DNA from: Planctomycetota bacterium
Lineage (GTDB): Bacteria > Planctomycetota > UBA8742 > JACQVU01 > JANLHZ01
Direction: 5' to 3'
DNA: 34,489 nt
Assembly (NCBI GenBank): GCA_024653775.1
Contig: JANLHZ010000167.1
Coordinates: forward strand, 1-34,489
Both the position numbers and the translations under genes were made by a program. This document shows, piece by piece, positions 1-34,489 of this stretch (position 1 is its first letter; each line of letters starts with the position of its first letter). Below the pieces are notes generated by a model. That model searched no databases. It was given only the letters and a program-made list of their open reading frames with translations, and had not been told where the DNA came from.

Positions 1-7
1 GCGGTGA

Positions 8-63
8 AGTTCGTAGTGGCGCCGTCAGGCGTTTATATGCCCTCACGGGCACACTACAAACCT
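8..63. repeat. REP-like inverted pair of short hairpins
   Basis: Two related units of about 26 bp face each other. The first (from position 8) reads GTTCGTAGTG followed by a small hairpin CGCC-GTCA-GGCG at 20-31. The second, read on the minus strand from about 63, has GTTTGTAGTG followed by GCCC-GTGA-GGGC at 39-50. The shared GTAGTG lead plus a 4-bp stem with a 4-base loop suggests a dispersed REP family. The window starts here, so the cluster may extend further left. Confidence 0.45.
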
Positions 64-553
64 GGGAAGTGCGCATGTCCTCGTCCGAGCAAAAAAATAT
101 AAAAATCCGCGCTTAGTAAATGTCTCACCAAATTTTCCTGCAGGAGAAAGAGACAGGGATTGGAGGTTCGAGATCGCGCAAAAACAGGTAAGTCCGGATG
201 GCGTTTAACGAATGTCGGCGCTGCGTTTGCGAGTAACGATTTCGAACCACCCGAAGCCGTCAAGTTGCCGTCGAGTTTCTCCGGCGACGCGATGGTTTCG
301 GGTCCACCGAGGGCGCCCTCGATCCTTTCCCGCAACAAGCGGGAAGGAAAGAAAGCTGAGAACGAAAGGACCGGATGACAAAGTAGTGGGGGACAGGGTG
401 AGAGAACGATAAATCGCCTTTCTTGTGTCCGGAAGCGCTATGCACGCGAGCGCGTCATAAACGCTGGCTGAGGTGCGCAGTATGATGAGACTGGACGCCT
501 GGTTAGGACGCGTCCTTAGAAACTCTCTCAAGCAAGCGACATCGATAATTCGG

Positions 554-584
554 AGCCGTCAGACGAGACGTTTGACGGCTTTTG
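554..584 (+). terminator. Possible terminator hairpin
   Basis: The arms AGCCGTCA (554-561) and TGACGGCT (573-580) form an 8-bp perfect stem around an 11-base loop. On the plus strand it is followed by a short T run (580-583). No plus-strand gene is seen upstream. It lies about 70 bases beyond the stop of the minus-strand export operon and could act on that transcript instead, but no U-tract follows on that strand. Weak call. Confidence 0.25.
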
Positions 585-651
585 CGGACATAGACGACCG
601 CGGTCCCAGGTGCTTGAGATCGTTTCTTAGTGGCGAGTGGACAGGGCATTC

Positions 652-1911
652 TTAATTCTTAATTCCTTCAATGGTCACCTTCGACTCGTCGCGCAGACTG
701 TCCGGAGGATAAAGGATCACGCTTTCTCCGCGTGAAAGCCCGAAGGTGACCTCTGCCGAAATTCCATCGTTGTGCGCGATGCCGACCTTGCGCAGAAGCG
801 CCTTCCCGTCCACCGCGACGAATGTCATCCAGTCCCGGCCTTTTCTGAATAGCGCGCTTGCCGGAACCAGCAGGACGTCGTCCGAATGCCAGGTGACGAT
901 TTGCGCCTCGACGCGGTATCGGTCGCCCAGCTTTACGTTTTCCGGAATCGGATCGATGAAGTCGACGCGCACGATGACTCGCTGCTCCTCGACTCCTAAG
1001 GCGGAGAGTTTCGTGAAGCCGACGGGTTCGACGATTTTCACGCGCCCGCGAATCCGCGCGCCTTCCCCAAGTCTTTCGAACGTGACTTCCGCGCCTTCCG
1101 GAATCGTCTGCGCGTCGCTCGAAAGCAGCTCGATTTCTGCTTCGAGCGCCCGCGGATCCCCGACCTCCATTATCGAAGCGCCCGCGGGGACGATCCGCGC
1201 GTTCTCCTCGAAAACCTTGAGCACGACCCCGTCGATCGGGGAAAGGATTTTCACCGCGTAGTCTCCGTTCGCCACTAAATTCGAGAACTGCTCTAGAACC
1301 GCGCGTGCCTGCATGGCCTCGAACGTTGCGGCGCTAAGCGCGAACTCCGCCCCCTGGAGTTCGAGTTCCGACAGCAGTGCGCGGGTTTCGAAACTGTCGC
1401 GCTCCTGAATCGAAACGATCTCGTTTTCGCCGAGGGCGTCGATTCGTTCGAGTTCCTTCTTCGCGAGTTCGTGCGCGGCCCTGGCGCGTTCGACCTCGGT
1501 TTCACGGAGCTGTTTCATCGCGCTTGCGGCTTCGAAGCGCGCCTCCGCCTCCGCTTTCGTCCGGGGGTCGAGAAGTCCGGAAGGCTGCGCGTCGATGGTC
1601 GCGAGAAACGTCTCGCCCGCGGAAATCTCCGCGCCTGGGCGAAGCTCCACGCGACTCAGATATCCGCTCACGGGAGACGAGATCACGTATCGATGGCGTA
1701 TGCGGGTCTCGCCTTCCTCGATTATGCTGATCGTCAGCGGCCCCCTCGTCACTAGCCCGGTTTCGACCACAACCGGCTTCGGAATGAATCCATAGACGAT
1801 CGCGCCGAGGAAAGCCGCGACGCCGGAGTAAAGCAGGATTTTACGCCAGAGGCCGCTTCGATTGCGATTGCGGCTCGAGTTCGTTCCTTCGATTTTCGAA
1901 TTGTCAGTCAT
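652..1911 (-). CDS. HlyD/RND-type periplasmic adaptor subunit
   Basis: This 419-residue protein is a membrane-fusion (periplasmic adaptor) subunit linking an inner-membrane transporter to an outer-membrane channel. There is a short cytoplasmic N-terminus, one membrane anchor at about residues 25-45 (LLYSGVAAFLGAIVYGF) and a split lipoyl-like domain around 65-110 with SPVSGYL and SPIDGVV halves. An alpha-helical coiled coil rich in Glu, Ala and Arg lies at about 115-215, followed by beta-barrel and membrane-proximal domains. Length and order match the HlyD/MacA-like family. Its ATG overlaps the stop of the upstream permease by four bases (ATGA), so the two are translationally coupled. It is the third and last gene of the ATPase-permease-adaptor operon. 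The exported substrate cannot be read from the sequence. The adaptor identity is firm; whether it is closer to MacA or to heterocyst DevB-type adaptors is open. Confidence 0.9.
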   Translation of the reverse strand: MTDNSKIEGTNSSRNRNRSGLWRKILLYSGVAAFLGAIVYGFIPKPVVVETGLVTRGPLTISIIEEGETRIRHRYVISSPVSGYLSRVELRPGAEISAGETFLATIDAQPSGLLDPRTKAEAEARFEAASAMKQLRETEVERARAAHELAKKELERIDALGENEIVSIQERDSFETRALLSELELQGAEFALSAATFEAMQARAVLEQFSNLVANGDYAVKILSPIDGVVLKVFEENARIVPAGASIMEVGDPRALEAEIELLSSDAQTIPEGAEVTFERLGEGARIRGRVKIVEPVGFTKLSALGVEEQRVIVRVDFIDPIPENVKLGDRYRVEAQIVTWHSDDVLLVPASALFRKGRDWMTFVAVDGKALLRKVGIAHNDGISAEVTFGLSRGESVILYPPDSLRDESKVTIEGIKN

Positions 1912-4271
1912 TCTCTCGCTTTCAGTACTCCGAGGAGGTCGAGTTTGGCGATGCGTCTAGCGACGACCGCGAACGACATACCCGAGGATAAAGTTACTAT
2001 CAGGACGGAGGTCGCATAAGCCTTGTTCGTAAGCACGACCGGGACTCTCATCAATTCCGTGCTGATTCCTTCTACTATGAGGTTTGAAAGCCACCACCCA
2101 AGATAAAGACCCGGCAGCAGTGCAAGCAACGTCAGGAGGGCAAGCTCACCGATCAGCACCGAGGCGACCTCCCGCTCCGTGAATCCGAGAACGCGCAGCG
2201 TGGCCAGATCACGGGTACGTTCCGACAGCGCGATACGTGCTCCGTTATAGATCACTCCAAATGCAACGACCACCGCGAAGAAGAAAAAGATCCCGTGGCT
2301 GATGTCCATCATCTCGCCCATGATTTTATCGAAGCTTTCGAGCACCGCTTTCGTTTTAGATACCGAGCCGACTCTAGGAGATTCCTTCGCCTTTGCGTTG
2401 AATTCGTCCCAGTACGCTTCGTCTATTTCGAGATGCGCACCGCTGACGGTCCCGCCTTCGCCCATAAGTCTCCGGAGGGCTTCGATCTCCATGTACGCGC
2501 CGACTCCCGCGTAGTCGGTGATCGTCCCCGCGACTCTTGTCTCGAGCACGGGCCGCGCGCCTTCCTGTACTTCGACGCGGAGCGTGTCTCCCGGCGCTAC
2601 GCATAGAGTTTCCGCGAGCTGCTCCGAGAGCAGCAGCCCCGTCATCGGGAGAAGAATCTGCTCGCGGTTCTCGTTTAGAAGGCGCATCAGTCTCGAATCC
2701 TGCTGAAGTCCGGTAATGCCGATTCTTCGGTCGACGTGTCCACTACTGAGTCTCGCGGGAACCATCCTGAAAGGTTCCGCGCTCTGCACTCCCGGAAGCG
2801 CGCGGATGTCGCTCATCGCTTCGGAACCTGCTGGTTCGATCAGCGAGAGCGTAACGTCATGCCTCTGGGACTGCCTCCACTGGAAGTCCATCATATAAAT
2901 CATCCCGTCGCTTAGCGAGACGGAAACTATCGGGATCGCCGTGGCGAGTGCGAGTCCGACCGCCGTGAAAAACGCCTGCCACGGTCTACGCTCGAGGTTG
3001 CGAAGCGCCATCCGGAACGCCGGGGTCGCGAGCTTCGAAAGCCCGAGCCTCTCGAGCAGCGAGGGTTTGAAATCCGCCGGCGGCTCCGGACGCATCGCCT
3101 CCGCGGGCGGTAGACTCATCGCCTGACGCACCGCGCCGAGGATTCCGAGGAACGACATCCCCGCCCCCGCAAGCAGACCCAGGATCGGCGCGTTCCAGTC
3201 CGGATGGAATTCGAGCGAAGGGAACCTGAAAAACGGTTCGTACATGTAGATGAGCCGGCTCCCCACGAACATTCCGAGAGTCCCGCCGAGGATCATTGCG
3301 ATCGTCACCACGACGAGCGCGAATTTGAAGTAGTGGAATCCGATCGCGCCTGAAGAGTACCCGAAAGCCTTAAGCTGCGCGATCTGCTCCCTCTGAAGCC
3401 GAACGAGCCTCGTCAGCGCGGCGCTCGTCATGAACGCCGCGATCGAAAGGAAGATCAGCGGGAACGCGATCGAAACCGTTCTCAGCGTGCTGATCTCGTC
3501 GTCGACCATCCTCGCCGACCCATGCTCCGAGCGATCGTAGGCGCTGAGACCTCCAAATGGCGCGAGCACGCGATCGACTTCCGATTTTATGGCGCGGACG
3601 TCCCCCTCTGGCGCTACGTCGAGAACCACGCTGTTGAACGCGCCTTCGAGCGCGAGCGCGATGGAAAGTTCCCGTTCGTTCATCCAGAGAACGCCGTACT
3701 TCCGGTTGTCCGGCATGAACCCGCCGGGCGGAAGCTCGTAGACGAACTCCGGAGAGATCGCGACTCCGACGACGACGAGTTTCGCGCGGGCGCCGTAGAT
3801 CGTCGCGTCGAGCACGTCTCCCGGGCGCATTCCGTGAGCCTTCGCGAACGCCTCGCTTACCACGGTCTCGCCGCGGCTTCCAGAGACGGGAAGCCTCCCG
3901 GCGCGGAGCAGCAGCAGATTCAGGTTCTGCGGACGATCGTCCGGAATCGAGATGATGACCGCCTCGGCTGTCTCCGCCATTCCGGGGATGTCGAGGATAG
4001 CGCCGCCGCGGACGCGGGTGTCGAGCGCCGCGACGTCCGGTATCTCTAGAAGCTCGGAGCGCACTTTATTCGGCGCCCGCTTCAACTCGCAGAACACGTC
4101 GGCGAATCGATGCTCTCCGTAGTATCCGTCCCTCGTGGTCTCGAGCGACATCACGAGGCTGCGCTCCATTATCATCACCATCAGTCCGCAGATCATCACC
4201 ATTGCGACCGCGGTCATCTGACCTTTCATCGTGCCGAGGTCGCGGAGCAGCTTTAGATCGAGTGCGCGCAT
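1908..4271 (-). CDS. ABC transporter permease with two FtsX domains
   Basis: This 787-residue inner-membrane protein has duplicated FtsX/MacB-type architecture. An N-terminal membrane helix (residues about 15-40) is followed by a periplasmic domain and a three-helix FtsX block at about 265-400. A second helix near 440, a second periplasmic domain and a second FtsX block at about 665-787 complete it. This family does not move substrate through the membrane; it transmits ATP-driven movement to periplasmic partners (mechanotransmission), or works in lipoprotein or macrolide export. The gene sits between the ATPase and the adaptor. The upstream spacer is almost entirely a repeat element whose inner end lies only a few bases before the ATG. 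The bases before the ATG are TAGCCTCCTAACTCT, with no AGGAGG-like ribosome-binding site, so initiation may be weak. Identity is firm, substrate unknown. Confidence 0.92.
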   Translation of the reverse strand: MRALDLKLLRDLGTMKGQMTAVAMVMICGLMVMIMERSLVMSLETTRDGYYGEHRFADVFCELKRAPNKVRSELLEIPDVAALDTRVRGGAILDIPGMAETAEAVIISIPDDRPQNLNLLLLRAGRLPVSGSRGETVVSEAFAKAHGMRPGDVLDATIYGARAKLVVVGVAISPEFVYELPPGGFMPDNRKYGVLWMNERELSIALALEGAFNSVVLDVAPEGDVRAIKSEVDRVLAPFGGLSAYDRSEHGSARMVDDEISTLRTVSIAFPLIFLSIAAFMTSAALTRLVRLQREQIAQLKAFGYSSGAIGFHYFKFALVVVTIAMILGGTLGMFVGSRLIYMYEPFFRFPSLEFHPDWNAPILGLLAGAGMSFLGILGAVRQAMSLPPAEAMRPEPPADFKPSLLERLGLSKLATPAFRMALRNLERRPWQAFFTAVGLALATAIPIVSVSLSDGMIYMMDFQWRQSQRHDVTLSLIEPAGSEAMSDIRALPGVQSAEPFRMVPARLSSGHVDRRIGITGLQQDSRLMRLLNENREQILLPMTGLLLSEQLAETLCVAPGDTLRVEVQEGARPVLETRVAGTITDYAGVGAYMEIEALRRLMGEGGTVSGAHLEIDEAYWDEFNAKAKESPRVGSVSKTKAVLESFDKIMGEMMDISHGIFFFFAVVVAFGVIYNGARIALSERTRDLATLRVLGFTEREVASVLIGELALLTLLALLPGLYLGWWLSNLIVEGISTELMRVPVVLTNKAYATSVLIVTLSSGMSFAVVARRIAKLDLLGVLKARE

Positions 4272-4278
4272 AGAGTTA

Positions 4279-4458
4279 GGAGGCTAAAATTAATAAGGTA
4301 TTCAAAATCGCGCTCAGATTTATGCCAGGTTCGCTTCGATCGAGGAAGTCAAAACGGAGTCGTAGCCATAGTTCCGATGAGTATTTGACGACCGAGAGCG
4401 AAGTGAAAGTGGCGTGAAGATGAGATGCGAGATGGATACTTTATTTATTTTAGCCTCC
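4279..4458. mobile_element. MITE-like repeat element, copy 1
   Basis: This 180-bp non-autonomous element begins GGAGGCTAAAAT and ends with the inverted form ATTTTAGCCTCC. Its terminal inverted repeats are 23 bp, with two mismatches in the left arm of this copy. It is flanked on both sides by TTA (4276-4278 and 4459-4461), consistent with a 3-bp target duplication. The body matches copies at 19780-19974 and 34395 onward almost base for base. It is 15 bp shorter than copy 2, all in the centre around GATGAGTATTTGACGACC. No transposase is encoded. It lies inside the export operon, and the flanking TTA is the stop codon (TAA on the minus strand) of the ATPase gene. Confidence 0.85.
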
Positions 4459-5238
4459 TTACCAGGAAAGCTCCGCCACCGGCCTGCGACTGCGATTGAT
4501 CCTGACGTCCGCGATCTTTCCGTCGGAAAGCTGTATCACGCGGTCCGCCATCTCCGCGATGACCGCGTTGTGCGTGATGACCACCGCGAGTGTTCCGAGC
4601 TCGCGGTTTACGCGCTCGATCGCGTCAAGGACCATCACTCCCGTCCTGACGTCGAGCGACCCGGTGGGTTCGTCGCAGAGCAGCACCTCGGGCCGCTTCG
4701 CGATTGCCCGCGCGATTGCGACGCGCTGCTGCTCGCCTCCTGAGAGCTGCGACGGAAAATGATCCATCCTTTCCCGGAGCTGGACCAGGTCGAGCACCTC
4801 CTCGGGAGTCATCGGATTCCGCGCGATTTCGGTGATCAGCGCGACGTTCTCGCGGGCGGTGAGGCTTGGGATCAGGTTGTAGAACTGGAAGATGAACCCG
4901 ACAGTGTTCCGGCGGTAGTTCGTAAGTTCCCGTTCGCCGGCATGGGTGAGGTCGGTGTTTCGATAGGCGAGCGTTCCGTCCGTGAGAGTATCGAGCCCGC
5001 CGATGATGTTTAGCAGGGTCGACTTTCCGCTTCCCGATGCGCCGAGAAGGACGACGAGTTCGTTTTCGTAGAGATCGATGTCGACGCCGGCGAGCGCACG
5101 TACTTCGACGTCCGCGCTTGTGCGGTAGACCTTCGTGACGCCCCTCGCGGCAATCATCCGCTCGCGATTCCGAATCGCTCCCGCGTCCTGTTCTACTGCA
5201 GCTTCACTGTTCATCGGCGGCGCGCCCTTTGCGACCAT
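4459..5238 (-). CDS. ABC transporter ATP-binding protein (MacB/LolD type)
   Basis: The 259-residue nucleotide-binding subunit powers the adjacent FtsX-type permease. Walker A is GASGSGKST at residues 66-74, the signature LSGGEQQR starts at 165, Walker B is LLCDEPTG at about 186-193, and the switch histidine is in VITHN. The Q-loop sits in [14 protein letters not shown], typical of LolD/MacB-like ATPases. It is the first gene of the operon with the permease and HlyD adaptor. Start is uncertain: ATG at 5238 gives 259 residues, and an in-frame ATG at 5214 (MNSEAAVEQ) is equally possible because neither has a strong ribosome-binding site. The stop codon is the TTA flank of the repeat element, so the original C-terminus could have been slightly altered by insertion. 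Confidence 0.92.
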
Positions 5239-5495
5239 CTGATTTCACCGCGCAATGTTATCTTCCCGCGGGGTCGCTGGACCACCATTCCGACTTTTTC
5301 TTGCAATCCCGAAAAACCGGCAACTTCAAATCATAAGCATCGTGGAGCTGAGGGGGCTCGAATGCCTACACCCTAAAATCGGATTTGCAGACAAGGAAGA
5401 TATGGAGGTCAACGAAACCGTGGTCAGTACAAGGGTCAGTAGCTACAAGGCACGAGTAATGACCAGACTGGTGGCTGTTTTGGATAAGATGCCAA

Positions 5496-6323
5496 ATGAA
5501 CTACGTAAAAGCGCATCCGAAAGCTAAGCCGGAGAAGATTGAAAAGCTGAGGCACACCGGACTTGAAAGAGCGACGCTTTATGCAACTGCAATAGCGACG
5601 GGACTTCGGAGAGAAGAGCTCAAACAGCTTACCTGGGATTGTCTCGAACTCGACGCTGGCACACCGTCAATCACCGTTAAAGGCCAAGTAAGCAAGGCTG
5701 GTAGGACGGAAACCGTTGCTCTCACTTCAGACATTCGAGAACGACTTATTCAGTGGAAGGAGTCCGTATCGAAGTTCAGAGGAGAGCAGGTTAAACCGAC
5801 TGACAGAGTTTTCAGCATAGGCTACTGCCTCAGAGAACGCCTCATGCAAGACTGCGAATTTGCCGGCATCGAAGTTGTTGACTCTCAGGGTCGCATTGTG
5901 GACTTTCACGCCCTCCGCCACACCACCGCTACGCGCCTTGCGAAATTCGGCGTGCCACCTCAGATAGCGCAGAAAGTTATGCGCCACGCGGACATTTCAA
6001 CAACGATGAAGAGTTACACGCACCTGTCAGTCGAAGACCAGCGCGACGCCATCGAAAACAAACTTCCGCCGATGGTGGCACCAAATCCCTCCAGAAAAAG
6101 TTGTCAGCATATATGGCGGTCGGAAGACGGCGTTTCAAGACGAACACAGTCTTCCGAAGACAATGCCGAGGACACTTGCGAAAACTCCGGAGTCCTGCAA
6201 ACTGTAGGCGCAGCGCCCTCAGAGACGCAATATGGCTCACGAGGACGCGCTAAGACAAGTTCATCTGATTACTGGGCGTGGCGGGATTCGAACCCGCACG
6301 GGATTTATCCCAAGGGATTTTAA
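5496..6323 (+). pseudogene. Truncated tyrosine recombinase (phage-type integrase) at tRNA-Leu
   Basis: The catalytic half of a tyrosine recombinase is present: the first arginine in ATGLRREEL (about residues 35-44), then H-x-x-R in FHALRHTTATRLA, the second histidine in VMRHADISTTMKSY, and a tyrosine in SYTHL. The N-terminal SAM-like core-binding domain is absent. The frame only opens at about 5463 after a stop, and the first ATG is 5496, giving 275 residues against roughly 350-400 usual for such enzymes. The last codons (ending WAWRDSNPHG...) read through the antisense of the tRNA-Leu 3' half, where the frame stops at 6321-6323. This arrangement is typical when an integrase sits beside its attachment site. 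Family resemblance is to planctomycete-type integrases. The rest of the element is missing, so this looks like the scar of an excised or deleted integrative element. Function probably lost. Confidence 0.75.
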
Positions 6324-6355
6324 GTCCCCAGTGTCTGCCATTCCACCACACGCCC
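6273..6355 (-). tRNA. tRNA-Leu, anticodon TAA
   Basis: On the minus strand the acceptor arm pairs GGGCGTG with CACGCCC, with discriminator A at 6273. The D-arm region, an anticodon loop CTTAAAA (anticodon TAA), a long class II variable arm (GGGAT-AA-ATCCC) and the T-arm GCGGGTTCGAATCCCGC are all present. The 83-base length and long variable arm fit leucine. CCA is not encoded. Its 3' half forms the attachment side of the truncated integrase reading toward it, yet the tRNA itself is intact. Confidence 0.95.
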
Positions 6356-6685
6356 GAGCGTACTTCGCAGGTAGAGGGAACTAAATCTACCTGACGATAA
6401 TCCATTAATGAACGAAGCACAGAAAAAAGTGCCAAATGAATCTGAAAGCCACTCGGAATCCGGTGCTTCTCCAAATAATATTTTTGTTTTTTGTTTTTTG
6501 ATGCCCATGTTGTGCCAAAATACAAGCGTGAAGTTCTGGAGGAGCAACACATTCACCTGAATTGACGTTGCCCTCTTACGCTTCTACAGGCATGGGTGGA
6601 ATTGGTTTGTCGGACGAATCTTCTGCGTGAAGTTTCGGCCAATCATAACAAGTTTAAAGCATTTCAAGTAGGAAGGAGGATGCCT
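6356..6685. other. Intergenic region upstream of the respiratory operon
   Basis: This 330-bp spacer lies between tRNA-Leu (minus) and the Rieske gene (plus), so it must hold promoters for both. It contains an AT-rich tract with T-runs (TTTTTGTTTTTTG, near 6481) and a possible plus-strand promoter at 6562-6590. An open frame upstream of the Rieske ATG (to 6596) has no ribosome-binding site and is not accepted as coding. Confidence 0.5.
6562..6590 (+). promoter_or_regulatory. Possible sigma-70-like promoter of the Rieske/cytochrome operon
   Basis: TTGACG (6562-6567) is separated by 17 bases from TACAGG (6585-6590). The -35 box and spacing are good; the -10 box is poor. It lies about 95 bases before the Rieske start, in the only available upstream gap. 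Promoter signals of this organism are unknown, so the call is tentative. Confidence 0.3.
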
Positions 6686-7207
6686 ATGGAGAATGCAGCA
6701 CAGCCTCCGGGCATTTCTGGAGTTCCTGAAAGTCCGGGCACGCCGGCTCCGTCTTCATCGGATATGCCGAGAAGGGACGCTCTCGCCATTATGTCGACCG
6801 CGGGCGTCGGAGTGGTTATGCTCAGCGCAGGCGGCATCGGTGCCGGGTTCCTATGGCCTCTTAAGCCAAGCGAACCCGCGGCGGTGTACACCTGCAAGGT
6901 TCAGGAGCTACCTTATGGAAAACCTTTCGAGGTGAGGTCTCCGCGAGGGGAAACTCTTTACCTGATTCGCACCAAAGGCGCTTCCGAGGGCGAACCCGAC
7001 AAGATCGTCGCGATGGGAACAACATGCACTCATCTAGGGTGCAAGGTCTTTTACAGACCGGAGACGAGGGACTTCCATTGTCCCTGCCATCAGGGGTATT
7101 TCGACTCGGATGGAGTGCCGGTTGCGGGCCCGCCTGAAAGGCCTCTTCCGCACTATAACGTGAAAATCGAAAACGGTCTGCTTTTCATTCTCTACGAGAA
7201 CCTTTGA
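6686..7207 (+). CDS. Rieske iron-sulfur protein of a cytochrome bc-type complex
   Basis: This 173-residue protein carries the [2Fe-2S] cluster that takes electrons from quinol in a bc-type complex. The two Rieske boxes are complete: CTHLGC (Cys114, His116, Cys119) and CPCHQG (Cys132, Cys134, His135). Cys114, His116, Cys132 and His135 are the expected cluster ligands, and Cys119/Cys134 the expected disulfide. The N-terminus carries a twin-arginine-like RRDALAIMS followed by a single hydrophobic anchor (about residues 30-55), as in other Tat-inserted Rieske proteins. The start at 6686 is chosen because AAGGAGG lies six bases upstream. The cytochrome b gene follows after 11 bases. A soluble ferredoxin-type Rieske protein is unlikely given the anchor and operon. 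Confidence 0.93.
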   Translation: MENAAQPPGISGVPESPGTPAPSSSDMPRRDALAIMSTAGVGVVMLSAGGIGAGFLWPLKPSEPAAVYTCKVQELPYGKPFEVRSPRGETLYLIRTKGASEGEPDKIVAMGTTCTHLGCKVFYRPETRDFHCPCHQGYFDSDGVPVAGPPERPLPHYNVKIENGLLFILYENL

Positions 7208-7218
7208 GGAGGTGAAAT

Positions 7219-8310
7219 ATGAGCACGGAACACGAGGCGACGCCTTCTCATTCGCAGCCGAAACTATCCGAGCACGTACTTCCGGGCGGACTTTTCGGCA
7301 GGCTCTCAGCTCTGGACGAACCGCTTCCGCACAGTATGAAGCGCTGGTTCTGGTGCTGGGGAAGCCTTCCGGGGTTTTTCTTCATGATCCAGGTCACGAC
7401 AGGGATCATGCTCGCGTTCTTCTATAAACCCGCGGTAGAGACCGCGTTCGAGAGCGTAAGGTACATAACCGAAGAGGTCCGCTACGGCTGGTTCATACGT
7501 TCGATCCACATGTGGAGCGCGCAGATGATGATCATTTTCGTGTTCCTCCACGCGACTCGGGTTCTTATCACCGGAGCGTATCGCGGAAAGGGCAGGTGGC
7601 TCACCTGGATGGTGGGCTTCAGCTTGCTGGTCAGCACGCTGATGTTCGCGTTCACCGGATACACCCTCATTTACGAACAGCTTTCGTACTGGGGAGTCAC
7701 CGTCGCGGCGAACATCAATTCCTACGTCCCGATCGTGGGTCCGTACCTCGCGGACTTCATTCGCTACGGCACCGAAGTCGGCGACATCACGGTTTCGAGA
7801 ATGTTCGCGTTCCACGTGTTCATTTTTCCGCCCGCGCTGTGCGGACTGATCGGAATCCACATTTTCTGCGTGCGCAAATTCGGAGTGCATATTCCAGGGA
7901 ATGAAAACGATATTTCCATCGAGCAGCAGATCCAGAAGCAGAAGGGGCCTTACCACTTCTTCCCGCAGCACGCTCTCGCGGAACTCGTCGTGTTCCTCTA
8001 CCTCGGTCTTGTCACGATTCTTCTCGCGATCGCGTTCCCGGCGCAAATGCACGATCCCGCGAATCCGCTTGTGACTCCAGAGCACATAAAACCCGAATGG
8101 TACTTCTACGCGACCTTCCGCTGGCTGAAGCTGTTCCCGGCCCAGATCGGAATCATCCTCCTTGGCGGACTCGTCGGAGTGATCTTCTGCTGGCCGTTCG
8201 TGGACAGGTTCCTCCGGAAGCTGTCGCCAAAGGTGGAGATCGGGCTGTGGGCGTCCTCAGCCGCGATTCTAGTGATTCTGATAATGACGGTGATCGAGGC
8301 GATCGCCTGA
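7219..8310 (+). CDS. Cytochrome b (b6-like, fused to a subunit IV-like domain)
   Basis: This 363-residue quinol-oxidising membrane subunit has an N-terminal four-helix cytochrome b/b6 part. It holds two heme-ligand pairs: His97/His111 with 13 residues between, and His199/His214 with 14 between. The 13/14 pattern is that of cytochrome b6 rather than mitochondrial-type b (13/13). Cys46, in FWCWGS, lines up with the b6 cysteine that binds heme ci covalently. The C-terminal part resembles subunit IV and carries the Qo-site motif PEWY at 292-295, followed by three predicted helices. So b6 and subunit IV functions appear fused in one chain. A strong ribosome-binding site GAGGAGGTGA precedes the ATG. 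The partners are the Rieske protein upstream and the octaheme cytochrome downstream. No cytochrome c1 or f gene is present. Confidence 0.93.
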   Translation: MSTEHEATPSHSQPKLSEHVLPGGLFGRLSALDEPLPHSMKRWFWCWGSLPGFFFMIQVTTGIMLAFFYKPAVETAFESVRYITEEVRYGWFIRSIHMWSAQMMIIFVFLHATRVLITGAYRGKGRWLTWMVGFSLLVSTLMFAFTGYTLIYEQLSYWGVTVAANINSYVPIVGPYLADFIRYGTEVGDITVSRMFAFHVFIFPPALCGLIGIHIFCVRKFGVHIPGNENDISIEQQIQKQKGPYHFFPQHALAELVVFLYLGLVTILLAIAFPAQMHDPANPLVTPEHIKPEWYFYATFRWLKLFPAQIGIILLGGLVGVIFCWPFVDRFLRKLSPKVEIGLWASSAAILVILIMTVIEAIA

Positions 8311-8364
8311 AGAAATAATCTGGTTTGGTTCATTGGTCAATTTTGATTAGAAAAGGAGGCAGGT

Positions 8365-10032
8365 ATGAGTCTCCAGGGGAAGCAGGTAGTAATAATCGTT
8401 CTCTCCGCGCTCATCCTTATTTGCCTTGGCTGGGTGGCATTCATGGAAAAAGCCGGCCACAGTGAAAAGACCCACCGGGTCATCGTGACGGAAAAGAGCA
8501 AAAGTTGCCTTACCTGTCACAATTCGCAGGGCCTTGCCGGGAGCATCGACGGCTCGAGCCCGAGCCTCGTTGCGCACTGGGAGGGCAGCGCCCACGCCGC
8601 GAACGGTATCGGCTGCTACGAATGCCACGGAATGCCTGAGGGCGGCAACCTGAAGGACATCGACAACCCGCGGTACGTTATCGAAACCACGTGGCACCAG
8701 GAGGAAGGCGGGTACAAGACCGTCGAGCTTGCGAAGGGCGCCGACGGGAAACCAGTCGCACGTCCCGACATCTGGAACCACGAGGGCACCGACATCGTCG
8801 CGAACGTCTCTCCAAGAACCTGTATGGGGTGCCATCCGACGGAGTATCGCGAGAACTTCAACTCGCGGCACTCGAGCGCGTCGCAGTTCATAGGCTCTCT
8901 GGACAACTTCCTCGGACAGTTCGCGGAAGGCACCGCCGCCGCCGCGAGCGGATGCCGTCAGTGCCACGGCTCCGAGGTGAGAATGATCGCGGAAGAGAAA
9001 TGGGACCGCTCCAAGTCGAACCTCGCGCCCGACACCTGGCCTAACACGGGCATTGGACGAGTGAACCTCGACGGCTCCTGGGGAAGCTGCTCTGCCTGCC
9101 ACTCGCGGCACGCGTTCAGCGCCGCGACGGCCCGTCGTCCGGAGAACTGCGGCAAATGCCACATGGGTCCGGACCATCCACAGGCCGAGATCTACGAGGA
9201 GTCGAAGCACGGAATCGCGTTCCGACGCGCCGACGGGGCGGGGCTTATGAACATCGAAGCTCCTGCGAACGAGTGGGTCCTCGGAAAGGACTACACCGCC
9301 GCTCCGACCTGCACCACCTGCCACATGGGAGCGGTGCAGTCCCACGGCAACTTCAGCGCGCTCCCCGTGACCCACGATCCGGGCGCTAGAATTAGCTGGA
9401 CGCTCCGTCCGCCGGTTTCATATAAGCCGGGCGGAATCACGATGCCGGGCGAAAACGGCGAGACTGTCGTGATCCTGAAGGAGCCTGACGCCAGGCGTCA
9501 GGAAATGCAGTCCGCGTGCCTCTCGTGCCACACTCAGACCTGGGTAATGAACTTCTACACTCAGTTCGACGAAGGCGTGAAACTCTACAACGAAAAATTC
9601 GGCGAGCCGTCGAAGGAGATCTACGATTTCCTGGTTTCGTCCGAAATGCTCGACAAGGTTCCCTTCAACGAGAAGATGGATTACGTCTACTTCGAGCTTT
9701 GGCACCACGAGGGACGCCGCGCGCGCCACGGCCTCAGTATGATGGGTCCGGACTACACCCAGTGGCACGGCTTCTACGAAGTTGCAAAGAACTTCTACAC
9801 CGAGTTCCTGCCACTTGCGGAAGAAGTCGCGCACGATCGCGACTCGGCCTCGGGAGTGAATCCCGCTTCAGCGGAAAGTGCGACGATGAGGCTTCGAACA
9901 AAGGTCGACTCGGTCGTCGGACGGCATCCGGAGTATCATTCCTGGCGTAGTGGATTGTCGCCGGAGCAGCGTGCGCAGATGCTCGAATGGGGTCAGCGCG
10001 AGTACGAAGGTACCGGCAGAAGCTCCGACTGA
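8365..10032 (+). CDS. HAO-family octaheme c-type cytochrome
   Basis: This 555-residue exported multiheme cytochrome has eight CxxCH motifs starting at Cys48, 84, 153, 197, 242, 262, 316 and 385. An uncleaved-looking N-terminal anchor (residues about 7-27) places it on the periplasmic face. The segment CGKCHMGPDHPQAEIYEESK around 262-281 is typical of the hydroxylamine oxidoreductase (HAO) family. Tyr464, in GPDYTQWHG after the last heme, is a candidate for the tyrosine that cross-links the catalytic heme in oxidative HAOs; this needs alignment. AAAGGAGG precedes the ATG. Lying third after Rieske and cytochrome b, before a terminator, it probably replaces cytochrome c1/f as electron acceptor of the complex. 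Anammox bacteria have Rieske/b complexes with HAO-like proteins, a useful precedent. A free nitrogen-oxide-converting enzyme is an alternative. Confidence 0.88.
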   Translation: MSLQGKQVVIIVLSALILICLGWVAFMEKAGHSEKTHRVIVTEKSKSCLTCHNSQGLAGSIDGSSPSLVAHWEGSAHAANGIGCYECHGMPEGGNLKDIDNPRYVIETTWHQEEGGYKTVELAKGADGKPVARPDIWNHEGTDIVANVSPRTCMGCHPTEYRENFNSRHSSASQFIGSLDNFLGQFAEGTAAAASGCRQCHGSEVRMIAEEKWDRSKSNLAPDTWPNTGIGRVNLDGSWGSCSACHSRHAFSAATARRPENCGKCHMGPDHPQAEIYEESKHGIAFRRADGAGLMNIEAPANEWVLGKDYTAAPTCTTCHMGAVQSHGNFSALPVTHDPGARISWTLRPPVSYKPGGITMPGENGETVVILKEPDARRQEMQSACLSCHTQTWVMNFYTQFDEGVKLYNEKFGEPSKEIYDFLVSSEMLDKVPFNEKMDYVYFELWHHEGRRARHGLSMMGPDYTQWHGFYEVAKNFYTEFLPLAEEVAHDRDSASGVNPASAESATMRLRTKVDSVVGRHPEYHSWRSGLSPEQRAQMLEWGQREYEGTGRSSD

Positions 10033-10053
10033 GTCGCGAGCGAATGGTTCACC

Positions 10054-10085
10054 AAAGGGCGGGGAGACGATTCCCGCCCTTTTTC
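10054..10085 (+). terminator. Rho-independent terminator of the Rieske/b/octaheme operon
   Basis: AAAGGGCGGG (10054-10063) pairs perfectly with CCCGCCCTTT (10073-10082) around a nine-base loop and runs into a T-tract (10080-10084). It sits about 20 bases after the stop of the octaheme cytochrome gene and closes the operon. Confidence 0.85.
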
Positions 10086-10157
10086 ATTTGAGATCGTCCC
10101 ACCCGCCATAGACCTCGCAAGAAGGGAAACGAGTGAGTCTCATTTAGTTACAGGGCA

Positions 10158-11024
10158 CTAGTCCAGTCCGTCCGGTGCGCTGGTAGACGATTCGCTTTCG
10201 TATTCGTCTTCCAGGGGAGCGTCGTCCTGAAGCTGGTTCCTGAACTCCACGATCTCCTTCGTTATCGCCCGCGCGAATTCGTCCGACGCGTGTTCCACTA
10301 TGAAAACCTTCGCGCCCTCGTCGTAGCGAACGTTCATTCCGCTTTTCGAAATCCGGCTGATCAGCACGCCGATCAGGATTATCAGCACGGAAGCCGAAAT
10401 CGCCCAGGTGCCGATCTCGTTTTCCGTTTCTCCGACGTCCGACAATAAAAGCGTGGCGCCGCCGAAGAGGGATACCATCGAAACGAGCAGCATCGAGCAG
10501 CAAGCCGCGCCGCGACGGTTATATTTCCGGCTGTGATACGCGCAGAGCGGCAGGTAGATTTTCGGTCCGGACGCGCTCTGCCCTTTGCCTGGCGGGCTGT
10601 CCGGCGAATTGCCTTCTGGAACCTTGTTTTCGACTTCACACGCCAGTTCGTAAACGTCCATCGGGGCGCGTCCGCAGAACGCGCACAATTTCGGCATGTC
10701 TCTTTTCCATTCCACGAAGCTTTTCGGAATCTCGATTTCTTCCGTACCGACCGGTGGCGCGCCACGTTCGGAAGTCGCGTCTTCGCCCTCGAACTCCGCG
10801 TCCACGGGTTTGAGGTCGTCCGCGCGAAACCCATCGGCTTCGAGCTTCGGCTGTAGCTTTCTCTGAAACTCGTCGGAGCCTTCGGGAATTATGAATAGCT
10901 TTCGATCCTGATCGAACTTCAGCGGAAAAGCGCGGTCCGTTCGCGCATAATAGAAATACGGCGCCAGCAACAGCAGCACGCCAACGCCTGCGAAAATTGC
11001 GGCGCTCTCCACGTCTTCGAGCAC
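10158..11024 (-). CDS. Membrane protein of unknown function with paired CxxC/CxxH motifs
   Basis: This protein is not recognised. From a GTG at 11024 it has 288 residues: a hydrophobic segment near residues 8-26 and a soluble acidic stretch. CAFCG and CAYHSRKY then follow, which together could hold a zinc ion. Two more hydrophobic segments lie around 178-195 and 207-225, and the tail is acidic. The halves LFIIPEGSDEFQRKL and VFIVEHASDEFARAI look like an internal duplication on either side of the helices. The same frame continues upstream of 11024 without a stop to about 11262. It encodes another convincing membrane helix (CAFGCLLGFGLIGAGF) but no ATG, GTG or TTG, so the true start is unclear or the 5' end is missing. 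It is convergent with the respiratory operon. Confidence 0.65.
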   Translation of the reverse strand: MLEDVESAAIFAGVGVLLLLAPYFYYARTDRAFPLKFDQDRKLFIIPEGSDEFQRKLQPKLEADGFRADDLKPVDAEFEGEDATSERGAPPVGTEEIEIPKSFVEWKRDMPKLCAFCGRAPMDVYELACEVENKVPEGNSPDSPPGKGQSASGPKIYLPLCAYHSRKYNRRGAACCSMLLVSMVSLFGGATLLLSDVGETENEIGTWAISASVLIILIGVLISRISKSGMNVRYDEGAKVFIVEHASDEFARAITKEIVEFRNQLQDDAPLEDEYESESSTSAPDGLD

Positions 11025-11138
11025 CAGCAGGAAAATGAATCCAGCGCCGATGAGGCCGAATCCGAGAAGGCATCCGAACGCGCACCCGTACTCGGCGGCT
11101 TCTTTTACGGCTCGTTCAAGCGGCTGCTTCTCATAGCG

Positions 11139-11252
11139 ATGTTCGTCCTTAGCGCCTTGTACTTCCAGGCGGCAATTGCGGTGATCGCTGTCATCATCGT
11201 TACCAAGTTCCTGCCCGCAAAGGTGAAGCGGTTCGTGTTCTTCGCGTCCTAA
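11139..11252 (+). other. Plus-strand 37-codon membrane-protein fragment
   Basis: Reading plus-strand from ATG 11139 gives 37 residues ending VKRFVFFAS then TAA, with a strong hydrophobic helix (SALYFQAAIAVIAVIIVTKF). Codon use matches the GC-rich third positions of neighbouring genes. The frame stays open upstream (GGFFYGSFKRLLLIA) but shows no start or ribosome-binding site. It opposes the 5' end of the minus-strand membrane gene. It may be the 3' remnant of a gene whose front was lost, or a small membrane protein. Confidence 0.35.
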
Positions 11253-11385
11253 CGTGGTTCACAGAACGGACTTGAAAATAGTTGTCCCTTTTTTTTGGAA
11301 CTTCACCGAATCGCTCAAAAACTTCTTGACGCAATACCCCGAATTTGTAAAGTCGATTCATCCCGCCTTTCCCAAGGAGCGCAAA

Positions 11386-13092
11386 ATGAACAAGATTCCA
11401 CGAAACTCGTTCTATCTATCTATCTATCTGATTAGCGTTCTCGGCTTCGCAAGGGACGCGAAGGCGCAGTCGGAAGCGGACGTTTTCGGGAAGTGGCTCT
11501 TGATACAGGAATTCGCGAATATCCGCTGCGGTCATCCCGGACACGCGGAGCTTCTCGCCCGAATGACCAGCGACTTCATCGACGTCGAACAGAGCGGGAC
11601 GAACCTGCTGGCGTCCTACATCGATCCCGAGGAATTTACCGCGAATATATCCGGTTCCGTCATCGGTAATGGCGTCAGCTTCACCATAGAAGGCTTCGCG
11701 ACCACCCCCGGCATCGGACCCGCAACCACTTCCTACGCGGGAACCTACGACTTAAAATCCAGAACCATTACCGGAACCATGTCCGGCTCGGGCGGACCGG
11801 GGGGAGTCCTCGGAAACCCGGAACTGATCGACTTCTGCAACTGGTCGGGCGCGTTCACCGTGGTCATCATGGACGAAATCCCGGACGAAGGTACCGCGGC
11901 ATACGAACTAATCGAGGGAATAGTTCAGCTTCAAACGCTGACGATTTCTTCGATAATCCGCTACTCCGAGATCGTCAGGGACATGGAAGAGCAAGTCGCG
12001 CTCGTTTTCAGTAACGAAGAAATCAGGTTTATAGAACGAACTCACGTTGACGAGGCGAACGACCTGCACCACGAAGTTGCCACGGAAGCAAACGACATAA
12101 ATAGAACTACGATCCAGCAAACCTTCGCGCTCGACCGCCGATTCAGACTGACCCTGAACACGCTCTGGCGTAATTTCAGAACAGCACATGCGGCAACGAT
12201 AAAGAACAATAATAACTTAGGACGTAGCACAGTTTCTTCAATTAAAAATTTGGTGAAATCTGGCGGAAGATTAGTTCGGCTTCACGCCGCTGACGCAGAA
12301 GCACATAATGGCGTTGAAATTGAAGTTGGTTATTCTAATCTTGTTGAAAGTGATAAGACATCTTTGATCACTTTTGTTTTTAATGCACAGGGTTCAGAAG
12401 AATGCCCAACGGATAATTTGAAATGGGTCCAGTTTGCGAGGATATCTGAAGAATTTAGATTAATTAAGTGCGTTTTTGATCATAGAGGTGATTTTATCGG
12501 AACTGATGCGATAACCGGACAGAATTCTGACGAAATATTTCAGGTTTTTGCGGAACAAGTAAACGCATCTCGCGAAAGCAGAAGTATGCCTAAGCTGTTT
12601 CCAAGTCCAATGGCGCTTAATCAGTGGATTGTAGATGCTAATCCAGAACGCGTAAATGAAAGCGATCCTACATTTTCTGGTCAAAACACTAGAACCGTGA
12701 GGGACGGTAACAACATTGTGCAGAAACTTCGCCTATATGATGCCCCAAGAATTGGAAGTTCGGATTGGCAAGCTGCCATAGACAAGATAGCATTAACTAA
12801 TCCACTGGCGGAAGAAGCAAACGGAGTCGTTGTCAAGTTCGAGTTTCGCTCTATACTGTTATGCAGATCAAATGTTTTAGGATATTACGAGTGGTTCATC
12901 GAGCAAAAAAGTTGTCGCGACGAGAGCGACCCGACTGGGTTACGAGAGTTTGTCGCTTTTACCGGACCAACTACTCATCATGACGCTCCTCGTTGGTTTG
13001 ATGGAAAACCACCACTGTTTGATGAACTCTTAGTTGTCTCCGATGAGGAAGTCGAGATTCGCTCAGGTGCCGCGGCTGTACCAAAAAATTAG
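11386..13092 (+). CDS. Secreted protein of unknown function
   Basis: This 568-residue protein has no recognised family. A signal peptide (MNKIPRNSFYL ... FARDAKA) ends in a good AKA|QS cleavage site at about residue 26. Residues 30-165 are glycine/threonine-rich and look beta-stranded (ISGSVIGNGVSFTIEGFA); the rest is mixed helix and strand with several cysteines. The start at 11386 is preferred over a longer frame (from 11254) because AAGGAG sits just before it and it exposes a clean signal peptide. The first 265 or so codons are GC-rich like the neighbours, but from about 12180 base composition and codon use turn AT-rich. Eleven bases separate it from the HEAT-repeat gene, so the two are probably co-transcribed and may act together in the cell envelope. 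Confidence 0.75.
   Translation: MNKIPRNSFYLSIYLISVLGFARDAKAQSEADVFGKWLLIQEFANIRCGHPGHAELLARMTSDFIDVEQSGTNLLASYIDPEEFTANISGSVIGNGVSFTIEGFATTPGIGPATTSYAGTYDLKSRTITGTMSGSGGPGGVLGNPELIDFCNWSGAFTVVIMDEIPDEGTAAYELIEGIVQLQTLTISSIIRYSEIVRDMEEQVALVFSNEEIRFIERTHVDEANDLHHEVATEANDINRTTIQQTFALDRRFRLTLNTLWRNFRTAHAATIKNNNNLGRSTVSSIKNLVKSGGRLVRLHAADAEAHNGVEIEVGYSNLVESDKTSLITFVFNAQGSEECPTDNLKWVQFARISEEFRLIKCVFDHRGDFIGTDAITGQNSDEIFQVFAEQVNASRESRSMPKLFPSPMALNQWIVDANPERVNESDPTFSGQNTRTVRDGNNIVQKLRLYDAPRIGSSDWQAAIDKIALTNPLAEEANGVVVKFEFRSILLCRSNVLGYYEWFIEQKSCRDESDPTGLREFVAFTGPTTHHDAPRWFDGKPPLFDELLVVSDEEVEIRSGAAAVPKN
11411..11429 (+). repeat. TCTA tetranucleotide tract inside the signal-peptide codons
   Basis: Nearly five tandem TCTA units occupy the codons of the signal-peptide core (YLSIYL). 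Because four is not a multiple of three, gain or loss of one unit would shift the frame and abolish the protein. Confidence 0.8.
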
Positions 13093-13103
13093 GGGGGGTA
13101 AGC

Positions 13104-14645
13104 ATGCGTCTTAAAAAGCGTATTTTGTTGATTGCAACCGTATTGCTATGCGGCGTGATTTCGTTGTTTTATTTAAAAACGAGATTGGATATCTCTCTAA
13201 ATAGCTATGTTGCTGGTAGTTTCATTCGAACCAAGGATAGAACACACTCAGTCCACGACCGCCCTTATGGCAGCCAGGTATTTCATATTGACGCTTCATC
13301 GTCCGTTGGAAGAAATGTGCCACGGGACATTGAAGTTGTAAGAAGAGATGATGATTTCCAAAGTCCGTTGTCCACTGAAAAGCAAAATTTAGACAACTTT
13401 ACCATAAAACCTTTGGAAATCGATGACACAAAATTCAGGACAGATTACATACGAACAGTGACTATTGCGGGTGCTTTATATTTTTTCGACGATAACGGTG
13501 ACATGCTGTTACCTGGTACGCTCACGGTTGTTTCCCCGGAAATCTTAGTATTAGTTGACTTTGCACGTGCCAACGGATTGGACAGCAATCAACTTCAAGC
13601 GTTGGCCAAAATTAACTACGAATACCAATTGGGATTGATTGAAAACATAGATGTGCTACGCTCGAATTTCGAAAAAGCACAAATCACATGCGACTTCGCG
13701 TCGTTTGTTGACTTCGCTCGTGAGTCGGGTGGAATTCTGATTGAATTTAAAAACCTAAGACCTCCGGCGGACAAAGTCGAATCCAATTTTGAGACAATAG
13801 ATATCGATGAGATGCGAAGCGATATTGAAATTTGGGATAACATAAAAACCGAAGAAATTGTCAGAAACGTTATTAAGGAAATTGAAGATGGGATATCTAT
13901 TTCACTAAATATCGAGTATCTTGGGCTAATCGGGTCCGCTGCTTCAGGATCCGTTCCAGCAGTGGTTAAAGTGTTGCTCAGCGAGGACGAAAAAGAGCGC
14001 CGGTTCGCGGTGCGGGCGATAAGGCAGTTCGGGGGGCAATCGGAGATCGTGATTCCCGCGCTGACGGACGCGTTGTCCGACAGTCAAAGCGTCGTCCGCG
14101 CGGAGGCCGCGGGTGCGCTTGGAGAATATCGTCACGAGGCAAAGGACAGTTTCAGGCAGGTTCTGGCTTTGACGAACGACGAAAACCCGGAGGTCCGCGC
14201 GGAAGCTGTGAAAGCCATCGTGAATATCGACCCGGAGGATTTCGAGATCGAGCCGACAATCGAAAAGCTGATGCTCGACCCCGAACCAAAGGTCAGAATA
14301 GCCGCGTGCGAAGCCGCGGGGATGCTCGGACCATTCGGGCTTTCGCTTTCGGTCCAGCTCGAAAATACTCTCGCATCGGACGCCGACGGGTACGTGAAGT
14401 TCGCCGCGGCGCGTGCGCTTTTCGAGATTTCGAACGACCGCGTCAAATTCGCGGAAGACCTCGAACCGATACTATCGGATTCCAACTGGCAGGTGCGGGA
14501 GGACGTGGCGAAGGCGCTTGGGGACCTCGGCCGGGACGCGCTAACCGCGCTCGACACCTTGAAAAGAATGTCCACGACGTTCGAACGCAGTCCGTCAGTC
14601 CGCTCCGCGGCTAGCGAAGCGGTGGAAAAGATCGAACAGCGTTAG
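13104..14645 (+). CDS. Membrane-anchored HEAT-repeat protein
   Basis: This 513-residue protein has an N-terminal signal anchor (ILLIATVLLCGVISLFYL, residues about 6-23) and about 250 residues of unrecognised sequence. About six HEAT-type helical repeats fill roughly 285-510, for example AVRAIRQFGGQSEIVIPAL, RAEAAGALGEYRH and RIAACEAAGMLGPFG. HEAT repeats are protein-binding scaffolds. GGGGGGTAAGC precedes the ATG. It follows the secreted protein after 11 bases and is convergent with the histidine kinase (stop codons 25 bases apart). The first 290 or so codons are AT-rich, and the change to GC-rich at about 13975 falls almost at the start of the HEAT region. This suggests the two halves have different histories. 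Function unknown. Confidence 0.82.
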   Translation: MRLKKRILLIATVLLCGVISLFYLKTRLDISLNSYVAGSFIRTKDRTHSVHDRPYGSQVFHIDASSSVGRNVPRDIEVVRRDDDFQSPLSTEKQNLDNFTIKPLEIDDTKFRTDYIRTVTIAGALYFFDDNGDMLLPGTLTVVSPEILVLVDFARANGLDSNQLQALAKINYEYQLGLIENIDVLRSNFEKAQITCDFASFVDFARESGGILIEFKNLRPPADKVESNFETIDIDEMRSDIEIWDNIKTEEIVRNVIKEIEDGISISLNIEYLGLIGSAASGSVPAVVKVLLSEDEKERRFAVRAIRQFGGQSEIVIPALTDALSDSQSVVRAEAAGALGEYRHEAKDSFRQVLALTNDENPEVRAEAVKAIVNIDPEDFEIEPTIEKLMLDPEPKVRIAACEAAGMLGPFGLSLSVQLENTLASDADGYVKFAAARALFEISNDRVKFAEDLEPILSDSNWQVREDVAKALGDLGRDALTALDTLKRMSTTFERSPSVRSAASEAVEKIEQR

Positions 14646-14670
14646 GAGTAAGGGCGCGTAAGCTTGAATT

Positions 14671-17628
14671 CTATTCCGGCGCCGCCGGGAAGGAAAGGAT
14701 GAAGGTCGTGCCTTTGCCGGGTTCGCTTTCGATTTGAATCGTTCCCCCGTGATTTGAAACCACCTGGTGGACAATGAACAGCCCAAGGCCGGTTCCTTTC
14801 CCCTGCGGCTTCGTCGTGAAGAAAATATCGAACGCGCGTTCCTGCTCCTCCTTCGTCATGCCTTTTCCGGTATCCCGCACGCGGACAACAACCAGGTCGT
14901 TCGCCAGTTTCGCGCTGAATTCGATCTCCCCGCGGGACTCTATAGCCTGCAAGGAATTGATCACGAGGTTCAGAAATACCTGCTGGATTTCGTGGGCGTT
15001 CCCGTGGATGAACGACGCCTTTTCGTCCCAGTCGAACCTGATCTCGATTCCCTTCGAAATGCACTCGCTTCGTTTGAAACTTATCGCGCTCTCCGCGGCG
15101 TGCTTCAGGTTCATCTTCCCGAGTTCCGACTTCCTTCTCGGGCTGAACTGAAGGAGGTTCTGGACCGTCGCTTCGATGCGGGTAAGTCCCTCGTGGATAA
15201 GTTCGAGATAGACCTCCGAGCGTTCCTCGTTCGACTTCCGCGCCCGCTGCGCAAGCATCCGAACCGCGTTCAGCATCCCGCCGATGGGGTTGTTGATCTC
15301 GTGGGCGATGCCGCTTGCGAGGGTTCCCATCGCGGCAAGTCTCTGCGCGACGATCAGTCCCTTCTGGGTTTCCTCGATGCGCTTCGACGCGCTGTCCACG
15401 CGGCTCTCGAGTTCGTCCTGATACGCGAGCACCTCGTTCATCATCCGGCTGAACGCGTTCTGAAGGTGTCCGATCTCATCCGCGCGTTTCGTCTCCTTCG
15501 GAGCGAACGAGTAGTCCCCGCGGATGATCCCCTCCGACGCGAGCGAAAGCCCTTCGAGCGGCCTTAGCACCAGCGCGGAAAGCAGCACGTACGCGAGGAT
15601 GACGATCAGCCCGCTTCCGATCGCCATCACCAGCCCGAACTGCCACTGGCTCTCCGTAAGCGCACCCTGCGCGTCGCCCGGATGGAGCGACATTTTCATC
15701 TTGAGCACGAAGACGAGCGCGCGCGTATCCGCCGGAGCGACCTTGATCCCGATCTCCCGGCCCACGAGCGAGTTCATCGACTCGTCCGCGTTGTCGCCAA
15801 AGGTGATTTCGAGGGAGTCGGTGATCATCTTCACGATGCCGACTTCGCGCGCGAAGTCCTTCCACGACGCGCTTCGAACGCCGCTCCAGCCCGGAAGACC
15901 ATCGATCAAAAGAATCTCGCCCAAGTTTTCGCTGATGTCCTGAGTCTGCCGCGAGCCGAATTTGTAGTGGTTCGTCTTTCCGGAAAATTCGAGCAGGAGC
16001 TTGTCGCCCGACGAGACCCCTTCGGTGCCCGAAAGGTTCAAAGCCGTCGCCCTTACAAGCTGCGGACTCTGCGGGAACATCAGCGGGTCGAGACTCCCAA
16101 GAATGAAGGAAGACATGTAGGACACCGTCGCGATGTGATCGTAGCCGATCTCGGTCGAAAGCGCTCCGACTTCCGCAAACCAGATGTTAAGCTCCGGATC
16201 GACCGGATGCCCCCGCACTCCGAGAATCCTGCTTCCGGGCTTCACGAACTTCGAGAGGTCCGCGCCCTCCCGCGGACTGTCGAACTCGAAAATCACGTCC
16301 CGCGCACCCTGGAAAGTCACGCTCGTAACCGGAGGCCAGACCTCACCGTCGTCTAGAGGGAAGAAGTAGCCAAGCGCCTCGGATTCCGTTCCGCTGAGCA
16401 GGAACTTTTCCATCGCTTCGACCTGGAAGCTCGTGGAGTTCGAAAACCGGAAGCTGACGCGATCGCCGTCGCCGAGGCCGGGTGCGCCGTTTCCGTCCTC
16501 GAGCGTGATGCTGAGCAGGATCGGAGCCTTCATTTCAGCCGGTTGCGGGAACGCGCCTCTTTCGCCGTCAGGGGCGGGAATCCTGAAGTTTCCAGCGCCG
16601 ATCAGCCTCGCTTTCGCGGGTGCAGGCGCGAACTTCAGCGAAGAATCGAACATCGGCAGAACATCAGCAACCCTACGCGGATCGAAATTCACCGTGTCCC
16701 TCGTGTCCGGCGTCAGCACGCCCAAGGCCCGGTCCCCGCTGAAGTAGAACACGAGCTTGTCGCGGTTGATGTTCTGCTTCATCCACGAAACTTCCGGCCA
16801 TCCGACCTTGCCGCGGGAATTCTCGAACGACCTTTCTTCGAAGCTGCAAAGCGCTTCGAGCACGCCCGTCAGCTCGCTCTGCGAAAGCCTTCCGACGATT
16901 GGCGCGAGGCAGGTGTCGAAATGCAGGACGACGCTGTTCCAGAAATCCTTCGACTTGGGCTGCGCCTTGCTGACGAGTTCGATCGCAATCAGTCGCGGCC
17001 TTCTCGGCGAAAACGATCCCGAGATCGCGGGCGGAGAGCCGCGCACCGGGTAATTGAAAAGTCCGCTCGTTATCGCGATCTCCGAGCTTTCCGTGAGCTG
17101 TTCTCTAATCGGGACGTAGACCACGCTTCCGTGCTCGATACGTTCTTCGCCCGCACGAATTCTCTCGCACGCGCCGAGGTCCTGCTCGGAGACTTCGGGC
17201 GCCTCGCCGCTACCTGAGAACGCTTGGCGCAGGCTTCCGTTCGGGCGGAACACCATCGCGGATTCGAATACGCCCGCCTCGGTCCATCTGCCGACGTCCG
17301 TGAGGAATTCGTCGTTCAGCTCCGGGTGCTCGGGACTTAGCGCAGGGCTTGCCGTGTATGCGTCGATGAAATGCCTGATCGCGTCGTGAACGCGGACCTC
17401 CTCGGACTTCGCCCAGCGTTTATAGCTTTCGGTCAGCAGAAACGCCATCGCGAACGAAACTCCCGCGAGCAGCAGCAGCACCGGCCCGAGAACCTTCGTC
17501 CGGAAACTCATACCCCGCGGCCTCGGCTCCGGCGGGCGTTCCATCGCTTCCGTCTGGCGCTTGGTTTTAGCTATTGTTTGCACGCACTCTTCTGCCAAAG
17601 TCCAGAACCTACGCAAAGAGCTTATCAT
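14671..17628 (-). CDS. Large membrane sensor histidine kinase
   Basis: Up to 985 residues. There is a membrane helix near 47-66, then a roughly 590-residue extracytoplasmic region with no recognised domain, and a second helix at about 664-688. A HAMP linker (VLRPLEGL ... DEIGHLQNAF) and a short coiled coil follow. The HisKA box has the phospho-accepting His776 in GIAHEINNP. The HATPase domain carries the N-box (FLNLVINSLQ), G1 DTGKGM and G2 GKGTGLGLFIVHQ. The kinase core resembles NtrB/ZraS-type kinases. No response regulator lies nearby, so the partner is elsewhere. The extracytoplasmic part, with beta-rich repeats, is the likely ligand sensor. Start uncertain: ATG 17628, 17544 and 17511 (MSFRTKVLG) are all in frame. 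The last gives the shortest N-terminus, with GAGG at a fair distance. Confidence 0.9.
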   Translation of the reverse strand: MISSLRRFWTLAEECVQTIAKTKRQTEAMERPPEPRPRGMSFRTKVLGPVLLLLAGVSFAMAFLLTESYKRWAKSEEVRVHDAIRHFIDAYTASPALSPEHPELNDEFLTDVGRWTEAGVFESAMVFRPNGSLRQAFSGSGEAPEVSEQDLGACERIRAGEERIEHGSVVYVPIREQLTESSEIAITSGLFNYPVRGSPPAISGSFSPRRPRLIAIELVSKAQPKSKDFWNSVVLHFDTCLAPIVGRLSQSELTGVLEALCSFEERSFENSRGKVGWPEVSWMKQNINRDKLVFYFSGDRALGVLTPDTRDTVNFDPRRVADVLPMFDSSLKFAPAPAKARLIGAGNFRIPAPDGERGAFPQPAEMKAPILLSITLEDGNGAPGLGDGDRVSFRFSNSTSFQVEAMEKFLLSGTESEALGYFFPLDDGEVWPPVTSVTFQGARDVIFEFDSPREGADLSKFVKPGSRILGVRGHPVDPELNIWFAEVGALSTEIGYDHIATVSYMSSFILGSLDPLMFPQSPQLVRATALNLSGTEGVSSGDKLLLEFSGKTNHYKFGSRQTQDISENLGEILLIDGLPGWSGVRSASWKDFAREVGIVKMITDSLEITFGDNADESMNSLVGREIGIKVAPADTRALVFVLKMKMSLHPGDAQGALTESQWQFGLVMAIGSGLIVILAYVLLSALVLRPLEGLSLASEGIIRGDYSFAPKETKRADEIGHLQNAFSRMMNEVLAYQDELESRVDSASKRIEETQKGLIVAQRLAAMGTLASGIAHEINNPIGGMLNAVRMLAQRARKSNEERSEVYLELIHEGLTRIEATVQNLLQFSPRRKSELGKMNLKHAAESAISFKRSECISKGIEIRFDWDEKASFIHGNAHEIQQVFLNLVINSLQAIESRGEIEFSAKLANDLVVVRVRDTGKGMTKEEQERAFDIFFTTKPQGKGTGLGLFIVHQVVSNHGGTIQIESEPGKGTTFILSFPAAPE

Positions 17629-17667
17629 ACCAGATCGCGGCTTGAAGCAAAAATCTACGGCGCGAAT

Positions 17668-17687
17668 TGCAGACGTCCTCGTCTGCG
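17668..17687. repeat. Short palindromic hairpin (REP-like)
   Basis: TGCAGACG-TCCT-CGTCTGCG region: GCAGACG and CGTCTGC form a 7-bp stem around a four-base loop, between the kinase and methyltransferase genes. There is no T-tract, so a repeat or transcript-stability element is more likely than a terminator. Confidence 0.5.
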
Positions 17688-17793
17688 CATATTTTCAAAC
17701 TGTGCGCGAGACGCCTACAGTCCCATTAGCGTCCGCATTCCCAGCCCCGTGGACGGTTATAGGGTAGCAAACTGTCGGTTCAGAAAGTTCGGA

Positions 17794-18669
17794 TCATTCC
17801 CGATCCCTGATTCCGATGACGAGGATGTTCGGCGCTCCGAGTCCGCGAACGCTCGGCTGAGTGCCGTAGGCGTCTTCGAGATCGAGGTATTTATCGCGCG
17901 CGGCTTCATCGTCTAAAATGGATTCGAGCGCTTCCTCCTCTACGTGCAGCGAAAGCGCGCCGAGGCCCTGGCTCACTGCGATTTCGAACCCCGCGGCTTT
18001 CAGCGGTTCCTCGATCTGCTCTGGAAGGAAGCCGAAGTCGCGGGAATCGAGTCCGAGTTCGCGTACGTGGTCCAGAAGCTCCTCGCGCCAGCGCATCGCG
18101 CCGTTCGCGAGTAGACCTCCTGCGTAAATGTACGGTTCGAACTCGTCCTCGATTTCCTCGGGAACGTACTCTCGTGTGAGGTCCCAGCCAAGCGCGACGG
18201 GAATCGTCCCGAGTCGCGAGGTCGTCACGATGACGACGGCTTTCCCGGCTACGCGGATCAGTTCGGAAAGCGCTTTTTCGTGCTCCGGATACGAAAACGA
18301 AAGCGGCGCGTCGATACATAGAACGAGGTCTTTGCTTCCGTCCGCGAACTCCGCAAGGTCCGCGATCTCGCCGTCCGCGACGTTTATCGCGAGCTTCTTT
18401 TCTCGCGCCTTGTTTACCGCGCGGACGCGCATCGCCTCGGATGGATCGACGAGAGTGACGTCGAGACCCTTTTCCGCGAGGTAAATCGCGTAGCGTCCGG
18501 TGCCGCCGCCGACGTCGAGGACGGTGCGGACTTCGCGCGACGCGATCAGCGCGCGAAGCCTTCGCTTCACGAGCAGCGTCTGAAGCCTGATCAGCGGGAA
18601 CAGTTTCTCCCGCTTGTCTTCGTCCCGCGCGCGGTTTTTATCCCAGATTTGATTTAGGTCGCTGTTCAT
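17794..18669 (-). CDS. Class I SAM-dependent methyltransferase
   Basis: The 291-residue protein has a Rossmann-type methyltransferase fold. Motif I is VLDVGGGTGRY at residues 50-60, the acidic end of strand 2 is in VTLVDPSEAM, motif II-like DGEIADLAEFADGSKDLVLC follows, and motif III is in LIRVAGKAVVIVTTSR. The C-terminal part is longer than in the smallest UbiE-like enzymes and could select the substrate, which cannot be read here. The start at 18669 (MNSDLNQIW) is chosen because the family normally begins there. A longer frame to 18732 would overlap the divergent gene start. It is divergent from the ICMT-like gene, so the short gap must hold both promoters. Confidence 0.82.
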   Translation of the reverse strand: MNSDLNQIWDKNRARDEDKREKLFPLIRLQTLLVKRRLRALIASREVRTVLDVGGGTGRYAIYLAEKGLDVTLVDPSEAMRVRAVNKAREKKLAINVADGEIADLAEFADGSKDLVLCIDAPLSFSYPEHEKALSELIRVAGKAVVIVTTSRLGTIPVALGWDLTREYVPEEIEDEFEPYIYAGGLLANGAMRWREELLDHVRELGLDSRDFGFLPEQIEEPLKAAGFEIAVSQGLGALSLHVEEEALESILDDEAARDKYLDLEDAYGTQPSVRGLGAPNILVIGIRDRE

Positions 18670-18731
18670 CTCGATCCGATTTCGGGATACCATCGACTTC
18701 GTCATTCCCGAACTAAACCTTCGAAGTCGCA

Positions 18732-19334
18732 ATGATAAAATTCTTCGCCAAACTTAGAAAGCCCTTCGCGTTTATTACCCTCGCGCTCTGCGCGCTCGAA
18801 CTGGTGTACCTCCGGCTCGCGGCGGACTACGGACTCGCGTTCCATCTCGAAGGCGCCGCCCGCGCCTTTGCGACGCTGATCGTCCTTTTCGGAGTGTTCA
18901 TCAGATCCTGGAGCGCGGGAATCATAATGAAGCGCGAAGAGATCGCGGTAACGGGGCCGTATCGATTCGTCCGTCATCCGCTCTACCTCGGAAGCATCGT
19001 TATCGCGACCGGATTCGCGCTCCTCATCGGAGACGAAGTCGTCCTTGCGCTGATGATTATTTATTTTTCCACCTTCTACTATCTCGCGATCATCGACGAG
19101 GAAGAAAAATGCGTCCAGCGCTTCGGGGACGAGTACCGCGAATACATGAAAAACACAGGCAGATTGCTTCCGCGGTTTCATTACAAATCAAATAAAGAAA
19201 TGTCTTTCTCTTTCAGAAGATACAGGCATAATAAGGGGTACATGTCTCTGATTTATTCGCTGATCGGCATCCTTCTGGTCGATCTTTCGAACGACTTTGA
19301 TTTGCTCCTGATCTTCGTTTACAATTTCCGCTAG
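18732..19334 (+). CDS. Isoprenylcysteine carboxylmethyltransferase-like membrane protein
   Basis: This 200-residue integral membrane methyltransferase of the ICMT/PEMT superfamily uses SAM within the membrane. The hallmark is GPYRFVRHPLYLGSI around residues 76-90, followed by hydrophobic helices. The C-terminal EEEKCVQRFGDEYREYM forms the second conserved motif. Bacterial members often lack known substrates and may methylate lipids or small hydrophobic thiols. Four or five hydrophobic helices are visible. It is divergent from the methyltransferase gene and followed after 67 bases by the STAS gene. The last 50 or so residues are more hydrophobic and less conserved than usual. Family call firm, substrate unknown. 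Confidence 0.85.
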   Translation: MIKFFAKLRKPFAFITLALCALELVYLRLAADYGLAFHLEGAARAFATLIVLFGVFIRSWSAGIIMKREEIAVTGPYRFVRHPLYLGSIVIATGFALLIGDEVVLALMIIYFSTFYYLAIIDEEEKCVQRFGDEYREYMKNTGRLLPRFHYKSNKEMSFSFRRYRHNKGYMSLIYSLIGILLVDLSNDFDLLLIFVYNFR

Positions 19335-19401
19335 GCAACTTCCAGACAAAACGACCTTCAAGCAAGTTTCACGTTGACGATTCTTTGAAAGGCAATCTCC
19401 G

Positions 19402-19752
19402 ATGGCATCGGAACTCAAAATATCAAGACAGGATCTCGACGGGGGATTGGCGCTCATCTCCCTCGAAGGTTCCCTGGATTCACATACATACGGCGATCTT
19501 GACGAAATCCTCCAGGCCTACTTCGACGACGATAAATTCAAAATCATCGTCGACGTTCTCAAAGTCGATTACATTTCGAGCGCAGGCGTGGGCGTCTTCG
19601 TCGGCGCGGTCTCCCAGGCCCAGGAGGGTGGCGGAGACATCGTCCTCCTCAAGGCAACGAACAAGATCAAGGAAATCTTCGATCTCCTCGGCCTCTCCAG
19701 CATTCTGAATTTCGAACCCGAACTCGGCTCCGCAAAGGCCCACTTCGGCTGA
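19402..19752 (+). CDS. STAS-domain protein (anti-sigma-factor antagonist type)
   Basis: This single 116-residue STAS domain is of SpoIIAA/RsbV size. It has the conserved EGSLDSHTYGDLDE strand-helix element and the phosphorylation-site loop YISSAGVGVFVG. Ser60 aligns with the serine that is phosphorylated in RsbV-like proteins. Proteins of this type bind and release an anti-sigma kinase, depending on their phosphorylation state. No kinase, phosphatase or sigma factor lies nearby; the large histidine kinase at 14671-17628 is not of the RsbW type. Ribosome-binding site is weak (GAAAGG at some distance). A mobile element follows 27 bases after the stop. Confidence 0.88.
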   Translation: MASELKISRQDLDGGLALISLEGSLDSHTYGDLDEILQAYFDDDKFKIIVDVLKVDYISSAGVGVFVGAVSQAQEGGGDIVLLKATNKIKEIFDLLGLSSILNFEPELGSAKAHFG

Positions 19753-19779
19753 GGACAATTCTGCGCCCCGCGTTCATTA

Positions 19780-19974
19780 GGAGGCTAAAATAAATAAAGT
19801 ATTCAAAATCGCGCTCAGATTTATGTCAGGTTCGCTTTGATCGAGGAAGTCAAAACGGAGTCGTAGCCATAGTTCCGATGAGCCATTACCTCGATGTCAT
19901 GGGACGACCGAGAGCGAAGTGAAAGTGGCGTGAAGGTGAGATGCGAAATGGATACTTTATTTATTTTAGCCTCC
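19780..19974. mobile_element. MITE-like repeat element, copy 2 (longest full copy)
   Basis: This 195-bp element has 23-bp perfect terminal inverted repeats starting GGAGGCTAAAAT, followed by a body nearly identical to copy 1. It is flanked by TTA at 19777-19779 and 19975-19977. The extra 15 bp relative to copy 1 lie in the centre around CCATTACCTCGATGTCATGG. Read on the minus strand, one frame is open from the terminal repeat to a TAA in the left part. No transposase is present. The right-hand TTA is the stop codon of the DUF1697 gene. Confidence 0.87.
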
Positions 19975-20523
19975 TTACTCGCCGCCCGAAGCGGACGCGA
20001 GTTCGATCAGTTTGCCGATCGTGTTCCAGTTGCGCGTGGTCGCGACCCCGAGCTTCCTTTCGATCAATGCATTCGTGAGCTTCGTTCGCCCGGCGCCCGC
20101 GTGATACCGAAGATACGCGTCGTTCCCGACGACTCGGATTTCGTCTCCTTCGAAGTCGGCGGATTCGATTTCGCGGATCGCGTCCTTCGTCGGCTTGCCG
20201 CTCAGAAAGCTGACGTAAAGCTTTTTCGCGATCTGCTCTCCGTCCTTGATGAACGGATTCCCCGCGACAACTTTCTTCAACTCCGCGGGAGTCCTGACGA
20301 CCACGGAAACCTCGAAGCCAAAGCGATCGTGGATTCCGTCCTCGATCCGCTTCGCCGCGGCTTTCGCGCCGAGCGCGGTTTCGAAATAGACGTTCCCGCT
20401 CTGAATGTACGTCACGGCGTTTTCGAACCCGAGCGACTCGTACAGCGCCTTTAGATCCTTCATCAGAATGAGTTTCTGCCCGCTGACGTTGATCCCGCGG
20501 AGCAGCGAAATGAGTTTCTTCAT
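19975..20523 (-). CDS. DUF1697 family protein
   Basis: The 182-residue protein matches the DUF1697 family from end to end: the N-terminal KKLISLLRGINVSGQKLI, the middle YIQSGNVYFET and the C-terminal KLTNALIERKLGVATTRNW are characteristic. The family's function is unknown; members are small cytosolic proteins common in many phyla. Its ATG overlaps the stop of the upstream giant lipoprotein gene as TAATG, which implies translational coupling despite unrelated products. The stop codon lies in the TTA that flanks the repeat element. A longer frame upstream is a shadow of the lipoprotein gene and is not accepted. Confidence 0.9.
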   Translation of the reverse strand: MKKLISLLRGINVSGQKLILMKDLKALYESLGFENAVTYIQSGNVYFETALGAKAAAKRIEDGIHDRFGFEVSVVVRTPAELKKVVAGNPFIKDGEQIAKKLYVSFLSGKPTKDAIREIESADFEGDEIRVVGNDAYLRYHAGAGRTKLTNALIERKLGVATTRNWNTIGKLIELASASGGE

Positions 20524-23500
20524 TACTTCGTGAACTTCCAGATCGTGCCGAAGGGACCGCAGCCGAAGAGGGCGTTGGTCGCGGTGCAGGCAAGGTCGAA
20601 GCCGTTGCTTGCCGGAGTCGCGCCTGCCGCGGACCATGAAGTCCCGGTGTACTCGATCAGCACGGGAGCCTGCGGAGAAAGCGCCCCCGGACCCGTCGCG
20701 TAGACCTGTGTGGCGGACCACGCCTTTATGGCGCGGAGGTCGGACGTCACGCCGCTTGTCGAGGCTGACCACGCTGTTCCGTTATAATGAAGGATCACGC
20801 CAGCGTTACCGCAGGCCCAGACGTCTGTGTCGGAGGTTCCGTGAACGCTGTACAGATCGCTCGTCGTAACGCTCTGGGTCATCGCGCTCCAGCCGGTGCC
20901 GTTATAGTGATAGATCTTGCCGCCTGTGCCGACAGCGTAAGCGCTCGTCGAGCTTACTTCGTACACGCCCTTGAAGTCCGGCGGCGTGCCCGCGCTGATC
21001 GTATCGTCGGTCCATGTGCCTCCCGTCATGCGGATCAGCGTTCCACCGTCGCCTACGATGACGACGTCGTTCGGACTCGTTCCGCTGATCGCGTTCAGAT
21101 TCGCGGTGATACCGGAGGGGAATCCAGTCGGCGCGGCCCAAGAACCCGTCCCGGTGCTGTAGAGCGCGGTGCCGGAATCGCCGACCGCGTACATATTCGA
21201 TCCGGTGCTGTCGCCGTCGATGCCGCGGAGGGTGTTCGTCGTTCCGCTGGTTTCGGTCGTGTATGCCCAGCTTGTGGACAGCGAACCTTTTACGATGGTT
21301 CCGTTCTCGCCGACGCTGTAGATCAGGGTATTGTTCGGCGCGTATATGCCGCGGAGGTGATCCACCACTGGGGACGCGCTGCTCGACCATAACTGAGTGC
21401 CCACGTTGAACTGCATCACGTGTCCGAGATGCCCGCCAACGAACACCGTCGAGGTTCCGTCCGCCCAGATCGCGTCGAGATGCTCGACAGTCGGGTGGGT
21501 TTGCCTCGTCCAGGCTGTTCCGCTGAACCAGTTGATGACGCTGATGCTCGCGGAAGTCGCGGTAGTCACGGCTTTTCCAACCACCCAGACGTCGGTGTTC
21601 GAGTTGACCCAGATTTCGTCGAGCGTTTCCGGAACGCCGCTCGTGACCTGGGACGTATATTTGTTGACCCAGGTTCCGGGAGTTCCGCCGGTTACTGTCG
21701 TGTGCCAGAATTCGTCGGTCCCTGCGATGAAGATTTCGCCCGAGGTGGGGTCGCACCAGACATCGTTAAAGTCGCTGGTCGCGCCCGGGACGGTGATCTG
21801 CGTCCACGTAAGCGCGCCGGATGTGCCCGTGCCGTGGACGACCGTCGAACTCTTGCCGACAGCCCACACGTCCGTTGGAGAGAATCCGGACACGCCGCGA
21901 TAGTCGATAGTCGCGACCGCGGAAGGAAGCGTCTGCTGCGGCGCGGTGAACGTCGGAGGAACCGCCGTCGCGTTGACGCGAATCTCGAGCACGGTGCCGG
22001 CATCGCCGACGGCATAAATCGACGGAACCCCTGGCGCGAACTGTGTCGCGGCTGGAGTGGGATTTTCGATCCAGACGTCATAGATGTTCGCCGTCACTCC
22101 CGACGCGATCCCTTGCCACGTCGTCGTGCCGGATGTGCCCGTGCTCGATCCAGCGAAGATCACGCCCGCGTCACCGGAGCCGAAGAATTCGGTGTACGTG
22201 CCTCCACCCGCGATCAACGGCTTATTGACCACAAAATGATTCATCGCGCGGAAGTGCGGCGTTCCCGTCACCGGCGGCGGGGTGGCTGGAACCTGCCAGT
22301 TAGTGCCGTTCCAGACGCTCAAGGTCGCGTTCTCGCCCACTGCGACGACGTTGGTTGCGCTAAGCCCGTAAAGCGCGTGGATCGTGTCCTGCGTCGGCGG
22401 CGACATTCCCGTGATCTGCGCGTTGCTCGTCGTGAAGCTGACGGTGTTTCCCTGCGACTTCCAGTTCGCGGTGATCGCGTCGACGCGCCAGAAGTACTGC
22501 GTGTTCGGAGTCAGCGGAGACGACGGAGTGAACGTCGTTCCGCTCTGGTTCGACGAGACTTTGTTCGACACCGTGAACGTCGCGCTCGTCCCGAGCCAGA
22601 CGTCATAGCCTGTCGCGCCTGTCAGCGCCGTCCAGGATAGCGAGCCACCAACCGCGGCTCCGGTCGAAAGGTCCGCCGGGGAATGTCCGCTCACACGCGT
22701 GCTCGGAGTCTCGGTTCCGGTGGTGAAGCTCCACTCGGTGCCGGTCGGGGTCGTGCCCGTCAGAAGCACCTCCCAGAAATACGTGGTCGATGCGGTGAGC
22801 GGAATCGACTGGACCGGATTAGCGGAGGGAAGCTCTAGATACGTGCTCGTCGTCGAGTTCGCGATCTTGGTGAGACTTCCGGACGTCGTCCCGAACCAGA
22901 CGTCATAACCCGTCGCGCCCGTCACGCCGGTCCAGGAAAGGATCGGGTACTGAGTCGTACTTGTGCCCGCATCCGCCGGAGATGGGTTTATCGGGACCGT
23001 GTTCGGCGTCAGCGTATCGAATTCCCAGGTATCGCCCGTGACGGTGGTCGTGCTCGTATTCGTATCGACGCGCCAGAAATACTTCGTGGTGCCTGCGAGC
23101 GCAGCGGACGGCGTGTGCGTAAGCGTTGTAACGCCGGCGGCAACGCGGTTGGCGATTAACAGTGTGTTTCCGTTAGTCGCGTAAGTCGATTGCGTGGCGA
23201 GGTAGACGTCGTAGCTCTGCGCGTTTCCGCTTGCCGGCGCGGCCCAGTCGAGAGTGGTCGTAAGCGTGATCCCTGTGGACTGATGAGCCGGACTGACGTT
23301 GGTCGCCTTGTCCGACGCGGTCGGCGCGGTCGCGACGGTGAAGCTCCACTCGTCGCCGGTGGTTATGAAACTGCTCGAATCCACGGAATCGACGCGCCAG
23401 GTGTAAGTTCCACCCGCGGTCAGGGCGGCGCTCGGAGTGAACGTCACGCCGGTCTGACCAGAACTCGACGCGGACGCCGAGGTAGTCGAAGAGCCAGCGA

Positions 23501-24041
23501 CGAGATAAACATTGTAGGAACTTGCTCCCGTCGCGGCGGTCCAGGAAAGCGAGGTAGTCGCGGATACGCTCGCCTGGTTATCCGCCGGGGTGGGATTCGT
23601 GGCTTTGCCGGCGGTTCCCTGAGTCACAGTGAAGGTCCAGGTGTCGCCTGTGGTGATCGCGCCTCCCGAGGAGATCGAATCGACCCGCCAGGTGTACTGC
23701 GCGCCCGCAGTCATCGCGGCGGAAGGCGTGAACGAAAGCCCCGTCTGCGCGGCGCTGCTCGGAATCGCGGAACTCGAAATCGTCGTGCCCAGAACGAAAT
23801 AAACGTTGTATGCGGAAGCGTTCGTGCCTGCGGTCCAGCCAAGAACCTGCGTGGTCGCAACGTTCTGCCCCGCGTCCGCCGGGACTGGGTTCGTCGCCTT
23901 CCCCGGCGGAGTTCCGCCAAGCCCCGCTGCGAGCGCTGCGAGCGGATTGTCACTGCCACCGCCGCCGACGCACCCGATAATGCACACGAAAAGTGCAATA
24001 ACTGAAATTAAAACCACAAGAGAAGCTTTACGATGCGTCAT
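20523..24041 (-). CDS. Giant surface lipoprotein with Fn3-like repeats and a propeller region
   Basis: This 1172-residue protein has a lipoprotein signal ending IIGC at about residues 20-24, followed by a glycine/serine linker. Five fibronectin-III-like units of about 95-105 residues follow (roughly 46-540). Each starts near KATNPxPAD or an equivalent, with repeated Y-[ND]-V-[YW] and YTWRVD/YFWRVD signatures. The remaining 620 or so residues repeat a short pattern (DVWAVGxxxTVV, SAYAVGTGGKIYHYNGTGW, DVWACGNAGVILHYNGT) typical of beta-propeller blades. It is probably exported and lipid-anchored with binding or adhesive function; no enzyme motif is seen. AAAAGGGGAACG precedes the ATG. Thr/Ser/Gly-rich codon use is uniform throughout. 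It ends in a TAATG overlap with the DUF1697 gene. Confidence 0.85.
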   Translation of the reverse strand: MTHRKASLVVLISVIALFVCIIGCVGGGGSDNPLAALAAGLGGTPPGKATNPVPADAGQNVATTQVLGWTAGTNASAYNVYFVLGTTISSSAIPSSAAQTGLSFTPSAAMTAGAQYTWRVDSISSGGAITTGDTWTFTVTQGTAGKATNPTPADNQASVSATTSLSWTAATGASSYNVYLVAGSSTTSASASSSGQTGVTFTPSAALTAGGTYTWRVDSVDSSSFITTGDEWSFTVATAPTASDKATNVSPAHQSTGITLTTTLDWAAPASGNAQSYDVYLATQSTYATNGNTLLIANRVAAGVTTLTHTPSAALAGTTKYFWRVDTNTSTTTVTGDTWEFDTLTPNTVPINPSPADAGTSTTQYPILSWTGVTGATGYDVWFGTTSGSLTKIANSTTSTYLELPSANPVQSIPLTASTTYFWEVLLTGTTPTGTEWSFTTGTETPSTRVSGHSPADLSTGAAVGGSLSWTALTGATGYDVWLGTSATFTVSNKVSSNQSGTTFTPSSPLTPNTQYFWRVDAITANWKSQGNTVSFTTSNAQITGMSPPTQDTIHALYGLSATNVVAVGENATLSVWNGTNWQVPATPPPVTGTPHFRAMNHFVVNKPLIAGGGTYTEFFGSGDAGVIFAGSSTGTSGTTTWQGIASGVTANIYDVWIENPTPAATQFAPGVPSIYAVGDAGTVLEIRVNATAVPPTFTAPQQTLPSAVATIDYRGVSGFSPTDVWAVGKSSTVVHGTGTSGALTWTQITVPGATSDFNDVWCDPTSGEIFIAGTDEFWHTTVTGGTPGTWVNKYTSQVTSGVPETLDEIWVNSNTDVWVVGKAVTTATSASISVINWFSGTAWTRQTHPTVEHLDAIWADGTSTVFVGGHLGHVMQFNVGTQLWSSSASPVVDHLRGIYAPNNTLIYSVGENGTIVKGSLSTSWAYTTETSGTTNTLRGIDGDSTGSNMYAVGDSGTALYSTGTGSWAAPTGFPSGITANLNAISGTSPNDVVIVGDGGTLIRMTGGTWTDDTISAGTPPDFKGVYEVSSTSAYAVGTGGKIYHYNGTGWSAMTQSVTTSDLYSVHGTSDTDVWACGNAGVILHYNGTAWSASTSGVTSDLRAIKAWSATQVYATGPGALSPQAPVLIEYTGTSWSAAGATPASNGFDLACTATNALFGCGPFGTIWKFTK

Positions 24042-24151
24042 CGTTCCCCTTTTTCATTCGTTCGTGCGATTAATATGCGAATTAGCGAAACTAATGAGTT
24101 TAGAGCGCAAATATCATTCCGAATACAGCTCCAAACGGACAGATTTAAGGT

Positions 24152-25183
24152 TTATTCAGTATAAAACTGTGCCTGTACGGTTTCGGACGTGACGGTTTCC
24201 GTGTAATCGATTGTGCCGTCGTCGCCGAGGTCGAAATCTACCTGGACCTGACCTCCTCCGAGGAAAGTCAGGTAGCAGGAACTCGTCGATCCAAGATACT
24301 TGATCTGTCCACCCGTGACGCCGGAGGTTCCCTGTATCGTCACCTCCGTCGGCGTTGTAACCTTCACAATGCCGATATCAGGCACATCGACGCTACCATC
24401 GAACGCGAGGGTTTCAGTGACCGTTCCTCCTGAATTCTGCATTGCGTAAGTAACATCGAAATCATAGAACGTCCAGACCTTGCCGTTTACGTCATACGTA
24501 ACATTAAAAGTCAGTTCGTCGCGATGTGTCGTCGCTGTTTCATTTTCGAGCACCGTAAACTTGATTTGACCGTTTGCATTAAACGATTTGGTCGAATCAG
24601 ATACTGAAGTATAGCCAAGATTGGTCAGTTCAGTAATCTCGTAGTCTCCCGCGACCCAGCGAATATAGTTCGGGTCGGAATATCCGCTCATGTTCGCTGA
24701 ACCATTCAAAACGTAATCCCCAACCTGAAAATTCGTGAACGTCCCCCCGACAGCGAAGTTACCAGTTGTGCCGTCCCGCTGGAAACTTAGTGACAGCGTG
24801 CCGCCGTTGTCGGTGCTCTGGACTTCGGTCTCGAAGGTGTTGGCGCTCGAAGCCTGCGACCTCGAGGAGCCGCGATCTCCTCTGGCGCCGAGTCCGCGGA
24901 GAGTACCCGCAAGCAGTCTGTCTGCGAGCGAATCTCCTGAACTGTCGTCCTTGGGCGAGCTTGTCAGCGTGTAAATGTCCGCAAAGCCGTCGGCGTTTCC
25001 GGACATGAACGATCCGGACGAACTGACCTCCTGAATGTTGGTCTGCGCGACATTCGCCGTCGGCGCGGGTTCCGTCACCTCGTTCCAGGTGGCTATCGTG
25101 ATGTTCTGGGTGGTGTCCGTGGTCGAATCTTCGCAGGACGCTAAAAAAAGCCCGATTGCCGCAACTGTCAGAAACTTGTTCAT
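24152..25183 (-). CDS. Lipoprotein of unknown function
   Basis: The 343-residue protein has a lipoprotein signal (MNKFLTVAAIGLFLASC). Cys17 is the predicted lipidated residue, followed by a Thr-rich linker. The mature part is beta-rich (GTLSLSFQRDGTTGNFAVGG, NFQVGDYVLNGS) and has no recognised family; two cysteines are close together near the C-terminus (TSSCYLTF) and at the lipid site. The start at 25183 is chosen because GGAGG lies seven bases upstream; a GTG at 25195 would place that ribosome-binding site inside the gene. It precedes the giant lipoprotein gene in the same direction, with a gap of 110 bases, so they may be co-expressed. Confidence 0.85.
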   Translation of the reverse strand: MNKFLTVAAIGLFLASCEDSTTDTTQNITIATWNEVTEPAPTANVAQTNIQEVSSSGSFMSGNADGFADIYTLTSSPKDDSSGDSLADRLLAGTLRGLGARGDRGSSRSQASSANTFETEVQSTDNGGTLSLSFQRDGTTGNFAVGGTFTNFQVGDYVLNGSANMSGYSDPNYIRWVAGDYEITELTNLGYTSVSDSTKSFNANGQIKFTVLENETATTHRDELTFNVTYDVNGKVWTFYDFDVTYAMQNSGGTVTETLAFDGSVDVPDIGIVKVTTPTEVTIQGTSGVTGGQIKYLGSTSSCYLTFLGGGQVQVDFDLGDDGTIDYTETVTSETVQAQFYTE

Positions 25184-25347
25184 TTTTTCCTCCACGTTGA
25201 AAACGATATTAATTTCGCCCCAGCAGTATATAGACTTGCGGCAAAGGATGAAATGCCTTAGCCGATCATGTTACCTTTATCACTATCGCTGAATTTTCAA
25301 GGCGTCGGTCTTGCGCATTATCCCCAGGCTCTCCGGTTCGATCGAAG

Positions 25348-26184
25348 ATGGAAAAGAAAAGAGTCATTCTCTGCGGCGACGCGAACCTCCCTTCTGTGAA
25401 GGAAGCGCTTACCGAAATTCAACCGCTGATCGAGAGTTACGCGCGGGTGGTAGCGGTGATAGAAGACCGCAAAGCCGAACTTCACGGCATCGAGGCGGAC
25501 GTCGTCCTCGTCCTAGGCGGCGACGGCGCGCTGCTCTCCACTGTCCGAAGAATGGGCGCGGATCAGATGCCCGTGCTCGGGATCAACTTCGGCTATCTCG
25601 GTTTCCTGACGTCGCTCGCGCCGAAGGAGATGAAGAAGGCGCTTAAGAAAATCCTCGTAGCGGAAAGGATTCCTTTTTCGGAAAGGATGATGCTCGAAGC
25701 GGAGGTGAAGTACGCGGAGCGTGGAAGCGACAAGTTCTACGCGCTGAACGAGATAGTCGTGAGCGAGCCGCGGACGTCGCTGATGATCAGGATTCTCGCG
25801 GAGGTCAACGGCCAGAAGATCGCACTCTATTACGCGGACGGCCTCATCGTCGCGACTCCCACAGGGTCGACCGCGCACAACCTAAGCGCAGGAGGTCCGA
25901 TAGTTCATCCGGGACTCGACGCGTTCGTGCTGACTCCGATCTGCCCTCACACGCTGAACCTTAGGCCGCTGATTCTTCCGGCGGAAGAGGAGCTTACTCT
26001 CACGCATCAGGAAAGCGAACGCGAAGTGATAATGGCGGTCGACGGCCAGGTCATCCACCCGATCTGCAAAAGCGACACGCTCATCATCCGCAAGGCGCCG
26101 CTGAGATTCAAACTCGTCACCTTCGGCGCGGAGGACTTCTTCGAGCGGCTTCAGTCGAAGCTACGCTGGCAGGGACACTTCTGA
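25348..26184 (+). CDS. nadK: NAD kinase (ATP/polyphosphate-NAD kinase)
   Basis: This cytosolic enzyme phosphorylates NAD to NADP. The 278-residue length is normal. Conserved features are the GGDG motif at residues 57-60 (LGGDGALLSTV), the NE-containing segment at about 134-135, and the diglycine/NAD-binding stretch DGLIVATPTGSTAHNLSAGGPIVHP, which also carries the family signature. The downstream substrate loop CPHTLNLRPLILP is also present. No strong ribosome-binding site is seen before the ATG (GATCGAAG). It is divergent from the lipoprotein gene and convergent with etfA. Firm identification. Confidence 0.96.
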   Translation: MEKKRVILCGDANLPSVKEALTEIQPLIESYARVVAVIEDRKAELHGIEADVVLVLGGDGALLSTVRRMGADQMPVLGINFGYLGFLTSLAPKEMKKALKKILVAERIPFSERMMLEAEVKYAERGSDKFYALNEIVVSEPRTSLMIRILAEVNGQKIALYYADGLIVATPTGSTAHNLSAGGPIVHPGLDAFVLTPICPHTLNLRPLILPAEEELTLTHQESEREVIMAVDGQVIHPICKSDTLIIRKAPLRFKLVTFGAEDFFERLQSKLRWQGHF

Positions 26185-26302
26185 TTCTGGAATTCGGGAT
26201 TTTTGATTTTGATTGAACTAACCGTAACAGTTCACAGTGTGGGAACAGTTACTGCGAGCATAATACGACGATCAGTAATCTTTTATTATGCTAATAAATT
26301 AT

Positions 26303-26317
26303 AACTTATGATAAGTT
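26303..26317. repeat. AT-rich palindrome
   Basis: AACTTAT and ATAAGTT form 7-bp arms around a single G in an AT-rich pocket. It could be an operator-like site, but no promoter faces it. Only the symmetry is certain. Confidence 0.35.
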
Positions 26318-26430
26318 GAAATGATTGGAGCATCAGTTCAGCGAAACACGATGACAGAAGCGTCCGCGCGATTCCTGCGCGATTTCACAGTCATCTTACA
26401 CGTGAAATCGCGAATGAAACGTCCGTGCGA

Positions 26431-26593
26431 GCCCCAGCAGGGCGATATGTTTGTAGACGAGAACCAAAGCTCCACAAAAGCTCCGGAGGAGCGATATGTT
26501 TGTAGACGAGAACCAAAACTCCACAAAAGCTCCGGAGGAGCGATATGTTTGTAGTAGGGCTGCGGGGCTACAAATATACCGTCCCGCCGGGAC
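26431..26593. repeat. REP-like repeat cluster: three direct units and one inverted
   Basis: Three units with a 49-bp period begin at 26431, 26480 and 26529. Each is a small hairpin (GCTCC-GGA-GGAGC in units 2 and 3; GCCC-CAGCA-GGGC in unit 1) followed by GATATGTTTGTAG. A fourth unit at 26568-26593 is inverted: CTACAAATATACC then GTCCC-GCC-GGGAC. Spacers between the direct units are nearly identical (ACGAGAACCAAAGCTCC). This kind of hairpin plus GATATGTTTGTAG is familiar from dispersed intergenic repeats in several environmental phyla. Confidence 0.75.
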
Positions 26594-26623
26594 TCATGCG
26601 GAATCGATCCGCGCGTTATCTCC

Positions 26624-26656
26624 ACGTGCCGGGCGCTTTGAAAGTGCCTGGCACGT
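26624..26656. repeat. Long perfect hairpin between nadK and etfA
   Basis: ACGTGCCGGGCGCTTT and AAAGTGCCTGGCACGT pair over about 16 positions, with two G-T pairs and a minimal loop. It resembles the dispersed AAAGTGCCTGGCAC repeat. With no T-tract it may not terminate transcription by itself, but its place between convergent stops suits a bidirectional transcript end. Confidence 0.6.
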
Positions 26657-26717
26657 CCTGATTCGTAACCGTTCACGGGATGGCGGAAGCGCTCCCAGTG
26701 CTTAAGATTGTTTCTCG

Positions 26718-27719
26718 CTACGAGTTGATCACCTTCTCGACTTCTTTCGCAAACTCCGGGACGACCTCGAAGAGATCGCCGACGATTCCGTAGGTTGCGA
26801 CCTGGAAAATCGGCGCCTCCGGATCCTTGTTGATCGCGACGATGACCTTCGAACTGCTCATTCCCGCAAGATGCTGGATCGCTCCGGAAATTCCGCACGC
26901 AACGTAGAGGTTCGGACTGACGGTCTTGCCCGTCTGGCCGACCTGATCGCGGTGAGGACGCCAGCCGGAATCGACTACCGCGCGGCTCGCGCCCACCGCG
27001 GCGCCGAGCTTGTCGGCAAGCGCTTCGATGAGTTTGTAATTTTCCGCCACGGTCTGCTTGACCTGGTCCTCGCTCCCCTCGGCCTTTCCCTTGATGCCGC
27101 GGCCACCTGAGACGATGATCGAGGCCTCCGCGAGGTCCGGGCGGGTGAGGGCGCTCTTCTGGAACTCTTTGACGCTGACGCGGGGCGTCAAGCCGGAAAC
27201 GTCCACGACGACTTCCTCGGCGCTGCCTGTGGCGTTCTCCGCGGGGAAGACGTTCGGGCGCAGAGTCACGACGAAAGGCGACGTCGCGAGTTCGACGGTC
27301 GCGACGGCTTTCCCCGCGTACACCGGACGGCGGGCGCTGAACTTTCCTCCATCGTGCGCGATCGATACCACGTCTGCGCAAAGTCCGGTGTCGAGCGCGA
27401 CCGCGACCTGGCCCGCGAAGTCTTTCCCCGCCGCAGTCGCCGGAATGAACACCGCGACGGCGCCGATGCTCTTAGCCACGTTCGCCGCGATCCTGGCGTA
27501 CGCGTCGGTCGAATACGAAGCGACCTCCGCGACGTGAACCTTCGTCGCGCCATACGCGGCAAGCTCCGCGGCTTTGCCCGCGACTCCCGCGCCGATCACG
27601 AGCGCTTCGACCGTGTGTCCGCCCTTCGCTGCCTGTCTTTTCGCCTCGCTGACGACCTGAAAAGAAACGCTCTTCAGCGCGCCGTCGCGAGCTTCCGCTA
27701 TTGCAAGTATTGTTGACAT
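26718..27719 (-). CDS. etfA: Electron transfer flavoprotein, alpha subunit
   Basis: This 333-residue protein is the FAD-binding subunit of the ETF heterodimer, which carries electrons from acyl-CoA and other dehydrogenases to the quinone pool. The N-terminal domain ([12 protein letters not shown] ...) and the C-terminal FAD domain are complete. The FAD domain shows the family signature region [20 protein letters not shown] and then [16 protein letters not shown] with a closing [10 protein letters not shown]. The start at 27719 is chosen over an earlier in-frame TTG because TGGAGAAAG lies just before it. It follows etfB after a 104-base gap containing a small hairpin repeat. Classical size, not a bifurcating fusion with extra domains. 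Firm. Confidence 0.95.
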
Positions 27720-27756
27720 ATCTTTCTCCAAAATTCCTGGTAGTCAGAAGTCAGTA

Positions 27757-27782
27757 GTCGGTAGTCAGAATTTGCGCTACCG
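27757..27782. repeat. Short hairpin repeat in the etfB-etfA gap
   Basis: GTCGGTAGTCAGAATTT...GCGCTACCG: CGGTAG pairs with CTACCG. A near copy lies at 28607-28638. A third partial GGTAGTCAGAA precedes it at about 27739. Confidence 0.5.
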
Positions 27783-27823
27783 CTCGAATGCACCCTCCCT
27801 AAATCCTCGATCCTAGATCCTCA

Positions 27824-28576
27824 TCAGATTACCTTCGCTTCCTCGCGAAGCAGTCGCGCGAGTTCCTTCGCGGCCTCCGGACCTTCGCCTACGATTCGTC
27901 CCGCGGGCCTTGGAGGTGGAAGCTCGAGCTTCGTTACCTTCACACGGTTTTCGACCGCAGGCGCGGCTTTCTGATCGAGCGGCTTTTTCTTCGCCTTCAT
28001 AATGTTCGGGATAGTCGGGAACCGCGGCTCCTTCGGACCTTTGGTAAAGCTGATGCAGCACTTCGCAGAGAGTTCGACTATCTCGGTCCCGCCTTCGACC
28101 GCACGTATTGCGCGGAACTTGCCGTCGCGGAATTCCGCGGTGGAGCAGACGTTCGCCACGGGAAGTTCGAGCAGCGCCGAGACCATCGACGGCACCTGGT
28201 AGTTGTCGCTATCGACTGCCTGCTTACCGAAAAAGATCGCGTCCCACTGAAGGCTCTTAAGCTCGTCCGCGAGCGCTTTCGCCACGCTGAAGCTGTCGCG
28301 AAGCTCGTAATTGTCGTCGGTCAGATGGACCGCCTTCACCGCGCCCATCGCAAGTCCGTTGCGGATGTCCTTGGTCGAACCTTCCGCTCCGAGGGAAAGC
28401 AGCGTGACTTCGCCGCCGTTCGCTTCGACGTGCTGCAGCGCTGCTTCGATCGCGAACGCGTCGTACGGATTGATTTCGTACTCTACGCCCTGCTTGTCGA
28501 TTGATACGCCGCTAGCGCCGACCTTGATTTTCGCCGCGGTGCTGGGCGTGACTTTCACGCATACGACTATGTTCAT
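27824..28576 (-). CDS. etfB: Electron transfer flavoprotein, beta subunit
   Basis: This 250-residue protein is the AMP-binding partner of EtfA. It opens MNIVVCVKVTPSTAAKI and has the family segments NPYDAFAIEAAL, AVHLTDDNY and GKQAVDSDNYQVPSM. The ETF beta signature stretch is VEGGTEIVELSAKCCISFTKG, and the C-terminal recognition-loop region follows (RFPTIPNIMKAKKKPLD). AGGAGG lies just upstream of the chosen ATG at 28576; the longer in-frame extension to 28657 would overlap the upstream gene and is rejected. Gene order etfB-etfA is the usual one. The pair would feed electrons to an ETF:quinone oxidoreductase, not found in this window. Confidence 0.95.
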   Translation of the reverse strand: MNIVVCVKVTPSTAAKIKVGASGVSIDKQGVEYEINPYDAFAIEAALQHVEANGGEVTLLSLGAEGSTKDIRNGLAMGAVKAVHLTDDNYELRDSFSVAKALADELKSLQWDAIFFGKQAVDSDNYQVPSMVSALLELPVANVCSTAEFRDGKFRAIRAVEGGTEIVELSAKCCISFTKGPKEPRFPTIPNIMKAKKKPLDQKAAPAVENRVKVTKLELPPPRPAGRIVGEGPEAAKELARLLREEAKVI

Positions 28577-28606
28577 TTTGCGTCCTCCTGAAAAATAGTT
28601 ATCGAT

Positions 28607-28638
28607 GTCGGTAGTCAGAACTTCAGCGCGGGCTACCG
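28607..28638. repeat. Short hairpin repeat upstream of etfB
   Basis: GTCGGTAGTCAGAACTT ... CTACCG: the same pattern as 27757-27782 with a longer loop. CGGTAG pairs with CTACCG. Found in the gap before etfB. Confidence 0.5.
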
Positions 28639-28653
28639 ACTCACCACCTGCCA

Positions 28654-30717
28654 TCATTTGACGTCATACTGTCTGCGAACGATCGTCTGATTCGACGCCG
28701 CGTCGTATATCCGGATCGCGACAACGTGGGAGCCGGACTGCGCGGTCGGCTTGAACGAAAACTCCTCTGTGGCTTCGTCGTAAATAAGGTCCGCGGGATC
28801 GAGGCCGCGGTACTCCTCGCGGTCGATGCTATACTCGACGTACGCGACGAAACTTCCCGCGTCCGTCGCGGAGAAGCGGATCACGCCTTCCTCGGAAATC
28901 CGCAGCGATTCGACCTCCGGCGCGTCGTGGTCCACTATGAACGCGGGCGTAAGGCGCTGCGATTTCAGCGCGCGGGCTGGACTGTTGGACTTCTCGTCGA
29001 CGACGGTGAGGCGAACCTCGTACACCTCGCTCGGAAGTCCTTCCGTCGCGAATTTGTACGGGCTTGTAACGGGATCCCCGTTTTCGATTTCGATCCAGTC
29101 CGTATCGCCGCGGATTCTGTAGTGCAGATACGCCGCGAGTTCGTCTCCGTCTGGGTCGCTCGCCTGCCACTTTACCGCGACTTCCTCCGTCCGCTCGGTC
29201 CTGCGGACCGGGCCGCTTGCGAAGACCGCGCCCTCGACCTGGAGCGAAGAAATCTCCGGGGCGCGGTTATCCGCGAGGTAGAACGCCGAAACCCTGATCA
29301 CGAACGCTTCCTTCCCTCCGGTCAGATTGACGCGGTACTGGAAGTAGCGCCCGTGCTGCCCGGAGACGAACGCGTCGTCGTCTTTCGACGGGAAGCCGCC
29401 TATCTTTTTCCACGCCGACCAGGTCGCGTCGGGTTTCTCGGAGTTTCCGGTGCGGGTCTCCACGGTAATAAGCTGGCTGTCCGCGCGCTCCGGATGGAAC
29501 GCGACCACGTCGAGCCGTCCGAATGTCGCGGGCGAACCCGCGTCGATCACAGCCGAGGTGTACTTTCCTTCGCTGGCGATTCCGCCGAGAGAAATGTACG
29601 CGCCGGTCTTTCCCGTGGTGAGTCCTTCAAGCTCCCCGCGGCTGACGAGAAGATCGAGAACCTGCTCCTCCTCGAAATCGAAAAGCACCTGAACCTTGCT
29701 CGCATCGATGTACTCATAGACCTGCCCGCTTTTGCCCGTGGCGATGAGGAGAGTTTTCGACGCGGTCGAAGCGAGCGTGGTAACGTAGTTCTCTTTCAAC
29801 GCGAAAATCTCCCGCGTGACTCCCGTCTTTTCGATCGCATAGACGGCGGTGCTGAATCCCGTCGCTGGAAGAGGTTCCGCGCCAGCCTGTCCGGGAGGAA
29901 CGATCTGACCGCCCGGAAGAGTCCGCACCGTGAAGTTCCGCGGCGCGCCCTGCTCCGCCTTGTTCGCCGCGGCGTAGAGCACGTCGCCTGCAAGCGCGAG
30001 CGCGCGAACTTCCTGCTTAGGCAGAACCGAGATCAGCTCCGACGCGAATCCTTCCTCGCCTTTTTTGATACGGTAGATACGCCCGTCGCTTGCACTGCCC
30101 GCGTAAATGGTCCCGGACTCGCTCACGACCACGTCGAGCACATGCGTCGGTTCCTCGCTGCGGAAAATGCGCTGTGAAGTTTTCCGCGCGACGTCGATCT
30201 CGTAGACGCTTCCAGCGGGGCCAGTGCCCGCGTACAGCTTCGTCTTGTCCGCGCTGAACGCAAGGCTCCAGACGTATTTATCGTCGAGGGTAACGAGATC
30301 GCTGACCATACCCTGCGGGCTGCGGACGAAAACCCGTCCGTTCGGGATGCTCGCGATGTAAAGCGTCCCGTCATTTCCCGCGACGAGGTCCGGCAGAAGT
30401 ATCTCGGGCGAGTCGAACTCGACGTCGAAACCCGCGGTGGTCTTTTTCAGGAGTTTGCCGACCGGACCGGTACCGAAGAAGGTATCTTCGCCTACAAGCT
30501 CGACGCTCCAGAGGTTGTCATCGGCGGACCTTGTTCGTTCGAACGCGCGGCCCACGACGACGTTGCCCTCGCTCGTTATGACGACGTTTTCCGCCTCGCC
30601 TCCTTCGAAGTCGGTTCTCGACGAGTGAACGACGACGCTCGTCGATGATGCCCGCGTTACTGGCGCCATCACGGCCAAAATCAAAAACAAACTGGTCGCA
30701 AACAGATTGTGCTTCAT
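28654..30717 (-). CDS. Secreted beta-propeller protein with C-terminal Ig-like domains
   Basis: The 687-residue protein has a signal peptide (LFATSLFLILAVMAPVTRAS). Residues about 40-380 contain repeated blade-like motifs (LYAGTGPAGSVYEIDV, IYAGSASDGRIYRIKKG, TLLIATGKSGQVYEY), which point to a beta-propeller. A middle domain resembling a carbohydrate- or discoidin-like fold follows (about 385-480), then two Ig/Fn3-like segments (SDPDGDELAAYLHYRIRG; DHDAPEVESLRISE). No catalytic motif is recognised. The ATG at 30717 has only a weak ribosome-binding site (CAGGG). It lies upstream of etfB in the same direction with a 77-base gap, but a functional link is doubtful. Confidence 0.8.
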   Translation of the reverse strand: MKHNLFATSLFLILAVMAPVTRASSTSVVVHSSRTDFEGGEAENVVITSEGNVVVGRAFERTRSADDNLWSVELVGEDTFFGTGPVGKLLKKTTAGFDVEFDSPEILLPDLVAGNDGTLYIASIPNGRVFVRSPQGMVSDLVTLDDKYVWSLAFSADKTKLYAGTGPAGSVYEIDVARKTSQRIFRSEEPTHVLDVVVSESGTIYAGSASDGRIYRIKKGEEGFASELISVLPKQEVRALALAGDVLYAAANKAEQGAPRNFTVRTLPGGQIVPPGQAGAEPLPATGFSTAVYAIEKTGVTREIFALKENYVTTLASTASKTLLIATGKSGQVYEYIDASKVQVLFDFEEEQVLDLLVSRGELEGLTTGKTGAYISLGGIASEGKYTSAVIDAGSPATFGRLDVVAFHPERADSQLITVETRTGNSEKPDATWSAWKKIGGFPSKDDDAFVSGQHGRYFQYRVNLTGGKEAFVIRVSAFYLADNRAPEISSLQVEGAVFASGPVRRTERTEEVAVKWQASDPDGDELAAYLHYRIRGDTDWIEIENGDPVTSPYKFATEGLPSEVYEVRLTVVDEKSNSPARALKSQRLTPAFIVDHDAPEVESLRISEEGVIRFSATDAGSFVAYVEYSIDREEYRGLDPADLIYDEATEEFSFKPTAQSGSHVVAIRIYDAASNQTIVRRQYDVK

Positions 30718-30802
30718 CGTTAACCCTGTTCTCGCGTGATCCTGAATTATTTCTTGTACGAACTATTTTTGTACACCTGAGCGACGAAAGCAAACCTGAG
30801 AG

Positions 30803-30831
30803 TCGATTTTTTCCCCGGCAACTTGTATAAA
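30803..30831 (+). promoter_or_regulatory. Possible promoter for tRNA-Val
   Basis: TATAAA (30826-30831) lies about 42 bases before the tRNA, with a weak TCGATT (30803-30808) 17 bases further up. Position suits a tRNA leader. The -35 box is poor. Confidence 0.3.
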
Positions 30832-30872
30832 CTTAGCGGCGTCGCTAATTTCTGCGGCTCCGCGTATCCGTG

Positions 30873-30946
30873 GGGTGATTAGCTCAGATGGTTAGAGCGC
30901 CTGCCTTACAAGCAGGAGGTCACTGGTTCGAGTCCAGTATCACCCA
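30873..30946 (+). tRNA. tRNA-Val, anticodon TAC
   Basis: A 74-base cloverleaf: acceptor GGGTGAT with ATCACCC and discriminator A, D-arm AGCTCAGATGGTTAGAGC, anticodon arm CTGCC-TTACAAG-CAG with anticodon TAC, and T-arm CTGGTTCGAGTCCAG. CCA is not encoded. The restriction-modification pair begins shortly after it. Confidence 0.96.
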
Positions 30947-31023
30947 CGAACCGATGTCGACGCTTGCAGCGCTGGCGAATGGCGGCGCTGTGAGATAATG
31001 ACGAAGGATTGGACGTATCCGAT

Positions 31024-31987
31024 ATGCCCGTAAACATGGACAAACCGCGCCTTTGGAAGGCCGATGTGGCTCGGTCCGTTGATTTCTACAATGACTGGTT
31101 CATGCGGTTTGCCCCAAAGGCGTACAGAGAGACACGGCAAAAAACCACGAAGCAGGTTGAAAAGGCGCTGAAACTGACAAACAACCTGATGGACATATCG
31201 ATAGGTACGCTTGCGGAGCACCCGGAGATACTGCCTATCTTGCGCATGGCGACGGCTCCGCCAATTGCCCGCGACAGGCTGAATTGGATTGGCATCCATC
31301 TCGCCGAATCTCGTTCGGAATATGGAGTTGAAACAACGCATCTCGCCCAACATGGGGGAAGCGGCGGTCCTTGAAGAGTTGGAGAAGATCGGGACGTTGA
31401 TCCGCAAACTGGCGGACGTGGATATCTTCCCTTGGCTCGATAATGAGCATCAGCCTCAGGAAGTGGAAGTTCACCGTGCCGCGACTGTTGTGGCTGATCG
31501 GCTATGTGGCGCGATGGCGGACCCGATTGTGAGAAACGCCCAGGAACATCGACAGTTGGAGACCATTCGTAAGTGGCTTGAGCAACGGGAATATACCCAC
31601 GTCAAGCCGATCTCTATCAAGGAATTTCGAGAGATGAAGTCCGGGACGTTCGCCTATCATCTGAATGTCCCGGTTTCGTTGGAAGGGGGTCGCGCCCGAA
31701 TCAATATTCCGATCGATGTGGCCATTATGCCACGGAAGAAAGCCAAGAACGGGCTACCGATTCTCGTTGAATGCAAATCGGCGGGCGACTTCACGAATAC
31801 CAATAAGCGGCGAAAGGAAGAAGCGGTCAAAATTGCCCAATTGCGAGCGAACTATGGCAAGGATGTTTGCTTCATCCTGTTTTTGTGCGGCTATTTCGAT
31901 AGCGGTTATCTTGGCTATGAGGCTGCCGAAGGATTAGACTGGGTTTGGGAGCATCGAATCGACGATTTAGCGAAGTTCGGACTATGA
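31024..31987 (+). pseudogene. XamI-like type II restriction endonuclease, frameshifted
   Basis: Two overlapping frames together give one XamI-family endonuclease; XamI recognises GTCGAC. The first half starts at 31024 (MPVNMDKPRLWKADVARS) and runs through PPIARDRLNW. From about 31285-31291 the match continues in the next frame (ISPNLVRNMELKQR ... ), ending in the normal C-terminus WVWEHRIDDLAKFGL. A single extra base near 31288 explains the switch; there is no homopolymer there. The catalytic core is present: PIDVA followed by VECKSAGD, with Glu-Cys-Lys coded from 31769. The stop overlaps the methyltransferase start (ATGA). Either the gene is dead or the base is an assembly error. Confidence 0.8.
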
Positions 31988-33573
31988 CCATGCTGAATAT
32001 CGAGTCAATTGAGCAAGAACGGCTCGTAATACAAGCGCGCCTGGATGGTGCAAAGTCTCAAGCCGAACGCAACCGCTTAGGCCAGTTCGCCACGCCAACG
32101 GCCCTTGCTCGCGACATACTCGCATATGCAAAGAAGCAGCTCCGCGAGAAAACGTCCGTTCGATTCCTCGATCCGGCGTTAGGAACAGGTTCCTTCTACT
32201 CCGCATTCCTTAGCATTTTCGGTGAGAACGCCTCTTCCGACGCCACGGGCTTTGAAATTGATGCACATTATGGGGATGCCGCGCGATTGCTGTGGAAGGA
32301 GCATGGCCTTAACGTTATCCGCGACGATTTCACAAAAGTCAAATTCCCGGATGACGAAGGCGAGAAGGCTACACTTGTCATCTGTAATCCACCTTATGTT
32401 CGGCATCACCATATTCCCAGCGAGGAAAAGCAAAGGCTGAATGGATGCGTTTCGATACGTCGTGGCATTTCGCTTTCCGGTCTGAGCGGTTTGTACTGCT
32501 ATTTCCTTTGTTTGTCGAAGGATTGGATGGCCCAAGGCGGGTTGGCGGCATGGCTGATTCCAAGCGAATTCATGGATGTGAATTACGGCAGAGCAGTCAA
32601 GGATTTCCTCCTGAACAATGTGTCGTTACTTCATATCCACCGCTTCTTGCCAAGTGACGTTCAATTCGGCGATGCCTTGGTTTCTTCCGCCGTCGTATGG
32701 TTCAAGAACGAAAGGCCATCAGAAGGGCAAAACATAAAATTCTCTCTTGGCGGCAGCCTCTTAATGCCTGCAATCGAGAAGAGCTACGCCTCTAAAGATC
32801 TTCGGCAAGAAAGAAAATGGACGAGTCTCCCGAGAGTCAGCAATCTGAATGGAAACGGCAATGGGAAATCCCCGCCAGTCATAGGCGATTTCTTCGATGT
32901 GAAAAGAGGCATCGCAACCGGAGCGAATGAATTCTTCATACTATCTTCCTCCGAAGTCGAAAGACGCGGGATTCCACCCGAGTTTCTTATTCCGATCCTT
33001 CCGAGCCATAGATTCATAGAAGGAGATTCGATCGAGAGCGAAGAAAATGGCAATCCACGAATAGAAAAGGCCAACTTTCTTTTCACAAGCGAACTGCCTG
33101 AGGAAGTAATTGTAAATAAACATCCCGAAGTACGGGACTTTCTTGAAGAAGGTCGCCTGCGAGGAATACCTGAAAGGTATATCTGTCGACACCGTGAACC
33201 ATGGTATTCCCAGGAGAAGAGGGAAATCGCTCCTTTCCTTTGCACTTACATGGGTAGGAGTAAAGGAAACGGAGAATCGGCGCCGTTTCATTTGGAATCG
33301 ATCGAATGCGATCGCTCCAAATGTCTATCTGATGCTCTATCCGAAAGCCGCGATAAGGAAATGGATCGATTCGGATGCTCATTTGGCTCAAAAAGTTTGG
33401 GAAGTTCTGAAGGCGATTCCCGCGGAATGTTTGCTTGGCGAAGGCAGAGTTTACGGCGGAGGACTTCACAAATTAGAACCGAAGGAATTGTTGCGCACGC
33501 CGGCGTCATACCTCGCCTGCTCTTTGCGATGTATTCGCTTCCTGACGAGGTCAGGCAACTGCAACTGTTTTGA
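31984..33573 (+). pseudogene. XamI-like DNA adenine methyltransferase, with compensating frameshifts
   Basis: Partner modification enzyme of the XamI-like endonuclease, an N6-adenine methyltransferase. The SAM-binding motif is LDPALGTGSF from Asp63 and the catalytic motif is NPPY at 135-138; LGQFATPTALA near residue 32 is typical. The main frame runs 31984-33573, but about 33250-33510 does not match the family in it. There the next frame carries the expected RFIWNRSNAIAPNVYLMLY and LLGEGRVYGGGLHKLEPKE. The main frame appears to resume near 33505 and ends EVRQLQLF. Two opposite single-base changes would explain this: either a garbled C-terminal segment of about 85 residues, or sequence errors. 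The catalytic half is intact, the target-recognition half doubtful. Confidence 0.75.
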
Positions 33574-33754
33574 AAGAAATCGCCGCAAACTTACTCCGCA
33601 GCGATCCTGTATCTGTTTGCCGCGCTCGTGCGCCAGAGGTTTTCGCAGACTTCCGCGCAGAGCCGCGACGCCGGGCTTTCGACGAGTCGTAGCGGTCGCT
33701 TTCGAAATGCCCGGCACATGGACATCACGCGCGAGCGGCGTTTCCCTGCGAGGC

Positions 33755-34378
33755 TCACGCAGGCCGCGGCTTCGAGACGTGCGGATTTCCTCGCACGCAG
33801 AATCTGAGCGGCAAGTACGCGGCGTCTCCCGCGTAATCGACGCCGACCCTTGGCGCGATCGCGATGTCCTTCGATGCGACTTTCTCGCCATCCGCGATGA
33901 CGAGGGATCCCTGGCGGAGCGAGACGCCGTCGAGGGTTTTGTCGATCGCGAGCGCCTTGCAGAGCTTTCCTGGTCCGCCCGCGACGTCGCCCGGCCTGAC
34001 CTTCGGCGCGAGGCCGCGATTGACTCGCATAATCGTCTCGCCTTCGAGAGGCTCCGCAGCGCGTATCAGGACCGCCTGTCCGTCGTCCCGCGCGCCAGTC
34101 ACCGCGTTCAGGCAGAAGTAGAAACCGTAGATCATAAAGACGTACGCGTGCCCGCCATCGAGGAACATCGATTCGTTGCGCCTGGTCCTCCTGCCTTCGA
34201 ACGCGTGGCAAGCCGCGTCGTGGGCGCCCGGATACGCCTCGGTCTCGACGATTTTCGCGATCAGAATCTTGCGGCCAATCTTCCGGACGATCGATTTTCC
34301 GAGGAGGTCTTTCGCCACGACTTCCGCGGACCTACGGTAGAAGCCTTGATCGAGTACTTTCACGCTCGTCTCCGACAA
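33755..34378 (-). CDS. mpg: 3-methyladenine DNA glycosylase (AAG/MPG family)
   Basis: The 207-residue base-excision repair enzyme removes alkylated and deaminated purines from DNA. It shows the family's FYRRSAEVVAKDLLG, the catalytic-glutamate segment KIVETEAYPGAHDAACHA, the tyrosine-rich GGHAYVFMIYGFYFCLN, and RAAEPLEG with GGPGKLCKALAID. The C-terminus LPLRFCVRGNPHVS is normal, so the gene is full length. The start is TTG at 34378 (SETSVKVLDQGF follows); no strong ribosome-binding site precedes it. Sixteen bases upstream lies repeat-element copy 3, so its promoter must lie in or beyond that element. Confidence 0.94.
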   Translation of the reverse strand: MSETSVKVLDQGFYRRSAEVVAKDLLGKSIVRKIGRKILIAKIVETEAYPGAHDAACHAFEGRRTRRNESMFLDGGHAYVFMIYGFYFCLNAVTGARDDGQAVLIRAAEPLEGETIMRVNRGLAPKVRPGDVAGGPGKLCKALAIDKTLDGVSLRQGSLVIADGEKVASKDIAIAPRVGVDYAGDAAYLPLRFCVRGNPHVSKPRPA

Positions 34379-34394
34379 AGTCGCCCGGCGGTAA

Positions 34395-34489
34395 GGAGGC
34401 TAAAATAAATAAAGTATTCAAAATCGCGCTCAGGTTTATGTCAGGTTCGCTTCGATCGAGGAAGTCAAAACGGAGTCGTAGCCATAGTT
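34395..34489. mobile_element. MITE-like repeat element, copy 3 (cut by window end)
   Basis: It begins GGAGGCTAAAATAAATAAAG, as copy 2 does, and matches its first 95 bases with only two differences (G for A at 34439 region, C for T near 34453). The left flank is TAA (34392-34394), not TTA. The other end lies beyond the window. It sits just upstream of the DNA glycosylase gene. Confidence 0.8.

Follow-up and report, generated by a model that had tools for sequence, protein, structure and literature searches.

A small inverted-repeat insertion element with a strand-specific core fold and variable but complementary ends in a Planctomycetota genome

Are the short repeats on a contig of a Planctomycetota assembly copies of a mobile element, and if so, what moves them and what is their conserved body for? 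The window analyzed here (34,489 bp) is the whole of contig C45 of a fragmented genome (5.4 Mb in 331 contigs); it contains two complete copies of the element and one truncated at the contig end. The best cytochrome b match of this genome among species genomes, at 66% identity, is in a MAG recorded as Deltaproteobacteria bacterium B10_G4, a match that does not settle the phylum. An earlier note had described them, from the letters alone, as a MITE-like non-autonomous transposon. The features are listed below with the basis of each assignment in parentheses; A1 is an alignment of 57 copies.

4279–4458, + strand: copy 1, 180-bp form (DNA search of own genome, alignment A1)
4276–4278, no strand: copy 1, left target-site duplication TTA (direct reading, family statistics)
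4279–4304, + strand: copy 1, left inverted end with GG tip and AATAA motif (end comparison, A1)
4351–4381, + strand: copy 1, apical part of the core fold, AAAACGGAGTCGTAGCCATAGTTCCGATGAG (alignment, covariation)
4433–4458, + strand: copy 1, right inverted end (end comparison, A1)
4459–4461, no strand: copy 1, right target-site duplication TTA (direct reading)
19780–19974, + strand: copy 2, 195-bp form (DNA search, folding)
19777–19779, no strand: copy 2, left target-site duplication TTA (direct reading)
19780–19805, + strand: copy 2, left inverted end (end comparison)
19852–19882, + strand: copy 2, apical part of the core fold (alignment, covariation)
19949–19974, + strand: copy 2, right inverted end (end comparison)
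19975–19977, no strand: copy 2, right target-site duplication TTA (direct reading)
34395–34489, + strand: copy 3, 5' half only, at the contig end (direct reading, DNA search)
34392–34394, no strand: copy 3, left target-site duplication TAA (direct reading)

The three copies of 180–195 bp have near-identical bodies, as the earlier note stated: identity to copy 2 amounts to 88% for copy 1, with a 15-bp indel, and to 98% across 96 bp for copy 3. Terminal inverted repeats are present and are longer than the 23 bp claimed, spanning about 26–27 bp with 96% complementarity in copy 2 and 30 bp with 87% complementarity in copy 1. Also in line with that description, a Pfam scan of ten proteins of the window revealed no transposase.

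Copy 1 lies within a MacB-like ABC transporter set (1908–5238), between the genes of an FtsX-type permease and an ATPase, so that the operon spacing is 183 bp longer; its right TTA (4459–4461) serves as the minus-strand stop codon TAA of the ATPase ORF (4459–5238). Two further repeat families occur in the window. One, about 300 bp long (94–354; GGAGGTTCGAGATCGCGC..GGTAAGTCCGG..GGGTAACGATTTCGAACCACCCGG..), occurs 12 or more times in the DNA read, resembles a structured RNA, and is without a counterpart in Rfam; its 5' end adjoins an end of the hairpin element in L110 and L153. The other is a REP-like hairpin family (10–65; GTTCGTAGTGACGCCGTAAGGCG..ATATGCTCTCACGAGCACACTACGAAC) with dozens of copies, whose partners may be the genome's five Y1 transposase loci.

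Evidence for insertion comes from the flanks. When 70 distinct full copies were aligned on their GG...CC tips, 44 had matching flanks (26 TAA/TAA and 18 TTA/TTA) versus 4 with the mixed pair TTA/TAA (binomial p 1.5e-9). Since TTA and TAA are mutually reverse-complementary, a flank lying inside the inverted ends would give mixed pairs; hence the matching pairs represent a direct duplication, as had been proposed from the TTA or TAA at each visible flank. The comparison of empty and filled sites that had been suggested as a check has an internal counterpart in L074, where a copy (1196–1375) is situated inside a GAATTAC array, and deletion of the copy together with one TTA restores the array. Thus, we are dealing with an insertion that is non-autonomous, has inverted ends, and duplicates a TTA/TAA target. 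With a length of 180 or 195 bp, no transposase gene, terminal inverted repeats, and a target-site duplication, it is filed as a MITE, with a putative membership in IS5.

The same data bear on the refutation put forward in the earlier note, in which the repeat would be a structured RNA under conservation and no insertion. A conserved strand-specific fold does exist (see below), but so does insertion, and both properties hold together. A host family of non-coding RNA genes, repeated but not mobile, is therefore highly improbable: it would account for a conserved fold with covariation, but it is contradicted by the direct TWA duplications and the internal empty site, and it fits poorly with exact ends, more than 100 scattered copies, and a patchy distribution across taxa.

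Several unusual arrangements were observed. In a composite copy in L091 (7040–7171), two right core arms are fused head to head, the end types to their left and right differ, and the flanks are TAA and TTA. Contig ends in L046 (19411) and L120 (9115) resemble the halves of one copy split at the apical loop; assuming that the two contigs are linked, the IS splitting this copy has the ends GGCTTTGTTGCATAAAT and an 8-bp duplication ACGTCGAG. Microsatellite arrays of the GAATTAC 7-mer are dispersed in the genome (L074, 1160–1200; L103, 7180–7220; L112, 4844–4876).

The suspicion of a high genomic load was borne out. The DNA search of the own genome yielded 62 matches (best E 2e-100), and a 14-base core word with at most two mismatches had 275 matches versus 36 for the reversed control word, both far beyond chance; for the genome as a whole (5.4 Mb) we arrive at some 240 core matches. 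Within the 1.70 Mb examined, a part of the genome picked partly for matches, 126 element sites were found. The length is exactly 180 bp in 51 of the 70 distinct full copies and 195 bp in seven.

Nearly all of these copies (69/70) are intergenic, although 56% of TWA sites fall in predicted genes, the gene predictions being based on a simple codon model. Gaps between divergent genes are somewhat enriched (26 copies versus 6 in convergent gaps; baseline 27:20; p 0.007). The orientation relative to tandem neighboring genes is random (14:18) and thus gives no support for an RNA read from these genes. Given the intergenic placement, in-frame insertion of the kind known from Rickettsia elements was rejected, as were stop codons as selected targets (only 5/70 copies) and a coding role of the element, whose frames are closed by stops in most copies. 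No promoter or terminator above chance was found within the element.

The ends vary in a manner not expected of an ordinary MITE. Mean pairwise identity in A1 is 80–82% in core columns and 96% in the AATAA stretch, while the 11 positions between GG and AATAA are only 51% identical, the tip GG and the internal AATAA being the only fixed parts of the ends. The left and right ends of one copy differ at 1.2 of these 11 positions, compared to 5.4 of 11 between copies. The 57 copies contain 44 different left 11-mers, which form a single continuous cloud at three differences. Distances between copies correlate at 0.75 from end to end and at 0.09 from end to core, hence the ends change jointly and independently of the core. 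At that, hybrid copies with unlike left and right ends (e.g., L045, 9472–9666, and L118, 6941–7127) demonstrate that recombination occurs.

One explanation for this pattern, possible although we lean against it, is that the host lineage has had many transposases, each acting on ends of its own, which would account for the many end types, and that cores have been shuffled among copies by recombination. The agreement of left and right ends within a copy, the failure of core type to predict end type, the hybrid copies, and the occurrence of the core between quite different ends in other genomes would all follow. On the other hand, the end sequences form a continuous cloud with no discrete classes, and few transposases have been found. 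This explanation bears on nothing but the ends and can stand alongside the model that we prefer for the element as a whole.

The core has a property of a different kind, a fold specific to one strand. Folded as RNA, copy 2 reaches −86.5 kcal/mol on the + strand and −63.6 kcal/mol on the − strand; the + strand is the lower one in each of the 74 full copies that were extracted first, and the same holds for 36 of 37 relatives. A structure of 69 pairs imposed on A1 has 93.8% of cells paired and 35 pairs with double changes. The number of double-change cells is 414, versus 137 with shuffled partners and 37–75 with slid partners, and relative to column shuffling the whole structure retains 0.33 of the expected AC mismatches and 0.79 of the expected GU pairs, these figures for covariation and asymmetry being indicative, as shuffles keep shared ancestry in. 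The asymmetry peaks in the core stem (AC 0.35 and GU 0.91 of expectation; log ratio 0.96, 95% CI 0.57–1.36) and does not reach significance in the variable end positions. This points to a core under selection as one strand and to ends under ordinary inverted-repeat constraint. The core also contains a near-invariant CGTAGC. Comparison of the window copies and relatives with 4227 Rfam covariance models gave no relevant match.

In order to describe the distribution of the fold, we used a covariance model built from A1 (R1). It matched 10 of 294 genomes of the phylum, the own genome and nine others, and 6 of 40 named genomes. In Ca. Anammoxibacter all 67 sequences scored match R1 (best 1e-34), whereas the cultured Geothermobacter hydrogeniphilus HR-1 has 25 weaker matches, some of them in copies without parts of the motif. 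Further matches come from one MAG each of Desulfuromonadales, Deltaproteobacteria (two matches), Nitrospinaceae, and Acidobacteriota. Relatives are thus found in genomes named Planctomycetota, Desulfuromonadia, Nitrospinota, Acidobacteriota, and Proteobacteria, these being record names subject to possible MAG contamination. The relatives were detected by the covariance model only: the exact core word had no match in GTDB species genomes and viral contigs, and a DNA search of 40 relatives gave matches solely in the own genome.

The flanks of the relatives are mostly identical 3-mers (TAA, TTA, TCA, ATA, AAA, GAA), and in G211, G038, and one copy of G055 the same core is placed between other ends (CTAGCAGGCC...). 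In an alignment of 28 relatives, itself fitted to the model, all 69 pairs show double changes, with 566 such cells versus 167 for shuffled and at most 143 for slid partners. Inside the fold, 21 AC mismatches were observed versus 93 expected, and 106 GU pairs versus 157 expected. The common apical motif is approximately CC-G-S-A-R [hairpin] Y-G-A-G-G-A, from which some Geothermobacter copies deviate. A pattern search with this motif matched two contigs of a viral collection: L318, a prophage-like contig, contains a full-length relative flanked left and right by TTTA, and the core of L319 matches intergenic places on proteobacterial plasmids.

Tentatively, and with somewhat less than even odds, these elements may constitute a mobile superfamily crossing phyla, in which one conserved folded module (CC-GSA-R / Y-GA-GG apical loop) is combined with different inverted-end frames, the module, as RNA or as a DNA hairpin, has a role in propagation, and complementarity of the ends is selected instead of their sequence. 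The fold, its occurrence in other phyla, and the widely varying ends are the aspects that the earlier note missed.

A simpler interpretation, that this is an ordinary MITE family in which inverted ends and a palindromic core produce the hairpin incidentally, and the fold has no selected function, seems distinctly unlikely. Small bacterial MITEs of 100–200 bp with long, stable stem-loops are well known (PMC2229807; PMC10969869), and the target duplication, the ends, and the intergenic placement agree with it. However, it does not explain why the core is conserved more than the ends (about 80% versus 51%), why GU pairs are kept while AC mismatches are avoided, or why the fold and the apical motif recur in other phyla with other ends.

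The search for the mover gave a partial answer. Over 21–28 bases, the ends of L319 and of a Comamonas copy resemble those of elements carrying an IS5-family transposon annotation, and plasmid-borne autonomous IS5-family elements of Achromobacter, Marinobacter, Methylomonas, and Pandoraea have similar ends. The E-values of these short matches are weak (0.05 to 7), hence the link to IS5 rests more on annotation and paired ends than on scores. The elements of Achromobacter and Marinobacter have inverted ends with TTAA or TTAG on both sides, i.e., a 4-bp YTAR-like flank. The transposase of the IS5-family elements belongs to NF033581/PF01609, and that of Achromobacter scores 354 bits against the NCBIfam model IS5_4. 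R1 run on these elements had no match to the IS interior. An IS5-type mover is thus likely for the relatives, which supports the IS5-like affinity suggested earlier; for this genome we infer a putative mover of the same type from the relatives only.

In the own genome, no transposase with matching ends was found by four transposase family searches and by reading of ends in 1.7 of the 5.4 Mb, so that the IS with the same ends that the earlier note had advised looking for did not turn up. The element's ends in this genome were matched to no IS. Paired ends 210–4500 bp apart in the 1.7 Mb proved to be nested insertions and chance pairs only. DDE_Tnp_4 (PF13359) and DDE_Tnp_1_2 are absent from the own genome, and three DDE_Tnp_1 loci were rejected as partners due to their other ends. 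The alternative of a PIF/Harbinger-like element, raised at the outset, is thus upheld as regards the TWA duplication but not as regards the DDE_Tnp_4 transposase. The ISAzo13 transposase is absent from 10 of 11 element-bearing genomes searched, including the own one. Five Y1_Tnp loci are present and better fit another REP-like family. As a separate observation, an IS in L121 (C252) encodes a DDE_Tnp_1 transposase and is bounded by CAATACTGTTCGGCACG; its non-autonomous derivative, the ends of which are similar to CAATACTGTTCGGCACG, is nested in a copy of the hairpin element (L072, 16809–17262).

Taken together, we favor, with a probability of roughly 60%, a MITE moved in trans by a DDE transposase, whose core is a separate module folding as one strand and acting as RNA. 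A DDE transposase, most likely of the IS5 type, would act in trans on the non-autonomous element, cutting at the GG tips and inserting into TWA with a 3-bp duplication. The core would be a separate module selected to fold as one strand, not left-over IS sequence, and co-evolution, or repair that uses one arm as the template for the other, might keep the ends complementary as their sequence drifts. The 4-bp YTAR-like flank of the IS5-family relatives, versus the 3-bp TWA here, argues against this model, as do the negative searches of the own genome for a transposase with matching ends.

The fold probably acts as RNA from the + strand, a choice that we favor somewhat over a single-stranded DNA hairpin. 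The reading in which single-stranded DNA is folded in the course of movement and recognized by structure, like integron attC sites or REP/RAYT systems, is on the whole unlikely, if less so than an ordinary MITE. It draws on ends that keep complementarity and not sequence (0.75 versus 0.09; 44 11-mers in 57 copies), on the tolerance of DNA, too, for G-T wobble, on the five Y1-type loci, and on the unbiased orientation to neighboring genes. Y1 and attC reactions leave no 3-bp duplication, however, and a true one is present here; moreover, the variable part of the ends has no significant strand asymmetry, and the other, clearly REP-like family is an equally good partner for the Y1 loci.

Among known systems, MITEs derived from the IS5 family (IS1031/ISL2/IS427-type groups) share with this element a short inverted-repeat structure, intergenic placement, and a TA-centered target of 3–4 bp, and the ends of its proteobacterial relatives resemble those of autonomous IS5-family elements. 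They differ in that no matching IS was found here, the target is TWA (3 bp) and not YTAR-like (4 bp), and the core does not come from an IS interior and is conserved across phyla.

The nearest described element, compared by description alone, is QMITE2 of Coxiella burnetii, which is 150–190 bp long, has 23–29-bp inverted ends and a GTAG palindrome core, exists in large and small forms, produces a stable hairpin transcript, is the source of a small RNA, and has relatives in alphaproteobacteria (Wachter et al. 2018, PMC5896051). The size, the inverted ends around a core, and the two forms are similar, with CGTAGC here and GTAG there, but QMITE2 has duplications of 7–13 bp instead of 3 bp, and a shared origin is no more than a lead.

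Correia/NEMIS, ERIC, RUP, RPE, and CIR elements are likewise non-autonomous, 100–200 bp long, mostly intergenic, and form long stem-loops, but have a TA dinucleotide at their ends. The optional internal segment of the 155-bp Correia form (PMC2229807) is comparable to that of the 195-bp form described here. REP/BIME sequences with RAYT (Y1) are palindromic, intergenic, and abundant, and form strand-specific hairpins; in contrast, our element has inverted ends and a 3-bp duplication and does not fit the REP/RAYT definition. REPs are shorter, have a GTAG-type palindrome, and leave no target duplication.

For the core itself, no publication was found in the open-licence literature, and the limited literature searched contained no report of a core conserved across phyla or of ends varying yet complementary. 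MITEs are usually viewed as deleted insertion sequences, in which the ends matter and the middle does not. Here the pattern is reversed: it is the middle that is conserved, with strong covariation, between genera and between phyla, and the ends that drift, retaining only their complementarity. If confirmed, this would be an undescribed family of structured RNA or hairpin DNA spreading by transposition, and would open to direct testing the questions of functional RNA in small transposons and of selection on the structure, not the sequence, of their ends.
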